Shown: positions 1 to 64,000 of the stretch, piece after piece
Position numbering within the stretch: position 1 is the first letter of the stretch
How the letters are laid out: each line of letters starts with the position of its first letter
Assembly (NCBI RefSeq): GCF_011751745.2
Contig: NZ_CP061170.1
Location: 2,914,001-2,978,000, forward strand
Origin: Paramicrobacterium fandaimingii
GTDB taxonomy: Bacteria; Actinomycetota; Actinomycetes; Actinomycetales; Microbacteriaceae
DNA: 64,000 nucleotides
Direction of reading: 5' to 3'
Program-made: the position numbers and the translations under genes
Notes under the pieces: generated by a model
The model's database searches: none
What the model saw: the letters and a program-made list of their open reading frames with translations, nothing else
What the model was told of the DNA's origin: nothing

Positions 1-1096
1 GCACGAGTCCGATCAGCACGGTTGTCGGAGCCGAAAAGCGAGCGGCGACGTGCCGCGCCTGAGCGCCAGCGACAAACGCGCCGAGCCCCATTGCGGCGAG
101 CGCGAGTCCCGCCTGAAGCGTGGTGACGCCCAGCGCATTGACGATGAATAGAGGTAGCGCGAAAAGCAGCCCGAACTCCCCGATTGCCACGCAGAGGGCG
201 ACGAGGTTGCCCCAGCGGAACGTGCGCACACGAAACAGACTGAGGTCGAGAATCGCCGATCGTGCGTGCCCTGCACGGCGCAATTCCCAGAGCACGAAAC
301 CGACGAGGGATGCCGCGCCCAGCAGCAGCGCGGGAGGGACCGCCGAGATCGCGGCATCCGTTCCCCAGGTCCACGAAAAGATCGTGAGCTCAGACGTCGG
401 CGCCCACCAGCCAAGTGACTCCCCCTCGATGAGTCCGAAGACCAGCAGCCCAAAGCCGGCAACGCTGAGCAGCAGACCGCCGACGTCAAGCCCGGGAACC
501 TCGATCTTCTCGCGCGATTCATCAACGGTGAGCAGAACCCCCACGATGAGCATCGCGCCGAGCGGAGCGTTGACGATGAAGATCCACTGCCACGTGAACG
601 ACGTCGTAATCCACCCGCCGACGAGCGGTCCGAGAGCGGCCATGCCCGAGATCACGGCACCCCACACGCCGAACGCAATCGCGCGGTCTTTGCCACGGAA
701 TGTGGCGTTGACGCTTGAGAGCGTCGTCGGCAGAATGAGCGCCCCGCCAACGCCTTGCACAACCCGCGCGCCGATCAGTGTTCCCGCCGATGTGGCAAGG
801 GCCGCGATAGCGCTGCCCGCGACGAAGACGACGATGCCGATGATGAGAAGTCGGCGCCGGCCGAACCGATCTCCGAGGCGCCCCGTCGTCAGCAGCAGCG
901 CGGCGAACACCACAGAGTAGATGCCGTTCACCCACTGCGCCTCACTCACCTCGAGGTCGAGATCGGCGATCAGCGTCGGAAGGGCGACGCCGACGATCGT
1001 GCCATCGAGCACGATCATCGACAGCGATGCCGCGAGCATCCCGAGGCCGATCCACCGTCTTTTGCCCGCCGTCTGCTGTGTGCTGACCGATGACAT
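1..1096 (-). CDS. MFS drug exporter, DHA2/EmrB-like (partial)
   Basis: Integral-membrane proton-driven efflux pump of the 14-helix DHA2 group. The reading frame opens at the ATG at 1096 (upstream AGAAAGAAG ribosome site) and is still open at the window edge, so about 365 N-terminal residues are seen and the C-terminus is missing. Residues 15-35 form the first helix, followed by LDGTIVGVALP (30-40), the typical DHA2 motif. GRLGDRFGRRR (72-82) is the MFS motif A loop. Further hydrophobic helices alternate with short loops up to the edge. The substrate cannot be read from sequence; multidrug or antiseptic export is the family norm. It stands divergent to the reductase at 1306. Confidence 0.88.
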   Translation of the reverse strand, partial: MSSVSTQQTAGKRRWIGLGMLAASLSMIVLDGTIVGVALPTLIADLDLEVSEAQWVNGIYSVVFAALLLTTGRLGDRFGRRRLLIIGIVVFVAGSAIAALATSAGTLIGARVVQGVGGALILPTTLSSVNATFRGKDRAIAFGVWGAVISGMAALGPLVGGWITTSFTWQWIFIVNAPLGAMLIVGVLLTVDESREKIEVPGLDVGGLLLSVAGFGLLVFGLIEGESLGWWAPTSELTIFSWTWGTDAAISAVPPALLLGAASLVGFVLWELRRAGHARSAILDLSLFRVRTFRWGNLVALCVAIGEFGLLFALPLFIVNALGVTTLQAGLALAAMGLGAFVAGAQARHVAARFSAPTTVLIGLV

Positions 1097-1305
1097 CGGT
1101 GCTTCTTTCTGCCGGAGACAACCCGGCACACTCAGAGACTACGCACTCGAGGGTGGTGGGGCATCGATCAAAGGACGCATTCGCACACGACGAGCGATGT
1201 TTATGTTCCCCGGTGTTTACTCCGCGAGCTCAGCGGTAGACAATGCAAGAAAGCGGGACGCAGCGACGCTCTTGGCGTGCAGCGGGGTCGCGCGAAGGGA
1301 GCACC

Positions 1306-1881
1306 ATGACCGCGCGATTCGTGTACTGGATGAACGTCTCTGTCGACGGCTACATCGAGCGAGACCCCGGCGAAGACGGCGGAGGCGATTGGATGCTGAT
1401 CACGGAAGAGCTTCACCGTGAGTTCAATTCCCGGGCGCAGGCCCTCACGATGATGGTTCAGGGTCGCTCGGTCTACGAGATCATGGATCCGTTCTGGCCG
1501 AACGCGCGCAACGATTCGTCATTGCCGGATTACCTGCGCGAGTATGGCGAGATCTGGACGACCAAGCCCAAGGTGCTCGTCTCACGCACACGAACCACGG
1601 CCGATCACAACACCCGGGTCATCGGAGGCGATGACGCGATCACTCAGCTTGCCGAGCTTCGAGCAGACAGCGATGGTGACATCGGTGTCGGCGGCGCAAC
1701 GCTGGCGACGGCGCTGCATCGCGCCCACCTGCTCGATGAGCTGCTCTTGTTCATTCACCCCGCCTGGCTGGGGCGCGGTCGTCCGTTGTTCAACGACCCG
1801 CCCCCACAGCTGACGCTCGATCTGCTCGAGCATCGCCTCTTCGAGGGCGGGGTCGCGATGCATCGGTACGCCGTGGCGTGA
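1306..1881 (+). CDS. RibD C-terminal-domain (DHFR-fold) reductase
   Basis: Small soluble protein of 191 residues with the dihydrofolate-reductase fold of the RibD C-terminal family, which binds NADPH. Seen directly: the N-terminal strand VYWMNVSVDGYIE, and VGGATLATAL followed by LDELLLFIHPAWLGRGRPLF near the C-terminus, both typical of this family. The ATG at 1306 is preferred to an upstream in-frame codon because GAAGGGAG lies directly ahead of it. Family members are mostly uncharacterised stand-alone reductases, and folate or riboflavin work is not implied: the true folA is at 10027. The upstream gap may hold a promoter, but none is clear. Confidence 0.85.
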   Translation: MTARFVYWMNVSVDGYIERDPGEDGGGDWMLITEELHREFNSRAQALTMMVQGRSVYEIMDPFWPNARNDSSLPDYLREYGEIWTTKPKVLVSRTRTTADHNTRVIGGDDAITQLAELRADSDGDIGVGGATLATALHRAHLLDELLLFIHPAWLGRGRPLFNDPPPQLTLDLLEHRLFEGGVAMHRYAVA

Positions 1882-1890
1882 CGCCCCGGC

Positions 1891-3279
1891 TCAGCTCTGC
1901 TGCGGCACCCAGTTGCGGTAGCTGAACTGGGCGGCGCGGTGCTCGGGTGCAACACGGTCGCCCTTCTCCTGCAGTTTGTTCCGCAGCGTTCCCGGAGTGT
2001 ATTCAGTCTGGTAAGCACCCCGTGACTGCAGAACGGGAATCACGTGCTCAACGATGTCTTCGAACGTGCCGGGCGTCACCGCGTAGGCGAGGTTGAAGCC
2101 GTCGACGTCTGAGTGCTCAGCGATGTCCTGAAGCTGGTCGGCGATCTCCTCGCCGCTTCCCACGATGTACGGGCCGAGGCCGCCGATCGCTCCCTGCTTC
2201 GCAATGTCTCCGACCGTCCAAACGGTGCCATCGTCAGCGCCGCGCTGCACATTGGCGACGGCGGACTGAATGGCGTTGCTCTTGACGTTGCCAACGGGCT
2301 CGTCAAGCGAGTACTTCGACAGGTCGACGCCCATCCACCCCGAGAGAAACACGGCTGCGCCCTCCGGGCTGGCGTAGCTGAGGTAGTCCTCAAACTTCGC
2401 CTGCGCCTTCTCGGGCGTCGCGTCGGTGATCACGGTGATGAGCGCGTAGATGCGAGCATCGTAGCGCCCGCGCCCAGCCGCTTCGAGGCCGTCGCGAATG
2501 CGCGTGACCGTCTCTTTCAGCCCATCGTTCGTCGAGTTGGCGATGAAGATGGCCTCGGCGTTCTCTGCGGCGAACGTCACGCCGCGGGGTGAGGCACCGG
2601 CCTGGTAGATCACGGGCGTGCGCTGCGGGCTCGGCTCGGAGATGTGGATGCCGGGAACCGTGAAGTTCTTGCCCTCGTGGCCGATCTCGTGCACCTTGCT
2701 CGGGTCGGTGAACACGCCCGACTCACGGTCGTATTGCACGGCGTCGTCTTCCCACGAGCCTTCCCACAGCTTGTAGAGCACCTCGAGGTACTCGTCAGCG
2801 TAGTCGTAGCGGTCGTCGTGCTCCATCTGGTCGTCGTGCCCCATGTTGCGCGCAGCGCTGGGCAAGTACCCGGTGACGACGTTCCAGCCGACGCGGCCCT
2901 TCGTCAGGTGATCGAGCGTCGTCAGGCGGCGGGCGAACGGATACGGATGCTCGTATGCCGTTCCGGCGGTCACGCCGAAGCCCAGGTTCTCGGTGACGGC
3001 GGCCATCGCCGAGACGAGCAGCAGCGGGTCATTCACAGGCACCTGCGCGCCGTGCTTGATTGCGCCCTCGTTGCTCGAGCCATAGACGTCGTAGGTGCCC
3101 AGCACGTCGGCGATGAACAGCCCGTCGAACTTGCCGCGCTCCAGCAGCTGGGCAAGGTGCGTCCAGTACTCGATCGTATTGTACTCACGCGAGCGGTCGT
3201 CTGGATGCCGCCACAGACCGGAGGACTGATGAGCGACGCAGTTCATGTCAAAAGCGTTGAAGCGAATCTGGCGGGTCAT
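1891..3279 (-). CDS. FMN-dependent monooxygenase, NtaA/SnaA/DszA family
   Basis: Luciferase-like (LLM class) flavin monooxygenase of 462 residues, the normal length for the NtaA/SnaA/DszA branch, which oxidises sulfur or nitrogen compounds with FMNH2 from a separate reductase. Typical pieces: IRFNAFDMNCVAHQSSGLW at the start, FDGLFIADVLGTYDVY, TAGTAYEHPYPFARRL, and GRVGWNVVTGYLPSAARNMG around residue 130. A strongly acidic D/Y-rich stretch (MEHDDRYDYADEYLEVL) follows, as usual. No flavin reductase or sulfonate transporter adjoins it, so the substrate is unknown. It converges with the reductase at 1306, with a 9-base gap. Confidence 0.9.
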   Translation of the reverse strand: MTRQIRFNAFDMNCVAHQSSGLWRHPDDRSREYNTIEYWTHLAQLLERGKFDGLFIADVLGTYDVYGSSNEGAIKHGAQVPVNDPLLLVSAMAAVTENLGFGVTAGTAYEHPYPFARRLTTLDHLTKGRVGWNVVTGYLPSAARNMGHDDQMEHDDRYDYADEYLEVLYKLWEGSWEDDAVQYDRESGVFTDPSKVHEIGHEGKNFTVPGIHISEPSPQRTPVIYQAGASPRGVTFAAENAEAIFIANSTNDGLKETVTRIRDGLEAAGRGRYDARIYALITVITDATPEKAQAKFEDYLSYASPEGAAVFLSGWMGVDLSKYSLDEPVGNVKSNAIQSAVANVQRGADDGTVWTVGDIAKQGAIGGLGPYIVGSGEEIADQLQDIAEHSDVDGFNLAYAVTPGTFEDIVEHVIPVLQSRGAYQTEYTPGTLRNKLQEKGDRVAPEHRAAQFSYRNWVPQQS

Positions 3280-3362
3280 TCACCAAGGATGCTCCGCCTG
3301 ACAGCATCCGTCACCTTCGACGTTTCACATTTCGTCACAGTGCGCGCTGCGATCGGTCCGAG

Positions 3363-4547
3363 TTAGGCGATGACGCGCTCGTAGATCTCGATCATGCGCG
3401 CTGTCTGCGCGCTCTGGCGCAGCGTGTCGGCGGCGCTCGGCGAAGGTCGGCTGAGCTCACCGGATGCTGTGGAGTCGACGAACCGCGTGATCGTCTCTGC
3501 GAGCGCGTCGATCGAATCGTTCTCGGGTTCGACGTAGACCCCTTCGGGAAGTTCGGCTGCGATCTTCGGGTCGCACACGATCGACGTCGTTCCCAGCGCC
3601 GCCGCCTCGAAGACGGTCATGCCCTGCGTCTCGAAGCCGATGGAGGTCTGCGCGAGCGCATCGGCGTCGGCGATTGCCGCGAGCGCCTCCTGATACGGCA
3701 CTTTTCCGGCGAAGACGACGCGGTCGCGCAGCTTGTGCTTCGCGACGAACTCTCGCGCCTTTGAGAGCAGAAGTCCCTGGCCGTAGAGGCGCACCTCCGC
3801 ATTGACTCCGGATCGCTTGATTGCCTGAAGAAACTCGAGAATGCGCTTTTCGTGACTCATTCTGCCCATCCACACGAGGCTGGGGCGCGACTTCTTCGCG
3901 TCAGGGTCGCGGCTGTCAAGCACCTGGTCGATCACCTCGTCGTCTGCTCCGGTGCGCACGACGTCGATCTCTTGCGCAACGCCCTTCGTGCGAAGAAGCG
4001 CCGCGAAGTGATTGCTGGGCGCCGTAACAGCATCCGCTCTGAGGGCGAGCTCGTTGAGGTAGCGCCAGGCGTCTGGGCGCAGCAGCGACAGCTGGCCGCC
4101 GAGCGAACGCCCTTCGATGGCGAGCAGCATCTTCGTGACGACCTTGGGAAAGGGGACGGTCTTGCGCAAACCGAACTCCATGTTGTTGTGAAACGTGAGC
4201 ACAACGGGAATGCTGTGTCGCTGGGCAAATCGGAGCCCGATGGCGGCGCCCCAGAAGTCGCCCTGAATGTGCACGACGTCGGCGGGGCCGCGACGAGCCA
4301 TCTCAGCGTCAAGTGCGCGATCGCTTCGACGGCCGGGGCGTGTCAGCGCGTATTCGCGGTCGAAGGTGATGGGAAACGACGGGAGGTCGACGTAGCAGGG
4401 GTCTTGCGGGTGCTCGCGATGCATGCCGGGGGCCACAATGGTCACCCGGTGGCCGGCCTTCTCGAGAAACTTCTTCTGCAGTCGAATCGAAACCTGCGCA
4501 CCGCCAAGCGACTCAGGATGCTGGTCAGTCGCGATCATGATGTGCAT
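3363..4547 (-). CDS. Glycosyltransferase family 4
   Basis: Cytoplasmic GT-B glycosyltransferase of 394 residues that moves a sugar from a nucleotide or lipid donor with retention. Visible: the N-terminal IATDQHPESLGGAQVS acceptor-side glycine loop; VVHIQGDFWGAAIGLRFAQ; the second Rossmann half beginning SRPSLVWMGRMSHEKRI; and the acidic EFLQ...FETQGMTVFEAAALG donor-binding region. It looks like the alpha-mannosyltransferases of actinobacterial glycolipid synthesis, but the acceptor cannot be read. It is a single gene with no partners. A second ATG lies three codons in; the first was kept because it includes the conserved start of the first strand. Confidence 0.85.
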   Translation of the reverse strand: MHIMIATDQHPESLGGAQVSIRLQKKFLEKAGHRVTIVAPGMHREHPQDPCYVDLPSFPITFDREYALTRPGRRSDRALDAEMARRGPADVVHIQGDFWGAAIGLRFAQRHSIPVVLTFHNNMEFGLRKTVPFPKVVTKMLLAIEGRSLGGQLSLLRPDAWRYLNELALRADAVTAPSNHFAALLRTKGVAQEIDVVRTGADDEVIDQVLDSRDPDAKKSRPSLVWMGRMSHEKRILEFLQAIKRSGVNAEVRLYGQGLLLSKAREFVAKHKLRDRVVFAGKVPYQEALAAIADADALAQTSIGFETQGMTVFEAAALGTTSIVCDPKIAAELPEGVYVEPENDSIDALAETITRFVDSTASGELSRPSPSAADTLRQSAQTARMIEIYERVIA

Positions 4548-4640
4548 TGTCAGCTAACAATACCGGGCGCCCCTTCGCCTCGACCGTGAGTTTCGCCCAG
4601 AGCGTGCCCTCACCGCAGACCCGCGTGCCCGAAGCGCGCG

Positions 4641-5666
4641 CTACGCCGAGCGCAGTTCAGGCACGCCTTCGCCGTCTCGTGGCGGAGCAGGGGGCGTGCC
4701 GTCGCCGAACGGGCGGCCGCCCAGCTGCTCGCGACCGTGCGGGGTGAGCCAGGGCCTCTCGTCTGGGCCGACGGGAACGATTCCGCTCGGGTTGATGTCG
4801 CGGTGCACGACGTAATAGTGCGCCTTGATCTGCTCGAAGTCGATCGTGTCGCCGAATCCAGGAGTCTGGAAGAGGTCGCGCGCATACGCCCACAGCACCG
4901 GCATTTCGGCGAGCTTCGAACGGTTGCACTTGAAGTGCCCGTGGTACACGGCGTCGAAGCGCGCGAGGGTTGTGAACAACCGCACGTCAGCTTCGGTAAT
5001 GGTGTCCCCCACGAGAAACCGCTGCCGTTCGAGGCGCTCGCTCAGCCAATCGAGACGTTCGAAGAGTGCGGTGTACGCTCGCTCGTACGAATTCTGAGAC
5101 CCCGCGAATCCCGCCTTGTACACACCGTTGTTCACGTCGTGGTAGACGAGCTCGCTCACCTCATCGATCTCGTCGCGCAGCCCCTCGGGGTACAGGTCAG
5201 GTGCCCGCTCGCGGTGAAACTCTGCCCACTCGGTTTCGAAGTCGAGTGTGATCTGAGGGAAGTTGTTTGTGACGACGGCACCGCTGGCGACGTCGACGAT
5301 CGCCGGAACGGTGATTCCGCGAGGGTAGTCGCTGAAGCGCGCAAAGTAGGCCTGCTGCAGCCGCTCGATGCCCAGCACCGGGTCAACGCCGCCCGGATCG
5401 AGGTCGAAAGTCCAGCTTCGCTGGTCGTGCGTCGGCCCGGGAAGCCCGAGCGAGATCGCTCCCTCGAGCCCGAGGAGCCTGCGCACGATTATCGTGCGGT
5501 TTGCCCACGGGCACGCGCGCGCTGCGATAAGGCGATACCGTCCGGCCTCGACCGGCCAGCCATCGCGCCCGTCGCGCGTAATGCGGTCTTCAATGTAGTT
5601 TGTGTCGCGATCGTAGGGCCGCCCTGGCTCTACGTAGCGCGCGTCAGCATCCGTCGAATCAGCCAT
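4641..5666 (-). CDS. Xi-class glutathione transferase-like (glutathionyl-hydroquinone reductase)
   Basis: Thioredoxin-fold transferase of the xi (YqjG/ECM4) class, which reductively removes thiol adducts from hydroquinones. ACPWANR (Cys52 from the ATG at 5666) is the catalytic motif; a thioredoxin-like N-domain is followed by an all-helical C-domain ending in the typical HYYxVHxDINPSGIVPxGP. Length 341 is slightly above the usual 310-330. The start is uncertain: a GTG at 5690 overlaps the stop of the upstream DUF2017 gene and would permit coupling, while the ATG at 5666 lacks a clear ribosome site. Actinobacteria generally use mycothiol rather than glutathione, so the real cosubstrate is open. 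Confidence 0.86.
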   Translation of the reverse strand: MADSTDADARYVEPGRPYDRDTNYIEDRITRDGRDGWPVEAGRYRLIAARACPWANRTIIVRRLLGLEGAISLGLPGPTHDQRSWTFDLDPGGVDPVLGIERLQQAYFARFSDYPRGITVPAIVDVASGAVVTNNFPQITLDFETEWAEFHRERAPDLYPEGLRDEIDEVSELVYHDVNNGVYKAGFAGSQNSYERAYTALFERLDWLSERLERQRFLVGDTITEADVRLFTTLARFDAVYHGHFKCNRSKLAEMPVLWAYARDLFQTPGFGDTIDFEQIKAHYYVVHRDINPSGIVPVGPDERPWLTPHGREQLGGRPFGDGTPPAPPRDGEGVPELRSA

Positions 5667-5686
5667 GTCTCGACCATACGTCGCAA

Positions 5687-6208
5687 TCACTGGGCGTCGA
5701 GCTTGTCGACGGCTTCGATCAGCGTTCCCTGCACGAACGTCAGCCAGTCATACATGCCGCGCAGCGATTCGACGTCATCGTCGGTGAGCTCTGCGATGAG
5801 TTCGTCCGTCGGCTCGGCGATGCGCGAGTCGAGGCTCAGCCGCAGGTCGGTGAGCGACCGCATCCATCGAAGTGCCTGTTCGCGGCCGATGCGCACCTCG
5901 GTCGTCGTTCCCATCTGAACGGGCAGCGCACCCTGATCGCGGAACGTCTCGAGAACGGCGTCGGCATCTGCCTTCTTGGCGAGCGCGATGTCGCCGATGG
6001 TGAAGCGCCTGAATTCCGAAGCCGCCTCCTCGTCGTTCATGTAGGCGGGCGGGAAAAGCCGGTCTCCTGCCGCGTCATCGATCGCGCCTCCCGATTCGAC
6101 TCCAGCGATCAGTGAGCGCAGCTGCTCGGTGAGGTTTGTCAGAACCGAGACCTCGATGTCGTCAAACTGCGCCTCGACGTGGTCTCCTGACCGGCGAAAA
6201 GCCTTCAT
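5687..6208 (-). CDS. DUF2017 family protein
   Basis: Protein of about 173 residues matching the DUF2017 family, which in actinobacteria lies next to clpS; its function is unknown. No signal peptide or membrane segment is visible; the protein is acidic and mostly helical. The ATG at 6208 shares one base with the clpS stop (TGATG), so translation is probably coupled. The shared transcription suggests, but does not prove, a role linked to ClpS-dependent N-degron proteolysis. Conserved-looking stretches are the N-terminal FRRSGDHVEAQFDDIEVSVL and the C-terminal SLRGMYDWLTFVQGTLI. Confidence 0.85.
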   Translation of the reverse strand: MKAFRRSGDHVEAQFDDIEVSVLTNLTEQLRSLIAGVESGGAIDDAAGDRLFPPAYMNDEEAASEFRRFTIGDIALAKKADADAVLETFRDQGALPVQMGTTTEVRIGREQALRWMRSLTDLRLSLDSRIAEPTDELIAELTDDDVESLRGMYDWLTFVQGTLIEAVDKLDAQ

Positions 6209-6492
6209 CACCCGCCCGCCTTCTGCAGCGTTGCCATGAGACCGTAACCGTGCATTGCGGTGACATGCCTCTCCATCTCTTCGCGCGTACCGCTTGCGAC
6301 AACGGCGCGGCCGTCATTGTGCACAGTCAGCATCAGCCGCTCAGCCTTCTCGGCGCTCATGCCGAAATAGCTGCGGAACACGAACGACACATAGGTCATC
6401 AGGTTCACCGGGTCGTCCCAGACGATCGTCACCCAGGGCGAGCCGAGCGTCAGCTGCTCGTCGAGTCTGGTGTCTTCGTCGGTCTGCGGCAT
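6208..6492 (-). CDS. clpS: ATP-dependent Clp protease adaptor ClpS
   Basis: Adaptor of 94 residues that binds destabilising N-terminal residues of substrates and hands them to the ClpC/ClpA unfoldase. The signature region is clear: [19 protein letters not shown] (the DDP/N pocket strand), then [20 protein letters not shown] and [20 protein letters not shown]. Full length for the family. First gene of a clpS-DUF2017-(transferase) unit with overlapping or abutting ends. Confidence 0.95.
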
Positions 6493-6556
6493 ACCTCTAT
6501 GCTGACACCTCTCGGGCCGCGAAGCATCCGTCTTTCCCTCAGGTTTCAGCCCGCGG

Positions 6557-7495
6557 TCAGATCAACCCGACGGCAGTACCGGATGCCGCCGAGCGATGCG
6601 CCGCCTCGGCAATGCGCACGGCCGCGAGGCCGTCGATCGCCGTCACCCGGGTCGGCGCACCATCGGTAATCGCGTCGGCGAAGTCGCCCAGCTGGGCGAG
6701 ATACGCGTCGCCGTGCGCGGCGGCCGACTCGGCGTCGCGTTGGGCCGTTGAGTCGTCATCGATCGATCCGGCGTCGCCCTCAATGCGAAAAGTGGCACGA
6801 AATCGCGTGTCGGCTGGCCCCCATCGCCCCGTCACCTCGGTCACCGCACCTCCGACGTGCGTGAGAGTCACACGCGCTTCGACGAGCTGCGGAACGACAC
6901 CGTCGACCGTTTCGGGGTTCTGCGTCGCCTCGACGCGCTGCACGTCCCCGAACATCCAACGCGCCTGGTCGTAGTCGTGAATGAGAAAATCCACGAGGAT
7001 GCCGCCCGAGGCAGCGTCATCGTCGAACCATGAGCCTCCGGCCGGTGTCGCAGCCTCGCGAGTGAACTCCGCGCGGGAAATTCGTCCGAGGGCGCCGGAC
7101 GCAACTGTCGCGTGCGCTGTCGCATAGGGCTCCATGTATCGCACGACGTGGGCGGGAAACAGCGGAATCTCCGCCGCTTCGGCCGAGCGCACGAGGTCCC
7201 GTGCGACGTCGGCCGTGCGCGCGAGTGGCTTTTCGCACACGATCGGCAGGTCGGCCGAGATCGCCGCGCGAATCTGCTCGGCGTGGTACGGCGTCGGCGA
7301 CGTGATGTCGACGATCGTCGCGTCGCGCAGAAGATCGTCAAGGGATGCCGCGGCCGTCACGCCGTGCTCGGCGGCAAACGCCTCTGCCGAACGCGGCGAC
7401 CACACGACGATGTCGAAACCGAGCTGCTTCCACGCCGCGGTGTGCGTTGCCGCCATGAAACCAGCGCCGATGAGTCCGATCGTGTGCTGTGCCAT
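6557..7495 (-). CDS. Gfo/Idh/MocA family NAD(P)-dependent oxidoreductase
   Basis: Two-domain dehydrogenase of 312 residues acting on sugars, inositols or their derivatives. The Rossmann start [19 protein letters not shown] and the [13 protein letters not shown] motif (the EKP lysine of this family) are clear; the C-terminal sheet domain includes [24 protein letters not shown] with the catalytic-type HD. The ATG at 7495 was chosen because GAAGGAG lies six bases before it; a longer frame upstream has no support. No transporter or sugar enzymes adjoin, so the substrate is unknown. A diverged copy of the first part of this gene lies at 8282-8375. Confidence 0.9.
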
Positions 7496-7574
7496 CGACG
7501 CTCCTTCGCTTGAAGCCAACGTAGCAGCGCGACGCCGAGGCGACGCGCGCGCAGCTGCGCGAGTCGATCGGTGT

Positions 7575-8012
7575 CTAGTCCGTGGAGAGCTTCTCGGCGA
7601 GCATCACGATGATGCCGCTCGGTCCGCGCACGTATGTGAGCTTGTAGACGTCTTCATACGTCGCCACGCCCCGAAGCGGTCGGCAACCGTGCTGTGCCGC
7701 TATCTCAAGAGCCTCGTCGATGTTGTCGACGGAGAAGGCAACGCGGTGCATGCCGATCTCGTTCGGCAGAGTCGGCAGCGTCTGGATGGCATCTGGGTGA
7801 ACATATTCGAAAAGCTCAAGCTGACCGGACCCATCAGGAGTCTGGAGCAGTGCGATCTTCGCGTGGTTGCCATCAAGTCCGACAGCGGTGTCCGCCCACT
7901 CGCCGCTGATTTCGTCCCGCCCGACCACGGTGAGCCCCAGATCGCTGAAGAATGAGATTGTTTCTTCCAAATCGCGTACGGCGATGCCAACGTTTTCCAT
8001 TGTGATGCCCAT
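7575..8012 (-). CDS. VOC (glyoxalase/bleomycin-resistance fold) protein
   Basis: Protein of about 145 residues with paired beta-alpha-beta-beta-beta modules of the vicinal-oxygen-chelate fold: VGIAVRDLEETISFFSDLGL opens the first module, GMHRVAFSVDNIDEALEIA the second, and it ends with YVRGPSGIIVMLAE. Candidate metal ligands are Glu in LELFEYVH and His in MHRVAF. The family includes glyoxalases, dioxygenases and antibiotic-binding proteins; which applies is not visible. The start is uncertain between GTG 8021, ATG 8012 and ATG 8000; none has a good ribosome site. It lies between the intact Gfo/Idh gene and that gene's duplicated fragment, in an accessory patch. Confidence 0.82.
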   Translation of the reverse strand: MGITMENVGIAVRDLEETISFFSDLGLTVVGRDEISGEWADTAVGLDGNHAKIALLQTPDGSGQLELFEYVHPDAIQTLPTLPNEIGMHRVAFSVDNIDEALEIAAQHGCRPLRGVATYEDVYKLTYVRGPSGIIVMLAEKLSTD

Positions 8013-8031
8013 GGGTCGCACTGTATCGAGC

Positions 8032-8235
8032 TGTGCCGTTCAACTCCAGTGGCGAATCGGGCGAACAATTCTTGAACGACAGAAGCATGAATCTTGGGGG
8101 TCGAGCATAGTCGAGCGACGTGCTCAAGATTTGCGCGCAGAGTTTCCCTCGATGAAGGGTTTCTCCCGTGCAAATCTCTTCTACATGCGTCGGTTCGCGC
8201 ATGCTTGGAGCGATCAAAAGGCAATTGTCCAATGA
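8032..8235 (+). pseudogene. DUF1016/YhcG nuclease remnant (internal N-domain fragment)
   Basis: One open frame without a start codon encodes about 67 residues that read like the DUF1016 N-terminal domain (YhcG family, PDDEXK-type nucleases): LQWRIGRTILERQKHE, then RAQDLRAEFPSMKGFSRANL and FYMRRFAHAW, ending at a TGA just after AIVQ. Intact family members begin about 25-30 residues earlier and continue for some 250 more, so both ends are missing. It runs up to the VOC gene's start region on the left. A second, differently truncated remnant lies at 9913-10027; the Fic gene sits between them. Family assignment rests on recognition of the motif pattern. Confidence 0.72.
8115..8170 (+). repeat. 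56-bp direct repeat, left copy (yhcG remnant)
   Basis: Matches 9973-10028 in the same orientation with only five differences; the first 34 bases, starting GCGACGTGCTCAAGATTTGC, are identical. In both copies the reading frame is RRAQDLRAEFP(S/A)MKGF, so the repeat is a conserved piece of two yhcG remnants, not an independent element. Confidence 0.9.
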
Positions 8236-8281
8236 TCTGTTGAACAATTGTTCTCTGGTCACATCGCCGCTCGATCACCAC

Positions 8282-8375
8282 CTGTCAGCAGCCATCAAGG
8301 CGGCGCCGATGAGTTCGATCGCGTGCAGTGACATCGAGGTTCCTTCGCTTGACGACAACGTTGCCGTGCGCTCGC
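8282..8375 (-). pseudogene. Diverged duplicate of the Gfo/Idh gene start
   Basis: About 94 bases align without gaps to 7444-7537, which is the ribosome site and first codons of the intact Gfo/Idh gene, at roughly three-quarters identity. Shared landmarks are the AAGCGAAGGA ribosome site and the start region: the fragment reads MSLHAIELIGAALMAAD where the intact gene reads [17 protein letters not shown]. The glycine-rich NAD loop is already damaged and the frame is not continued. It lies on the same strand as the intact gene, 838 bases upstream of it, with the VOC gene and a yhcG remnant between the copies. Confidence 0.78.
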
Positions 8376-8409
8376 GGCAACGGAGTGCGGAGCGGCCGAA
8401 CGGTGCGAA

Positions 8410-8459
8410 GTGTTGGTTATCACACGCAGTACCAACACTTTGGTATAGATGTGTTGGTA
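8410..8459 (+). promoter_or_regulatory. Probable fic promoter with GTGTTGGTA operator repeats
   Basis: TACCAACAC (8430-8438) and GTGTTGGTA (8451-8459) form a perfect 9-bp inverted repeat; a further half-site GTGTTGGTTA starts at 8410, and a nested TACCAA/TTGGTA pair spans 8430-8445. A TATAGAT -10-like element (8444-8450) sits inside the palindrome, so a bound protein would block transcription. The mRNA would start about 14 bases before the ATG, and no ribosome site is visible. The Fic protein itself ends in a winged-helix-like domain, making self-regulation likely (inference). Confidence 0.6.
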
Positions 8460-8469
8460 AGCTTGAATC

Positions 8470-9708
8470 ATGCCCACAGATCGACTTCCCGGCGAGATCC
8501 GGATTTCACCTCTCAGCCGAGAGACTCGTCAGTGGCGCCCCCGGAATCCGGGCATTTTTTCGCACGCCGAGGTCAAACGACAAACCGGCACGTATGAATC
8601 AGCAGTTACCCCCGCCATTCATGAGTGGACGCCGGAACTCTCTGGCGAGGATGCCACAAACATTGAGGAGGCTGCCCTCGCACTCGCGGACTTCGACCGC
8701 CATGCGCTCACTCGCCTGGGGCAGAATAACCCGGCACTGGGCCCCATGGCGGCGATTCTGCTCCGCACGGAAAGCGCGTCAAGCAGCCAGATCGAACTGC
8801 TGACGACGTCGGCGAAGCAACTTGCACTCGCTGAGATCGAGGAGGGAGACAAAGCCAACGCGCTTTCTGTCGTTGGCAATGTTCGTGCAATGGAAGCCGC
8901 GCTTCGACTCTCAGGCGTTCTCGATTCAGACTCGATCCGGAGCATGCACCGTGAGTTGATGGCGCACGACCATCTGTTCCGGGATGAGGCCGGAACGTAT
9001 CGACAAGAACTCGTCTGGATCGGCAACCGAGACAATGCCGGTCCGATTGGAGCAGAGTTCATTGCCCCGCAGCACACCCGAGTGTCGAGCGCAATCGACG
9101 ACCTCATTCGGTTTATGCAACGAACAGACATTCCAGTGCTCGTGCACATTGCCGTCGCACACGCGCAGTTTGAAACCATCCATCCGTTTTCAAACGGCAA
9201 TGGACGCACCGGACGAGCACTCGCCCAGGCGCTACTGCGCAACAAAGGCATGGCTACTCACACCACGGTACCGATTTCGGGGGGCCTGCTTACGGACACG
9301 CGCACGTATTTTGCAGCCCTCAGCGCATATCGCAACGGAGATGCTGGCCCCATCGTGCGCAGATTCGCTGACGCGTCTCGCTTCGCAGCGGTGACCGGAC
9401 GTCGTCTTGTCGATAACCTGCATGATCAGCTCGAAGGCGACCGCGCGACGCTCGCGGGGCTGCGCCCGCAGTCCGTGGCGTGGCGAGTGCTCCCCCTGCT
9501 CATTGGACAGCCCATCGTCAACACCAAGTATCTGATGAACGCTCTCCACGTAAGCGATATGAGCATCCTTCGCGCTCTCTCTGTTCTGACCGAACGTGGA
9601 ATAGTCGTAGAGCGCACGGGACAATCTCGAAATCGCGTCTGGCAGCACAACGGAATCCTGGGCGTCCTTGACGAGTACGCCAACGACGCCAGACGCACTG
9701 CCCAGTAA
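8470..9708 (+). CDS. Fic family AMP transferase with C-terminal winged helix
   Basis: Protein of 412 residues of the Fic/DOC superfamily, which transfers AMP or related groups from nucleotides to target proteins. The active-site motif HPFSNGNGRTGR lies at 238-249. An N-terminal inhibitory helix is likely at 101-111 (SASSSQIELL): S105-xxx-E109 fits the (S/T)xxxE pattern, but the usual following G/N is L110. The last 90 residues (LPLLIGQPIVNTKYLMNAL, then SDMSILRALSVLTERGIV) look like a winged helix-turn-helix. No separate antitoxin gene is present, as expected for self-inhibited class II Fic. GC is a little lower than in the neighbours, and yhcG remnants flank it, pointing to acquired DNA. Confidence 0.92.
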   Translation: MPTDRLPGEIRISPLSRETRQWRPRNPGIFSHAEVKRQTGTYESAVTPAIHEWTPELSGEDATNIEEAALALADFDRHALTRLGQNNPALGPMAAILLRTESASSSQIELLTTSAKQLALAEIEEGDKANALSVVGNVRAMEAALRLSGVLDSDSIRSMHRELMAHDHLFRDEAGTYRQELVWIGNRDNAGPIGAEFIAPQHTRVSSAIDDLIRFMQRTDIPVLVHIAVAHAQFETIHPFSNGNGRTGRALAQALLRNKGMATHTTVPISGGLLTDTRTYFAALSAYRNGDAGPIVRRFADASRFAAVTGRRLVDNLHDQLEGDRATLAGLRPQSVAWRVLPLLIGQPIVNTKYLMNALHVSDMSILRALSVLTERGIVVERTGQSRNRVWQHNGILGVLDEYANDARRTAQ

Positions 9709-9728
9709 CGAAACCGCAGGTGTAATTA

Positions 9729-9816
9729 GAGATGAGGGAATCACCGGCGAGAGCGAGAGCAGCGCCGAGCGAATGCGCGGTCTCGACGCCATCGCGGTGC
9801 CACGCGGCGTCCCGTG
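9729..9816 (-). pseudogene. Diverged duplicate of an internal folA segment
   Basis: About 88 bases align without gaps to 10226-10313, which encodes roughly residues 64-92 of dihydrofolate reductase, at about 80 percent identity; a shared run of about 19 bases includes GCGAGAGCGAGAGCAGCGCC. The reading frame of folA is not kept as a functional product and neither end of the gene is present. It lies 3' of intact folA on the same strand, with a yhcG remnant between the two copies, mirroring the Gfo/Idh duplicate on the other side of the Fic gene. Confidence 0.75.
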
Positions 9817-9912
9817 GGTCTCGCTGTGCCGAGCCATTCCACTCGGTTCTCGCAGTGAGTTCCGCAGACCGTCGGGTCGGGGCGTGTCGGAGGTAAAACG
9901 TACCGTGACGCC

Positions 9913-10027
9913 ATGACTGCCCTCATCCCAGACGAATACACGGCCACTCTCGACGAGCCCAAACGGCATGGGGCGACGTGCTCAAGATTTGCGCGCAGAG
10001 TTTCCCGCGATGAAGGGCTTTCCCCGT
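9913..10027 (+). pseudogene. DUF1016/YhcG nuclease remnant (start plus internal piece)
   Basis: Begins with an ATG and reads MTALIPDEYTATLDEPKRH, like the start of DUF1016/YhcG proteins. A frame change near 9968 then leads into [20 protein letters not shown], which in the family lies about 30 residues further on, so an internal stretch is deleted. The remnant stops against the end of folA. Its second part is nearly identical to the left remnant at 8115-8170. The 180 bases between the Fic stop and this remnant otherwise hold only the folA fragment. Confidence 0.7.
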
Positions 10028-10028
10028 C
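9973..10028 (+). repeat. 56-bp direct repeat, right copy (yhcG remnant)
   Basis: Partner of 8115-8170, with five differences in 56 bases. The two copies bracket 1.8 kb containing the Fic gene and the duplicated fragments of the Gfo/Idh and folA genes. Confidence 0.9.
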
Positions 10029-10503
10029 ACTCTCGCGCGTGGCGAATGCGCTCGAAGGTCACGAAGTCGAAACCGTCGTGCGATTCGCGTGTCGATTCAC
10101 GCCAATCGGCGTCGTTCCATTCGGGAAACAGCGTGTCACCGTCAGGCTCGGCATCGATGAATGTCAGTTCCATGCGGTCGGCGAGATGCATCGCCTGAGC
10201 ATAAATCTGCCCGCCGCCGACGATCGAGATGCGCGCATCACCCGCGAGAGCGAGAGCAGCGCCAAGCGAATGGGCGACGCCGACGCCGTCACGCTGCCAC
10301 CCGGCATCCCGTGTCACAACGACCGTGCGACGCCCGGGCAGAGGCCGACCGATCGAGTCGAACGTGCGACGCCCCATAATCATCGTCGTGCCGAGCGTCA
10401 CTGCTTTGAAGTGCTTGAGGTCGTCGGGCAGGTGCCAGGGCATTCCGCCTTCCGCACCGATCACCCGGTTTCGGCCCATGGCCGCAACGAGCGTGACGGT
10501 CAT
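10027..10503 (-). CDS. folA: Dihydrofolate reductase
   Basis: Reduces dihydrofolate to tetrahydrofolate with NADPH, regenerating the cofactor spent by thymidylate synthase. 158 residues, normal length. Landmarks: [14 protein letters not shown] at the start, [18 protein letters not shown] (the substrate loop with the catalytic Asp), [17 protein letters not shown] for [18 protein letters not shown], and [14 protein letters not shown]. The ATG overlaps the thyA stop by four bases (ATGA), so the two are translated together. An internal segment is duplicated in decayed form just downstream at 9729-9816. Confidence 0.97.
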
Positions 10504-11294
10504 ACCGCGATCGGCGCCTTGATGCTGGGGGCCGCTTCGTAGTTCTCGAGTGTAAAGTCGGCGATCTCAAAGGAGTCGATCTGCGTGCGCTCAGGATTGA
10601 TGCGCATGGTGGGCAGCGGCCCTGGCTCGCGCGACAGCTGCAGCTTCGCCTGCTCGAGGTGATTCACGTAGAGGTGAGCATCGCCGAACGTGTGAACGAA
10701 TTCGCCCGCCTTCAGCCCGGTGACCTGCGCGACCATCATGGTGAGAAGCGCGTACGAGGCGATGTTGAACGGCACACCGAGAAAGATATCGGCCGAGCGC
10801 TGATACAGCTGGCACGAGAGCGTGCCGTTTGCGACATAGAACTGGAACATCGTGTGGCACGGCGGCAGAGCCATGTCGTTGACCTCGGCGACATTCCACG
10901 CGTTGACGATGTGCCGCCGTGAGTCGGGGTTTGCCTTCAGCGACTCGATCACTGTCGCGATCTGATCGATGTGCCCGCCGTTCGGGGTCGGCCACGAGCG
11001 CCACTGGTGACCGTAAACCGGCCCCAGATCGCCGTTCTCGTCAGCCCACTCATCCCAGATCTTGACGTTGTTCTCGTGCAGCCAGGCCACGTTCGTGTCG
11101 CCCCGCAGAAACCACAGAAGTTCGCCGATGATGCTCCGCAGGTGCAGCTTCTTCGTTGTGAGAACAGGAAAGCCTGCCTGCAGATCAAACCGCATCTGGT
11201 GCCCGAACACGCTGAGTGTTCCGGTTCCGGTGCGGTCGGATTTTTCGACGCCCTCGTCGAGAACACGCTGCATCAGATCAAGGTATTGGCGCAT
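10500..11294 (-). CDS. thyA: Thymidylate synthase
   Basis: Makes dTMP from dUMP using methylene-tetrahydrofolate. 264 residues, standard for the short ThyA form. The catalytic cysteine is in [13 protein letters not shown], with [33 protein letters not shown] and [13 protein letters not shown] completing the conserved set. The first Met begins the canonical [21 protein letters not shown] directly abuts this ATG, an unusually tight spacing. First gene of thyA-folA. Confidence 0.97.
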
Positions 11295-11324
11295 ACCTCC
11301 AGCGTAATCGACGGCGCCGACAGA

Positions 11325-12452
11325 TCAGTCGAGTCGACGCGACACGGTCACCGTGAATTTCGCGTTGCGCCCCAGCTGCGTCGTGCGACCGACCAGGCGC
11401 TCGAGCTGCGCTCGATACTGCAGATGCGAGTTCCATACGGCGAGCAGCGTTCCGCCCGGTCGAAGCACCCGCCCCGCTTCGGCGAAGAGCTTCAGCGCGA
11501 TTCCGGCATGAACGGAGGCGCCGATGTGAAACGGCGGGTTCAGCAGCACCGCATCGACGGAGGCATCGGGCTGAGCAGACAGACCGTCGTCGCGCTGCAC
11601 GGTGACATGGTCGCCGACGCGGTTCGCCTCGGCCGTCAGATGAGCGGATGCTGCGGCGGCCGCCGATTGGTCGGTCGCCGTCACGCGAGCATCCGGTCTT
11701 CTCTTCGCAAACTCCGTCGCGAGCACACCCGTGCCGCAGCCCAGGTCGACAACGTCTCGTGCACCGGCGGGAACCGCATCGAGGTAATCGAGCAGAAACC
11801 GCGTTCCGACATCGATCTGGTTTCCCGAAAACACGGCTCCGTGTGCCCAAACGGTCAGCCCGAGATCGTCGTGACGGCGCGATTTCGGCCACCGCTGCGG
11901 GGCGCCGATACGAGGCGAGGATGCCGTGAGCACACGTGATTTCTGGCGGGCGAGTCCCGCGCTCACTGAGCCGAACGCCGTGCCGAGAACATCGTTCATC
12001 GCGGGGGTCATGTGCTTCACCCGACCGCCGGCGAAGACGCGAGCATCCGGCGATGCCGAACGTGCGATCAACCCGGCAATCTCGTCGAGCGCGTCGAGCG
12101 ACCGGGGAAGCTGCAGCAGAACAACGCGAGCGCCGCTCACCAGCTCATCGTCGAGGGGCCTCAGCTCGACGCGGTCGCTGAGCCCGAGTCGCTCAGCGTT
12201 CGCGGCGATGGCCCGCTCCTGCGATAGGCCATCTTGATGCACGCGGATCCCGCCGGCGCCGTGCAGCGCGGCCGCACCAAGCGCGAGGGCACCGTAGCGG
12301 TCCCCAATCGCCACGACGTCGCCGACAGCGGCATCCGCCAGCTCTGACGCTGCCGTGTCGAGAACGAGCCGATCTGTCGCATCTGACGCAGAGAGATTCG
12401 GTGCTTCGACGTCGGGCCATCGACGCAGCGCGTCAAACGAAAACTCTGTCAC
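11325..12452 (-). CDS. Class I SAM-dependent methyltransferase, RsmC/RlmG-like
   Basis: Protein of 375 residues with two tandem methyltransferase-like halves, as in the RsmC/RlmG guanine-N2 rRNA methyltransferases. The C-terminal half is catalytic: VVDLGCGTGVLATEFAKR binds SAM and VLLNPPFHIG is the NPPF motif of base-amino methylation. The N-terminal half (residues 1-190) is a degenerate copy used in the family for substrate binding. Opens with GTG. It is separated from thyA by 30 bases on the same strand, so it may be co-transcribed. Exact rRNA target not determinable. Confidence 0.85.
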   Translation of the reverse strand: MTEFSFDALRRWPDVEAPNLSASDATDRLVLDTAASELADAAVGDVVAIGDRYGALALGAAALHGAGGIRVHQDGLSQERAIAANAERLGLSDRVELRPLDDELVSGARVVLLQLPRSLDALDEIAGLIARSASPDARVFAGGRVKHMTPAMNDVLGTAFGSVSAGLARQKSRVLTASSPRIGAPQRWPKSRRHDDLGLTVWAHGAVFSGNQIDVGTRFLLDYLDAVPAGARDVVDLGCGTGVLATEFAKRRPDARVTATDQSAAAAASAHLTAEANRVGDHVTVQRDDGLSAQPDASVDAVLLNPPFHIGASVHAGIALKLFAEAGRVLRPGGTLLAVWNSHLQYRAQLERLVGRTTQLGRNAKFTVTVSRRLD

Positions 12453-12461
12453 GTTCTCAGG

Positions 12462-13103
12462 CTACGGCGTGCGCGCTCCACCGGCAGCCGAGCGCAGCAG
12501 GTGTGCGGCCAACCACCAACTGAGTGAGCCGACGATGACGCCGCTTGCGATCGCCATTCCGATGATGAGAACCGTCTGAAACTGACTCGCGGCATCGGGA
12601 CTGCCCGCCAAGGGCAAGCGCGCGTTTCCGATCCAGAAGTATGCGATCGCGAAGATTCCGGCCATGATCGACCACGCCACCGAGGCGATGCCCGCCCCGA
12701 GCAGCGTTGTGAGGTTCGTCTGGCGTACCCTGCCGAGGCGGAGCGCGAGAAGGCTTGCCCCATAACCGAGCCCGCAGGCGAGGAGGCATCGACCGACAAC
12801 GACCGCTCCTTGCCAGAGGAGGGTCTCCGTTGTCTCGACGAATTCCTCGCCCGCTCCAACCGCGAGTTGCCATGCTCCGACGTAGAACAATGTCAACACC
12901 ACGCCGAACACGGTGACGACAAGCACCGTCACGCCGCCGCCGATGAACAGAAACGTCGCACCCCCGGCGAGCTGCGCGCTGAGGCGCTGTCGTTGCGAAA
13001 GAGGCAGCTTTGGCGGCATCCGCTGTGGCACCGAACGACCTGGGGGCCACACTGTCGGCGAATACGCCGCGGGCGCGGAGCGCGGATCGTGGGCATTCGA
13101 CAT
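12462..13103 (-). CDS. Four-helix membrane protein, unknown (paralogue of the next)
   Basis: Not recognised as a named family. 213 residues: a proline-rich cytoplasmic N-terminus of about 45 residues, then four hydrophobic segments near 47-75, 95-120, 130-160 and 175-205. The last contains GSLSWWLAAHLLR. The neighbouring protein at 13259 has the same plan and a matching GALSWWWMAHCMR in its last helix, plus GYGASLLALRLG/GYGSSIGIAKAG in helix 2, so the two are paralogues. A good ribosome site (GGGAGG) precedes the ATG. It ends 9 bases before the methyltransferase gene. Confidence 0.72.
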   Translation of the reverse strand: MSNAHDPRSAPAAYSPTVWPPGRSVPQRMPPKLPLSQRQRLSAQLAGGATFLFIGGGVTVLVVTVFGVVLTLFYVGAWQLAVGAGEEFVETTETLLWQGAVVVGRCLLACGLGYGASLLALRLGRVRQTNLTTLLGAGIASVAWSIMAGIFAIAYFWIGNARLPLAGSPDAASQFQTVLIIGMAIASGVIVGSLSWWLAAHLLRSAAGGARTP

Positions 13104-13258
13104 CGGCAGTCCTCCCTTTTCGGTAGGACCTCACCTTTGCAAACAGCGCAGCGGCCTCGCACGGCAGATCAACACCTTGTGAATAACCGCACCCGACTGC
13201 CGACCTGTGGACGACGAAATCAATGGCGCCGTCCGGCGAACCCGCGCCGGGTGCCAGG

Positions 13259-13972
13259 TCAGATGAAGTACGGCTCTCCCGCGTACCGTTGCGCCGGGTG
13301 ACGGTCACGCATGCAGTGCGCCATCCACCACCAGCTCAACGCTCCGGTGGCCGCCCAGATGACGATGCTCAACACGCAGTAGATTGTCCCGTAGATCACG
13401 ACGTTCACGCCCGCAGAATCCTGACTGAGTATCGCGACGAAGAATCCGCCGACAGAGAGAACGATCTGCCCAAGCCACATCAGAATCATCCCCGCGAAGC
13501 TGGCGATCCCGAGCCCTGCCCAGGTCATCCCCGTTGCCTTTTTGATGTGTCCGGCTTTGGCGATGCCGATGCTCGATCCGTAACCGGCGCCCCAGATGAG
13601 CAGTCCAACGACGAGAGCCAGGACGAAGACCCACCAGAACTCGCCCATCGCATTCAGAAAGTCGAGGATCTCAACAGTGTCACTGTCTTTGTACTCGGCC
13701 TGTGACAGCACACCGGCGATGATTCCCGCGATTGCCGACCACCCGAGCACGCACACAACGATTGTGAACCCCAGAGTCATAATGGGGAATCCGAGGGCAC
13801 CCGACCAAAGAGCTGCCCGTTTCTGAGTGCGGGTAAGTGGCGGACGCGTGCGAGCCATGGGGCGGTACGGTTGATTCGGCAGCGGCGCATACGGAGGGCC
13901 AGGTGGCATGCCGGGCCCCTGTGCACCGTGGCCGTATGGCGGATGCGGGTAACCCGGGTACTGGTTCGACAC
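13259..13972 (-). CDS. Four-helix membrane protein with proline/tyrosine-rich N-tail
   Basis: Unrecognised family; 237 residues starting at GTG (AGGAG ahead). The first 45 residues are rich in Pro, Tyr and Gly (PGYPHPPYGHG), a cytoplasmic tail type common in actinobacterial membrane proteins. Four hydrophobic segments follow. Shared motifs with the protein at 12462 (GYGSSIGIA in helix 2, SWWWMAH in helix 4) show common ancestry. The 155-base gap between the two genes has no recognised feature. Probable job: unknown small membrane complex; no enzyme motif is visible. Confidence 0.72.
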   Translation of the reverse strand: MSNQYPGYPHPPYGHGAQGPGMPPGPPYAPLPNQPYRPMARTRPPLTRTQKRAALWSGALGFPIMTLGFTIVVCVLGWSAIAGIIAGVLSQAEYKDSDTVEILDFLNAMGEFWWVFVLALVVGLLIWGAGYGSSIGIAKAGHIKKATGMTWAGLGIASFAGMILMWLGQIVLSVGGFFVAILSQDSAGVNVVIYGTIYCVLSIVIWAATGALSWWWMAHCMRDRHPAQRYAGEPYFI

Positions 13973-14056
13973 GACCGTGCTCCTGTTCTGCTCGTTCTCT
14001 CACTGTCGCAGACGAGCGGATGACTGTCTGTGGGAAGTGGTACCCGTCCCCATAGG

Positions 14057-14097
14057 CACAGCGCCGGCCACCGAGCGTATCGGTGGCCGGCGCTGTG
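14057..14097 (-). terminator. Hairpin after the hspR/dnaK operon
   Basis: A perfect 17-bp stem (CACAGCGCCGGCCACCG and its complement) with a 7-base loop starts ten bases beyond the hspR stop. No U-run follows, as is common in actinobacteria. It would end the dnaK-grpE-dnaJ-hspR transcript and also separates it from the convergent-facing 5' ends to the left. Confidence 0.85.
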
Positions 14098-14106
14098 CGA
14101 GCTTTG

Positions 14107-14529
14107 CTACACGTCGCCGTTTCGGCGCGGTCGCCAGACGACGACTTCCGTGCGCCTCTGCGTGCGTGTTCCGCTTCTCAGAGGAATGACGTCGCCATGC
14201 TCGCCTGCGGCGAAAACCCGCCGCCCCTGAGCCTTCAGCACTTGGTCCGCGAGAGCGTTCTCGAGCTCGCGCACACGACCGGAGAGTCGTGTTACCTCAT
14301 TCTCGAGACTCAGAATGCGGGCGATTCCCTCAAGACTCACGCCTTCGCCGCTGAGGCGCTGCACTTCGCGCAGCTGCTCAACGTCTCGCATGGAGTAGCG
14401 GCGAGAACGACCGGCCGTTCGCTGAGGCTGCACGAGCCCGATGCGGTCGTACTGCCGGAGCGTCTGCGGGTGCATTCCCGCAAGCTCGGCGGCGACCGCG
14501 ATGGCGAAGATCGGTGAGTTCTCGTCCAT
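14107..14529 (-). CDS. hspR: Heat-shock repressor HspR (MerR family)
   Basis: DNA-binding repressor of the dnaK operon, 140 residues. The N-terminal MerR winged helix reads IFAIAVAAELAGMHPQTLRQ then YDRIGLVQPQRTAGRSRRYS, with the HspR-type MHPQTLRQYD. It is followed by a coiled-coil (NEVTRLSGRVRELENALADQ) and a basic tail. HspR proteins bind inverted repeats called HAIR; two such sites lie ahead of dnaK at 18124 and 18186, so it controls its own operon, probably with DnaK as co-repressor as known in Streptomyces. Confidence 0.95.
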   Translation of the reverse strand: MDENSPIFAIAVAAELAGMHPQTLRQYDRIGLVQPQRTAGRSRRYSMRDVEQLREVQRLSGEGVSLEGIARILSLENEVTRLSGRVRELENALADQVLKAQGRRVFAAGEHGDVIPLRSGTRTQRRTEVVVWRPRRNGDV

Positions 14530-14531
14530 GG

Positions 14532-15512
14532 TCAGCCTCGTGCCCTCGCAAGAATCTCATCACGGGGGTTCTCGCCCGGCTCAAGATCGTGGAAGGCCCT
14601 GAGCGCGGCTTCGGCTTCCGGTGACAGGTGGGCCGGAACGGCCACCTGAATCTCGGCAAGAAGATCGCCCTTTCCCTTTGACGTCTCCACGCCACGGCCC
14701 TTGACGCGGAGCACACGACCGCTCGGCGTGCCGGCAGCCACTTTGAGCTTCACGGGAGGACCCTCAAGCGTCGGCACTTCGATCGTCGCGCCGAGGGCCG
14801 CCTCGACGAAAGTCACGGGAACGCGCACCCGCAGGTTCAGGTTCTCACGTTCGAACACGGGGTGCTTGCGCACGTGAACCGTGAGAACGATGTTGCCTGG
14901 CTCGCCGCCATCAGGTGAGGGCTGCCCTTTTCCGCGCAGCTTGATCTTCTGCCCATCAGAGACCCCCGCAGGAATCTTCACCTTGATGGGCCGCCCATCG
15001 GCCGTCTGCAGAGTGATCGTGTCACCCTTGGTGGCGGTCATGAAGTCAAGGGTCGTGGATGCTGTCACATCACGCCCAGGCGTCGGCCCGCCGAAGCCGC
15101 GGTATCCACCGCTCGGCTGCCCGAAGCGACCCCCGCCGAACATTCCGCCGAGGATGTCGTCGAAGTCGGCCTGCTGGTAGCCGCCGCCTCCTCCGCCGCC
15201 GAACATTCCACCGAAGACGTCCTCGAAGCCGCCATTGCTACCGCCGCCGGAGCCCGGCGCCGTGAATCGGGCGCCGGACCCCATCGCGCGAACCTGATCG
15301 TATTCCTTGCGCTGCGCCTCGTCGGAGAGCACCGAGTATGCCTCAGAGATCTCTTTGAACTTCGACTCAGCTGCGACGTCACCCGGGTGTGAATCTGGGT
15401 GGTATTTGCGAGCCAGTTTGCGGTAGGTCTTTTTGAGATCTGCCTGGCTCACGCTCTTGTCGACACCGAGAACTTTGTAGAAGTCCTTGTCGAACCAATC
15501 TTGACTGGCCAT
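14532..15512 (-). CDS. dnaJ: Co-chaperone DnaJ without zinc-finger domain
   Basis: Hsp40 partner of DnaK, 326 residues. The J-domain (residues 8-80) has HPDSHPGD, a variant of the HPD tripeptide region, followed by a Gly/Phe-rich linker (about 85-150) and two substrate-binding beta domains. The four CxxCxGxG zinc repeats of classical DnaJ are absent, so this is the DnaJ2/CbpA-like form encoded in many actinobacterial dnaK operons. Ends two bases before hspR. Confidence 0.94.
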   Translation of the reverse strand: MASQDWFDKDFYKVLGVDKSVSQADLKKTYRKLARKYHPDSHPGDVAAESKFKEISEAYSVLSDEAQRKEYDQVRAMGSGARFTAPGSGGGSNGGFEDVFGGMFGGGGGGGYQQADFDDILGGMFGGGRFGQPSGGYRGFGGPTPGRDVTASTTLDFMTATKGDTITLQTADGRPIKVKIPAGVSDGQKIKLRGKGQPSPDGGEPGNIVLTVHVRKHPVFERENLNLRVRVPVTFVEAALGATIEVPTLEGPPVKLKVAAGTPSGRVLRVKGRGVETSKGKGDLLAEIQVAVPAHLSPEAEAALRAFHDLEPGENPRDEILARARG

Positions 15513-15517
15513 GGCAC

Positions 15518-16183
15518 CTACTCGGCAGGAACAGCGACGACCACCTTGGCCGCTCGCAGCAGAGAGTCTCCCACAAAGTATCCGGTCTGAACGACGTCGA
15601 CGATGGTCTCTGTCTCCACGTCCTGGCTCGGCTGTTGGAAGATCGCCTCGTGCTGATTGTGGTCAAACGCCTCACCCTCGGCACCGAACTTCGCGAGACC
15701 GAGACGCTCCACCGTTTGGCGCAGCTTCGACGCGATCTGCGAAAAGGCGGAGTCGCCCTCAAGATCGCCGTGCTTCTCGGCGAGGTCGAGGTCGTCGAGC
15801 ACGGGGAGCAGTGCGTTCAGCACGTTGCCCGTTGCTCTCTCCTTCTCGGCCTCGCGATTGCCTTCCGTACGACGACGATAATTGGCGTATTCCGCGTTGA
15901 CGCGCTTCAGGTCACTCAGCAACTCGGCCTCGCGCACGTTCTCGGCGTCAGCTTCGTCATCGCCAGGAGCGTCATCATCAGCGGCGGCGAGAATGTCGTC
16001 GACCGTGAGCTCGTCGGCAGACGCGGCCTGCTCGGCAGCGTCGTCCTGTGCCGAAGGGCCGGAGGCAGATGCCTCCGACCCCGCGGTCGCCTCAGGCTGA
16101 CGAACCTCACCGGTCTCCGGGTCGATGCGACGTTTGTCGTTGACTCTCGGTTCTTCTTCCGGGTTCTGGTTCTTGTCAGTCAT
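15518..16183 (-). CDS. grpE: Nucleotide exchange factor GrpE
   Basis: Releases ADP from DnaK, 221 residues. A long acidic, low-complexity N-terminus (1-85) precedes the coiled-coil (LLSDLKRVNAEYANYRRRTE) and the beta-domain with the typical VERLGLAKFGAEGEAFDHNQ and the ending TGYFVGDSLLRAAKVVVAVP. Lies between dnaK and dnaJ with gaps of two and five bases. Confidence 0.96.
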   Translation of the reverse strand: MTDKNQNPEEEPRVNDKRRIDPETGEVRQPEATAGSEASASGPSAQDDAAEQAASADELTVDDILAAADDDAPGDDEADAENVREAELLSDLKRVNAEYANYRRRTEGNREAEKERATGNVLNALLPVLDDLDLAEKHGDLEGDSAFSQIASKLRQTVERLGLAKFGAEGEAFDHNQHEAIFQQPSQDVETETIVDVVQTGYFVGDSLLRAAKVVVAVPAE

Positions 16184-16185
16184 TC

Positions 16186-18045
<1,860 letters not shown>

Positions 18046-18123
18046 GTGTTTTCTCCTTCTGACCAGCCAGGTCTCATGGCATGGTGCGTCTGATGCGGGG
18101 GATAAAGTCTCGAGGCATTCGTA

Positions 18124-18144
18124 GTTGAGTGCCTGCGACTCAAG
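18124..18144 (-). promoter_or_regulatory. HAIR operator 1 (HspR site)
   Basis: GTTGAGT-N7-ACTCAAG differs by one base from the HAIR consensus CTTGAGT-N7-ACTCAAG. It overlaps the dnaK -10 element and start point, so HspR binding would block polymerase. Confidence 0.9.
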
Positions 18145-18170
18145 TTTACTCACCACGATGTCGGTGTCAA
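18143..18170 (-). promoter_or_regulatory. dnaK promoter (sigA-type)
   Basis: On the minus strand: -35 TTGACA (18165-18170), 16-bp spacer, -10 TAAACT (18143-18148). The predicted start near 18136 gives a leader of about 90 bases. Flanked by HAIR sites on both sides. Confidence 0.78.
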
Positions 18171-18185
18171 TTTCTCCCAGCCAAT

Positions 18186-18206
18186 CTTGAGCCAAGCACG
18201 CTCAAC
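18186..18206 (-). promoter_or_regulatory. HAIR operator 2 (HspR site)
   Basis: CTTGAGC-N7-GCTCAAC, a symmetric variant of the HAIR consensus, placed just upstream of the dnaK -35 box. The centres of the two sites are 62 bp apart, about six helical turns, so HspR dimers could bind the same face of the DNA. Confidence 0.82.
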
Positions 18207-18230
18207 TTTCAGGATGACGATCCTCATGCA

Positions 18231-18259
18231 TTGACGAGCGCCTCGCTATCGACTAATTT
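18231..18259 (+). promoter_or_regulatory. Promoter of the leaderless TetR gene
   Basis: -35 TTGACG (18231-18236), 17-bp spacer, -10 TAATTT (18254-18259). The expected start, seven bases on, is the A of the ATG at 18266; no ribosome site exists, so a leaderless mRNA is predicted. Confidence 0.65.
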
Positions 18260-18265
18260 GGGCAT

Positions 18266-18883
18266 ATGTCCAAGGCGAATGACCAAATTCCATCGAATTC
18301 TGCGAGAGCAAGCTCCGAGCGCGGCACGTCAGCGCGTGCGAAGTTGCTCGATGCCGCCACCGCGCTCATTGGAGAGGTCGGCTGGAATGCCGTGAGTACC
18401 CGGCTTCTCGCCGACCGTGCTGGCGTGCGATCGGGCCTGGTGCACTATCATTTCGACTCACTTCACGACGTGCTTCGCCTGGCGGCCCTCAGTGAGATGA
18501 AGCGGGCGCTTGACCAGGCGACGACTGCACTTGCCGAACAGCGAGATGACAACTCGTTCGTTGATGCCATGCTCAACGAACTTGACGAATACGACGGCAC
18601 TGACCCGGCGTCTCGCGTCGTCATCGAGGCGTATCTCGCGGCAACTCGGGATCCGGCTCTAAAAGAGAAGATGCGAGACCTGATGGTCGACTTTCGCACT
18701 GCGGTCTCGGCGTCGATCGCCCGCTTAGGCCATCCAGACCCCGATACCGCAGCGGTAGTGCTTCTCGCCGTGCTCGACGGACTCATTCTTCACAAGGGGC
18801 TCGATTCACATATTCCGATGCACGATGCCCTTGCTCTCATTGCGGCATGCCTGAATACCGAAGAGAAAGGACATACACAATGA
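18266..18883 (+). CDS. TetR family transcriptional regulator
   Basis: Ligand-responsive repressor, 205 residues. The N-terminal helix-turn-helix is clear: AKLLDAATALIGEVGWNAVS, then TRLLADRAGVRSGLVHYHF (about residues 24-62). The C-terminal ligand domain includes DPALKEKMRDLMVDFR. The gene overlaps the FAD monooxygenase by four bases (ATGA), so the pair forms one unit; the TetR protein probably senses a compound that the monooxygenase modifies and represses the shared promoter. It is divergent from dnaK, whose upstream region it shares. Confidence 0.93.
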   Translation: MSKANDQIPSNSARASSERGTSARAKLLDAATALIGEVGWNAVSTRLLADRAGVRSGLVHYHFDSLHDVLRLAALSEMKRALDQATTALAEQRDDNSFVDAMLNELDEYDGTDPASRVVIEAYLAATRDPALKEKMRDLMVDFRTAVSASIARLGHPDPDTAAVVLLAVLDGLILHKGLDSHIPMHDALALIAACLNTEEKGHTQ

Positions 18884-20052
18884 AAGCACTCATCTGCGGC
18901 GCAGGAATCACCGGACTGGCCCTCGCAGGCCAGCTTGATCGCAAGGGTTGGGATGTCGTCGTCGTCGACATCGCTCCCGCTCCTCGACCACAGGGGTACA
19001 TGATCGACTTCTCCGGGCCCGGGTTCGAAGCGATGCATCGAATGGGGCTCGGCGAACGGCTGCGCGACGCGGCAAGCTCCGTCGACACATTTCGCTACGT
19101 CGACGGCAGCGGACACACGACGGTGAGCGTCAGGTACGATCTGTTCGTCAAGGCTCTGAACGGTGAGATCGTCAGCATCATGAGACCCGCTCTGGAACGC
19201 GTGCTCAGGGAGTCGCTGAGAGACACTGTGACAATTCGCTACGGAGTCACCGTCGACGCGATCACTGACTCGTCTGTACGGCTCTCCGACGCTACCGAGC
19301 TGCACCCCGACCTGATCGTCGGCGCCGACGGCATCCACTCTCGAATTCGCTCTCTCGTCTTCGGTGAGGAGAACGAGTACGTTCGCGATCTCGGCATGCG
19401 CACAAATGCGTTCATCTTTCACGATCGCGAGATCTACGACGCCGTGGACGGTCAGTTTGTGCTCACCGAAACGCTCGATCGCCAGATGGGCTTCTATGGT
19501 CTTGGGGAAGGGCGTATCGCAACGTTCTCGGTGTACCGCACGACCGATCCGAGTCCTCAGACCGACTCTCGTGAAGAATTGCTCAGTCAGCTCTCGGGAA
19601 TGGGCGAACTTGTCGAGCGCGCACTCGCGAAGGCTCCCCCGTCGCAAGAGATGTACGACGATCAGGTTGCGCAGATCGAGCTGCCGCGCTGGACGAGCGG
19701 ACGGGTGGTGTTGGTTGGCGATGCCGCATACGCGGTATCGCTCGTCGCGGGCCAGGGTGCTTCGCTTGGAGTCGCGGGGGCATATCTCCTGGGCGAGTTG
19801 CTCCCGAGCGCGCGTGATGTTCCCAACGCCCTTCTCGAGTACGAACGCCGGTGGCGACCCGAGACGACGAAGGTGCAGGCGGCCGCGCGTGACCGAGTCG
19901 TCGAGTGGTTCCTGCCGCGCTCCCGAACAACGCTGATGCTGCGGCGCTGGGGGTTCCGTGCAATGCACATACCTGGGCTCAGTCGTGTGATGACTGGCTC
20001 CCTGCTTCCGAAGGATCACCGTTCCCTCGCCGAACTCAGTCGCGCATCGTAA
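18880..20052 (+). CDS. FAD-dependent aromatic monooxygenase (TetX/PHBH-like)
   Basis: Class A flavin monooxygenase of 390 residues that hydroxylates an aromatic or polyketide-like substrate with NAD(P)H and oxygen. Motifs: ALICGAGITGLALAGQLDRK (GxGxxG, FAD), LIVGADGIHSRIRSL (DG motif), VVLVGDAAYAVSLVAGQGAS (GD motif). The ATG at 18880 is favoured over a longer frame by AAAGGA and by the overlap with tetR. Homologues include Tet(X) and rifampicin monooxygenases as well as catabolic enzymes, so antibiotic inactivation is possible but unproven. Confidence 0.9.
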   Translation: MKALICGAGITGLALAGQLDRKGWDVVVVDIAPAPRPQGYMIDFSGPGFEAMHRMGLGERLRDAASSVDTFRYVDGSGHTTVSVRYDLFVKALNGEIVSIMRPALERVLRESLRDTVTIRYGVTVDAITDSSVRLSDATELHPDLIVGADGIHSRIRSLVFGEENEYVRDLGMRTNAFIFHDREIYDAVDGQFVLTETLDRQMGFYGLGEGRIATFSVYRTTDPSPQTDSREELLSQLSGMGELVERALAKAPPSQEMYDDQVAQIELPRWTSGRVVLVGDAAYAVSLVAGQGASLGVAGAYLLGELLPSARDVPNALLEYERRWRPETTKVQAAARDRVVEWFLPRSRTTLMLRRWGFRAMHIPGLSRVMTGSLLPKDHRSLAELSRAS

Positions 20053-20212
20053 TGAAACCGTGTGCGCATCGCCCATCCAAATCAGTAACCTGCGAACGCC
20101 AGCGACGCCGCCACGGTCGGCCACGTGGAGTACAGCAACGCGGCACGACAAGAGCATCTGCAACGATGCACGGAGTTCACAGTGACCACCGCGTGGCGCA
20201 AGCACGACGCCT

Positions 20213-20291
20213 ACTACCCTTGAGCTGTGGTTCCCGTCACTGGAGCCGCGGAATGACGGAAGGATGCTGCGATACATGTGGAGTGTTGAAG
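20213..20291 (+). pseudogene. Diverged duplicate of the antiporter gene leader and start
   Basis: About 79 bases align without gaps to 20869-20947, the leader, ribosome site and first codons of the ion antiporter gene, at about 75 percent identity; the core GACGGAAGGATGCTGCGAT is identical. The antiporter ATG is ATA here (20272), so the copy is dead. It is in the same orientation and lies 656 bases upstream of the intact start, with the small membrane protein gene between the copies. The stretch 20053-20212 before it holds nothing recognisable. Confidence 0.75.
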
Positions 20292-20346
20292 CGTATGTCC
20301 GCACCGCGCAAACACCACAGCCCGTCCTGACGGTCAGACGAACGGT

Positions 20347-20859
20347 ATGAGAGAGCTTCTCCGAGATATCGCATCGGTACCCCACTCACCTGGCATCGTT
20401 CTCTCTATGATTCCGTCGTGGATTCCTCCGTTGGTGGTTCTCATCGATCGGCTAACATCCGCCGATCTGCCCACGTCTGTTCCCACGCATTGGAATGCCA
20501 CCTTTACTGCAGATGCATGGTACGGAACCCAAGCCGCATTCTGGATGTCCTTCCTGCCAGGGCTCATCGGCGCAATCCTGATCTCCGTTGTGGTTCTGAC
20601 GTCGGGCGACGACATCTCCCGCTTCGCTGGAAGCGCTGGTATGGCAGGCGGAACGTTTATCACAGGCGGTATAGCACTCACCTGGTTTAGTTCGTTGTCC
20701 GCAGCCAGGTCTCCGGAACAATCAACCTCGGCATTGCTGAACATCCTTATCTGGACCACGGTCCTTGCTCTGTTAGCGTTCGCGCTCAGCGCCCTGCCGC
20801 GTAAACACCGTAGAGGAACTTCGGGCGGCGAGAGCGTGACTGACGAAGAGTCGGAATAG
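20347..20859 (+). CDS. Small membrane protein with DUF1648-like signature
   Basis: About 170 residues with four hydrophobic segments (near 15-35, 62-86, 93-116, 128-148) and a charged C-terminal tail. LPTSVPTHWNA between helices 1 and 2 resembles the LPxxIPxHW/FN signature of DUF1648 proteins, membrane proteins often linked to SdpI-type immunity; only this short motif supports the link. The ATG at 20347 lacks a strong ribosome site; a second Met at 20407 is possible. GC is lower than in flanking genes, and the gene sits between an intact and a decayed copy of the antiporter start, suggesting insertion. Confidence 0.65.
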   Translation: MRELLRDIASVPHSPGIVLSMIPSWIPPLVVLIDRLTSADLPTSVPTHWNATFTADAWYGTQAAFWMSFLPGLIGAILISVVVLTSGDDISRFAGSAGMAGGTFITGGIALTWFSSLSAARSPEQSTSALLNILIWTTVLALLAFALSALPRKHRRGTSGGESVTDEESE

Positions 20860-20929
20860 GTCCCGGCTCCGGTAGCCTTAAGCAGTGGTTCACGTCGATG
20901 GAACCATGGCACGACGGAAGGATGCTGCG

Positions 20930-22327
20930 ATGCACGTCGAGTGGTGGAGCATTCTCCCTTTTGCCGCATTGCTGCTGTGCATCGCCATTCTTCCGCTGAT
21001 TCCGGCAACAGAGAAGGCCTGGGATCGCAACCTCGTCAAGCTCATCGTCGCTCTTGTGCTCGGTGTGCCGATCGCTCTGTGGTTCATCCTCGCTGGCCAC
21101 CCGGGCATCGTCACCGGCGCACTGATCGAGTACAGCCAGTTCATCATCTTGCTCGGCTCGCTTTTCGTCGCATCGGGGGGCATCTTCCTCTCTGGCGATA
21201 TCAAGGCCACCCCACGCAATAACACGATATTTCTCGCGATCGGCGGCGTGCTCGCGTCGTTTATCGGCACAACGGGCGCTGCGATGCTGCTCATCCGGCC
21301 GATTCTCAACACAAACCAGGAGCGCAAGCACCGCGTCCACACGGTGGTCTTCACCATCTTCATCGTCGCCAACTGCGGTGGCCTTCTCACCCCACTCGGT
21401 GACCCGCCGCTCTTTCTCGGGATGCTGCGAGGCGTTCCCTTCGAATGGACACTGGGCCTCTGGCCGTACTGGCTGTTCGTCAACGTCATGCTGCTACTGA
21501 CGTTCTACGCACTCGATAAGCGCTCGTACGCCACAGAGACCGCAGAGACAATTGAGAAGGACAACGCGACGCAGACGAAGCTCGGGCTGCGCGGCGGCAG
21601 TGGTCTTCTGTTCCTTGCGGTCATCATCATCGCCGTTGCGTTTGTGCCGTCCGTCGATGCGCATGCAATTGAGCACGGCACCGCCGAGTTCGCTGACTGC
21701 ATTCCGTGGCGCGAAATCGTCATGATCGCCGCTGCGGTCGGGTCTCTCCTCATCGGCAACCGCGCCGCCCGCTATGTCGACAACAAGTTCACGTGGGCAC
21801 CGATTCTCGAGGTGGCCGCCCTGTTCATCGGTATCTTCCTCACGATGATGCCGGCGCTCGAATACCTCGGCGAGATTGCACCCAAGCTGCCGCTAACGAA
21901 CATCACCTTGTTCATCTTCTCTGGCGGGCTCTCGTCGGTGCTCGACAATACCCCGACCTACGCCACGTTCTTTGAGATGATCTCCCATATCGATGGTGAG
22001 AACCTCGTGGCCGGAGTGCCCGAAATTCTGCTCATCGCCATCTCCCTCGGGTCGGTGCTGGGCGGGGCGATGACCTACATCGGCAACGGCCCCAACTTCA
22101 TGACCAAGTCGGTCGCGGATTCGGCCGGAGTGCCGATGCCGAGCTTTGGCGGTTACATCCGCTGGTCGCTCACATACCTCGCTCCTGTGCTCGCGGCGAT
22201 GGTGCTGCTGTTCCTCACGGATGACCTCTGGTGGAAGGCGCTCGGCGCAGTCCTCACGCTTCTGCTCGTCGCCCGAGCCGTCTGGATGATTGCGAAGCCT
22301 GCCAAGGAGCGCACCCCGCAGGCCTGA
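20930..22327 (+). CDS. Sodium:proton antiporter-like ion transporter (NhaD/CitMHS type)
   Basis: Integral membrane transporter of 465 residues in the ion transporter superfamily; members annotated as sodium:proton antiporters or citrate-like carriers. About 12-13 helices. Typical signature pieces are VANCGGLLTPLGDPPLFLG, GGLSSVLDNTPTYATF and GGAMTYIGNGPNFMTKSVA, the two inverted helix-break motifs. The ATG at 20930 is chosen because GGAAGGA precedes it; upstream in-frame codons lie in the duplicated leader. The ion specificity cannot be read. A terminator-like hairpin follows. Confidence 0.87.
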   Translation: MHVEWWSILPFAALLLCIAILPLIPATEKAWDRNLVKLIVALVLGVPIALWFILAGHPGIVTGALIEYSQFIILLGSLFVASGGIFLSGDIKATPRNNTIFLAIGGVLASFIGTTGAAMLLIRPILNTNQERKHRVHTVVFTIFIVANCGGLLTPLGDPPLFLGMLRGVPFEWTLGLWPYWLFVNVMLLLTFYALDKRSYATETAETIEKDNATQTKLGLRGGSGLLFLAVIIIAVAFVPSVDAHAIEHGTAEFADCIPWREIVMIAAAVGSLLIGNRAARYVDNKFTWAPILEVAALFIGIFLTMMPALEYLGEIAPKLPLTNITLFIFSGGLSSVLDNTPTYATFFEMISHIDGENLVAGVPEILLIAISLGSVLGGAMTYIGNGPNFMTKSVADSAGVPMPSFGGYIRWSLTYLAPVLAAMVLLFLTDDLWWKALGAVLTLLLVARAVWMIAKPAKERTPQA

Positions 22328-22333
22328 TGCGGA

Positions 22334-22371
22334 TGCCTGTGGATAACTTCCGCAGGCAGGTGCCGATTTTT
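22334..22371 (+). terminator. Hairpin with T-run after the antiporter gene
   Basis: TGCCTG-T-GGA, loop TAACT, TCC-G-CAGGCA: a nine-pair stem with one mismatch, followed by ATTTTTCT at 22366. It lies seven bases past the stop and ahead of the lipoprotein gene. Confidence 0.65.
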
Positions 22372-22385
22372 CTACGCTGATCTTT

Positions 22386-22949
22386 ATGCGTTTCTCGCGG
22401 ATGTGGCGTGCGATGGTGGCACTCGTGTGTGTCGGCGCGCTGTCGCTGAGCGCCACGGCGTGCGCACCAACTGACGCCAAGCCCACGCCAACCCCGACGA
22501 AAACGGCGATCTTCGCCAGCGAAGACGAGGCGCTCCAGGCTGCGGTCGACGTCTACCAGCAGTACAACGCCGCGTTCTTCGAGATGACTTCAGACGAGGA
22601 CATCAGTTCGGACAAATTAAAGCCAATTCTGTCAGAGCCATTCTTCAAAGAATTGACCTCTGATACATACCTCGACGACAAGAATCAATACACAAAAGGG
22701 ATTCCGAGCTTCAACTCCGCGTCAGTGGTCTCACTGGATCAAGACGACGACTCAGTCAAAATGCGCATAAAGCTTTGCCAAGACGTAACGAATGTTCAGA
22801 TCATGGATGAGAACGGCAACGATGTAACACCATCAGACCGCACGGATGTCTTCCCAGTTGAAATTGCGCTCTCGTGGGAAACCAAATCCGAACAACTCAT
22901 TATCGAAGATGAAGGCTCATGGCAGGGCGACGATTTCTGCACCAGTTAA
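22386..22949 (+). CDS. Putative lipoprotein, unknown function
   Basis: 187 residues, family not recognised. A signal sequence (positive start, hydrophobic 8-22) ends at ATAC with Cys26, a plausible lipobox; a PTPTPTK spacer follows. The rest is acidic, with two further Cys residues (in KLCQDV and at the end DDFCTS) that could form a disulfide outside the cell. From about 22600 on, base composition falls well below that of neighbours (Asn/Lys/Ile codons with A/T ends), suggesting acquired DNA. Its end overlaps the next gene by 31 bases. Confidence 0.75.
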   Translation: MRFSRMWRAMVALVCVGALSLSATACAPTDAKPTPTPTKTAIFASEDEALQAAVDVYQQYNAAFFEMTSDEDISSDKLKPILSEPFFKELTSDTYLDDKNQYTKGIPSFNSASVVSLDQDDDSVKMRIKLCQDVTNVQIMDENGNDVTPSDRTDVFPVEIALSWETKSEQLIIEDEGSWQGDDFCTS

Positions 22950-23749
22950 GCCTGGCAATTCTCGTTTCAGTGGTGGCCTCTGTCTTCTTCGGAGGAGCAG
23001 TTTCGGCACAAGGTAAGTGCTCTCCCGAGATGCAGAAACTCGGGTTATGTGCAAATGCCGGAATCAACGATGGAGAGGTCGACGTCGGTGCCGACAAGAC
23101 CAATCCGGGTGATGGCGGGTCCGACGGGCGCGACAACGGCGGCGGTGGTGGCGGCGACAACTCGGGCGGCGGCGACAGCGGCGACGGGGACGCTGATGGC
23201 AAAGAAGAGGCGCATGTCGAGTTTCCGTGCCGCTTCGTTGGGACATGCCCAGACGAGGGATCCGATCCCATCACCATTCACGACCTCGCATCGTTCACCC
23301 CCGCCCCGACTCACGTGACCATGGAGCCGGACGGATGGATGATCGTCGGGCTGCCCGCGAACTTCTATGCCGACGCCGATGTGAACACCGACTCGGGGAA
23401 GCTCTTCGAGTTTCCGATCACCGTGCGGTTCACACCGAGCAGTTATTCGTGGTCGTGGGGAGATGGGTCAACCGCAAACACCGGCACGGGCGGCAGCTCA
23501 TGGAAGAGCCTCGGGGTCGAAGAATTCACCGCGACGGCGACAAGCCACACATACGCCGAAAAAGGTACGTATACGGTGTCGCTGACTGTGAACTACTCGG
23601 TGCAGATCAAGACGTCGGGCACCGGCTGGCTCGACGTTGACGGAACGCTGACGAAGGCGGCATCCGGAGTCACCGCCATCGCCACCACCGCCAATTCCGT
23701 CATTGTCGACAAGGAATGCAATCGCAATCCCACCGGCCCCGGATGCTGA
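22919..23749 (+). CDS. Secreted PKD-domain protein
   Basis: 276 residues: signal peptide 1-30 (cleavage after AVSA), a Gly/Asp-rich linker at about 65-100, and a C-terminal PKD-like Ig domain with SYSWSWGDGS and SHTYAEKGTYTVSLTV, the family's two hallmark strands. Such domains act in cell-surface contacts or carbohydrate binding. The start overlaps the lipoprotein gene by 31 bases in another frame and has GAAGG ahead, so the pair is translationally coupled and probably works together at the surface. Four C-terminal cysteines or fewer could form disulfides. Confidence 0.82.
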   Translation: MAGRRFLHQLSLAILVSVVASVFFGGAVSAQGKCSPEMQKLGLCANAGINDGEVDVGADKTNPGDGGSDGRDNGGGGGGDNSGGGDSGDGDADGKEEAHVEFPCRFVGTCPDEGSDPITIHDLASFTPAPTHVTMEPDGWMIVGLPANFYADADVNTDSGKLFEFPITVRFTPSSYSWSWGDGSTANTGTGGSSWKSLGVEEFTATATSHTYAEKGTYTVSLTVNYSVQIKTSGTGWLDVDGTLTKAASGVTAIATTANSVIVDKECNRNPTGPGC

Positions 23750-23750
23750 G

Positions 23751-24161
23751 CTAATTCCGGCGATTGCGGACGGATGCAGCGATACCAGCGACGACAAGCA
23801 GGGCACCGAGCACAACGAGCGCGGTGATCGTCAATGCTACGGGGTCTACCGTGATCGTGGAGATTGAGAGCACCACTACAACAACGGCGAAGACCAAAAG
23901 AACGATGCCCCAGAAGATCGTGCCGAAGAGCGGTGCCCTTCGCCCCGATGTCTTCGGAGCATCCGGGGCAGGTTGCGGCTGAAACGACGTCGACGCGAAC
24001 GGAGCTGTTGTGTCGGTCTGCGGCTGCGAGAACCACGACTCGGCCGGGTCGATCGGTTCCGTCGAGCCGTGAGCAGTGTTGGCCTGCGCGGAATCCGTTG
24101 CCTCCACCGGCGTGGCGGGGTCTGAATCGTTGCGGTCGGGCGATGTCGGTTCGGTGCTCAT
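23751..24161 (-). CDS. Small membrane protein downstream of PspC
   Basis: 136 residues: a hydrophilic, acidic N-terminal 80 residues, then two helices (FGTIFWGIVLLVFAVVVVVL and LTITALVVLGALLVVAGIA) and a short basic tail. Family not recognised. The ATG at 24161 has GTAAGGAAG ahead and overlaps the pspC stop (ATGA), giving a two-gene operon. Converges with the PKD gene, with one base between the stops. Likely an accessory of the PspC envelope-stress module (inference from position). Confidence 0.78.
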   Translation of the reverse strand: MSTEPTSPDRNDSDPATPVEATDSAQANTAHGSTEPIDPAESWFSQPQTDTTAPFASTSFQPQPAPDAPKTSGRRAPLFGTIFWGIVLLVFAVVVVVLSISTITVDPVALTITALVVLGALLVVAGIAASVRNRRN

Positions 24162-25696
24162 GGTGTCTTCCTTACTGTGACGTCTGCCGTGCCGAACATT
24201 GCGCGCACGTACACGATTGTGATGTCGGACGCATCGGCATTCTCTGCCGCATCGGTCTGCATTGTTGCCGAGGGAAACAGCCCTTGAGGCGTGCCATCCA
24301 TATCGGCGATTCCATTGGAGTCGAGCGTCGCGGCCGCCCCGGCGAATCGAACCTCGACGGGGATGTCGTCGGGAATGATGACATCTGCGGTTCCGAAGCC
24401 GAGCCACAGATTGATGTCGCCTCCGTCGTCCGCGGTGTCGAGCTCACGCAGATCGAGAGTCGCTCGGCCAAGCCCAACCACGTAGCTCTGCGACTGCGCG
24501 GACTCCACCTGCGAGACCCGCCACGTCGTGTCGCCGAATGCCGAGAAGTGCGCCCCCTGCGGCACAATGCCCACGAAAACAAGAGCGATGACAGCGACCG
24601 TCGAGAAGAAGCCGAGCCCACCATTCTCACGACCGCGGATACCCGCGATGATCGTGGCGATAGCAAGCACGGCAAGCGCGCCGGCAATTCCGAACACGGC
24701 TGCGTTCTGCTGCCACCCGAGCGCCGACAGTGCAGCGAGCGCACCGCCGACGACGGCGAGTCCCAAGCTGATCGCGATGTAGCCCGCGCCCGGCTGACGC
24801 TCACGCCAGCGAGCGGCATTCTCTGCACGGCGCTGCGCGTTCTCTCGCATGCGCGCCTCGTGCTGAGCACGCGCAGCGGCCTGGCGCTGCTGAGCAGCGG
24901 CGTAGTGATCGGCGGCCGGTGACGGCGCCCACGCTGGCCCGGCCTGATTCCCGGAGTACGCCGAGTACGGCTCACTCGGAGGTGCGACATACGGAGCACT
25001 CTGCGCGGGAGGCGCCCCAACCGACGGGTCGGTCGGGCCGCCCGCGGCATCCGCCGGGTTGCTGTGCGCTGCTGGCTCCGCGGCCCCGGTGGTTCCGGCT
25101 GCAAAGCTTGACGGCTGCCCACCATCCGGCCCTGCGTGGCCTGCGCTCCAGAATTCGTTGTGTGTGCGGGCATCGTGGGGATGATGAGGACCGCGCTGCG
25201 ACGCCTTTCGAGAGATCGCCACGATAAGCCAGATGATTCCGGCAACGAGCACGATCATCCACCCGGCGCGCAGCATGCCCTCGAGCCAGTTGGGCATCCC
25301 CCACCAGCCGGGCGTTCCCTGCCACCAGAGACCCTGCGAGAACGGAATGAACGTCAAGACAAGAAGCACGCCGATTGCGATCAAGGCGGGATCGAAGATT
25401 CCCTGCAGCATCCGTTGGATATGAATGCGCCCTGTCGTGTCGGGCAGCAGCGCCCAGCCGACCGCATAAGCCAAGAAGATCGGGCCGCCGAGCAGCGCGA
25501 CGACAATGGCGATTCCACGCACGAGCATCGGGTCGAGCCCTGTGCGTTCTGCCACGCCTCCGCAGACGCCGGCCACCCATCTGTCGTCTGTGCGACGCAT
25601 ATTGATGCCGCGGATCCAGTCGAAGAACCCGCCCGGCGCTGACCACCCGTTGGGGCTCGTCTCGGACCGTTGCGATTGTCCATTGTCGTTCGTCAT
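24158..25696 (-). CDS. PspC-domain membrane protein with C-terminal adhesin-like (LiaF) domain
   Basis: 512 residues. The PspC domain is at about 32-95 (RWVAGVCGGVAERTGLDP, then a helix ending WALLPD). More helices follow, then a Pro/Ala/Gln-rich cytoplasmic stretch, further helices, and a C-terminal beta-rich extracellular domain like that of LiaF (GLGRATLDLRELDTADDG). The start at 25696 fits TCTGGAAC ahead and the conserved N-terminus. Divergent to the PspC-type sensor kinase at 25811; such pairs sense envelope stress in actinobacteria and firmicutes. Confidence 0.87.
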   Translation of the reverse strand: MTNDNGQSQRSETSPNGWSAPGGFFDWIRGINMRRTDDRWVAGVCGGVAERTGLDPMLVRGIAIVVALLGGPIFLAYAVGWALLPDTTGRIHIQRMLQGIFDPALIAIGVLLVLTFIPFSQGLWWQGTPGWWGMPNWLEGMLRAGWMIVLVAGIIWLIVAISRKASQRGPHHPHDARTHNEFWSAGHAGPDGGQPSSFAAGTTGAAEPAAHSNPADAAGGPTDPSVGAPPAQSAPYVAPPSEPYSAYSGNQAGPAWAPSPAADHYAAAQQRQAAARAQHEARMRENAQRRAENAARWRERQPGAGYIAISLGLAVVGGALAALSALGWQQNAAVFGIAGALAVLAIATIIAGIRGRENGGLGFFSTVAVIALVFVGIVPQGAHFSAFGDTTWRVSQVESAQSQSYVVGLGRATLDLRELDTADDGGDINLWLGFGTADVIIPDDIPVEVRFAGAAATLDSNGIADMDGTPQGLFPSATMQTDAAENADASDITIVYVRAMFGTADVTVRKTP

Positions 25697-25810
25697 GGTT
25701 CCAGACTGCCGCGGCGATCGACACTGCGCCATGGGGGTTCCCCCTGAACCGACCCTGACTTCCCACCCCGAAGTGCTCTATTCCTCCCCCGGAGATGCTT
25801 GGATTGTTCC

Positions 25811-27022
25811 ATGCAGACCGCCACGATCGTTCGCCCGCGCTTGCGCGTGCTCGGCGGCGTGTGCGCTGGGGTCGCCGAACACACCGGAACTCCCGTGAGT
25901 GCTGTGCGCGCCGTGACGGCGATTCTCGCGCTGTGCGGCGGCGCTGGCCTGCTTCTCTACGCATGGCTGTGGGCGACGACCCCGATCAGCGAGGGCCGCA
26001 CTCCCGTGAAGAGTGTGCTCACGCGCCCCAGCCATGACGCCGCGAGAACGGATGCGGCTGGCTCGCGCGCGCCCGTCACCGAGATTCTTCTCGGCATTGC
26101 CCTGCTTCTCGCCGGTGGCGCCATGATCGCGACGCGGTTAGGTGCCGACATTCCTCTTGCGTTCATCGTTCCCGCCGTCGTCGTCTGCGCCGGTGCTGGG
26201 CTCGCCTGGCGGCAGTTCGACGAGCTTCGCCGCGGCCGCGTTGCGGGCCGCTCAGCCCTCGTCGTTCGCGCCTTGGGCGCCCTCGTGCTCGTGGTGCTGG
26301 GAATTCTGCTGTTCTTCGTGACAGACAATGAGCCAAACATCTGGACGGTGTTCTTCGCAGCATCCGCCGTCTTGCTTGGTGTCGCCGTCGTCGTCGCGCC
26401 GTGGGTTCTGCGGCTGGCACGCGACCTCGCCGACGAGCGGGCGGCGAGAGCACGCGACATCGAACGTTCGGAGGTGGCCGCTCACCTGCACGACTCGGTG
26501 CTGCAGACTCTTGCCCTCATTCAGCAGAAGGCAGAGCCCGGCTCAGACGCGTCGCGCCTGGCTCGGGCACAGGAACGCGAATTGCGTGAGTGGCTCTTCG
26601 CTGAAAACGTCGGCGGACCGCTGGATCTCTCGGCAGAGCTGCGGCGCGCAGCATCCGCTCTCGAAAATGACTTCGCTGCGCGCATCGACGTGATCACCGC
26701 GGGCCTCGCTGTTCCGGAAGCACCCGAGGGCCTGCTCGCTGCCGCACGCGAAGCGATGCTGAACGCGGCCCAACACGCGGGCGGTACAGTGACCGTCTAC
26801 TCCGAATCGTCTCCGTCGAGCATCGAGATCTCCATCTCGGATCGCGGCCCCGGATTCGACGTCGACGCCATTCCTGATGGACACTTCGGGGTGCGGGAGT
26901 CGATTATGGGGCGCTTGAATCGACTGGGCGGAACCGCGACGATTCGCCAAGGGCCGGGCGCAACCGGCACCGAAGTGCTGCTGCGAATGCCCTTCGCGCA
27001 GGAAACGAAGGAGGAAGCATGA
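25811..27022 (+). CDS. PspC-domain sensor histidine kinase (NarL/LiaS type)
   Basis: About 403 residues. The N-terminal PspC domain (RLRVLGGVCAGVAEHTGTP) and several helices form the sensor, followed by a HisKA_3-type phosphoacceptor (SEVAAHLHDSVLQTLALIQQ) and an ATPase domain (AAREAMLNAAQHAGG as N-box; ISDRGPGFDVDAIP as G-box). The start could also be a TTG at 25799, which has GGAG at better distance. Overlaps its response regulator by four bases. Partner and likely input: the divergent PspC/LiaF-like protein. Confidence 0.9.
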   Translation: MQTATIVRPRLRVLGGVCAGVAEHTGTPVSAVRAVTAILALCGGAGLLLYAWLWATTPISEGRTPVKSVLTRPSHDAARTDAAGSRAPVTEILLGIALLLAGGAMIATRLGADIPLAFIVPAVVVCAGAGLAWRQFDELRRGRVAGRSALVVRALGALVLVVLGILLFFVTDNEPNIWTVFFAASAVLLGVAVVVAPWVLRLARDLADERAARARDIERSEVAAHLHDSVLQTLALIQQKAEPGSDASRLARAQERELREWLFAENVGGPLDLSAELRRAASALENDFAARIDVITAGLAVPEAPEGLLAAAREAMLNAAQHAGGTVTVYSESSPSSIEISISDRGPGFDVDAIPDGHFGVRESIMGRLNRLGGTATIRQGPGATGTEVLLRMPFAQETKEEA

Positions 27023-27684
27023 CCGACGACAGGCAGAGCCTTTCAACGCTCATCGTCGATGACCACTCGATCTTTCGTTCAGGACTCCGCGCTGACCTCG
27101 CCAGTGACATCCACGTGGTTGGCGAGGCGGCGAGCGTCGATGAAGCGATCACGCTCGTCACTGAGTTGAAACCTCGCGTCGTGCTTCTCGACGTGCATCT
27201 TCCCGGCGGTTTCGGCGGCGGCGGCGCCGAGGTCGTCACGCGTGCCGCACCGGCCTCACCCGAGACCCTCTTCTTGGCGCTCAGCGTGTCGGACGCCGCC
27301 GACGACGTTGTGCGCGTCATCAGGGCTGGCGCCCGGGGCTACATCACCAAGAGCTCGTCAGGCGCCGATGTGTCTGATGCTGCACGGCGGGTGGCCGAAG
27401 GCGACGCCGTCTTCTCTCCACGACTCGCCGGGTTTGTGCTCGACGCGTTCGGCGCGATCAGCGGAGAGACCGCGCAGGCCGACCATGAGCTCGACCGCCT
27501 GTCGAAACGCGAGCAGGAAGTCATGAGACTCATCGCTCGCGGTTACGCGTACAAAGAGGTGGCTGCCGACCTCTTCATATCGATCAAGACCGTCGAGACT
27601 CATGTGTCAAGCGTGCTGCGCAAGCTGCAGCTGTCGTCACGCCATGAGCTCACCGCCTGGGCGCTGGAGCGAAAGCTGCTCTAG
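27019..27684 (+). CDS. LuxR/NarL family response regulator
   Basis: 221 residues. Receiver domain 9-125 with the acidic pair in LIVDDHSIFRSG, phosphoacceptor Asp in VVLLDVHLPGG and Lys in GYITKSSS. DNA-binding domain: LSKREQEVMRLIARGYAYKE followed by VETHVSSVLRKL. A glycine-rich insertion (GGFGGGGAEV) follows the phosphoacceptor loop. Controlled by the kinase it overlaps; targets are probably the divergent PspC operon and itself. Confidence 0.94.
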   Translation: MTDDRQSLSTLIVDDHSIFRSGLRADLASDIHVVGEAASVDEAITLVTELKPRVVLLDVHLPGGFGGGGAEVVTRAAPASPETLFLALSVSDAADDVVRVIRAGARGYITKSSSGADVSDAARRVAEGDAVFSPRLAGFVLDAFGAISGETAQADHELDRLSKREQEVMRLIARGYAYKEVAADLFISIKTVETHVSSVLRKLQLSSRHELTAWALERKLL

Positions 27685-27744
27685 TCCTGAAACGGGCAGA
27701 ACTCCCCCTCGGAACACTCCACGATGAAAGATAGGTTGAATTTT

Positions 27745-28350
27745 ATGACTGACAACAACGTGCCTCCGACGTCACCGGAACCCAGCGACACACCGGCAAC
27801 GTCACCAGAGGCGAAGCAGGCCGACGAGACGCAGGCTCAGGAACAGTCGACCTCACAGGACCAGACGCAGCAGTCGCAACCACAAGTGCACGCCCAGCAG
27901 GCACCGCCCGCGCCGAGCCACGCGCCGCAAGCTCAGCCCCAGCAGCCACCGCAGGGGCAACAGCAGCAGCCCGCTCCCGGCTATGGGCAGCCCGCGCAGG
28001 GGTATGGACAGCCAGCGCCGGGATACGGGCAGCAGCCGTACGGACAACAGCAGCAGCCCTACGGCCAGCAGCCTTACGCTCAGCAGCCCTATGGGCAGCA
28101 GCCGGGCTATGGGCCCAACGACCCATACGCAAAGAGCCGCATGGCCGCAGGCCTTCTGGGAATCTTCCTCGGCGGATGGGGAATTCACCGCTTCTACCTC
28201 GGCTATGCCGGCATCGGCATCGCGCAGATCATCGTCACAATCGTGACCTTTGGCATGGGTGCCCTCTGGGGATTCATCGAGGGCATCATGGTGCTCGCGC
28301 GCGCCCAGTCGTTCCAGACGGATGCTGAAGGTCGCCCTCTGCGTGACTAG
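27745..28350 (+). CDS. TM2-domain protein with long Gln/Pro-rich tail
   Basis: 201 residues. The first two thirds are low complexity: Pro/Thr/Gln runs, then repeats of the type YGQQP(Y/G) (about residues 80-125). The C-terminal TM2 domain ([20 protein letters not shown], then a second helix ending [10 protein letters not shown]) has two helices with the GxxGxHRFY link. Function in bacteria is unknown. The ATG at 27745 was preferred to 27724, but neither has a strong ribosome site. Confidence 0.82.
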
Positions 28351-28370
28351 CAGCCAGCAACGCGTCTTCG

Positions 28371-28402
28371 TGCCCTGCCACCGGCTCGCCGGTGACGGGG
28401 CA
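28371..28402 (+). terminator. Hairpin between the TM2 and MFS genes
   Basis: Inner stem CACCGG-CTCG-CCGGTG with an outer TGCCC/GGGCA arm, 20 bases after the TM2 stop. Terminator-like, without a U-run. Confidence 0.5.
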
Positions 28403-28434
28403 CGATTCTTACGTCGTCCCGATAGCCTGTGTTC

Positions 28435-29865
28435 ATGAGCAAAGATGCGTCGGGCACGGGCGGGAGACCACCCACAGGAGAGAACCGCACGACGGGGCCC
28501 ATCGTCGGTCTGACCGACAACGCTCAGATTCCAAAGTCACGGGTCATCTCCTGGGCTCTCTGGGACTGGGGCTCCGCCTCATTCAACGCGGTTGTCACGA
28601 CATTCGTGTTCAGCACATACCTTGCAAGCTCGCTCTTCGTCGACCCCGCTGTCGTTGATGCTGCGGGCGGCGACGCGAGCGATCCCCAGCTCACGCTGGC
28701 ACTGGCGACGAACGCCACGCACCTCAGCACGGGGCTGCTCATCGCCGGCATCCTCGTCGCTCTTTTCGCCCCGGTCATGGGGCAGCGCTCCGACGGCTCG
28801 GGCAAGCGCAAGTTCTGGCTCGGCGTCAATACGCTTCTCGTCGTCATCGCCATGGCCGCAATGGTCTTCGTCGAAGGGTCGCCTGCCTTCCTGGTGCTCG
28901 GCATCGTGCTGATCTCGGCTGGCAACGTCTTCTTCGAGTTCGCTGGCGTGAACTACAACGCGATGCTCGTGCAGGTGTCGAACCGCAGCAATGTGGGCAA
29001 GGTCTCGGGCATGGGCTGGGGTCTCGGCTATGTCGGCGGTATCGTGCTGCTCGCCTTGCTGCTTCTGCTGTTCATTCAGAGCTTCGGAACCGAGGGCCAG
29101 GCCGGCATCCTCGGTGTGACGACAGACGACGGCCTCAACATCAGGCTCGCCATCTTGTTCTCGGCTGTATGGTTCGCCGTCTTCGCCATTCCGCTCATGG
29201 TGAAGGTGCCCGAGATCCCCCGCATCACACGCCGCAACCGCACGTCGTTCTTCGCCTCGTACGCGTCGCTGTTTCGCACCATCGGGCGCCTTGCCAAGAA
29301 CAGCCCACAGGTGCTTGTCTTTCTCATCGCGAGCGCCGTCTTCAGAGACGGGCTTGCGGGCGTCTTCACGTTCGGCGCCATCATCGCCGCGCAGGTGTTC
29401 CACTTCTCGAGCTCAGAAGTGCTCTACTTCGCCGTCGCCGCCAACCTCGTGGCGGGCATCGGCACCTTTGCCGGGGGCTGGCTCGACGACCGTGTCGGGG
29501 CAAAGAAGATCATCATGACCTCTCTCGTCGGCCTCGTGATCTTCGGAGCGGCCGTGCTCTTTGTCGGCGATGCGCAAATCGGATTCTGGATCTGCGGGCT
29601 GTTCCTCTGCCTCTTCGTCGGCCCGGTGCAGTCCGCCAGCCGCAGCTTTCTGTCGCGCATCACCCCGCCCGGTCGCGAAGGGGAAATCTTCGGTCTCTAC
29701 GCCACCACAGGCCGCGCCGTCAGCTTTCTCGCACCGGGTCTGTTCACCCTGTTCGTCGGCCTGACGGGCGACACCCGCTTCGGCATCCTGGGTATTGTCA
29801 TCGTTCTGCTCGCAGGCCTGCTGCTAATGCTTCCGGTGAAGGCCAAGCCGTCCACCATCGCGTAG
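28435..29865 (+). CDS. MFS transporter, UMF1/Atg22-like
   Basis: Twelve-helix membrane transporter of 476 residues. The first helix region WALWDWGSASFNAVVTTFVF is the UMF1-type start (W-D-x-G-x-x-x-F/Y), with a GQRSDGSGKRKFWL cytoplasmic loop, and GVNYNAMLVQVSNRSNVGKV with GMGWGLGYVGG after helix 5. Substrates of the family (relatives of yeast vacuolar exporter Atg22) are mostly unknown; amino-acid export is suggested. Starts at ATG 28435; a codon two residues earlier is less likely. Confidence 0.88.
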   Translation: MSKDASGTGGRPPTGENRTTGPIVGLTDNAQIPKSRVISWALWDWGSASFNAVVTTFVFSTYLASSLFVDPAVVDAAGGDASDPQLTLALATNATHLSTGLLIAGILVALFAPVMGQRSDGSGKRKFWLGVNTLLVVIAMAAMVFVEGSPAFLVLGIVLISAGNVFFEFAGVNYNAMLVQVSNRSNVGKVSGMGWGLGYVGGIVLLALLLLLFIQSFGTEGQAGILGVTTDDGLNIRLAILFSAVWFAVFAIPLMVKVPEIPRITRRNRTSFFASYASLFRTIGRLAKNSPQVLVFLIASAVFRDGLAGVFTFGAIIAAQVFHFSSSEVLYFAVAANLVAGIGTFAGGWLDDRVGAKKIIMTSLVGLVIFGAAVLFVGDAQIGFWICGLFLCLFVGPVQSASRSFLSRITPPGREGEIFGLYATTGRAVSFLAPGLFTLFVGLTGDTRFGILGIVIVLLAGLLLMLPVKAKPSTIA

Positions 29866-29886
29866 CGCGACTGCACAGCTCGCCCC

Positions 29887-29917
29887 GTTTGCATGTTTGC
29901 ATGTTTGCATGTTTGCA
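29887..29917 (+). repeat. Tandem 8-bp repeat GTTTGCAT x 3.9
   Basis: Three perfect GTTTGCAT units and a fourth lacking the last base, in the gap between the MFS gene and the RIO kinase region. Each unit pairs GCAT half-palindromes (ATGC/GCAT). It is upstream of the small frame at 29987 and might be a protein-binding array or a slippage-prone tract. Confidence 0.85.
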
Positions 29918-29986
29918 GCACTCTGGTCCGCGTTGCGGACGTTGATGCTACTCTTTTCGCAACACCGGATGAGAGGAGGAATTGCC

Positions 29987-30046
29987 ATGACTGTCTTCAG
30001 TCTGCCTTCGACGTTCACTTCCTCCGAGGCCGCCGCACTCAGCTGA
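29987..30046 (+). CDS. Possible 19-residue leader peptide ahead of the RIO kinase
   Basis: An ATG with an exceptionally strong site (GAGAGGAGGA, six bases ahead) opens a 19-codon frame, MTVFSLPSTFTSSEAAALS, ending in TGA at 30046, 38 bases before the RIO kinase GTG. Such a ribosome site over so short a frame suggests a regulatory leader or a small protein. It may instead be the relic of a longer gene. No homologue is recognised. Confidence 0.4.
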   Translation: MTVFSLPSTFTSSEAAALS

Positions 30047-30084
30047 CGCACGCGAGCGGCCTCCCATTCTCTGGAGTTCGCACC

Positions 30085-30906
30085 GTGTCTTTCGACGCAC
30101 TCAGCTTTTCATCATCCGATCTCATCGAACCAGGCCCTGACCAGCGCTGGTCCACCTGGCCCGAGACCTCCCCGACGGAACGGGGACCTCTTCCGCATCC
30201 TGACTGGATCGTCACCGAATCTGCCGCGCTCGACACCGAGCTCGGCATTGTGAAGACCGGCAAAGAAGCAGAGGTCTACCTCATTGAGCGAGCGGTTCCC
30301 GGCGACAGCGAGCGATCATGCGTGCTTGCCGCAAAGCGCTACAGGTCGTCTGCCCGCCGCGACTTCACCCGAAGCACCGTGTATGTCGAGGGCCGCCGCA
30401 CCAGCAGCCAACGCGACGAACGAGCTCTCGACAAGAAGTCGACGTACGGGCGCGAACTTGCCGCAACGAACTGGGCATTTGCCGAGTTCGAGGCGCTGCG
30501 GCGTCTCTACGCAGACGGGGCCGCAGTGCCCTACCCCGTGCAGATTCACGACGACGAAGTGCTCATGGAGTTCATCGGTGAGGGCATCACCGCGGCTCCC
30601 CGGCTTGCGCAGCTGAGATCGGATGCCGCGGAGCTCGCTGTGCTCTTCGACAGCGTCGCCGAGTCGATGAGCATCTTCGCTCGTGCCGGGTTCGCGCACG
30701 GTGACCTGTCGCCGTACAACATCCTCGTGCATGAGGAGCGGGTGGTGCTGATCGATCTGCCCCAGATCGTGGACCTCGCCGCGAACCCGAGCGGCTTCGA
30801 CCTTCTGCACCGCGACTGCGTAAACATGTGCACGTGGTTCACACGGCGCGGCCTCCCCCGCGACCCAGAAGAGCTGTTCGCCACCCTTGTCGCCGAGGCG
30901 TTCTGA
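30085..30906 (+). CDS. RIO1-like atypical kinase/ATPase
   Basis: 273 residues of the RIO kinase-ATPase family; in archaea and eukaryotes these act in small-subunit maturation, in bacteria their role is unknown. Seen: GIVKTGKEAEVYLIE (RIO nucleotide loop), CVLAAKRYRSS with the ATP-binding Lys, FAHGDLSPYNILV (catalytic Asp and Asn) and VVLIDLPQIVD with the metal-binding Asp. The GTG at 30085 is preferred for GGAG eight bases before it; a longer open frame runs through the tandem repeat and is rejected. Confidence 0.88.
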   Translation: MSFDALSFSSSDLIEPGPDQRWSTWPETSPTERGPLPHPDWIVTESAALDTELGIVKTGKEAEVYLIERAVPGDSERSCVLAAKRYRSSARRDFTRSTVYVEGRRTSSQRDERALDKKSTYGRELAATNWAFAEFEALRRLYADGAAVPYPVQIHDDEVLMEFIGEGITAAPRLAQLRSDAAELAVLFDSVAESMSIFARAGFAHGDLSPYNILVHEERVVLIDLPQIVDLAANPSGFDLLHRDCVNMCTWFTRRGLPRDPEELFATLVAEAF

Positions 30907-30961
30907 GCTCGCCTCTCTGCGGGACGCCAGAGATCTGACCGGAGAAAGATAGGATCTCTGC

Positions 30962-31666
30962 ATGGCCGTCACCGACGAGGCAATCCTCAAGATCAAGAGC
31001 ATGATCACCTCGGGGGAGCTTCGGCCGGGCGACCGCCTCCCGCCGGAGAAGGAGCTCAGCGACCGTCTCGGACTCTCACGCAGTTCGATGCGCGAAGCGG
31101 TGAAGGCCCTCGACGTCATCAGAGTTCTCGACGTCAAACGTGGCGACGGAACCTATGTCACGAGCCTCGAACCACGGCTGCTTCTCGAAGCGATGTCGTT
31201 CGTCGTCGACCTGCATGACGACGATTCGGTACTCGAGCTGTTTCAGGTGCGACGCATTCTCGAGCCGGCGGCGACGGCACTCGCGGCGCTCAACATGACG
31301 CCGGAGACAGTGGCTGATCTGCGCGACAAGATCGGATCCATCGACGACGCGACGACGGTGGAGAACCTTGTCGACCACGACATCGACTTTCACAGCGCAA
31401 TTGTCGGAGCATCCGGAAATTCCTACCTCGCCACGCTCATCGATTCTCTCTCAAGCAACACCGTGCGGGCTCGTGTCTGGCGCGGCCTGACCCAAGAGGA
31501 TTCCGTCACGCGCACGCTGTCTGAGCACAAGGCCATCGTCGATGCGCTCGAGCGCGGCGACGCAGAACTCGCGCGGTCACTCGCCGTCGTGCACATCTCG
31601 GGCGTCGAGGAGTGGCTGAGGGATGCCGCGGCCTCGCCCCCATCAACCTCATTTCACGAAGGGTGA
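30962..31666 (+). CDS. FadR-type GntR regulator, candidate for the L-fucose operons
   Basis: 234 residues. The winged helix (GELRPGDRLPPEKELSDRLG followed by LSRSSMREAVKALD) is at 16-75; the C-terminal FCD ligand domain has the helix LFQVRRILEPAATALAALN and metal-type His residues (DHDIDFHSAIVGASGN, LSEHKAIVDAL). FCD regulators commonly answer to sugar acids. It lies 158 bases from, and convergent to, the fuconate operon, whose promoters carry palindromes of the GntR class, so it is the natural candidate repressor (inference). Confidence 0.9.
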   Translation: MAVTDEAILKIKSMITSGELRPGDRLPPEKELSDRLGLSRSSMREAVKALDVIRVLDVKRGDGTYVTSLEPRLLLEAMSFVVDLHDDDSVLELFQVRRILEPAATALAALNMTPETVADLRDKIGSIDDATTVENLVDHDIDFHSAIVGASGNSYLATLIDSLSSNTVRARVWRGLTQEDSVTRTLSEHKAIVDALERGDAELARSLAVVHISGVEEWLRDAAASPPSTSFHEG

Positions 31667-31824
31667 CGAGGACAAGCTCAGAGTTGCAATCACCGACGCC
31701 ATCCGACGGGCAAATGGGGCCGGGGCGCTCGCGGTGACGATCCTGCGCGCCTCACCCAGCATCCCCAGCGATCGGACGTTGACGCGTTTCTCGCCACCCA
31801 CACACCCTGAGGTGCCTGCGAGGC

Positions 31825-32733
31825 TCAGCGGGACCGAAGCGCGGACAACCGCGTCGACTGTCCGTAGATGCGGCAGGCCGTTTCGCGCAGTATCGCGTTC
31901 TGCTCGGCCTCTGCGAGTTCGCCGATCAGCTGCGCCATGACCCCCCACGTCGCGGGGTAGCCGCCCTCGGCGACGGGCATCGGCCAGTCGCCGCCATACA
32001 TGAGACGATCGGCGCCGAAGCAGTCGAGCGCGTGGTCGCGAACCTCGCGAACGGCGTCGACAGAGAACGGCTGGCCGGGATAGCGCAGGGACGAAAGCTT
32101 CGCTGAGACGTTCTCGCGTTGCGCGGCCTTGGCGATCGTCGCCATCCACTCCGAATAGTCACCCTGCCCGCGCGGGGCATTGCCCACGTGGTCGATGATG
32201 ATCGACAGCTCGGGAACCCGATCGGCGAGCGCTGCCGTCTCGGGCAGAAACCGCGGCCAGGAGTCGTGCAGGTCGAAGGCAAGCCCCCGACGGGCGACCT
32301 CGGAGAGCGACGCGATGACGCGGTCGTCTCCCAGAAGATCGCGCGGATCGTCATTGAGCAGGTGCCGGATGCCGCAGAAGGCGGAGTTTCCATGCCAACG
32401 GTCGAGCTGCTCTGCCGCAGCATCCGGGTCGGTCAGGTCGATCCAGCCCACGACGCCGAGCACCCACGAGTGCCTGTCGGCGATGTCGAGCATGAATGTG
32501 GTGTCGGCCTCCGAGTCTTCGGCCTGCACCAGAATGGCTCCAGCCATGCCCGCCGCGGCGAGCTCCGGCTCGGCCTGCTCGGGCGTCCATGTTGCGTAGA
32601 GGGGGCCGAAGTCGGGTGTCAGCCACGGGTAGCGGCCCTCACCGAGCGTCCACAGATGCATATGCGAATCGATTCTCCGGCCGCGCGGCACCGCGAGAGC
32701 AGCATCCGCCTTCTGCTCGATCTCTGAGGTCAT
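31825..32733 (-). CDS. Amidohydrolase family 2 lactonase, probable L-fuconolactonase
   Basis: TIM-barrel hydrolase of 302 residues, COG3618 type. IDSHMHLWTLGEGRYPW carries the metal-type HxH; FCGIRHLLNDDP, LSIIIDHVGNAPRGQG and DRLMYGGDWPM complete the family set. Family members open L-fucono-, L-rhamnono- or L-galactono-lactones. In this operon it would hydrolyse L-fucono-1,5-lactone made by the upstream aldo/keto reductase-family dehydrogenase. Its ATG overlaps that gene's stop (ATGA). Confidence 0.9.
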   Translation of the reverse strand: MTSEIEQKADAALAVPRGRRIDSHMHLWTLGEGRYPWLTPDFGPLYATWTPEQAEPELAAAGMAGAILVQAEDSEADTTFMLDIADRHSWVLGVVGWIDLTDPDAAAEQLDRWHGNSAFCGIRHLLNDDPRDLLGDDRVIASLSEVARRGLAFDLHDSWPRFLPETAALADRVPELSIIIDHVGNAPRGQGDYSEWMATIAKAAQRENVSAKLSSLRYPGQPFSVDAVREVRDHALDCFGADRLMYGGDWPMPVAEGGYPATWGVMAQLIGELAEAEQNAILRETACRIYGQSTRLSALRSR

Positions 32734-33698
32734 GCTGGAGTGAGCCCCCTGTCTGCGAGTGCGGTCCAGAAAGCGTCGGGAACAGGAGCGTTCATGCGCT
32801 CTGCATTCTGGCGCACCTGCTCAGCGCTGCTTGCGCCGGCGACAACCGAGTGCACCGTGGGCTCGCGCAAGGTGTACTGTAGCGCGGCAGTCGGCACCTC
32901 GACATCGAACTCGCGGCAGATCTCGGCGATCGCCGTGACGCGGTCGAGAATCTCGACGGGAACGTCGCCGTATTCGTAGCGCGCGTCGAAGCTCGGCCGT
33001 GTCTTGGCCAGAAGGCCGGAGTTGAACACCGAGGCGTTGACGATGCCCACGCCGTTTTCGCGGCACGCGGGAATCACGTCATCGAGCGCGGGCTGCTCGG
33101 CTAGCGTGAAGCGCCCGGCGACCATGAGCAGATCGGTGTGGTTGATGCGCGCGGCCCGCAGCAGCGTGTCTGTGGTCATCGCCCCGACGCCGATGGCACG
33201 CACCTGACCGGCGTCTCGCAGCTCGGCCATGGCAGAGAGGGCAGACACCAAACGTTCATCAATCGACATCGGCACCTCGGCACGCTCGGGGTCGTGCAGG
33301 TAGAGGATGTCGAAGCGGTCGAGCCCCGTGCGTTCAAGGGACTCAGCGACGCTGGTGTGAATGCCCTCTGTCGAGAAATCGAATTGGCGGCGCAACTGCG
33401 CCGGAACGGCGAAGTCGTGTGCGGTATCGAGTTCGCCGGCCCAATCGGGGTTCGGGCGAAGCAGCCGCCCAACCTTTGTCGACACAGTGAACTGGTCTCG
33501 CGGCTTCGTCTGCAGAAAAGCACCGAGTCGCTTTTCCGACAGGCCGAGCCCATAGTGCGGTGCCGTATCGAAGTACCGAACCCCTGCGTCCCACGCGGCC
33601 TGCAGAATCTCCCACGCGTCGTCATCGCTCAGCGCACGGAAGAGGTTGCCGACGTTCGCGGTCCCGTAGCCGAATCGGGGAACGACAACATCAGACAT
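32730..33698 (-). CDS. Aldo/keto reductase, probable L-fucose dehydrogenase
   Basis: 322 residues, of the D-threo-aldose/L-galactose/L-fucose 1-dehydrogenase branch. N-terminus [20 protein letters not shown], then [20 protein letters not shown] with the catalytic Asp and Tyr, and [17 protein letters not shown] with the catalytic His. Would oxidise L-fucose to its lactone with NAD(P). ATG 33698 overlaps the dehydratase end by eight bases; longer frames are not needed. Middle gene of the three-gene minus-strand operon. Confidence 0.88.
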
Positions 33699-34998
33699 GG
33701 ATGCTGGTCGCGTCCCGCTGCGACAGATAGGCGAACTCGCTGCGGCTCGCCGCGAGCATCTCGCTGCCCGCTCCCGGGGCCGACGGCGGCCAGTACGAGC
33801 CGTCATGCACGTCGACCGGCGTAACGAAGTGCTCGTGAAGGTGGTCGACGTACTCGATCACACGACCTTCGACGCTGCCCGAGACGGCAACGTAGTCAAA
33901 CATCGACAGGTGCTGCACGGCCTCGCAGAGACCGACGCCGCCCGCGTGCGGGCAGACCGGAACGCCGAACTTGGCGGCGAGAAGCAGAATGGCGATGTTC
34001 TCGTTGACGCCGGCAACGCGTGCGGCGTCGATCTGGAGCACGCTGAGCGACTTCGCCTGCAGCATCTGCTTGAACATAATCCGATTCTGCACGTGCTCCC
34101 CGGTCGCTACCGGAATCGGCGCGACGCCTTTCGCGATCGCCGCGTGGCCGAGAATATCGTCTGGGCTCGTCGGCTCTTCGACCCAGGCAACATCATAGGG
34201 CGCGAGTTCCGCCATCCACGCGATTGCCTCGGCGACGTCCCACCGCTGATTCGCATCGACGCCGATGCGAATATCGGGGCCGACAGCCTCGCGGGCCAGC
34301 TTCATGCGCCGCACATCGTCGCCGACGTCACCTCCCACTTTGAGCTTGATCATGCCGAATCCATCGGCGACGGCTTCGCGGGAAAGACGAACGAGCTTCT
34401 CATCCGAGTAGCCAAGCCATCCGGGAGTCGTCGTGTAGGCCGGGTACCCGTTTGCTTGCAGCATCCGCTCGCGTTCATCGCGCCCGGGCCAAGCTGCCGT
34501 CAGAATCTGCAGCGCTTCGTCGCGCGTGAGCGCATCGGTGAGGTAGCGAAAGTCCACGAGATCCACGATCTGCTCCGGTGTCATGCCGGCAAGAAGCTGC
34601 CACAGCGGCAGGCTCGCCCGTTTTGCCTTGAGATCCCACAGCGCATTGACGACCGCGCCGATCGCCATGTGCATGACGCCCTTCTCTGGGCCGAGCCAGC
34701 GCAGCTGAGAGTCCCAGACAAGCGAACGCCACGTCTGCCCCATGTCGTCGAGCAAATCTTCGGCTTTCGCGCCGACGATGTGGTGGCGCAACGCCTCGAT
34801 CGCCGCCGCTTCAACATCGTTGCCGCGCCCGATCGTGAAGACGAAGCCGTGGCCCTCGTGGCCGTCGCCTGCATCGGTCATGATGCGCACGTAGGCCGCC
34901 GAGTAGTCCGGGTCTGGGTTCATCGCGTCAGACCCGTCAAGCTGCATCGACGTCGGAAAACGCACATCGCTCGTCTCAAGCGCGATCACAGTGGTCAC
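33691..34998 (-). CDS. L-fuconate dehydratase (enolase superfamily)
   Basis: 435 residues, the length typical of L-fuconate dehydratases. The barrel shows [20 protein letters not shown] (catalytic KxK), [20 protein letters not shown] (first metal Asp), [15 protein letters not shown] (second, Glu), [17 protein letters not shown] (third, Glu, and the G-E-H motif), and [20 protein letters not shown] (catalytic His). The N-terminal [20 protein letters not shown] is characteristic of the fuconate subgroup. Removes water from L-fuconate to give 2-keto-3-deoxy-L-fuconate. Starts at GTG with AGGAG ahead; first gene of its operon. Confidence 0.93.
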
Positions 34999-35020
34999 GG
35001 GTCTCCTATCGGTCTACTGG

Positions 35021-35050
35021 AGCTTAGACATCCGATCAAAGCAGTGTCAA
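35021..35050 (-). promoter_or_regulatory. Promoter and operator of the fuconate dehydratase operon
   Basis: On the minus strand: -35 TTGACA (35045-35050), 18-bp spacer, -10 TAAGCT (35021-35026). Inside the spacer lies TTGATCGGATGTC (35028-35040), an imperfect copy of the palindrome on the opposite promoter; both carry the 9-mer GATCAAAGC. Confidence 0.68.
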
Positions 35051-35079
35051 GAAGGGTGAAATAGTCACAAATACCCGTA

Positions 35080-35104
35080 TTGATCTGATCAAAGCGGCTA
35101 TAGT
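35080..35104 (+). promoter_or_regulatory. Palindromic operator and -10 of the FAH-SDR operon
   Basis: TTGATC-T-GATCAA (35080-35092) is a perfect 13-bp palindrome of GntR type, immediately upstream of a TATAGT -10 element (35099-35104). A clear -35 is not seen. Placed as in the divergent promoter, so one repressor could silence both operons. Confidence 0.72.
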
Positions 35105-35158
35105 GTCGGATGTTCCCGCGCGTCTGTCGCGCTCTCACTGACGAGAAGAAGGATGTCT

Positions 35159-36025
35159 ATGAAGTTTGCGCGACTCGGTTCGGCCGGGCACGAGACTCCG
35201 GCGGCGATCGTCGACAATGACGGCACACCGGTCTGCTACGACCTCTCCCCGCTCACGAACGACATCGATGGAGCGTTCTTCGCTTCCGGTGGTGTCGCCG
35301 AGGCGCGAAGGGCACTCACCGTCGGTGCTCTCACGCAGATTCCGGATGCCGCGGGGCAGCGCGTCGGCTCGGCCATCGCTCGCCCAAGTTCCATCATCTG
35401 CATCGGCATGAACTATGCCGCGCACGCCGCCGAATCAGGCTCGGCACCTCCCGAGGTTCCCATCATCTTTCTCAAAACCGCCAACACAATCGCGGGGCCG
35501 AACGACGACGTCACGATCCCGAAGGGAAGCGAGAAGACCGACTGGGAGGTGGAGCTGGGCGTCGTGATCGGAAAGCGCACGTCATATCTCGATTCGCCCG
35601 CCGACAGCATCCGCCATATCGCTGGCTTCGTCACCGCGAACGACCTCTCTGAGCGGGCTTTTCAGCTTGAGGTTTCAGGAGGGCAATGGTCGAAAGGCAA
35701 GTCGTGCGCCGGGTTCAGCCCTGTCGGCCCGTGGGTCTCGACGCCAGACGAGGTGGAGTACAACAACCTCCGTCTGCGCAGCTGGGTGAACGGCGAGCCG
35801 CGGCAGGATTCGCGCACGAGCGACTTCATCTTCGACGTCGACGACATCGTGTGGCACCTCAGCCAGTACCTCGTTCTCGAGCCCGGCGACCTCATCATGA
35901 CGGGAACTCCCCAGGGAGTCGCCCTCTCCGGCGACTACCCCTACCTGAAGCCGGGCGACGTCTGCGAGATCGACGTTGAAGGGCTCGGCCGCCAGCGCCA
36001 GAAGTTCGTCGCCTACACCAGCTGA
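35159..36025 (+). CDS. Fumarylacetoacetate hydrolase family, probable 2,4-diketo-3-deoxy-L-fuconate hydrolase
   Basis: 288 residues. The FAH core is clear: CIGMNYAAHAAESG, VPIIFLKTANTIAGPNDDV, TDWEVELGVVIGKRTSYL (metal ExE), GFVTANDLSERAFQLE and GDLIMTGTPQGVALS. Related enzymes act as 2,4-diketo-3-deoxy-L-fuconate or -rhamnonate hydrolases, giving pyruvate and L-lactate, or as ureidoglycolate-type lyases. The operon context favours the fuconate reading. ATG 35159 is preferred to 35153 because AGAAGAAGG then has normal spacing. Confidence 0.88.
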   Translation: MKFARLGSAGHETPAAIVDNDGTPVCYDLSPLTNDIDGAFFASGGVAEARRALTVGALTQIPDAAGQRVGSAIARPSSIICIGMNYAAHAAESGSAPPEVPIIFLKTANTIAGPNDDVTIPKGSEKTDWEVELGVVIGKRTSYLDSPADSIRHIAGFVTANDLSERAFQLEVSGGQWSKGKSCAGFSPVGPWVSTPDEVEYNNLRLRSWVNGEPRQDSRTSDFIFDVDDIVWHLSQYLVLEPGDLIMTGTPQGVALSGDYPYLKPGDVCEIDVEGLGRQRQKFVAYTS

Positions 36026-36041
36026 TCAGCAAAGGAGCATC

Positions 36042-36791
36042 ATGCAGGAATTCGAGAACCTGGTGGCCGTCGTCACGGGAGGGGCATCGGGAATCGGCGC
36101 GGCAACGGCTGCTCGTCTCGCGGACGGCGGGGCGCGCGTCGCGGTTCTCGATCTGAATCCGGATGCCGCAGATGGGCGGTTCATCGCCGTGCGGGCAGAC
36201 GTCGCCGACCGCGCTTCGGTCGAGGCCGCCATCAGAGACGTTGTCGACAGGCTCGGCGGCATCGACATCGTGATCAACAACGCGGGAATCGGCGCACAGG
36301 GCGACATCGCGGCAAACGACGATGCCGAGTGGGCACGCGTGCTCAACGTCAACGTGACCGGGATCGCGCGCACGACGGCTGCGGCCCTGCCGCATCTGCG
36401 CGCATCGCGCGCGGCAGCTGTCGTGAACACCTCGTCCATCGCGGCGACGGCGGGGCTGCCGCAGCGCGCACTGTACAGCGCGTCGAAAGGCGCTGTGCTC
36501 TCGCTGACGCGCGCCATGGCCGCAGATCACCTGCGTGAGGGCATTCGCGTCAACTGCGTCAGCCCGGGAACGGCCGACACTCCGTGGATCGGGCGGCTTC
36601 TCGAAAAGGCGTCCGACCCTGCGGCCGAGCGCGCCGCGCTTGAGGCACGCCAGCCTCACGGCAGGCTCGTCGCGCCCGGCGAGGTTGCCGACGCCATCGC
36701 CTACCTCGCCAGCCCACTGTCACGATCGACAACCGGAACCTGCATCGCGGTTGACGGCGGCATGCACGAGCTGCGCTTGCGCCCTGAATAG
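36042..36791 (+). CDS. SDR dehydrogenase, probable 2-keto-3-deoxy-L-fuconate dehydrogenase
   Basis: Classical short-chain dehydrogenase of 249 residues: VVTGGASGIGAATAARLADG (TGxxxGxG), DIVINNAGIGAQGD (NNAG), NTSSIAATAG (catalytic Ser), YSASKGAVLSLTRAMA (YxxxK) and VNCVSPGTADTPW. ATG 36042 follows AAAGGAG, 16 bases after the hydrolase stop. In the oxidative L-fucose route the SDR oxidises C4 of 2-keto-3-deoxy-L-fuconate, producing the diketo substrate of the preceding hydrolase. Confidence 0.9.
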   Translation: MQEFENLVAVVTGGASGIGAATAARLADGGARVAVLDLNPDAADGRFIAVRADVADRASVEAAIRDVVDRLGGIDIVINNAGIGAQGDIAANDDAEWARVLNVNVTGIARTTAAALPHLRASRAAAVVNTSSIAATAGLPQRALYSASKGAVLSLTRAMAADHLREGIRVNCVSPGTADTPWIGRLLEKASDPAAERAALEARQPHGRLVAPGEVADAIAYLASPLSRSTTGTCIAVDGGMHELRLRPE

Positions 36792-36888
36792 CGCCCTCCG
36801 CGGCCCGAGACATGCACCGCCCCTCCCAGGCTCGCCGTTGGCACGATAGCGTGAAGGCAGACACGCAATGCACCGAGGGAGGGCAGAC

Positions 36889-38340
36889 ATGCTCGATGCG
36901 GTCGTGGTGGGTTCGGGGCCCAATGGCCTCGCCGCCGCCGTCACGCTTGCTCGAGCCGGCCTCAGCGTGCGCGTGTATGAACGCTCAGAGCACCTCGGTG
37001 GCGGGTCCCAGACCGCCGAACTGACCGAACCAGGCTTTCACCACGACGTGTGTTCTGCCGTGCACCCCATGGCCTACGCGTCGGAGTTCTTTCACCGCTT
37101 CGGGCTTGCCGATCGCCTCGAGTTCATCACTCCGCCTGTCTCCTACGCCAACCCGCTCACTCCGACGCACGCCGCAATGGCGTGGCGGGATCTCGAGCGA
37201 ACGGCAGCGAGCCTCGGCAGCGACGCCAGCTCGTGGCTGGCACTTCTGAGACCTCTGCTGAACAACCTCGACGCCGTTTCCGATTCGGTGTCGCACCCGA
37301 TTCTGCGCCTGCCGCGGCATCCTGTTGCTCTCGCTCGATTCGCTGCGCGCGCCATCGAGCAGGGCTCCCCACTGTGGAATGTCGCATGGCACGGCGATGA
37401 CGCTCCAGCGCTGCTGACCGGCGTGATCGCGCATTCGATCCGCCCGTTGCCCAGCATCGCACCCACCGCAGCCGGGCTCGTCCTGGCTGCATACGCGCAC
37501 TCGGGAGGGTGGCCGATTCCGGTGGGTGGCAGCCAGATGATCGCCGATTCGCTCGTCGCAGATGCTGTCTCGCATGGCGTGGAATTCGTCACCGGTCACC
37601 ACGTGGAGTCGCTCGAGTCGCTGCCTCCCGCCCGCGCCGTCATCGCCGACACCGGCGTCGCCGGACTGAGAACACTCGCCGGCGATCGGATGCCGCGGGA
37701 CTACGCGCGCGCTCTGTCACGGTTTCGCCCGGGCAACGCCGCGGCAACTGCCGGTTTCGCGCTCTCCGGCCCGATTCCCTGGGCGAACCCCGATCTTGAA
37801 CGCACAGCAACGCTTCATCTCTGCGGCACCCGCGGCGACGTCGCCCGAGCCGAGAATCAGGTGGCCCGGGGCAACCACGCAGACAACCCGTACGTTCTGC
37901 TCTCTCAGCCGAGTGTCTTCGACCCGACGCGCGCACCGGCGGGAAAGCACGTGGTGTGGGCATACACGCACGTGCCTCGCGGATCGACGATCGACCAGAC
38001 CGAGGCAATCACACGCCAGATTGAGCGTTTCGCCCCCGGGTTTCGCGACGTCATCATCTCGTCGACGGCGCGCACGGCGGCCGACCTGCACGATCACAAC
38101 CCCAACTTCATCGGCGGCGACATCGCGACGGGCGATGTCTCGCTTCGCCAACTGATCGCGCGCCCTGTGCCGTCGACAGACCCGTGGCGCACGCCCATGC
38201 CCGGGGTCTACCTGTGCTCGGCGGCAACTCCTCCTGGCCCTGGCGTTCACGGCCTCGGCGGGTGGCGGGCCGCGCTCTCTGCACTGCGCAATGAGTTCGG
38301 CATCCATCACGAGCCGGATCTGTCGCCCCGCCGTCGCTGA
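36889..38340 (+). CDS. Phytoene-dehydrogenase-like FAD oxidoreductase
   Basis: 483 residues, COG1233-type NAD(P)/FAD-dependent oxidoreductase. N-terminal AVVVGSGPNGLAAAVTLARA binds FAD; the ending LCSAATPPGPGVHGLGGWRA is the C-terminal FAD motif of this family. Relatives include carotenoid desaturases and many uncharacterised actinobacterial enzymes; no carotenoid genes are nearby. ATG 36889 is preceded by GGGAGGG. It follows the fucose operon by 97 bases and may or may not share its transcript. Confidence 0.86.
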   Translation: MLDAVVVGSGPNGLAAAVTLARAGLSVRVYERSEHLGGGSQTAELTEPGFHHDVCSAVHPMAYASEFFHRFGLADRLEFITPPVSYANPLTPTHAAMAWRDLERTAASLGSDASSWLALLRPLLNNLDAVSDSVSHPILRLPRHPVALARFAARAIEQGSPLWNVAWHGDDAPALLTGVIAHSIRPLPSIAPTAAGLVLAAYAHSGGWPIPVGGSQMIADSLVADAVSHGVEFVTGHHVESLESLPPARAVIADTGVAGLRTLAGDRMPRDYARALSRFRPGNAAATAGFALSGPIPWANPDLERTATLHLCGTRGDVARAENQVARGNHADNPYVLLSQPSVFDPTRAPAGKHVVWAYTHVPRGSTIDQTEAITRQIERFAPGFRDVIISSTARTAADLHDHNPNFIGGDIATGDVSLRQLIARPVPSTDPWRTPMPGVYLCSAATPPGPGVHGLGGWRAALSALRNEFGIHHEPDLSPRRR

Positions 38341-38515
38341 GAACTCAATTCCGTTCACGCATTCGGAAAAGCGCGCCGACACGCCGTCGAACAGGCAACG
38401 GCACACCGCAACACTCCAGAGAATTCCGAATGTCTGAACACAGCAAGATCCATCGCGGGGATGACGCGTTGAGCGAGTGAGATCCGTAAAGTGGCACCGC
38501 GACGAAAGGAGAACC
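38341..38515. other. Gap with inverted repeat ahead of the ABC exporter
   Basis: No gene seen. CATTCGGAA (38360-38368) and TTCCGAATG (38424-38432) form a perfect 9-bp inverted repeat 55 bases apart; it could be a pair of half-sites for a regulator or form a large hairpin. A TAAAGT element at 38487 might be a -10, but lacks a good -35. Confidence 0.4.
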
Positions 38516-39255
<740 letters not shown>

Positions 39256-39274
<19 letters not shown>

Positions 39275-40824
39275 GCCTGCGGTTCCACTCGATGTGGAAC
39301 TCGCTCAAGCGCAGCCCGTGGCAGATGGTCGGGGCGGCAGTCGGCGCACTGTATGGGCTCGGGATGCTTGGGCTGCTGTTCGTCGGGTTCGTGCTGCTCA
39401 GTGTCGCACCGCTTGAGCTCGCTCGCCCCATTGTCGTCGGAGCGGGCTCCGTTCTTCTTCTGGGGTGGCTGATTGGCCCGCTCGTCACTGTCGGCGTCGA
39501 TCAGACTCTCGACCCGATCAAGCTGTCGCCCTTCCCGATTTCTCGAGACTCACAGTTTGTCGCTCTCACGGCAAGCGGTGTTCTGGGCATTCCGGGGATC
39601 GTCACGACGGTAGCCGCGCTGGGGTCGGCCATCATCTGGTGGCAGCATCCGCTCGCCCTCATCGCGTCGATCGTGTGTGCGGTGATCGCCGTGCTCACCT
39701 GCGTCGCAGCGTCACGTGCATTCACAACCGCCTCCGCTGGCGTCAGCTCTGGTCGGCGCTTCCGTGAGCTCTCCGGTGTGGTTCTGTTCATTCCGCTCAT
39801 TCTTCTGGGCCCGATCATCATCGGAGTGACGGAGGGCGCTCGATCGATCGCCGACCTGCTGCCCGCCATCGCATCGGTGCTCAGCTGGACGCCGCTCGGC
39901 GCCGCGTGGGCTGTGCCCGGGGATGTCGCAGCGGGCGAATGGGGTGCTGCTGCGGCACGCCTCGCCATCGCCCTCGTCACGCTCGCCGCGTGCGTCTTTC
40001 TGTGGCGTCGAGGTCTCGACCGGATGCTGTCGAGCCCGCTGCGCTCGAACGCTACCGCCCAGTCTCACAAGGGTCTCGGGCTGTTCGGCGTCGTTCCCGA
40101 CTCGCGCATGGGTGCCGTCATGGCGCGCTCACTCACGTATTGGATGCGTGATCCGCGCTATGCGCGCCAACTTCTCGTTGTGCCGTTGATTGTGGCGCTC
40201 ATGCTGTTCTACGGTGTCATGGGCGCTGGCGGCATGGGCATGGTGACGTTCGGCGTCATCTTCGCAGCGTTCATGATCTCGACAAGCCTGTATGCCGACA
40301 TTGCCTTCGACGGCACTGCATTTGCCTTGCATCTGGCGTCAGGCGTGCGTGGCACCGCCGATCGCACGGGTCGCGCTCTCGCCGTCGCTTCGTTCGGCGT
40401 GCCCCTGATGGTCGTGATCACTGTGGTTGTCGCGGCAGTGAGGGGAGATTTCGCCGGATTGCCGTCGCTTCTGGGCGTTGTGCTCAACATCACGCTCGCG
40501 GGCTTCGGTGCAGCGAGCGTCACATCGGTGCTCCTCGTGTTTCCGGTTCCGAAGCCCGGAGATAGCCCCTTCAAATCCCAACCCGGCGCTGGTCTACCGT
40601 CTACGGTTGCCATGTTGGGAACCTTTGGTGCCACGGCGGTGCTCTCGATTCCGACCTTCGCCCTGGGCATCAGTTACATCGTGACCGGCAGCTCGCTCAT
40701 CGGGTGGATCGGGCTCGCGGTCGGCGTTGTTGTGGGGTGTGCCGCGTTTGCGGCCGGCATGGTGATCGGTGGGCGCGTCTATGACTCACGGGCACCAGAG
40801 CTTCTCGCGTCGCTGCGTAAGTAG
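39256..40824 (+). CDS. ABC transporter permease (ABC-2-like exporter)
   Basis: 522 residues with about 12 predicted helices. A short N-terminal basic region (LRFHSMWNSLKRSPWQMVG) precedes the first helix. Start at ATG 39256, GAGGG ahead, in a 19-base overlap with its ATPase gene. A central soluble stretch (DRMLSSPLRSNATAQSHKGL) separates two helix bundles. No substrate-specific motif is known to me. The pair resembles actinobacterial two-gene exporters of peptides, lipids or drugs. Confidence 0.85.
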
Positions 40825-40855
40825 AAGCATCCGCACTCTCCTTTAGGATCGGGGC

Positions 40856-42436
40856 ATGGGTTCTCCACCGCAGATCGACGGCTACAGCTATGTGAAGCTG
40901 CTCGGCCGCGGCGGATTCTCTGATGTATACCTGTATCACCAGCAGCTTCCCAACCGGTTCGTTGCCCTCAAAGTGCTGCGTACCGATGCCCTCAGCGAGG
41001 CGCTGCGCCGTCAGTTCACCGCCGAGGCGAACCTCATGGCGCGGGTGTCGTCGCACTCCGCCATCGGCACAATCTTCTCGGCGGGCGTGGATGCCGAAGA
41101 GCAGCCGTATCTCGTCATGGAATACTGCTCGGGCGGCAGCCTCGGGGCCCGCTTTCGCCATGCACCACTCGACCTCGCCGATGTTCTGCATATTGGCGTT
41201 CGGGTGGCATCCGCTCTGGAGTCTGCGCACCGCGTCGGAGTTGTGCACCGCGATGTGAAGCCGGCGAACGTTCTGATCAATGACTATGGCGCCGCGGTCC
41301 TGACCGATTTCGGCATCTCTGCCATCGCCGACGGATTTCCCGAAGCCACACGCATGCGCGAACAGGCATATGCAACGCAGTCCGCCGTCGAGAACAACGC
41401 GAGCTCCCTCGGAATGAGCATTCCGTGGGCGGCCCCCGAGAATTTCGACGACGACCCGCGCGTTGATGTGCGCAGTGACGTGTTCTCGCTCGCCGCAACG
41501 CTCTTCTCGCTGCTCGAAGGACGCAGCCCGTTCGAGGTCCCCGGCGGTTCAAACCGCGGCGCGCAGCTGATCGCCCGCATTCAGAACGGTGCCGTCACCC
41601 CGATGCAGCGCCAGGGTCTGCCCTCCGGTGTCGTCGAGGCGCTCATGATCGGGCTCAGCCACGAGCCTTCCCAGCGCTTCTCGTCGGCGCTCGCTTTCGC
41701 TCAGAGACTTCAGCAGCTCGAGCGCGAACTCGGCTTCGCGCAGACGCGCATCGAGGTGCCGTCGGCCCCGAGCAGCGTGCCCGCGGCCGAGACGATGGTG
41801 CGCGCGGAAGTCACAGCAGACCCGCTAGCCGCAGCAACGGCCCAGCCCCAGGCCCCGTATCTGACTGCACCGCCGCAATCTCCCCCACCTCGAAAGAGCC
41901 GGGGCTGGCTGATCGGCCTCATCATCGCGAGTGCAGCCATTGCCGCTCTCGTATTCGGCATCGGCATCCCTCTCGCGGTGAACAGTTCGGCGCACGACGA
42001 GCCGACGCAGTCTTCAACCGCAGAGGCCGAACTCACCATCGATAGTCTCAAGGTCATCGAAGGCGACGGCGAGTGGGCAATCACCGTTCCCGAAGATCTC
42101 GCTCCGCCCACGGAGCTTGAGGGCACCGTCCTCGTCGAAGGCGAGAGCTCAACGACAATCACCGACTCGAGCAGAGTGTCGTTCGGGTACGACCTCGCGC
42201 CGTGGGATTACGGCTGGGAATCCACCATGTCCCCGCCGGACTCCGGGTCGTTCGACACGGCGACGACGTCGGGGCGAGCCCTCTCACAATTCCTCGGGGT
42301 CAACCTCGAGGGGATGCCCGTGGGCACCGTCGTGATCGCCGCCGCGCCCCAGGGATACTTCGCGCAGCACTCTCCGCTCGATGACGCCGGAATGACGACG
42401 CAGATCGTCGTCGTGCGCATCAACGCCCTCACCTGA
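40856..42436 (+). CDS. Membrane-bound Ser/Thr protein kinase
   Basis: 526 residues. Eukaryotic-type kinase domain about 8-285: LLGRGGFSDVYLY (glycine loop), FVALKVLR (Lys), VVHRDVKPANVLI (catalytic loop), VLTDFGISAIADG (DFG), SIPWAAPENF (APE). A proline/alanine linker is followed by one helix (LIGLIIASAAIAALVFGIGI) and an extracellular domain of about 130 residues without PASTA repeats. The outer domain is not recognised. It may sense surface signals; the ABC exporter just upstream and ClpP genes downstream are possible but unproven targets. Confidence 0.93.
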   Translation: MGSPPQIDGYSYVKLLGRGGFSDVYLYHQQLPNRFVALKVLRTDALSEALRRQFTAEANLMARVSSHSAIGTIFSAGVDAEEQPYLVMEYCSGGSLGARFRHAPLDLADVLHIGVRVASALESAHRVGVVHRDVKPANVLINDYGAAVLTDFGISAIADGFPEATRMREQAYATQSAVENNASSLGMSIPWAAPENFDDDPRVDVRSDVFSLAATLFSLLEGRSPFEVPGGSNRGAQLIARIQNGAVTPMQRQGLPSGVVEALMIGLSHEPSQRFSSALAFAQRLQQLERELGFAQTRIEVPSAPSSVPAAETMVRAEVTADPLAAATAQPQAPYLTAPPQSPPPRKSRGWLIGLIIASAAIAALVFGIGIPLAVNSSAHDEPTQSSTAEAELTIDSLKVIEGDGEWAITVPEDLAPPTELEGTVLVEGESSTTITDSSRVSFGYDLAPWDYGWESTMSPPDSGSFDTATTSGRALSQFLGVNLEGMPVGTVVIAAAPQGYFAQHSPLDDAGMTTQIVVVRINALT

Positions 42437-42454
42437 CACCACTCTGACCGGACT

Positions 42455-42473
42455 GATCTGCTGTGGGCAGATC
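42455..42473 (+). terminator. Hairpin after the protein kinase gene
   Basis: GATCTGC, loop TGTGG, GCAGATC: a 7-bp stem 19 bases after the stop. No U-run. Terminator-like. Confidence 0.4.
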
Positions 42474-42527
42474 TGCCGTCAGCGGCATCCGCTTCCCCTC
42501 GCATTCCCCCGGAGGCATGCTCGAGTC

Positions 42528-43139
42528 ATGGCACACGATGACTCCTCACCACCGGTTTTCACCGAACGCATGCGCGAGCAGCTGCTGCACAAACGCGTGC
42601 TTGTTCTCGACGGCGTGCTCGACGACGACAACGGCACGCTGCTCGCCACCCAACTTCTGCTGCTTGCCGCCGAAGACTCCTCCTCAGACATCGCGCTGTG
42701 GATCCACTCGCCGGGAGGCAGCGTCCCGTCGATGCTCGCGATCCACGACATCATGCGGCTCGTGCCGTGCGATGTCTCGACGCTCACCCTCGGTCTCGCC
42801 TGCAGCGCAGGCCAGTTCCTCCTGTCAGCAGGGGCCCCAGGCAAGCGAAGCGCCCTGCCTCACGCACGAATTCTCATGCACCAGGGCTCGGCCGGCATCG
42901 GCGGCTCAGCCGTCGAGGTTGAGGTGCAAGCCGCCGATCTGCGTCACAACCGTGACACCGTTCTTGGGCTCATCGCCGAAGACACGGGCCAGCCGATCGA
43001 GCGCATTTTCGACGACTCGCTTCACGACCGCTGGTACACGGCCGAGCAGGCGAGGGAGTACGGCTTCATCGATCAGCTTGTTTCGAGCTTTCACCAGGTG
43101 ATGCCCGACCGCAGAAATCCGATCGGACTGGGGGTCTGA
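42528..43139 (+). CDS. clpP: ClpP-family serine protease subunit, triad intact
   Basis: 203 residues, normal for processed ClpP. Catalytic triad by alignment to ClpP motifs: Ser93 in LACSAGQFLL, His119 in HARILMHQG, Asp163 in IFDDSLHDRW. The oxyanion strand is WIHSPGGSVPSML. It lies one base ahead of a second, serine-less ClpP gene, so a mixed 14-subunit barrel is likely. The GGAGG ribosome site is 13 bases from the ATG, a loose spacing. Differs from usual housekeeping ClpP at GLACSAGQ (normally AASMGA), so this is probably not the main ClpP of the cell. It lacks the tig-clpP-clpX context. Confidence 0.92.
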   Translation: MAHDDSSPPVFTERMREQLLHKRVLVLDGVLDDDNGTLLATQLLLLAAEDSSSDIALWIHSPGGSVPSMLAIHDIMRLVPCDVSTLTLGLACSAGQFLLSAGAPGKRSALPHARILMHQGSAGIGGSAVEVEVQAADLRHNRDTVLGLIAEDTGQPIERIFDDSLHDRWYTAEQAREYGFIDQLVSSFHQVMPDRRNPIGLGV

Positions 43140-43140
43140 C

Positions 43141-43749
43141 ATGAGCTCGTACACAATCCCGAACGTCGTCGCGCAGCATCCGCGCGGCGAGCGCATCATG
43201 GACGTCTACTCGAACCTGCTGACCGAGCGCATCATCTACCTGGGCACGCCCGTCGATGCGGGGGTGGCGAACGCGATCATCGCCCAGCTGTTGCATCTCG
43301 AATCCGAGAGTTCCGGTGAGCCGATCAACCTCTACATCAATTGCGAGGGCGGCGACCTGGCCGCCATGCTGGCCGTTTACGACACAATGCAGTATGTGCA
43401 GTCGCCCATCGCGACGACGTGCGTCGGGCAGGCCATCGCGGCGGGTGCCGTTCTTCTCGCCGCGGGCACTCCGGGAAGACGCGCCGTGCTGCCGCACACG
43501 CGCATCGTGCTGCACCAGCCGGCGGCCGAGGGTCGCGGCGCGATTCCCGACCTGATTCTGCAGGCAGACGAGGTCGTGCGCATCCGATCCGAAATCGAAG
43601 AGATCCTGAGCGCTCACACCGGCCAGCCCGTTCCGACGCTGCGTCGCGACACCGATCGCGATCGCGTGTTCACCTCAGCCCAGGCCCTTGACTACGGACT
43701 CGTCGACCAGGTGCTGACACCGAGACGGCAAACGGATGCTGCGGCCTGA
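43141..43749 (+). CDS. ClpP-like subunit with the catalytic serine replaced by alanine
   Basis: 202 residues of ClpP fold. At the place of the nucleophile the sequence is CVGQAIAAGAVLL: Ala100 (codon GCG, 43438-43440) replaces Ser, while His125 (RIVLHQ) and Asp170 (LRRDTDRDR) remain. The oxyanion loop NSPGGS is changed to NCEGGDL. All other features (DVYSNLLTERIIYLG start, hinge helix, TGQ) are present, and the frame is intact, so this looks like a maintained non-catalytic subunit, comparable to cyanobacterial or plastid ClpR. Co-transcribed with the active partner. Confidence 0.92.
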   Translation: MSSYTIPNVVAQHPRGERIMDVYSNLLTERIIYLGTPVDAGVANAIIAQLLHLESESSGEPINLYINCEGGDLAAMLAVYDTMQYVQSPIATTCVGQAIAAGAVLLAAGTPGRRAVLPHTRIVLHQPAAEGRGAIPDLILQADEVVRIRSEIEEILSAHTGQPVPTLRRDTDRDRVFTSAQALDYGLVDQVLTPRRQTDAAA

Positions 43750-43757
43750 TTCCCCGG

Positions 43758-44117
43758 TCAGGCGGCGAGCAGCAGCGCGTCGCTGGCGCTGTTCGTGGCG
43801 CCCCGCCTCCGCAGCCCGGCCGCCACCTCGCTCGTCAGCTCGATGAGCGACGTCTCGAGCGCGCCGGCGATCGCCGCGATCATCTCACTCGAGGGCTCCT
43901 TGCGCCCGCGCTCAACCTCCGAGAGGTATTGCGGAGAGACGCCGGCTGCCTTCGCTGTGTCGGTGAGCTTCTCGCCGCGCCGGCCGCGATGCTCCCGAAG
44001 CCGTTCACCGAGCGCTTCGCGCCACAGGGTCTCGGGCTGTGAGCGCTCCGGTCGTTCTGGTCCGCGCCGCAGTTCTCGCTGCTGCCGCGCCTTCTGCATC
44101 TCCACAATCTCGGCCAT
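43758..44117 (-). CDS. XRE-family regulator, ClgR/PopR-like, with ssrA-like C-terminus
   Basis: 119 residues. The helix-turn-helix reads LGERLREHRGRRGEKLTDTA and AGVSPQYLSEVERGRKEPSS, the pattern of ClgR and PopR, activators of clpP genes in actinobacteria. It ends in DALLLAA, close to the ssrA degron ending (LAA); in Streptomyces the PopR protein, encoded beside clpP3-clpP4, is itself degraded by ClpP through C-terminal alanines. Convergent with the ClpP pair (8-base gap). Likely role: unstable activator of the adjacent operon, linking ClpP capacity to expression (inference). Confidence 0.85.
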   Translation of the reverse strand: MAEIVEMQKARQQRELRRGPERPERSQPETLWREALGERLREHRGRRGEKLTDTAKAAGVSPQYLSEVERGRKEPSSEMIAAIAGALETSLIELTSEVAAGLRRRGATNSASDALLLAA

Positions 44118-44168
44118 GCTTCACCCTAGAACGCTCGGCGCGCGGCTGTCTCGCGATTCTGCTCAGAG

Positions 44169-44234
44169 CAGATTGACGCTGGGCAGATCGACGCTGGGCA
44201 GATCGACGCTGGGCAGATCGACGCTGGGCAGATT
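44169..44234. repeat. Tandem 15-bp repeat just downstream of dcd
   Basis: Four full copies of CAGATCGACGCTGGG (first copy CAGATTGACGCTGGG) and a partial fifth, between the XRE gene and the dcd stop. The unit length is a multiple of three, yet no supported gene covers it. It fills most of the 118-base gap. Confidence 0.92.
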
Positions 44235-44235
44235 G

Positions 44236-44841
44236 CTATTCGCCGGCTCTGCCCGCATCCGTCACGCTCACGTCGGTGCGGTGAAAATTCGCGAACGAGC
44301 GGGATGCGGTCGGGCCACGCTGCCCTTGGTAGCGGGATCCGTACTCAGACGAGCCGTATGGGCGCTCTGTCGGCGATGTGAGCCTGAAGAAGCAGAGCTG
44401 CCCGATCTTCATGCCGGGCCACAGCTTGATCGGCAGCGTTGCCACATTGCTGAGTTCGAGGGTCACGTGCCCAGAGAAGCCGGGGTCGATGAACCCGGCC
44501 GTCGAGTGCGTGAGAAGACCGAGTCTGCCGAGCGAGCTCTTGCCCTCGAGCCGCGCTGCGACGTCGTCGGGCAGCGAGACGCGCTCGTACGTCGAGCCGA
44601 GCACAAACTCGCCCGGGTGCAGAATGAACGACTCGTTCGGCTCCACCTCGATGAGCCGCGTCAGTTCCGGCTGATCCTGCGAGGGGTCGATGAACGGATA
44701 CTTGTGGTTGTCGAACAGGCGATAGAAGCGATCGAGGCGCACGTCGACGCTCGACGGCTGAACCATATCGATGTCGTACGGATCGAGCCCGATGCGCGAG
44801 GCCGCCAGCTCTGCTTTGATGTCGCGGTCTGAGAGAAGCAC
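44236..44841 (-). CDS. dcd: dCTP deaminase
   Basis: 201 residues. Produces dUTP (or, in the bifunctional form, dUMP) from dCTP for thymidylate supply. [12 protein letters not shown] start, [57 protein letters not shown] (catalytic Glu and nucleotide loop) and [11 protein letters not shown] are standard. Opens with GTG. An actinobacterial-type C-terminus ([16 protein letters not shown]) suggests the bifunctional deaminase-diphosphatase variant, but this needs testing. Confidence 0.95.
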
Positions 44842-44865
44842 GTTGTCAGTGTATCCGTCAGAACT

Positions 44866-44874
44866 TGCTAGTAT
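44866..44874 (+). promoter_or_regulatory. Extended -10 of tRNA-Gly
   Basis: TGC-TAGTAT (TG at 44866-44867, TAGTAT 44869-44874) places the start near 44881, 17 bases before the tRNA. A TTGTCA at 44843 is too far for a normal -35, in keeping with extended -10 use. Confidence 0.45.
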
Positions 44875-44897
44875 GTCGAGGTGCCCTCAGGCACTCT

Positions 44898-44968
44898 GCG
44901 GATGTAGTTCAATGGTAGAACTTCAGCTTCCCAAGCTGATAGCGCGGGTTCGATTCCCGTCATCCGCT
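44898..44968 (+). tRNA. tRNA-Gly (anticodon CCC)
   Basis: Complete cloverleaf: acceptor GCGGATG/CATCCGC with discriminator T; D-arm GTTC/GAAC; anticodon stem TCAGC/GCTGA with loop TTCCCAA, giving anticodon CCC for GGG codons; T-arm GCGGG-TTCGATT-CCCGT. The 3' CCA is not encoded. Confidence 0.96.
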
Positions 44969-45081
44969 CCGTTTATGAGATCTGACCGTTCGTGTCGATC
45001 GATGTGTGGCTCGCTGTGCCCGAGCGCGTATCCGGATTGATCTTCGTGCGCTCCGCCACTTTCTGCTAATCAGTGTTGCTA

Positions 45082-45118
45082 TGTACTGGTACTTAGTGCT
45101 ACTTTGTAGCGGTAGCTA
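45082..45118 (+). promoter_or_regulatory. Probable PadR operator
   Basis: GCTAC-TTT-GTAGC (45099-45111) is a perfect palindrome, preceded by GTAC-TG-GTAC (45084-45093) and followed by GTAGC; a dense array of GTAC/GTAG half-sites 30 bases ahead of the PadR gene, as expected for an autoregulated PadR repressor. Confidence 0.62.
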
Positions 45119-45144
45119 ATGACACTGAGTAGATGGAGTGACGC

Positions 45145-45489
45145 GTGGGCAATCAAACGACAGAGATGCTGAAGGGCACTCTCGAGGGAATCGTGCTCGC
45201 CATTCTGGCGGACAGCCCGGCGTACGGCTACGAGATCACAGCGCGGCTGCGCGACGAAGGGTTTTCCGAACTCGCAGAGGGAACCATCTATGCCCTGCTC
45301 GTTCGCATCGAGCAGAAGGGCTTCGTCGACGTCGAAAAGGTGCCGTCAGAAAAAGGGCCGCCGCGCAAGGTGTACTCGCTCAACGAGCGCGGGCACGAAC
45401 AGCTCACCGGGTTCTGGAGCACATGGAGATTTCTCTCGGACCGCATCGAACGGCTCCACCACGCCGAAAAACTACCTGAAGGAGAATGA
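45145..45489 (+). CDS. PadR family repressor
   Basis: 114 residues. The winged helix is typical: MLKGTLEGIVLAILADSPAY, YGYEITARLRDEGFSELAEG, TIYALLVRIEQKGFV, ending with a dimerising helix (FWSTWRFLSDRIERLHHAEK). GTG start with GGAG ahead. First gene of a four-gene unit with a DUF1048 protein and a DrrAB-like exporter; PadR members of this type (LmrR, PadR-drrAB) are released from DNA by the drugs the pump exports. Confidence 0.93.
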   Translation: MGNQTTEMLKGTLEGIVLAILADSPAYGYEITARLRDEGFSELAEGTIYALLVRIEQKGFVDVEKVPSEKGPPRKVYSLNERGHEQLTGFWSTWRFLSDRIERLHHAEKLPEGE

Positions 45490-45491
45490 TT

Positions 45492-45860
45492 ATGGCATCG
45501 AAGTGGATTGAAGCAGTCACCGGCTCGCTCGAGCAGAAGAAGCAGTACAAACAGGCAAAATCGCGAATGGATGCTCTGCCCGAACCCTATGCAGAGGCGT
45601 CGAACGCGGTGCACCGCTATCTCATGTATTCGGGTTCCGTGACAGACGGCGCGACTCTTGCGCAGATGATCACCGACCTCGCCGACCTATGGGAGCGCGC
45701 GGCAATCGACGGCACACCTGTTGGCGACATAGTGGGAGACGACCCCATCGAATTCACCGAGACGTTCGCGCAAGCATACGGGGGCAAGCGGTGGATCGAC
45801 AAAGAGCGCGCCCGGCTTGTCGAGACGATCGACAAAGCACAACGGAATGCTGAACAATGA
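45492..45860 (+). CDS. DUF1048 family protein
   Basis: 122 residues, all-helical and soluble: MASKWIEAVTGSLEQKKQYK, then LPEPYAEASNAVHRYLMYSG, and FAQAYGGKRWIDKERARLVE at the end, typical for DUF1048. Function unknown; the family is nearly always found beside PadR and DrrAB-type exporters. ATG 45492 has GAAGGAG at ideal distance, better than ATG 45486. Overlaps the ATPase gene by four bases. Confidence 0.9.
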   Translation: MASKWIEAVTGSLEQKKQYKQAKSRMDALPEPYAEASNAVHRYLMYSGSVTDGATLAQMITDLADLWERAAIDGTPVGDIVGDDPIEFTETFAQAYGGKRWIDKERARLVETIDKAQRNAEQ

Positions 45861-46669
45861 CCGTCGCAACGAACCCTGCACCGGCGATTCGCGTTTCAGG
45901 AATCACGAAGTCCTACAAAGAACTACGCGTTCTTCGCGGTGTCGACTTCGATGTGGCCCATGGCAGCATCTTCGCACTGCTCGGATCGAACGGCGCGGGG
46001 AAGACGACCCTAGTGAAGATCTTGTCAACACTTCTTACTGCGGACGGAGGATCGGCAACCGTCAACGGGCTCGATGTCGCGACGATGCCCAATGACGTTC
46101 GCGAATCGATCAGCCTCACGGGACAGTTCGCCGCCGTCGATGAGATTCTCACAGGGCGTGAGAATCTGGTGCTCGTCGCGAAGCTTCGCCACCTTCGGCA
46201 TCCTGACTCAATTGCCGACGACTTGCTCGCGCGATTCTCGCTCACGGATGCCGGAAACCGCAGGGCGGCGACGTACTCGGGCGGCATGAGGCGGCGACTC
46301 GACATTGCCATGAGCCTGATCGGAGATCCCCCGATCATCTTTCTCGACGAACCCACAACCGGGCTCGATCCGCAGGCGCGCATCGATGTGTGGAAAACGG
46401 TAAAGGAGCTGGCGCGCGGCGGGACTACCGTGCTGCTGACGACGCAATATCTCGACGAAGCTGAACAGCTTGCCGACCGCATTGCGATTTTGCACGAAGG
46501 CACAATCATCCAGAACGGCACGCTCGACGAACTGAGGCGGCTCCTGCCGGCCGCGACTGTTGAGTACGTCGAGAAGCAGCCATCTCTCGAAGACGTCTTT
46601 CTCGCACTCGTCGGGGACTCCCGCGATGCACAGCCCACTACCGAAACCGAAGGCACGGTACTCTCATGA
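45857..46669 (+). CDS. DrrA-type ABC transporter ATP-binding protein
   Basis: 270 residues. Walker A LLGSNGAGKTTLVKILSTLL, signature YSGGMRRRLDIAMSL, Walker B PIIFLDEPTTGLDPQAR, H-loop TTQYLDEAEQLADRI: the daunorubicin-resistance class, named for the YSGGMRRRLD signature. Provides energy for the permease that follows (four-base overlap). Probably exports a hydrophobic drug or lipid. Confidence 0.95.
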   Translation: MTVATNPAPAIRVSGITKSYKELRVLRGVDFDVAHGSIFALLGSNGAGKTTLVKILSTLLTADGGSATVNGLDVATMPNDVRESISLTGQFAAVDEILTGRENLVLVAKLRHLRHPDSIADDLLARFSLTDAGNRRAATYSGGMRRRLDIAMSLIGDPPIIFLDEPTTGLDPQARIDVWKTVKELARGGTTVLLTTQYLDEAEQLADRIAILHEGTIIQNGTLDELRRLLPAATVEYVEKQPSLEDVFLALVGDSRDAQPTTETEGTVLS

Positions 46670-47430
46670 CACCCCATGCTGTCGTCGATACCGGCATCCT
46701 CACCGGACGATCTTTGCGGCACATTCTTCGCAGTCCAGACACGATCATCACGACGGCGCTCACCCCTGTCGCGCTGATGCTGTTGTTCGTGTACGTTCTC
46801 GGCGGTGCAATCAGCACCGGGTCCGGTGCGTCTTACGTAAACTACATGCTCCCCGGCATCCTTCTGATCACCATCGCGTCGGGAATCTCCTACACGGCGT
46901 ACCGCCTGTTTCTCGACATGCAGGGAGGCATCTTCGAGCGTTTCCAGTCGATGCCCATCGCCCGCTCCAGCGTTCTCTGGGGACATGTTCTCACGTCACT
47001 CGTCGCCAACATCGTTTCACTCGCGATCGTCACAGGGGTGGCGCTGCTCATGGGATTTCGCACTGGCGCTTCAGTTGCCGCGTGGCTCGCCGTTACCGGA
47101 ATCCTCATTCTCTTCACGCTCTCACTGACCTGGATCGCCGTGATCGCCGGGCTCTCCGCTAAGAGCATCGACGGCGCTACCGCCTTCAGCTACCCGCTCA
47201 TCTTTCTGCCGTTCATCAGCTCCGCATTCGTGCCCACCGAGTCGATGTCCGGTCCCGTCGCCTGGTTCGCGGAGAACCAGCCGGTGACGTCGATCGTCAA
47301 TAGCATCCGGGCGCTCTTCGCACAGCAACCTGTTGGCGGGGATTTGTGGATCGCACTCGCCTGGTGCGTGGGGATTCTCCTCATTGCGTACAGCGTCACT
47401 GTCGCGATCTACCGCAAGAAGGTCAGGTAG
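46666..47430 (+). CDS. DrrB-type ABC-2 transporter permease
   Basis: 254 residues with six helices, ABC-2 fold. N-terminal amphipathic stretch with LTGRSLRHILRSPDTIIT, the EAA-like region LDMQGGIFERFQSMPIARSS between helices 2 and 3, and FLPFISSAFVPTESMSGPVAWFAENQPVT near the end, all typical of DrrB. Last gene of the PadR-DUF1048-DrrAB unit. Confidence 0.93.
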   Translation: MTPHAVVDTGILTGRSLRHILRSPDTIITTALTPVALMLLFVYVLGGAISTGSGASYVNYMLPGILLITIASGISYTAYRLFLDMQGGIFERFQSMPIARSSVLWGHVLTSLVANIVSLAIVTGVALLMGFRTGASVAAWLAVTGILILFTLSLTWIAVIAGLSAKSIDGATAFSYPLIFLPFISSAFVPTESMSGPVAWFAENQPVTSIVNSIRALFAQQPVGGDLWIALAWCVGILLIAYSVTVAIYRKKVR

Positions 47431-47579
47431 CGCGGTTTGCAAGTACGCTCGCTGCCGCATCGCTCGAGTGGAAGAGCAACTCGATCGACGAGAAGCCACG
47501 GAATTGCTCGCCTGTAAATATTTGCAATTCTTTTGCGCGCATAAGCGCACTCAGACCGATTCACGCGTTTTCACACCTC

Positions 47580-47585
47580 TATAGT
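47580..47585 (+). promoter_or_regulatory. Probable -10 of pntAB
   Basis: TATAGT, 78 bases before the pntA ATG, in an AT-richer stretch of the 232-base gap after the exporter. No convincing -35. The rest of this gap holds nothing recognised. Confidence 0.4.
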
Positions 47586-47662
47586 CGTAACTCGTGTCTG
47601 CGGAGCGGCCTCACGGGCAGTGCGTCCGTCAGAATGGCACGAAGACGACAAAGGAGTTATTC

Positions 47663-49243
47663 ATGACGCGTATCGGAATTGTCGCCGAGCTTGACGGTGA
47701 GACACGAGTATCGGCCACTCCGACGACAGTCACGAAGTTGCGCCAATTAGGCTACGAGATTGTGGTCGAGCGCGGAGCCGGTGACGCATCCTCGTTTCCC
47801 GACGCCGCCTATGCTGAGGCCGACGCCACGATCGTCAGCGGCGATGAGGCCTGGGCATCTCCCATCGTGTTGAAAGTCGAGGCGCCGACGGATGCTGAGA
47901 TCACACGGCTCGCTGACGGCGCGACGCTTATCGGCCTGCTGAGCCCTGCTCTGCGCCCTGAACTGCGCGGGGCCTTGGCGACGCGCGGAATCACGGCGAT
48001 CGCCATGGACGCTGTGCCGAGAATCTCGCGGGCGCAGTCGATGGACGTTCTCAGTTCAATGGCGAACATTGCCGGGTACCGTGCCGTCGTCGAATCCGCC
48101 AACGAGTTCGGCCGGTTCTTCACCGGCCAGGTCACGGCTGCTGGCAAGGTGCCGCCGGCGAAGGTGCTCGTCGCCGGGGCAGGCGTTGCCGGACTTGCTG
48201 CCATCGGTGCCGCTTCGAGCCTTGGCGCAATCGTGCGCGCCACAGACCCGCGGCCCGAAGTCGCAGATCAGGTGCGCTCGATCGGCGGCGAATACCTTGA
48301 GGTGGTCGTTGCGGAAGAGAAGAAGGACGTCTCTTCTGATGGTTACGCGAAGGCGACGAGCGAGGCGTATAACGAGAGAGCTGCCGAGATCTATTCCGAG
48401 CAGGCCGCCGATGTCGACATCATCGTGACGACCGCGCTCATCCCGGGCCGCGCTGCTCCGCGGCTCATCACCGCGGCGGACGTCGCCCTCATGAAGCCGG
48501 GCAGCGTCATCGTCGACATGGCAGCTGCCCAGGGCGGCAACGTCGAGGGTTCGAAGGCACGCGAGCGCATCGTCACCGACAACGGCGTGATCATTCTCGG
48601 CTACACCGATCTTGCGGGCCGGCTGCCGACGCAGGCCTCGCAACTCTACGGAACGAACCTGCTCAACCTGCTGAAACTGCTGACTCCGGAGAAGAACGGA
48701 GAGCTCACCCTTGATTTCGACGACATCGTGCAGCGCTCTGTCACCGTCGTCAGGAACGGTGAAGAGACATGGCCACCGCCGCCTACGCAGGTCTCGGCTG
48801 CGCCACAGGCGCCTGCCGAGAAGGAGGCCACCGCGCCTGCACCGCAGAAGCGCGCACTTTCGGCCGGCGGCAAGACGGCGCTGATCGCGCTCGGAATCGC
48901 CGCGCTGTTTCTCGTGAATGCCGTCGCGCCACCACCGCTTCCCGAACATTTCACTGTGCTCATGCTGTCTGTCGTCGTCGGCTTCTACGTGATCGGCAAG
49001 GTTGCGCACGCCCTGCACACGCCGCTCATGAGCGTGACGAACGCCATATCGGGCATCATCATCGTCGGTGCGCTCGTGCAGATCACCACACCCAACCTGC
49101 TCGTGCAGATCATCTCCGCGGTCGCCGTGCTCGTGGCATCCGTCAACATCTTCGGAGGGTTCGCCGTGACGCGGCGCATGCTGGGGATGTTCTCGCGAGG
49201 CACAGCGAAACCGTCCGCCAACTCTGAGGGAGCCACGCGATGA
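47663..49243 (+). CDS. pntA: NAD(P) transhydrogenase subunit alpha
   Basis: 526 residues, full-length alpha chain. NAD-binding domain I (about 1-385) with [20 protein letters not shown] and [20 protein letters not shown], and [20 protein letters not shown]; an Ala/Pro linker; then membrane domain II with four helices (about 415-510). Transfers hydride between NADH and NADP+ driven by the proton gradient. ATG 47663 follows AAAGGAG. Overlaps pntB by four bases. Confidence 0.96.
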
Positions 49244-50652
49244 GCCCCGTCGACCTCGCAGCATCCATTGCTGGTGCGTCGTATATCGTCGCCGCCCTGC
49301 TGTTCATCATGAGCCTTGCTGGGCTCAGCCGCCACGAATCGGCACGCTCCGGTGTCACCTTCGGCATCGTCGGCATGGTCATCGCGCTTGCCGCGACCAT
49401 CTGGGTGACCCTTCAGGGCGCCTGGGGGCAGCCGCAGGCCCTCATCGGTCTCATTCTGCTTGTCGTCGCCATGATCATCGGCGCCGCTCTCGGGCTCTGG
49501 CGTGCACGCACGGTCGAGATGACCGGGATGCCAGAGCTCATTGCCCTGCTGCATAGCTTCGTTGGGCTTGCCGCCGTGCTCGTCGGCTGGAACGGCCACC
49601 TGCACGCGCCGGGCCTCAGCGGCGCCCTCGCCGACATCCACCACGCAGAGGTGTTCATCGGCATCTTCATTGGCGGGGTCACCTTCACCGGGTCGATCGT
49701 TGCCTTCCTGAAGCTGTCGGGGCGGATGCCGTCGAAGCCGCTCATGCTCCCAGGCAAAAACGTGCTCAATCTTGGCGCGATCGTCGTCTTCATCGGCCTG
49801 ACCGTCTGGTATGTGATGATGCCGGTGCTGTGGCTGCTCATTCTGGTGACGCTGCTCTCGCTTGCACTGGGCTGGCACCTTGTCGCGTCGATCGGAGGCG
49901 GTGACATGCCCGTTGTCGTCTCGATGCTCAACAGCTATTCGGGCTGGGCGGCGGCTGCCGCGGGCTTCTTGCTCAACAACGACCTGCTGATCGTCACCGG
50001 TGCGCTTGTCGGGTCGTCGGGTGCGTACCTGTCGTACATCATGTGCAAGGCGATGAACCGCTCGTTCCTCTCGGTGATCGCCGGCGGCTTCGGCATCGCG
50101 GCCCCCTCGAGCAGCGACGACGAGCACGGTGAACACCGCGAGGTCGAGGCGGATGCTGTCGCCGAGCTGCTCTCGGGCGCCTCGACCGTTGTCATCACTC
50201 CCGGGTATGGCATGGCGGTCGCCCAAGCGCAATATCCCGTCGCGGAGCTCACCCAGAAGCTGCGTGACCGCGGCATCGACGTGCGCTTCGGCATCCATCC
50301 GGTGGCGGGACGTCTGCCCGGGCACATGAATGTGCTTCTGGCGGAGGCCAAAGTGCCGTACGACATCGTTCTCGAAATGGATGAGATCAACGACGAACTG
50401 GCTGCGACAGACGTGGTGCTGGTGATCGGCGCGAACGATACGGTGAACCCCGCCGCCGCCGAAGACCCGTCGAGCCCCATTGCGGGAATGCCGGTGCTGC
50501 GTGTGTGGGAGGCGCGCAACGTCGTCGTGTTCAAACGCTCCATGGCGTCGGGCTACGCCGGGGTTCAGAATCCACTGTTCTTCCGAGAAAACGCGCAGAT
50601 GCTCTTCGGCGATGCGAAGAACCGCGTCGACGACATCCTCAGGGCTCTCTGA
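49240..50652 (+). CDS. pntB: NAD(P) transhydrogenase subunit beta
   Basis: 470 residues. Eight to nine helices with [20 protein letters not shown] and [20 protein letters not shown], the proton-channel helices, and the NADP-binding domain III from about 300: [59 protein letters not shown] and [14 protein letters not shown]. Completes the proton-pumping PntAB, a main NADPH source. Confidence 0.96.
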
Positions 50653-50686
50653 CGCCTGTGTGACGGCCCGTCGGGCACGGCGGGGG

Positions 50687-50915
50687 CGTCAGGGACGCTC
50701 TGCCTCGATGAGGTGTCGCGTCGAGTGGGCCACAAACGGGCGGCCGGAGCGCAGCTGTTTATCGAGCTCGACAAGCGCGCCTCGGTACCGGTCGACGGCG
50801 AAGTCGGGAATCCACCACACGCATTTGCGCAGAATGCATACGTCAGCGCCGATGTCGAAGAACTCCATGCGACATCGAGCCGTGCGAAATACCGACCTCC
50901 CGGTTGCAGCACCTG
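50687..50915 (-). pseudogene. SAM methyltransferase remnant (C-terminal pieces)
   Basis: On the minus strand VLQPGGRYFARLDVAW (motif of class I methyltransferases) is followed, after a deletion and frame change, by MEFFDIGADVCILRKCVWWI and the ending RPFVAHSTRHLIEAERP up to a TGA at 50687. Together these match the end of a known actinobacterial methyltransferase type (EFFDIGAVVY..., VAHSTR...). The SAM-binding N-terminal half and the middle are gone. Meets the ABC permease remnant at about 50904. Confidence 0.65.
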
Positions 50916-51327
50916 TTCATCGCGGCGTGCGCTGCCGCATACGCCATTGTCATGGGACAGCGTCCGCACTCAGAGGAAGTGGCGGGGCGCTTGGAGATCG
51001 TGCTCGCCGAACCGGTGTCTCGGTTCCGCTGGCTCGGGGCCCAACTGGCTGTCGCAACGCTCGGTACCGTTGCTCTGCTGACGGTATCGGTCTACGCCCT
51101 GTGGCTCGGTGCGGTTCTCGTGGGGGTCGATGACCCGGACGCCGTGGCTTACACGAGAGTGGTATGAGCTACCTGCCAGCCGTGCTGATCTTTCCGAAAG
51201 CGTCCGGGGCGTCGTGGATTCTGCTCGCTTTCGACTGGTTCCCTCTCGTCGGACTGGTCGGCGCCGTCGTCATCCTTGGCGTTCTGACATTTGCGGGCTT
51301 CCGTCAGCGTGACATTCACAGCGGTTG
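50904..51327 (+). pseudogene. ABC exporter permease remnant (polyketide-antibiotic exporter type)
   Basis: Two frames hold consecutive pieces of a COG3559-like permease. The first (50904-51165) reads RPHSEEVAGRLEIVLAEPVS, then FRWLGAQLAVATLG and a helix; the second (51166-51327, after a frame change and probably a deletion) reads SWILLAFDWFPLVGLVGAVV and ends GFRQRDIHSG, the typical C-terminus (GFRRRDI). The N-terminal half of the gene and its ATPase are missing. Clearly a broken gene. Confidence 0.7.
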
Positions 51328-51443
51328 ATACCGCTGCACGCAGTCACAATCTCGGGCATTATCCTTGCCCGTTGCCATGAGACGAGTATGTAATAGACGC
51401 GGTGGAGGAATCAGTGCGTGCGAGGTGATCGCACACCGAAGGC

Positions 51444-51465
51444 GGGAGCCTCACCCGAGGCTCCC
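51444..51465 (+). terminator. Hairpin ahead of the cupin gene
   Basis: GGGAGCCTC, loop ACCC, GAGGCTCCC: a perfect 9-bp stem, 72 bases before the cupin GTG. Terminator or attenuator; no U-run. Confidence 0.5.
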
Positions 51466-51536
51466 CTGGTGACCCAGCCCTGTGAACTCGGCGCAATCTG
51501 CGGCACACTGGAGTGACCGACCCTTGGAGGCCCCAC

Positions 51537-51866
51537 GTGCAGAAGACATCGCTCACCGCACTCGCCCGCCACGAGCTTGAGCACGCGCAGACCGGTTCAA
51601 GCGGACGCAGCGCAAAGACCGTCTTCGGCGGACGAGAGCACACGCTGCGTCAGACGCTCATCGCCTTGCGCAGCGGCGAGACCATGGGCGACCACGAAAG
51701 CCCGGGTGATGCCACGGTGCATGTGATCAGTGGCCGCATTGAGCTGACGACGGCGGATGCCTCGTGGACCGGCTGGAACGGCGACCTCATCATCGTTCCC
51801 GAACAGACTCACAATGTGCGCGCTCTCGAAGACTCGGTGTTTCTGCTCACCGTGGCAAAAGGCTGA
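51537..51866 (+). CDS. Cupin-domain protein
   Basis: 109 residues, one cupin barrel: LIALRSGETMGDHESPGDAT and VHVISGRIELTTADASWTGW carry the two cupin motifs, with metal-type residues His/Glu in DHESP and His in EQTHNVRAL. Related small cupins are annotated as LuxR-type or tetratricopeptide-free regulators without clear function. GTG 51537 follows GGAGG at seven bases. It converges with the DinB gene. Confidence 0.85.
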   Translation: MQKTSLTALARHELEHAQTGSSGRSAKTVFGGREHTLRQTLIALRSGETMGDHESPGDATVHVISGRIELTTADASWTGWNGDLIIVPEQTHNVRALEDSVFLLTVAKG

Positions 51867-51874
51867 TTCGCCCG

Positions 51875-52402
51875 TCAGTCGATCCCGTTGGTAACGTCCC
51901 ACGCATGATGCACGATGTCGTGAACGTAGTACCGCCCAAGGGTTTCGATGGTGAACTTCGCCCCATCGCTGCGTCGGCCTGTGCGGCCAGCGGACTCCGC
52001 TGGCACACCGTCGAACGCCTCGGCCGCGGCGAATGCGGCATCCATCACGTCGCTCGCAACCTGGCTCGGCGCTTGATCCGCGTAGCGGCCCTCGACCGCT
52101 GCCTCGTCTTGGTTCCAGTCGGGGAACACGGGGTTCTGATGCGTCATCGCCAACACGAGTCGCTCCGCGAAGAGGGAATGCACGTCGCGAACGTGGCACG
52201 CGTACTCAAGCGGTGACCAGGTGCTGTCGTCTGGCCGCTCGCCGACGTTGTCTCGCTCGAGCACCTCAGCCCAGATGCCGGCGTTGGCGCGCACAATGCC
52301 GCCGACCTCCGTGAGCTCGACCGTTGTCGCATCGAAGCCGCACTCGGGACACGGCCGGGTTAGAACCCAAGTCCAATCTTTGGTGTCAGGAGTGATGGGC
52401 AT
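51875..52402 (-). CDS. DinB/mycothiol transferase-fold protein
   Basis: 175 residues with a DinB four-helix-bundle core (RPDDSTWSPLEYACHVRDVH, then LGRYYVHDIVHHAWDV); His67-type and the C-terminal HDIVHH would bind the metal. The N-terminal CPECG (18-22) is an added half zinc knuckle characteristic of this actinobacterial subgroup. DinB-fold proteins include mycothiol-dependent isomerases and thiol S-transferases, so a detoxification role is possible. Confidence 0.87.
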   Translation of the reverse strand: MPITPDTKDWTWVLTRPCPECGFDATTVELTEVGGIVRANAGIWAEVLERDNVGERPDDSTWSPLEYACHVRDVHSLFAERLVLAMTHQNPVFPDWNQDEAAVEGRYADQAPSQVASDVMDAAFAAAEAFDGVPAESAGRTGRRSDGAKFTIETLGRYYVHDIVHHAWDVTNGID

Positions 52403-52459
52403 ACTCCCACCTTAGAGCCGAGCATGCCGCAACGCAGATTTGAGTCAGCTCAGCGCGCG

Positions 52460-53728
52460 TCAGCCTTGGCAGACGGCGCGATCACTCACCTGGTCGTTCA
52501 TCTGCTCTGCCGACCACGGCAGGTCGATCGACGGCGCTTTCGACCCCGAGGCCGCGGGGAGCTTCGACGCGTACGACGCCAGCTGCATGGCAAGCGAGAG
52601 CGCGAGTGAGCTGCCTGCCGTCGAGTTGTTGAGCATGACGACGACGGTGAGACCGGATGCCGGGTCACTCAGCGATGCTGTGATGAACCCGGGCACATCA
52701 CCGGACTGCCCATACAGCGGACCGTAGTGATACGTGCCGAAGCCATACTGAATCCACGATTCGGCGTCGTCGCTGATGGCCCGCGTCTCTTCCTGATGCT
52801 TCGCTGCCTCGTGGCTGAACAGCTTGGACTGCGCGAACGCCTGCGAGAAAGCGCGCAGATCATCGGCCGTCGCGACGACGCCAGCCGAGGTGTAGCCGAT
52901 CGACGACGACTGCTTTGATTCGTCGAACGGCTTGTCGCACTGCAGCTTGCCTGACACCGACAGCGCCTCGTAGCTGTGCAGCGAACTGTCGGGCAGCTCG
53001 ACGTCGGTCGGCGCGGGAAGCTCCGTGTTCTCCAGGCTGAGCGGCGAGAAGATGTAGGTTTCGTAGAGTTCGGCGAACGACTTTCCCGTTGCCGACTCAA
53101 GCGCCTGCCCGAGCAGAACGTACCCGGTATCGGCCGTCGAGAATGTCTCGCCCGGCGTTGCCTCGTGTGTCGCCATGCCGTCGTTGTACAGCTCGTTGGG
53201 GCTCCAGACCCTCTCAGGGTTCTGAATGAACGTCTTGTCGAGATTGCCCCGGTACCCACCGAGACCCGAAGTTCCCTGGCACAGCTGCTCGAGCGTGAGC
53301 CCGTCGACTCCGACCGTCGTCGGCAGGTACTCCGACACTTTGTCATCCACCGCGACAACACCGTCGTCGACGAGTGCGAGCAGAACGGCGCACGTCATCG
53401 GCCGCGTGTTGGCACCGATGCGAAACGCCATGTCGGCGGTGATCTTCGTGTCGCCGTCGAGCTCCGTGACGCCGTAGCCCTTGAGGCTCATGCCCGACCA
53501 GGGCGCCCAGACTCCGGCGATCGCGCCGGTTGACGCCGACGCCTCGATCGCGTGAGCAACGGCATCGTCGATGAGCGTCGCGGTTTCGTCAGCAAGCTTC
53601 GCATCGGCTTGCGCCGGAAGTGTGATGGCGGGAGCAGCTTCTCCCGAGCACGCCGTCAATGCCAAAAGCCCGACGCCGAGCACGGCACACGCCGTCACGA
53701 TGCGCGAGTGGTGCCTACGACCTCTCAC
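52460..53728 (-). CDS. Lipoprotein of the serine beta-lactamase fold with erased active site
   Basis: 422 residues from GTG 53728 (GGGGGAGG ahead). Signal peptide with lipobox LTAC (Cys27) anchors it outside the membrane. The fold is that of class C beta-lactamase/D-Ala-D-Ala carboxypeptidases (FRIG..., TSGLGG, GYVLLGQALE, PGFIT). But the nucleophile motif SxxK is ANTR (106-109), the YxN motif is TAD (198-200) and the usual HxG of GHxG is GQSG. Three independent losses with an intact frame argue for a non-enzymatic role, e.g. binding peptidoglycan or a ligand. Family assignment is sure, function is not. Confidence 0.88.
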   Translation of the reverse strand: MRGRRHHSRIVTACAVLGVGLLALTACSGEAAPAITLPAQADAKLADETATLIDDAVAHAIEASASTGAIAGVWAPWSGMSLKGYGVTELDGDTKITADMAFRIGANTRPMTCAVLLALVDDGVVAVDDKVSEYLPTTVGVDGLTLEQLCQGTSGLGGYRGNLDKTFIQNPERVWSPNELYNDGMATHEATPGETFSTADTGYVLLGQALESATGKSFAELYETYIFSPLSLENTELPAPTDVELPDSSLHSYEALSVSGKLQCDKPFDESKQSSSIGYTSAGVVATADDLRAFSQAFAQSKLFSHEAAKHQEETRAISDDAESWIQYGFGTYHYGPLYGQSGDVPGFITASLSDPASGLTVVVMLNNSTAGSSLALSLAMQLASYASKLPAASGSKAPSIDLPWSAEQMNDQVSDRAVCQG

Positions 53729-53845
53729 CAATCGACCTCCCCCAAGAGTTCTTGCTGGATTGTAACCACTCAGCCTGAAACAGAGCCGTACATGCCCGTC
53801 CGGGCGCTCTGGCGCGTCGCTGCGCCGTGCTGATTGACTGTGAGA

Positions 53846-54157
53846 ATGACGCAGCACTTCGACGCGGACGTGATCACCGCGATTCTCAGCCACATGAACG
53901 GCGACCACGTTGCCGACAACCACACGATCGTTCACGCGTTCGCCGATCTTGCGGCATCCGATGTGACCATGGTGGGGTTCGACGGCGATGGCGGCGATTG
54001 GGAATACACGGATGCCGCGGGCGAAAAAATTCTCACCCGCATTCCGTGGCCCACCGAAGTGGTGGAGCGCAAAGACGTGCGTCGCGCCGTCGCTCTGCTG
54101 CACCGCGCCGCCGCCCTGCGCCTCGGAGACGAACGCGGCGCAGCAGAATCCTCGTGA
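53846..54157 (+). CDS. DUF2470 protein, possible heme-utilisation partner
   Basis: 103 residues, a single DUF2470 domain: AILSHMNGDHVADNHTIVHA with the conserved HMNxDH, then VGFDGDGGDWEYTDAAGEKI and VERKDVRRAVALLHRAA. In HugZ-type heme oxygenases this domain forms the C-terminal half and holds a heme-binding His. Here it stands alone, 60 bases ahead of a canonical heme oxygenase. The ATG at 53846 is favoured over an earlier TTG. Confidence 0.83.
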   Translation: MTQHFDADVITAILSHMNGDHVADNHTIVHAFADLAASDVTMVGFDGDGGDWEYTDAAGEKILTRIPWPTEVVERKDVRRAVALLHRAAALRLGDERGAAESS

Positions 54158-54182
54158 CATCACCCCGCCCCGTCAGTATGCT
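54154..54182 (+). promoter_or_regulatory. Heme oxygenase promoter
   Basis: -35 GTGACA (54154-54159), 17-bp spacer, -10 TATGCT (54177-54182), ending over the DtxR-like box. The -35 overlaps the end of the DUF2470 gene. Confidence 0.6.
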
Positions 54183-54200
54183 GAGGCTACCCTTACCTGA
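54182..54200 (+). promoter_or_regulatory. DtxR/IdeR-like iron box
   Basis: The reverse complement, TCAGGTAAGGGTAGCCTCA, matches the DtxR/IdeR consensus TTAGGTTAGGCTAACCTAA at 14 of 19 positions. It begins at the last base of the -10 box and covers the start point, so iron-loaded repressor would shut off the gene, as known for hmuO. Confidence 0.68.
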
Positions 54201-54217
54201 ATCCCCGACGGAGCACC

Positions 54218-54859
54218 ATGACCACCACCCGATTCTCGGCGCAGATCGCCGAGCGCACGCGCGCTTCGCACTCCGACAGCGAGGGCGCCGCGTTCATGAG
54301 CGACCTCATGAAGGGTCGCGGTACGAAGCGCGACTACGCCGAACTCTCGGCACAGCACTGGTTTATCTACGACGCACTTGAAAACAGCGCGCCCGCACGT
54401 GCAGACAATGCCGTCACAGCGCCCTTCCTCGCGCCGGAGCTCCACCGTCTGCCGCTGCTCGAGCGTGATCTCGAGCACCTGTTCGGCGCTGACTGGCGCG
54501 GCGACATCAGCGCGCTGCCCACGACCGCGGCCTACGCCGACCGCATCCGCGAGGTGGCGTCATCGCCCGAAAGCTTCATCGCGCACCATTACACGCGGTA
54601 TCTCGGCGATCTCTCGGGCGGTCAGTTCATCGCCCGGGTCGTGCGCCGTCACTACGGCCTCGATGAGCGTGGCGTGGAGTTCTACGACTTCGACCAGATC
54701 GACGACATCGACGCGTTCAAAGAGAACTACCGGATGCTGCTTGATGCAGCGCCCTGGAACGACAACGAGCGTGAGCGCATGATCGACGAGACACTTCTCG
54801 CATACCGGTTCAACTCCGATCTCTTCACCGATCTGCACAAGGCAAAGACCGCCGCCTGA
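54218..54859 (+). CDS. Heme oxygenase (biliverdin-producing)
   Basis: 213 residues, HmuO/HO-1 type. Opens heme to biliverdin, CO and iron. The proximal histidine is His18 in RASHSDSEGAAFM; the distal helix is YTRYLGDLSGGQFIARVV (GxxxGG); the C-terminal helix ends FNSDLFTDL. Preceded by GGAG. The DtxR-like box points to induction by iron starvation, releasing iron from scavenged heme. No reductase or heme importer is nearby. Confidence 0.95.
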   Translation: MTTTRFSAQIAERTRASHSDSEGAAFMSDLMKGRGTKRDYAELSAQHWFIYDALENSAPARADNAVTAPFLAPELHRLPLLERDLEHLFGADWRGDISALPTTAAYADRIREVASSPESFIAHHYTRYLGDLSGGQFIARVVRRHYGLDERGVEFYDFDQIDDIDAFKENYRMLLDAAPWNDNERERMIDETLLAYRFNSDLFTDLHKAKTAA

Positions 54860-54884
54860 ACGTTGCCTGACGAGCGCCGTGTTC

Positions 54885-56198
54885 TCAGCGCGCTGCGGCC
54901 GCGGCATCCACCCCAGCGACGCGGGTGACGTTCGCCATGAATCGCTGAACATCCTTGTCGACGATGATGTCGCTCGGACGAAGCGGCCTCGAAAGATAGA
55001 GGCCATCAAGCGAGGTCAGTCGGCTGAGCGCAACGTAGGTCTGCCCCGGGCTGAACGCACGGCTTCCCAGGTCGACGACGGCGCGGTCATAGGTCTTTCC
55101 CTGTGACTTGTGGATCGTCACTGCCCACGCCAGTCGAAGCGGGAACTGCTCAAACTCGGCGACGATTTCGCGCTTCAGCCGTTTCGTGATCGACGAGTAC
55201 GAATAGCGATACTTCTCCCACGTGGCCGGCTCGACCTCGTGTTCGTCGCCATCAACCTCAACGAAAACCGTCGACGTGATCTTCGTGACGGTTCCGATTG
55301 TTCCGTTCACCCAGCGGGGGCCGCCGTCATTTGCGCCGTCGTTGCGCAGAAACATCACCTGCGCGCCCTCTTTGAGCTCGAGAGTCTCTTCTGCCGGGTA
55401 CGCGCGGCCGCCGAAGTCGCCGTTGATCTCGGCCTTGGCGCTCAGAGACCGCCCGGGCAGTCGAGCAAGCGCCGCATTGTTTATGCGGTTGACGCTGTCA
55501 TTGCGCGAGGCGAGTGTGATGACGCCGTCGTCGGGTGGTGTGCGCGCGCCCATCGTGTTGAGTCGCTCGGCGATGTCGGCGGTGACACGGCCGTGGCGCA
55601 CCGCGTTGAGCATGCGCTTGAAGTCGACGTCGTGCTGCCTGTGGATTTCGGTGAGCTCCACGATCGTCAGCGGTGCGTCGAGCCAGACCTTCGCGTCGAA
55701 GAACCACATTGAGCGGTAGGTGTCGGCGAAGTAGGCGCGCTCCTCCGGGTCCCCCGGTACGGGCGCGAGCTGGTAGGGGTCGCCGAACAGCACGATCTGC
55801 ACACCGCCGAACGGCTCGCTCGCGCGCTGCCTCGCCTGACGGAGGCTTCGGTCGATGGCGTCCATGAGGTCGGCATTGACCATGGAGACCTCATCGATGA
55901 CGAGCGTCTCGATGGTGTTCAGGAGTTTGCGAACCGCGTCGTTCTGCTCGATGTCGCTGTCGGCGATCACGCCGATGGGCAGGCGAAAGAGCGAATGGAT
56001 CGTCTGGCCGCCCACGTTGAGCGCCGCGACACCGGTGGGGGCGGCAATGACCACCTGTTTGTCGGTGCGCCATGCCAGCTCATTGAGAAGCGTCGATTTT
56101 CCGGTGCCGGCCCTGCCCGTGACAAAGATGTGGTCTCGAGTCTTCTCGATGAGGTCGAAGACGGCCTGCTGCTCAGGCGCGAGGGCAAAATCGGTCAT
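54885..56198 (-). CDS. PIF1/RecD-like superfamily 1 DNA helicase
   Basis: 437 residues. Walker A GRAGTGKST (28-36), QVVIAAPTGVAALNVGGQTI, Walker B LVIDEVSMVNADLMDAIDRS, and the C-terminal UvrD-C2-like AVTIHKSQGKTYDRAVVDLG with YVALSRLTSLDGLYL. The compact size and motif set match bacterial PIF1-like helicases, 5'-3' enzymes that unwind G-quadruplexes and forks. ATG 56198 is chosen by homology of the start (ALAPEQQAVFDLI); no good ribosome site. Single gene. Confidence 0.9.
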   Translation of the reverse strand: MTDFALAPEQQAVFDLIEKTRDHIFVTGRAGTGKSTLLNELAWRTDKQVVIAAPTGVAALNVGGQTIHSLFRLPIGVIADSDIEQNDAVRKLLNTIETLVIDEVSMVNADLMDAIDRSLRQARQRASEPFGGVQIVLFGDPYQLAPVPGDPEERAYFADTYRSMWFFDAKVWLDAPLTIVELTEIHRQHDVDFKRMLNAVRHGRVTADIAERLNTMGARTPPDDGVITLASRNDSVNRINNAALARLPGRSLSAKAEINGDFGGRAYPAEETLELKEGAQVMFLRNDGANDGGPRWVNGTIGTVTKITSTVFVEVDGDEHEVEPATWEKYRYSYSSITKRLKREIVAEFEQFPLRLAWAVTIHKSQGKTYDRAVVDLGSRAFSPGQTYVALSRLTSLDGLYLSRPLRPSDIIVDKDVQRFMANVTRVAGVDAAAAAR

Positions 56199-56296
56199 GA
56201 TGGGGGTGCAACGCTCTTTTCCTCGACGCGGACGACCCCACCATGATAGGCGACGGGCACTACTACCCGTCGATCTTGGTCTCACCCTGCCATAGG

Positions 56297-57415
56297 ATGG
56301 CCTCTGTGACTCAGGTACCACCAGCCCATCCGAACGACGTTCCCTCTGCCCCACAGCAGCCGGAGCGGCCGTCTGACCCTGCGCGCACCCGATTCATCAT
56401 CATCTGGGTGATCGTCGGCGTCATGCTGCTCGGTGCCGCTGCAAGCGCTGTCGGATCTCTGCAGCGCACCGTCTATGGGCCGCGCGGCACTGTCACTCAG
56501 TATCTCGATGCACTGCAGCGTGAAGATGCGGCCGGAGCCCTCGACGTTCCCGGCGTCACGCTCTCGAAGGGCGAGTTGAAGAGCGCAGGGCTCCCCGAGA
56601 ACGCGTCAGACAAGCTACTGCGAAACAGCGTCATCTCCCCGGTGTCTGACACCACGTTTGTGTCAGACACGACGTCGGGCGACGGCATCCACCAGGTCAC
56701 CTACGACTTCACCATCGGCGACGATGTCGGCACCGCCGTCTTCGAATTGACGAAGGTCGGCGGGTTCTTCGGCCACTGGGAGTTCTCGACAAGCCCCCTC
56801 GCCGCCGTGAACCTCAGCGTCAACCACACGACGCAGTTCTCGATGAACGGCAAGAAGTTCGACACGCGTCAGCTCACCCCGAAGGGCACGGAGGCTGCGT
56901 TCGACAACATCGTGAATGTTCTCGTCTTCACACCGGGCAGCTACGACTTCGCAATCGACACCGACTACCTCACGGCTGAGCCGACGGAGGTCTTCGCCGA
57001 TTCTCCCGCGCAGGTAGAAGAGGCAAGCGTCGACGCCGAGCCGACAGACGAGTTCATCGACGTGGCGCAAGAGCAATTCGACGCTCAGCTGGACGAGTGC
57101 GCAAAGCAGGTGATTCTGCAGCCGACCGGATGCCCGTTCGGCTACGAGGTCACCGACCGGGTGTCAGGCGATCCGGCATGGAGCATTTCGTCCTACCCCG
57201 AGATCGAGCTGGTTGCGGGCAGCGAATCATGGGAGATTCCGAACACAGACGCAACGGCGACGATCGACGTCGACGTGCAGTCGCTTGCTGACGGCTCGAT
57301 CGACAAGGTAACCGAGAACGTGCCATTCACGGCATTCGGCAACGTCTACCTTTTCGCTGACGGCTCGGTCACTGCGCAGCTGCTCACAGAAGAGACGACG
57401 GGCGACGACGACTGA
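56297..57415 (+). CDS. Membrane-anchored extracellular protein, unknown
   Basis: 372 residues; family not recognised. A proline-rich N-tail, one helix (FIIIWVIVGVMLLGAAASAV at about 33-52) and a large acidic outer part. YGPRGTVTQYLDALQREDAA resembles the DUF4878-type start (Tim44/NTF2-like lumazine-binding folds) seen in secreted actinobacterial proteins. Two Cys (in LDECAKQ and TGCPFGY) could pair. The start at 56297 is provisional; AGG directly abuts it. Confidence 0.75.
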   Translation: MASVTQVPPAHPNDVPSAPQQPERPSDPARTRFIIIWVIVGVMLLGAAASAVGSLQRTVYGPRGTVTQYLDALQREDAAGALDVPGVTLSKGELKSAGLPENASDKLLRNSVISPVSDTTFVSDTTSGDGIHQVTYDFTIGDDVGTAVFELTKVGGFFGHWEFSTSPLAAVNLSVNHTTQFSMNGKKFDTRQLTPKGTEAAFDNIVNVLVFTPGSYDFAIDTDYLTAEPTEVFADSPAQVEEASVDAEPTDEFIDVAQEQFDAQLDECAKQVILQPTGCPFGYEVTDRVSGDPAWSISSYPEIELVAGSESWEIPNTDATATIDVDVQSLADGSIDKVTENVPFTAFGNVYLFADGSVTAQLLTEETTGDDD

Positions 57416-57422
57416 GCCGACT

Positions 57423-58226
57423 CTACCGGTTCCAGACGTACGGGGTCGTCGTTGAGACTGCGACAAGACCCGCGCGCTCGAGGATCGGACGGGAGTACTC
57501 CGTTGAGTCACTGTGGAGGAGCGTCTTGCCCATGGACAGCGCCGACCGAGCCCGCGCTGCCGTCAGTGCACGGTAGATTCCCCGGCCACGCCACTCCTCG
57601 CGAGTAGCGCCACCCCAGATGCCAGCGAATTCGGTCCCCGACACGGGCTCAAGCCGTCCGGCCGAGACAATCTCGCCGTCCGCCTCAGCAATCCAGAGCT
57701 CCAAGCCGTCTGCCGAGGCGAGTCGTGCAAGCACAGCGTCTGCCATGTGCACAGAGACCGGGTCGCCAAACACCTCGTGCTGCATGGCACACATTGCGCG
57801 CACGTTGTGCTCGTCGGTGATGCGCCGCAAAGACACCTCAGGGGGCAGCGCAACATCCACGGCGAGCCCACTGGCATCGCCGATCATGATCGACTCTGAC
57901 TCGTCAGCGACGAAACCGCTGCCGATCAGGGACTCGTGCAGTCCGGGCGCAACGTCGTGCGCGCGCGTCTTCCACTCGACGCTGTCGATCTCAGTGCGGA
58001 GGAGGTAGTAGTTCAGTGCGTCGCGCACGAGCTCGCGAATCCCGGAGGCTTTCACACCGTTCAGGTTTTGATAGGTGATGAATCCGCGGCCGCCGGCGAA
58101 GACCGCAAGTCTCAACAGCCCAAGGCATTCGACGCTGATCGCGTTGGACGTCTCAGCGTCAGTCCGCAACTTCGCGTCATACGCGGCGAGCAGACGCGCG
58201 CGCCCGTGTATATCTCCGCTCACCAT
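57423..58226 (-). CDS. GNAT family N-acetyltransferase
   Basis: 267 residues; the C-terminal half (about 130-265) is the GNAT fold with the acetyl-CoA site EEWRGRGIYRALTAAR (R/QxxGxG/A) and preceding strand GTEFAGIWGGATR. The N-terminal half (VFAGGRGFITYQNLNG, DSVEWKTRAHDVAPGLHESL) is a GNAT-like domain too, so this may be a tandem acetyltransferase. Substrate unknown. The start may be ATG 58226, or GTG 58229 or 58223. Converges with the membrane protein gene, gap 7 bases. Confidence 0.85.
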   Translation of the reverse strand: MVSGDIHGRARLLAAYDAKLRTDAETSNAISVECLGLLRLAVFAGGRGFITYQNLNGVKASGIRELVRDALNYYLLRTEIDSVEWKTRAHDVAPGLHESLIGSGFVADESESIMIGDASGLAVDVALPPEVSLRRITDEHNVRAMCAMQHEVFGDPVSVHMADAVLARLASADGLELWIAEADGEIVSAGRLEPVSGTEFAGIWGGATREEWRGRGIYRALTAARARSALSMGKTLLHSDSTEYSRPILERAGLVAVSTTTPYVWNR

Positions 58227-58283
58227 CACACAAACCTAGCCGGTGAACGTCACGTGCGTCTTCAGGGACTCGATAACGCTCGG

Positions 58284-60302
58284 TCACACCCGGTCTTTGT
58301 CGGCGTCGTCTTTCGCCGCGAGCTTCGCCAGCTGATCGTTGTATGCCCGAAGGTTGGCATCATCGCTGCGCGCCTCCGACCTGTCGAGCCGTTTCTGGTC
58401 ACGAGTGTCTGATTTTGCCCACTGCACCGCCACAATGATCGCCAGGATGATCGTGGGGATCTCACCGACGCTCCAGGCGATGCCGCCGCCGATGTACTGG
58501 TCTTCGAGCGGCGTCGGGCCCCACGTGCGCCCCATCGCCCCAAACCAGTCAGCGGCGAACAGCCCAGTGCTCATCATGATGGAAATTCCGAAGAAGGCGT
58601 GCATCGCCATTGTCGCCATCAGCAGAAGAAGCCTCATCGGGTAGCCGAGGCGCGGCGGCCCCGGGTCGACGCCGATCAGCGCGTTGACGAACAGGTAGCC
58701 GGTGATCACGAAGTGCGCGATCATCCACTCGTGCCCGATGTGCTCCTCCATCGCCCAGCGCAGCATCGGAGAGTAGTAGAACACCCAGAGCGAGCCGGCG
58801 AACAGCACGGCCGCGACCACACCGTGGCTGATGAAGGTGGAGAACTTCGAATGAACGAAGATAAGTACCCATTCACGAGGCCCGCGTGACCCGTCAGTGC
58901 GTTTGTGCAGGGCGCGCAGTGCAAGCGTGAACGGAGCACCAGGGGCAAGCAGAACGGGAACGGCCATCGTCAGGCCCATGTGCCCGAGCATGTGCAGGCT
59001 GAACAGGTACCGCTGGTACAGGTTGGTGGCACCGCTCGTGAGGTAGAACAGCAGAAGCAGGCCCGCGATCCAGGAGATCGTGCGCAGCACAGACCACTTG
59101 TCGCCGCGCTTGTGGAGCCGCCAGACGCCACAGAGGTAGAAGAAGATTCCGAAGCCGCAGACAAGCATCCAGATCAGGTCGATGTCCCAGCCCGTTATGA
59201 AGGTTGACGCCTGAACCGGCGGAGGCAGAGGGTCGCCCGTCAGCAGCACGGCCGGGGTGCCCTCCTGCGGAGCCTCCTGGGGCACTGGCGTCGCTGTGCG
59301 CGCGAGTGCGGCCGCAAACCCGGACGCAACGCCCATGAACCCCACCTCGGTCACGGCAAGCGTCCAGAACAGGCGTGTGCTCGTGCGTGCCGCCCGCGAT
59401 ACGGCAGCCTTCGAGGCGGCGCCGGGCTGCGGCATCCGTTTGATCACCCACCGTCGATACATGGCACCGAACATGCCGAGGGCGACGAGGGCTGCGACTT
59501 TGAGAATCACCAGCAGCCCGTACGGGCTGAGCAGCGATTCCCACGCCCCGATGCGCAGCTGCGCACTCACATAGCCCGAGATGGCGACGACGATGAAGCA
59601 CACCAGCGCGATCGTGGAATATCGACTGAGAACCTGCGTGAGCTCAACGCCGTCGAGCTCACGTTTGAGAATGACAAGCGCAAGCAGCCCTCCGATCCAC
59701 ACCGCGGCGAAGAGAATGTGGAGGCCGAGTCCGTTCACTGCCTGGGCATGGTTTGCCGCGCCGGCCGCGTGGCCCTGCTCGGCCATCGGGACCAATGAGA
59801 CGAGGGCGAGCACTCCGACGAAGAGCAGTCCTGTCTGGTTGCGCACGGCGAAGCACAGCACCGTGACCGCCGCAGCAATGAGCGTCGTGATGAGCCAGGC
59901 TTGGCCGACCTCGACGTCTGTGAAGAACACGGCGAGCTTCTGGCCGAAGTCATTGCCGAACGAAAACTGCGTTCCCGTGATGTTCATGAACGTATAGAAG
60001 GCCGTGCCAGCCGAGGCCACGGTATAGACGCCAGCTCCCGCAGCGGCGATGTCGAGCGCACGGCTGTAGGCAGGGCGCGTGGAATCAAGCGCGAAGAGCG
60101 CGATCAAGATCGTACCCAACGTGAGCGCGACACCGAGGTTGACGACAAGTTTCATGACGGGCAGCGCAAAACGTACAAAGGCCCCGGGATCGCCGATCGC
60201 CGGGGCATCCGCTCCCCCGCCGAGCGCCAGCCCGGCGAAAACGGCGAGCAGCGAGACAGCGAGCAGCACTGACGGGCCGAGAATGCGCAGGGAACGGGTC
60301 AC
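58284..60302 (-). CDS. CopD-CtaG (caa3_CtaG) fusion membrane protein
   Basis: 672 residues with about 15 helices. The N-terminal half is CopD-like, a copper-resistance membrane domain (NGLGLHILFAAVWIGGLLAL with the conserved His/Trp); the C-terminal half is the caa3_CtaG domain of cytochrome oxidase assembly (LYQRYLFSLHMLGHMGLTMA, EEHIGHEWMIAHFVITGYLF, MAMHAFFGISIMMSTGLFA). His and Met pairs suit copper. Such fusions are typical in actinobacteria and likely deliver copper to the aa3/caa3 oxidase. GTG start. The charged C-terminal tail (KRLDRSEARSDD) is cytoplasmic. Confidence 0.9.
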   Translation of the reverse strand: MTRSLRILGPSVLLAVSLLAVFAGLALGGGADAPAIGDPGAFVRFALPVMKLVVNLGVALTLGTILIALFALDSTRPAYSRALDIAAAGAGVYTVASAGTAFYTFMNITGTQFSFGNDFGQKLAVFFTDVEVGQAWLITTLIAAAVTVLCFAVRNQTGLLFVGVLALVSLVPMAEQGHAAGAANHAQAVNGLGLHILFAAVWIGGLLALVILKRELDGVELTQVLSRYSTIALVCFIVVAISGYVSAQLRIGAWESLLSPYGLLVILKVAALVALGMFGAMYRRWVIKRMPQPGAASKAAVSRAARTSTRLFWTLAVTEVGFMGVASGFAAALARTATPVPQEAPQEGTPAVLLTGDPLPPPVQASTFITGWDIDLIWMLVCGFGIFFYLCGVWRLHKRGDKWSVLRTISWIAGLLLLFYLTSGATNLYQRYLFSLHMLGHMGLTMAVPVLLAPGAPFTLALRALHKRTDGSRGPREWVLIFVHSKFSTFISHGVVAAVLFAGSLWVFYYSPMLRWAMEEHIGHEWMIAHFVITGYLFVNALIGVDPGPPRLGYPMRLLLLMATMAMHAFFGISIMMSTGLFAADWFGAMGRTWGPTPLEDQYIGGGIAWSVGEIPTIILAIIVAVQWAKSDTRDQKRLDRSEARSDDANLRAYNDQLAKLAAKDDADKDRV

Positions 60303-60354
60303 GCTACAAGATTACGCGGGTGTCCTGAGTGCGGGCGTTCAGGCACCGGCATAC

Positions 60355-60389
60355 AGAAGGGGCGTCGTGCGATGCACGACGCCCCTTCT
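60355..60389 (-). terminator. Terminator of hup
   Basis: AGAAGGGGCGTCGTGC, loop GAT, GCACGACGCCCCTTCT: a perfect 16-bp stem 13 bases past the hup stop. Its symmetry would serve either strand. Confidence 0.82.
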
Positions 60390-60402
60390 CGAGAGCTGGA
60401 GA

Positions 60403-60690
60403 CTACTTGGCAGCTGCCTTGAGCTTCGAGCCAGCGGTCACCTTGACGGAGTGGCCGGCCGGAATGTTGATGGTCTCGCCCGTCTGCGGGTTGCGGCCGG
60501 TGCGAGCAGCACGGTTGGTGCGCTCGACGGCGAGCCAGCCCGGGATCGAAACCTTGACGCCGTTGCTGACAGAGCCAGCAAGCTCAGCGAACAGGGCGTC
60601 GAGCACGCCACCGACGGCAGCCTGGCTCTGGCCGGTCGACGAGGCGATCTTCGCGACGAGCTCGGTCTTGTTGAGCGACTTATCAGCCAT
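60403..60690 (-). CDS. hup: HU-family DNA-binding protein
   Basis: 95 residues, short HU form without the lysine-rich tail of mycobacterial HupB. KSLNKTELVAKIASSTGQSQ start; VKVSIPGWLAVERTNRAART and GRNPQTGETINIPAGHSVKV form the DNA-binding arms. Here Pro in the arm reads RNPQTGE. Ribosome site GAGGAGG. A nucleoid architecture protein; ends in a basic KLKAAAK. Confidence 0.96.
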   Translation of the reverse strand: MADKSLNKTELVAKIASSTGQSQAAVGGVLDALFAELAGSVSNGVKVSIPGWLAVERTNRAARTGRNPQTGETINIPAGHSVKVTAGSKLKAAAK

Positions 60691-60927
60691 TGAGTTGTCC
60701 TCCTCGGACGTTTGCTGCGTGAATCACGCGGTATTCGGCCCCCTGTGACGAGTTATCACTGAGGTTCTGTGACTCGATGAATGTAACAGAGATCCGCATG
60801 GTTTCGCGGATTTATGCGGGTTTTCGGGCACTTTCAGGGCGCGTGTCGCCCGAAATCGACCCAAAAGAGGGAAAAGTCGCTCGAAAACCGCCATTTTCCG
60901 CGTCCTCGCCGCGGTCTGGCGCGCACA

Positions 60928-60964
60928 GAGAAAGGGCACCGGCACGAGGCCGATGCCCTTTCTC
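60928..60964 (-). terminator. Terminator of the rpmB-rpmG-rpsN operon
   Basis: GAGAAAGGGCA and TGCCCTTTCTC form an 11-bp stem around a 15-base loop that itself can fold (CCGGC/GGCCG). Twelve bases past the rpsN stop on the minus strand. Confidence 0.75.
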
Positions 60965-60976
60965 AGGGAATGTGAC

Positions 60977-61282
60977 TTACCAGCTCGACTTGGTCACGCC
61001 GGGCAGTTCGCCGCGGTGTGCCATCTCGCGGAAGCGAACGCGCGAGATGCCGAAAGCCTTGAGGTGTCCACGCGGACGTCCGTCGATCGCGTCGCGGTTG
61101 CGGACGCGAACCGGTGAGGCGTTGCGCGGAAGCTTCTGCAGACCCACGCGAGCTGCTTCACGCGACTCGTCTGTGCCATTGGGGTCAACGAGAGCCTTTT
61201 TCAGCTCGCGACGCTTCTCTTCGTAGCGGGCAACGACCTGCTTGCGCTGCTCGTTGCGCGCGATTTTGCTCTTCTTAGCCAT
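60977..61282 (-). CDS. rpsN: 30S ribosomal protein S14, zinc-free form
   Basis: 101 residues, the long S14 form that lacks the CxxC zinc motif: [20 protein letters not shown], then [40 protein letters not shown] and the usual SSW end. The ATG at 61282 with GAGGAG ahead gives the canonical start. Last gene of rpmB-rpmG-rpsN; 4 bases after rpmG. Confidence 0.96.
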
Positions 61283-61286
61283 ATGC

Positions 61287-61454
61287 TTATCGCTCCTCGC
61301 GGAAGTCAACGTGCTTGCGGACCACTGGGTCGTATTTCTTCAGCACGAGTCGGTCAGGGTTGTTACGACGATTCTTGCGGGTCACATAGGTGAATCCCGT
61401 GCCTGCCGTCGAACGAAGCTTGATGATCGGGCGGACGTCTTGTGCCTTAGCCAT
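61287..61454 (-). CDS. rpmG: 50S ribosomal protein L33, zinc-free form
   Basis: 55 residues: [20 protein letters not shown], then [20 protein letters not shown] and a basic end [15 protein letters not shown]. No cysteines, so this is the C-minus type. Its ATG shares one base with the rpmB stop (TAATG). Too short to stand out in a scan for long frames, but unmistakable. Confidence 0.96.
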
Positions 61455-61690
61455 TAGATCTTCTCCCCACGTGCGAGAAGGTCTTTGACGACGGACTCGA
61501 TGCCGCGTGCGTCGATGACCTTGATGCCCTTGGCGCTCAGGGTGAGCGTCACCTTACGTCGAAGTGACGGAACGTAGTACGTCTTCTTCTGGATGTTCGG
61601 GTCGAAACGACGCTTGGTGCGTCGGTGCGAGTGCGAGATGTTGTGTCCGAAGCCGGGAACGGCTCCAGTCACCTGGCACACTGCTGCCAT
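61454..61690 (-). CDS. rpmB: 50S ribosomal protein L28
   Basis: 78 residues: [40 protein letters not shown], and [20 protein letters not shown]. Only one Cys remains of the zinc site, so it is the C-minus form typical of actinobacteria. GAAGGAG precedes the ATG. First gene of the operon; all three proteins are zinc-free types and lie beside zur and znuBC. Confidence 0.96.
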
Positions 61691-61744
61691 AGTTGGTCTC
61701 CTTCAGTACCGCAGAACGGATGCTCTGCCCAAGATCTCTTGTCG

Positions 61745-61771
61745 GCATATCCCCTGTGAAAGGAGATATAC
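61745..61771 (-). promoter_or_regulatory. Imperfect hairpin in the rpmB leader
   Basis: GCATATCCCCT (61745-61755) and AGGAGATATAC (61761-61771) pair at 9 of 11 positions around a 5-base loop, 55 bases ahead of rpmB. It could be a protein-binding site or leader structure. It does not match the Zur box pattern I know. Confidence 0.35.
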
Positions 61772-61839
61772 GGCGTGAACGGTCGAGAGGGTCCGATCAG
61801 CCAACGAGCTACTCTATCACAGCCCGAAATCACCCACGG

Positions 61840-62244
61840 TCAGGATGCGTGCTGTACCGCCGAGCATTGCGCGCAGAGACCGAAGATGTCGACGATGTGC
61901 CTGGCATCAGTGAAACCGTGCTCGGCAGCGACGTTGCGGGCCCACCGCTCGACTTCCCCAGCTTCGATCTCGACGGTAACGCCGCAGGTGCGGCAGATCA
62001 GGTGATGGTGGTGCCCCGAGCTCTCGCACGCGCGGTACAGCGATTCCCCCTCGGGGGACTGTAGCGAGTCGGCATCGCCGTCTGTGGCAAGATCGGCAAG
62101 CGCACGGTAGACCGTCGCGAGGCCGATGTGGGAGCCCGAGTCCTTCAGCTGCGAATGCAGCCCCTGCGCGCTGACGAAGCCGTCGGTCGAGTCCAACGCG
62201 TCGCGCACAGCTTCACGTTGCCATGTATTGCGCCTGACAACCAT
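61840..62244 (-). CDS. zur: Zinc-uptake regulator Zur (Fur family)
   Basis: 134 residues. N-terminal winged helix: NTWQREAVRDALDSTDGFVS and GSHIGLATVYRALADLATDG. The metal domain has SSGHHHHLICRTCGVTVEIE and GLCAQCSAV: two CxxC structural zinc pairs and the His cluster of the sensing site. The neighbouring znuB-znuC genes identify it as the zinc member. GGGAGG lies ahead of its ATG. It follows znuB on the same strand but a hairpin lies between. Confidence 0.92.
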   Translation of the reverse strand: MVVRRNTWQREAVRDALDSTDGFVSAQGLHSQLKDSGSHIGLATVYRALADLATDGDADSLQSPEGESLYRACESSGHHHHLICRTCGVTVEIEAGEVERWARNVAAEHGFTDARHIVDIFGLCAQCSAVQHAS

Positions 62245-62276
62245 GCGTCACCTCCCTGAACCATCCTCCAGACTAC

Positions 62277-62299
62277 CCCGAGATTCCGGCAATCTCGGG
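62277..62299 (-). terminator. Hairpin between znuB and zur
   Basis: CCCGAGATT, loop CCGGC, AATCTCGGG: a perfect 9-bp stem, 20 bases past the znuB stop. It may attenuate read-through so zur is made at a lower level than the transporter. Confidence 0.6.
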
Positions 62300-62319
62300 T
62301 GAGCACGGATGCTGCTGAG

Positions 62320-63210
62320 TCAGCGCACAGCGGGGCGCGCCTTGTGTCTGAGACCGACGAGCCGCGCACCGAGATAGATCGCAAACGAGATCGTCGTTAT
62401 GTACGGGCTGATCGGCAGGGAGCCCCCGATGGCGAGAAGAATTCCGCCGACCGCGGAGACGAAACCGAACGTCACGGCGAGCACCGGAACCATGATGGGC
62501 GAGCTCGAGAGTCGCAGCGCTGCCGCGGCCGGGGTCACGACGAGCGCCAGCACGAGAAGCGCCCCGATGATCTGAACTGAGACGGCGACGATGAGCCCGA
62601 GGAGCACCATGAATGCGAGCGAGATGAATCGCGTCGGCACTCCGCGCGCGGCAGCGACGTCGGCGTCGAGGCTGTCAAACGTCAACGGGCGCCACATCCA
62701 CAGCAGCCCAACGAGAACGACAGCGGAAATGGCGATGAGCCATCCGAGCCGCGGGTCATCGACGGCGATGATCTGCCCCGTGAGCAGCCCGAATTTGTTG
62801 GCGGAGCGGCCAGGATAAAGCGCAAGAAACAGGATGCCGAGGCCGAGGCCGAACGGCATGAGCACGCCGATGATCGAATTGCGATCGCGTGCCCTCGAAC
62901 CGAGCAGCCCGATCATGATTGCCGACACGAGTGCGCCCGCAATCGAGCCGACGATCACGTTGGCGCCGAAGAGCAGCGCAGCCGAGGCCCCGGCAAACGA
63001 CAGCTCGCTGATGCCGTGCACGGCGAATGCCATGTCACGCTGCATCACAAAGACGCCGATGAGCCCGCCGACGATGCCGAGCACGGCGCCCGCGATCACC
63101 GAGTTGTGCACCAGCGCGAGCAGCTCGCCGTAGTTCTCGAAGTTGAAGAGTCGCGACCAGAGATCGTCGCCGGAGGCCGCCTGCACGAGCAGTGCCAGGT
63201 GCGGCGTCAT
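62320..63210 (-). CDS. znuB: Zinc ABC transporter permease ZnuB
   Basis: 296 residues, ABC-3 family with about eight helices. VIAGAVLGIVGGLIGVFVMQ and RDMAFAVHGISELSFAGASA are the family start; MLLGLIVAVSVQIIGALLVL near residue 210 is the cytoplasmic coupling region. Imports zinc (or manganese) with ZnuC, its upstream neighbour (ATGA overlap 63207-63210). The substrate-binding znuA should lie beyond the window end. Confidence 0.93.
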   Translation of the reverse strand: MTPHLALLVQAASGDDLWSRLFNFENYGELLALVHNSVIAGAVLGIVGGLIGVFVMQRDMAFAVHGISELSFAGASAALLFGANVIVGSIAGALVSAIMIGLLGSRARDRNSIIGVLMPFGLGLGILFLALYPGRSANKFGLLTGQIIAVDDPRLGWLIAISAVVLVGLLWMWRPLTFDSLDADVAAARGVPTRFISLAFMVLLGLIVAVSVQIIGALLVLALVVTPAAAALRLSSSPIMVPVLAVTFGFVSAVGGILLAIGGSLPISPYITTISFAIYLGARLVGLRHKARPAVR

Positions 63211-64000
63211 GCGGCGCCCTCGTGATCGGGATGGTGGTCATGATGGTGATGGTGTGTCGTCTCGGCATCCGGAATGCCGACGACAACGACGCGGCCGCCT
63301 GTGCGAATGCATTCGACGGGCGTTCCATAGAGCTTCGAGAGCACGTCAGAACGCAGCACCTCGTCTGGCGTCCCCTCGAGAAAGCGTCCGCCGGCGAGAT
63401 ACAGAATCCTGTCGACCATGTTCAGCACGGGATTCACATCGTGCGTGACGAAGAGCACCGCCGTTCCCGCGTCTCGCCTGCGAGCATCGATGAGCTCGCT
63501 CACCGCTCTCTGATGGTGAAGATCGAGACTCAGCAGCGGTTCGTCGCAGAGCAGGATGCTGGGGTCCGCCGCAAGCGCCTGACCGACGCGCAGCCGCTGC
63601 TGCTCTCCGCCAGACAGACTGCCGACCGGTTCCTCTGCGTATAAGGTGGCCCCGACGGCATCAAGGAGCTCGTCGACGCGCTTCTTCTCCGCACGGCGAG
63701 ACCGTGGAATGCCGAATCGGTGACCGTTGACGCCGAGGGCAACGAGGTCACGAGCGCGCATCGGGGTGCCTGCGGGAATCAGCTTCTGCTGCGGAATGTA
63801 ACCGATCTGGCGGTCTCCGCGGCGCACGGGGTGCCCGTTGATGCTGAGGCTGCCCGACGAGAGCTCCTGCTGGCCGAGAAGCGCCTTGAGCAACGACGTT
63901 TTCCCTGACCCGTTCGGGCCGAGCACCGCGAGAAACTCTCCAGGGCAGACGTCGAGAGCGAGATTCGACCACAGCGATCGGTCGCCAAAGCGAAGCCCGG
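63207..64000 (-). CDS. znuC: Zinc ABC transporter ATPase ZnuC (partial) with His-rich tail
   Basis: The frame is open at the window edge, so the first residues are missing; about 264 residues are seen, starting LRFGDRSLWSNLALDVCPGE. Walker A LGPNGSGKTSLLKALLG, signature GSLSGGEQQRLRVGQALAAD, Walker B SILLCDEPLLSLD, H-loop FVTHDVNPVLNMVD. The C-terminus carries a histidine-rich tail (HHHHHDHHPDH) after residue about 245, suited to binding zinc, either as store or sensor. Confidence 0.93.
   Translation of the reverse strand, partial: GLRFGDRSLWSNLALDVCPGEFLAVLGPNGSGKTSLLKALLGQQELSSGSLSINGHPVRRGDRQIGYIPQQKLIPAGTPMRARDLVALGVNGHRFGIPRSRRAEKKRVDELLDAVGATLYAEEPVGSLSGGEQQRLRVGQALAADPSILLCDEPLLSLDLHHQRAVSELIDARRRDAGTAVLFVTHDVNPVLNMVDRILYLAGGRFLEGTPDEVLRSDVLSKLYGTPVECIRTGGRVVVVGIPDAETTHHHHHDHHPDHEGAA

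Follow-up and report, generated by a model that had tools for sequence, protein, structure and literature searches.

A ClpP2-like Subunit without Its Catalytic Serine in an Accessory clpP Pair of Paramicrobacterium fandaimingii, and Repeated Triad Loss in Related Actinomycete Pairs

Introduction

The housekeeping Clp proteases of mycobacteria and Streptomyces have a core of two unlike subunits, ClpP1 and ClpP2, in which docking is described as the task of ClpP2 and cutting as that of ClpP1 (PMC9067928, PMC9765437, PMC4416901). In Mycobacterium tuberculosis the activity of ClpP1 alone is reported to be essential, with ClpP2 serving ATPase docking (PMC9067928); in Streptomyces full activity is reported for ClpP1 combined with the S131A variant of ClpP2 (PMC9765437), but earlier work in vitro reports that inactivation of either M. 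tuberculosis subunit hardly slowed degradation (PMC4416901). Streptomyces also has a backup pair, ClpP3P4, which is described as appearing upon failure of ClpP1P2, the core that degrades PopR (PMC9765437, PMC12607617). For S. lividans, the PopR box is reported as TCTGCC-3N-GGCGAATCTGCC-3N-GGCAGA (PMC9775585). Dead ClpP subunits are also known from earlier work, as the ClpR of cyanobacteria and plastids (PMC4673316, PMC6508832).

Here we describe a tandem clpP pair of Paramicrobacterium fandaimingii, located in a 64-kb window (the whole stretch of DNA that was analysed). A first-pass annotation of this DNA held that such a pair is not the textbook arrangement in actinobacteria; its Streptomyces equivalent, clpP3-clpP4, is already described. 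In the accessible main-text passages of the literature searched, no statement was found that the second subunit of an actinobacterial backup pair is dead or that Streptomyces ClpP4 lacks its His; the founding papers of 2000 and 2002 may say so. The novelty of the observation is provisional.

Results

The P. fandaimingii genome (one contig, 3.62 Mb) contains four ClpP matches, namely the accessory pair and the housekeeping clpP1-clpP2 pair. The open reading frame adjoining the housekeeping pair was recognized by eye as what we take to be ClpX. Both accessory genes are on the plus strand. The first (42528–43139) encodes a ClpP1-like ClpP of 203 residues with the complete triad Ser93/His118/Asp167, and the second (43141–43749) is an intact open reading frame for a ClpP2-like ClpP of 202 residues, its ATG separated by one base from the stop codon of the first. 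A gene on the minus strand (43758–44117) encodes a PopR/ClgR-type helix-turn-helix regulator of 119 residues that ends in LLLAA; this opposite-strand position next to the pair is common to most relatives read. Two adjacent putative PopR-type boxes, TCTGCTgtgGGCAGA (exact) and TCTGCCgtcAGCGGCA (imperfect), occupy 42457–42487 on the plus strand, beginning 71 bp upstream of the start codon of the first clpP, and another, TCTGCTcagAGCAGA, is found at 44158–44172, 41 bp upstream of the popR-like start. A tandem repeat with a 15-bp unit (44168–44233; 4.4 copies, 98% match) is also present directly upstream of the popR-like gene and has a GCAGA/TCTGC half-box in each unit.

The second subunit belongs to the CLP_protease family PF00574 (E 2.5e-65, 220.2 bits against a cut-off of 20.2, profile positions 2–181 of 182). 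When it is aligned with solved ClpP sequences and with E. coli ClpP, Ala100 (codon GCG, 43438–43440, plus strand) takes the place of the catalytic Ser (Ser97 of the mature E. coli protein), with His125 and Asp174 retained, and the oxyanion loop is INCEGGDL as compared with INSPGG in the other proteins. The alignments and reading frames thus confirm what the first-pass annotation had noticed: an intact gene one base behind a triad-complete ClpP, with Ala (GCG) in place of the nucleophile, His and Asp kept, and an altered NCEGGDL loop. For the partner, the annotation was right about Ser93 and the completeness of the triad, but alignment gives His118 and Asp167 instead of His119 and Asp163. The combination Ala100-His125-Asp174 departs from the Ser-His-Asp triad of a catalytic ClpP peptidase and resembles the ClpR proteins of cyanobacteria and plastids in lacking the catalytic triad. 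The best reading is that the second subunit is a pseudo-peptidase, descended from ClpP2 and presumably unable to cut.

Conservation yields one clade-specific candidate for a nucleophile at another position, Cys68 of the NCEGGD loop, which is not a Ser. If Cys68 had taken over, the second subunit would still cut, and His125 and Asp174 are indeed mostly kept. Cys is present at this position in 115 of 115 Ala/Gly members, a count that is circular for Cys because a C[E/D] loop was the criterion by which these members were selected. Ser at 68 (NSEGGD) combined with Ala or Gly at 100 also occurs and can be read for or against a moved nucleophile; other dead lineages lose His or Asp instead. We regard such a replacement as scarcely credible.

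In the genus, the gene is found in four of five genomes (that of P. fandaimingii included) and has Ala in all four; the fifth genome is without the pair. In the Microbacteriaceae, close matches occur in 41 of 299 genomes, and the Ser position is Ala or Gly in all 40 distinct loci read, with the triads Ala-His-Asp (22), Gly-His-Asp (16), Gly-His-Ala (1), and Gly-His-Glu (1); the family survey that the first-pass annotation had called for therefore found Ser in none of the 40. The best 80 matches among named genome loci, from Nocardia to Kribbella, Streptosporangium, and Microbacterium, are biased to the query's own kind and have Ala in 66, Gly in 7, Ser in 6, and Asp in 1. All 80 second subunits in this set keep His and Asp; the partner adjoins in 78, and all 78 of these partners have Ser, His, and Asp. 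Among the 120 proteins listed of 7620 homologous ones, the residue is Ala in 104, Ser in 8, Gly in 4, Glu in 3, and Thr in 1. The first-pass annotation had reserved judgment in case orthologues with Ser should point to a recent mutation or sequencing error. That explanation is rejected by the genus, family, and named surveys, in which Ala or Gly is widespread; Ser does occur in six of the 80 named orthologues, yet by these comparisons of sequence its loss from the second subunit is old and conserved. A pseudogene is disfavored by the open frames and by the low dN/dS given below.

For a wider survey, 393 genomes of the class were sampled, of which 141 matched at E 1e-60, housekeeping ClpP2 accounting for some of these matches; 109 loci were read, fewer than all the matching rows, and sampling across lineages is uneven. 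Twelve of the class loci (L242 and L247–L257), all triad-complete, were taken as housekeeping ClpP2 and excluded before the counts. Seven of these (L242, L250, L251, L253, L255, L256, and L257) grouped with housekeeping ClpP2 in the tree, L242 at a support of only 62; L248, L249, L252, and L254 have 81–94% identity to one of the seven, and L247 was judged by similarity. L242, L247, and L249 are doubtful as housekeeping loci because their scores against the accessory locus L180 are about equal. L133 (Gemmatirosa, intact) was also excluded. The class sample and the genus, family, and named loci together comprise 214 distinct accessory loci (222 before repeated pairs were removed).

The second-subunit triad is incomplete in 175 of these 214 loci and complete in 39, or in 51 of 226 if all 12 excluded class loci are counted as accessory. 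In the class sample alone, 64 of 97 second subunits are dead. The commonest of the 175 incomplete triads are Ala-His-Asp (108), Gly-His-Asp (25), and Ser-Gly-Asp (15); Glu-His-His, Glu-His-Asn, and Ser-His-Asn occur four times each, Trp-His-Thr three times, Gly-His-Glu and Ser-His-Ser twice each, and Asp-His-Asp, Gly-His-Ala, Gly-His-Gln, Trp-His-Asp, Phe-His-Asn, Ser-Asp-Asp, Ala-Gln-Asp, and Ser-His-His once. The routes of loss are therefore replacement of Ser by Ala, Gly, Trp, Glu, Phe, or Asp, replacement of His by Gly in Streptomyces ClpP4, and loss of Asp elsewhere. The 119 homologues listed for the second subunit of S. fungicidicus (L131, 4001–4603; homologues P0124–P0242), which where named are mostly from Streptomyces, all keep Ser and have the catalytic His replaced by Gly (118) or Ala (1). 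A dead second subunit is common in these pairs, not universal, and it is not required because 39 of the 214 have a full triad.

Accessory pairs also occur on records of a plasmid collection (L129–L132, from Embleya (5.7 Mb), Tsukamurella, Streptomyces, and Prescottella). The Tsukamurella record has the chromosomal neighbors obgE and proB, so not all such records are true plasmids.

The partner gene adjoins the second-subunit gene in 213 of the 214 loci (207 scored, five more complete, and one truncated), and the commonest spacing is a 4-base overlap (117 of 158 measured gaps). All 212 readable partners have a complete triad, comprising 207 of 207 scored by script and five of the seven unscored; the other two are lost to contig ends, one being truncated ahead of its Ser and the other (L062) missing altogether. 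The partner ClpP of L108, one of the 207, has its first half out of frame, which reflects either a sequencing error or a decaying pair. Housekeeping loci served as controls (the 30 best matches to the source genome's ClpP2, 30 from 30 genomes with a class match, and 20 picked likewise). Their ClpP2 triad is complete in 80 of 80 and their ClpP1 triad in 79 of 79 where ClpP1 was found, which disfavors ordinary ClpP variation as an explanation. In the loci read, loss is confined to the ClpP2-like subunit of the backup pair; the partner and the housekeeping subunits are spared throughout.

The position of the partner gene bears on the proposal that the dead subunit joins the housekeeping core, where it would replace ClpP2 on the ClpP1 ring and retune or dampen the main protease. 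The ClpP2 descent of the dead subunit in the tree agrees with this, as does the reported interaction of an S. hawaiiensis accessory ClpP with housekeeping ClpP1 and ClpP2 (PMC12607617). An active partner that adjoins almost throughout, frequently with a 4-base overlap, argues instead for joint production and assembly of the pair, and a place in the housekeeping core seems unlikely to us.

A FastTree tree of 130 rows, rooted on E. coli, places the first subunits with housekeeping ClpP1 and the second subunits with housekeeping ClpP2 (support 99 each); 68 accessory second subunits form one clade (support 91). The pair is therefore a diverged second clpP1-clpP2 operon. The clade includes the Streptomyces type through L223 (family f24), which is 91% identical to L131 of S. 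fungicidicus, itself absent from the tree; by its tandem genes, this shared clade, the adjacent regulator gene with its C-terminal Ala-Ala, and the putative box ahead of it, the P. fandaimingii pair is a member of the accessory clpP3-clpP4/popR module. For the trees, the 226 rows were reduced to 75 representatives by clustering at 80% identity among rows of the same triad state; loci without a scored partner, L131 among them, were left out. A more careful tree, with 67 accessory and 10 housekeeping rows and with the triad and loop columns excluded, also left out L144 (long branch).

This descent also bears on a core of the ClpR kind, in which every heptameric ring would contain dead and active subunits together, after the pattern of cyanobacterial ClpP3/R. 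In its favor, the neighboring genes encode a dead and an active ClpP, and the Synechococcus ClpP3/R ring is described as three ClpP3 and four ClpR (PMC4673316). However, the pair descends from ClpP1 and ClpP2, and the case has been made that the actinobacterial cores of these subunits consist of stacked homoheptamers (PMC9765437), which makes mixed rings improbable in our judgment. The ClpP/ClpR-type mixed barrel suggested by the first-pass annotation holds only insofar as a nucleophile-less ClpP is paired with a complete one, but the origin of the pair is a second clpP1-clpP2 operon.

The careful tree requires nine changes between intact and dead states (8–9 in bootstraps); counted by position, there are 17 changes at Ser, three at His, and 10 at Asp. 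When the tree is rooted at the housekeeping rows, one reconstruction has six losses and three returns of Ser, in Kribbella L034, Nocardia jejuensis L007, and Actinomadura hibisca L049. An alternative has five losses if L173 and L175 represent a further return, and parsimony cannot discriminate between the two. The separate losses include an Asp-loss group (family codes f25 and f22), the Streptomyces-type row L223, L211, and L245. A single ancient origin of all dead forms was rejected (log-likelihood 175.8 lower, p-AU 2.66e-9) in a test that held all dead rows and three nested Ser rows together, a grouping chosen after the tree was known. Ser can evidently return because three triad-complete members nest in the dead clade; such returns would fit tolerance of a dead ring as well as an advantage of it.

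In L007, L034, and L049, all nested in the Ala/Gly clade, Ser is back at the catalytic position and the altered NCEGGD loop is kept.

An N-terminal axial segment is present in the second subunit of P. fandaimingii and absent from the first. Three positions of the docking patch, corresponding to E. coli Tyr76, Phe96, and Tyr74, are reported to have been mutated in earlier studies (PMC4416901, PMC9765437). The Tyr76 position is Tyr in 213 of 214 second subunits and mostly Trp (147) or Tyr (41) in the 207 partners; the Phe96 position is Phe, Tyr, or His in 211 of 214 second subunits and Leu in 160 of 207 partners. At the Tyr74 position, second subunits mostly have Gln, Asn, or Ser, and no aromatic residue save for His in two of 214; Streptomyces ClpP2 is reported to have Ser there (PMC9765437). 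These residues are not diagnostic of docking because the housekeeping ClpP1 of P. fandaimingii is aromatic at all three positions (Phe, Tyr, and Tyr), although docking in published cores does not take place on the ClpP1 ring. The suggestion of the first-pass annotation that an inactive ring matters for unfoldase binding is consistent with the residues kept, and with a patch that is not diagnostic it stays a possible role.

In six pairwise comparisons within the genus, dN is 0.018–0.056 and dS 0.72–0.94 for the second subunit, and dN is 0.046–0.073 and dS 0.60–0.93 for the partner. The dN/dS of the dead gene is thus at most about 0.08, and the gene is under purifying selection in the genus. These values bear on mere decay, in which a redundant accessory ClpP2 copy would be drifting. 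As drift would have it, the module is patchily distributed (present in 41 of 299 family genomes and absent from one of five in the genus), and the residue at the Ser position shifts among Ala, Gly, and Ser; the low dN/dS, the Tyr at the Tyr76 position in 213 of 214 loci, and a partner triad that is never lost in the loci read run counter to it, and decay appears very improbable.

The regulator has a score of 67.5 bits (E 9.8e-19) against the ClgR equivalog NF041677, for which the cut-off is 170, and is thus outside that group; it is a more distant relative and is PopR-like by position. Its C-terminal LLLAA is expected to be a Clp degron. Of the 214 loci, 188 have a PopR-like gene, in each case on the opposite strand, and 180 of these genes end in Ala-Ala. 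In the other 26 no such gene was found, and at least 17 of these cases are not explicable by contig ends (a rough check for room passed 22). Six Kribbella loci (L034, L039, L040, L052, L063, and L069) have the pair, with no PopR-like gene detected beside it.

The pattern TCTGCYNNNRGCAGA occurs at five places in the 3.62-Mb genome, two of them at the accessory locus, and a reversed control pattern occurs at six, so the genome-wide number proves nothing by itself; support for the boxes comes from their place. With up to one mismatch, there are three box matches in the window against 0.84 expected, a number reached by five of 100 shuffles. TCTGC-N5-GCAGA lies within 250 bp upstream of 82 of 205 distinct pairs, as compared with 133 of 4100 windows placed at random in the same loci; the exact box is absent upstream of the remaining 123. 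By triad type, the upstream box was found in 12 of 14 pairs of the Ser-Gly-Asp (Streptomyces) type, 25 of 36 intact pairs, and 25 of 105 pairs of the Ala type. Before popR, the exact box is present in 38 of 177 loci and absent in 139, and inspection by eye of other family members revealed an identical or nearly identical box ahead of popR. The 15-bp tandem repeat was not seen before popR in the genus relatives L086 and L087 and is perhaps a young titration array.

Discussion

The sequences themselves display the triad loss, its repetition, the descent of both subunits, the gene arrangement, and the boxes. Repeated loss by different routes suggests that the second subunit only holds the unfoldase while the partner cuts. 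We think it probable that the pair forms a two-ring backup Clp core, in which a ClpP2-like ring docks the unfoldase and the partner alone cuts, under the control of a PopR-like stress loop. From the sequences we infer an assembly, ring arrangement, docking face, substrate flow, and regulatory response as follows. The pair would be a backup peptidase core built of two unlike subunits. The second would keep its N-terminal axial segment and the aromatic residues of the ATPase-docking patch and be unable to cut, and the ClpP1-descended first subunit, which is without the axial segment, would supply all of the Ser-His-Asp sites. The unfoldase (ClpX or ClpC) would attach to the dead ring and pass substrate into the chamber, where cutting would come from the partner side only. 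The housekeeping ClpP1P2 would normally destroy the PopR-like activator by way of its C-terminal Ala-Ala; on failure of the housekeeping core, PopR would accumulate, bind the TCTGC-N5-GCAGA boxes, and switch on both the pair and its own gene. Precedent is found in the Ser-to-Ala mutants of ClpP2 in M. tuberculosis and Streptomyces, reported to be functional, and in the docking of ATPases by ClpP2 (PMC9067928, PMC9765437).

Nature appears to have repeated several times the result of these mutants, that one dead ring is tolerated. If this reading is correct, Streptomyces ClpP4, treated until now as part of a backup protease, would also be a pseudo-peptidase, and the question of why the housekeeping core keeps two catalytic rings would become testable by comparison; the reading may also bear on the survival of natural Clp inhibitors by actinobacteria. 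A stronger proposal is that in the PopR-controlled backup protease of actinomycetes, Streptomyces ClpP4 included, a docking ring inactivated at Ser, His, or Asp evolved repeatedly because an inactive ATPase-facing ring is advantageous and not merely tolerated; we put this forward tentatively and think it rather doubtful. Such a ring might, for instance, offer active-site poisons fewer targets or change the pattern of products.

Of the described systems, ClgR (NF041677) has the same type of helix-turn-helix as the P. fandaimingii regulator, which is more distant and scores below the cut-off of that group. ClpR resembles the second subunit in being ClpP-like, without a working triad, and in having an active ClpP partner (PMC4673316). 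In trees that were built without ClpR sequences, the nearest group to the second subunit is actinobacterial ClpP2; the best reading is that it would work like a ClpR, a likeness of function and not necessarily of descent.

The Streptomyces ClpP3-ClpP4/PopR system has, like the P. fandaimingii pair, tandem clpP genes, an opposite-strand helix-turn-helix gene, and an upstream PopR-type box, and its type of second subunit (L223) shares the accessory clade. The two differ in the residue lost: Ser is kept and His lost in Streptomyces ClpP4, whereas Ser is lost and His kept in P. fandaimingii. Conditional expression and ADEP data are reported for Streptomyces ClpP3-ClpP4 only (PMC9765437, PMC12607617). 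The housekeeping ClpP1P2 of mycobacteria and Streptomyces corresponds to the pair in operon order and descent. Housekeeping ClpP2 keeps its triad in every control locus, whereas the accessory pair has the asymmetry between its two subunits fixed in the sequence.
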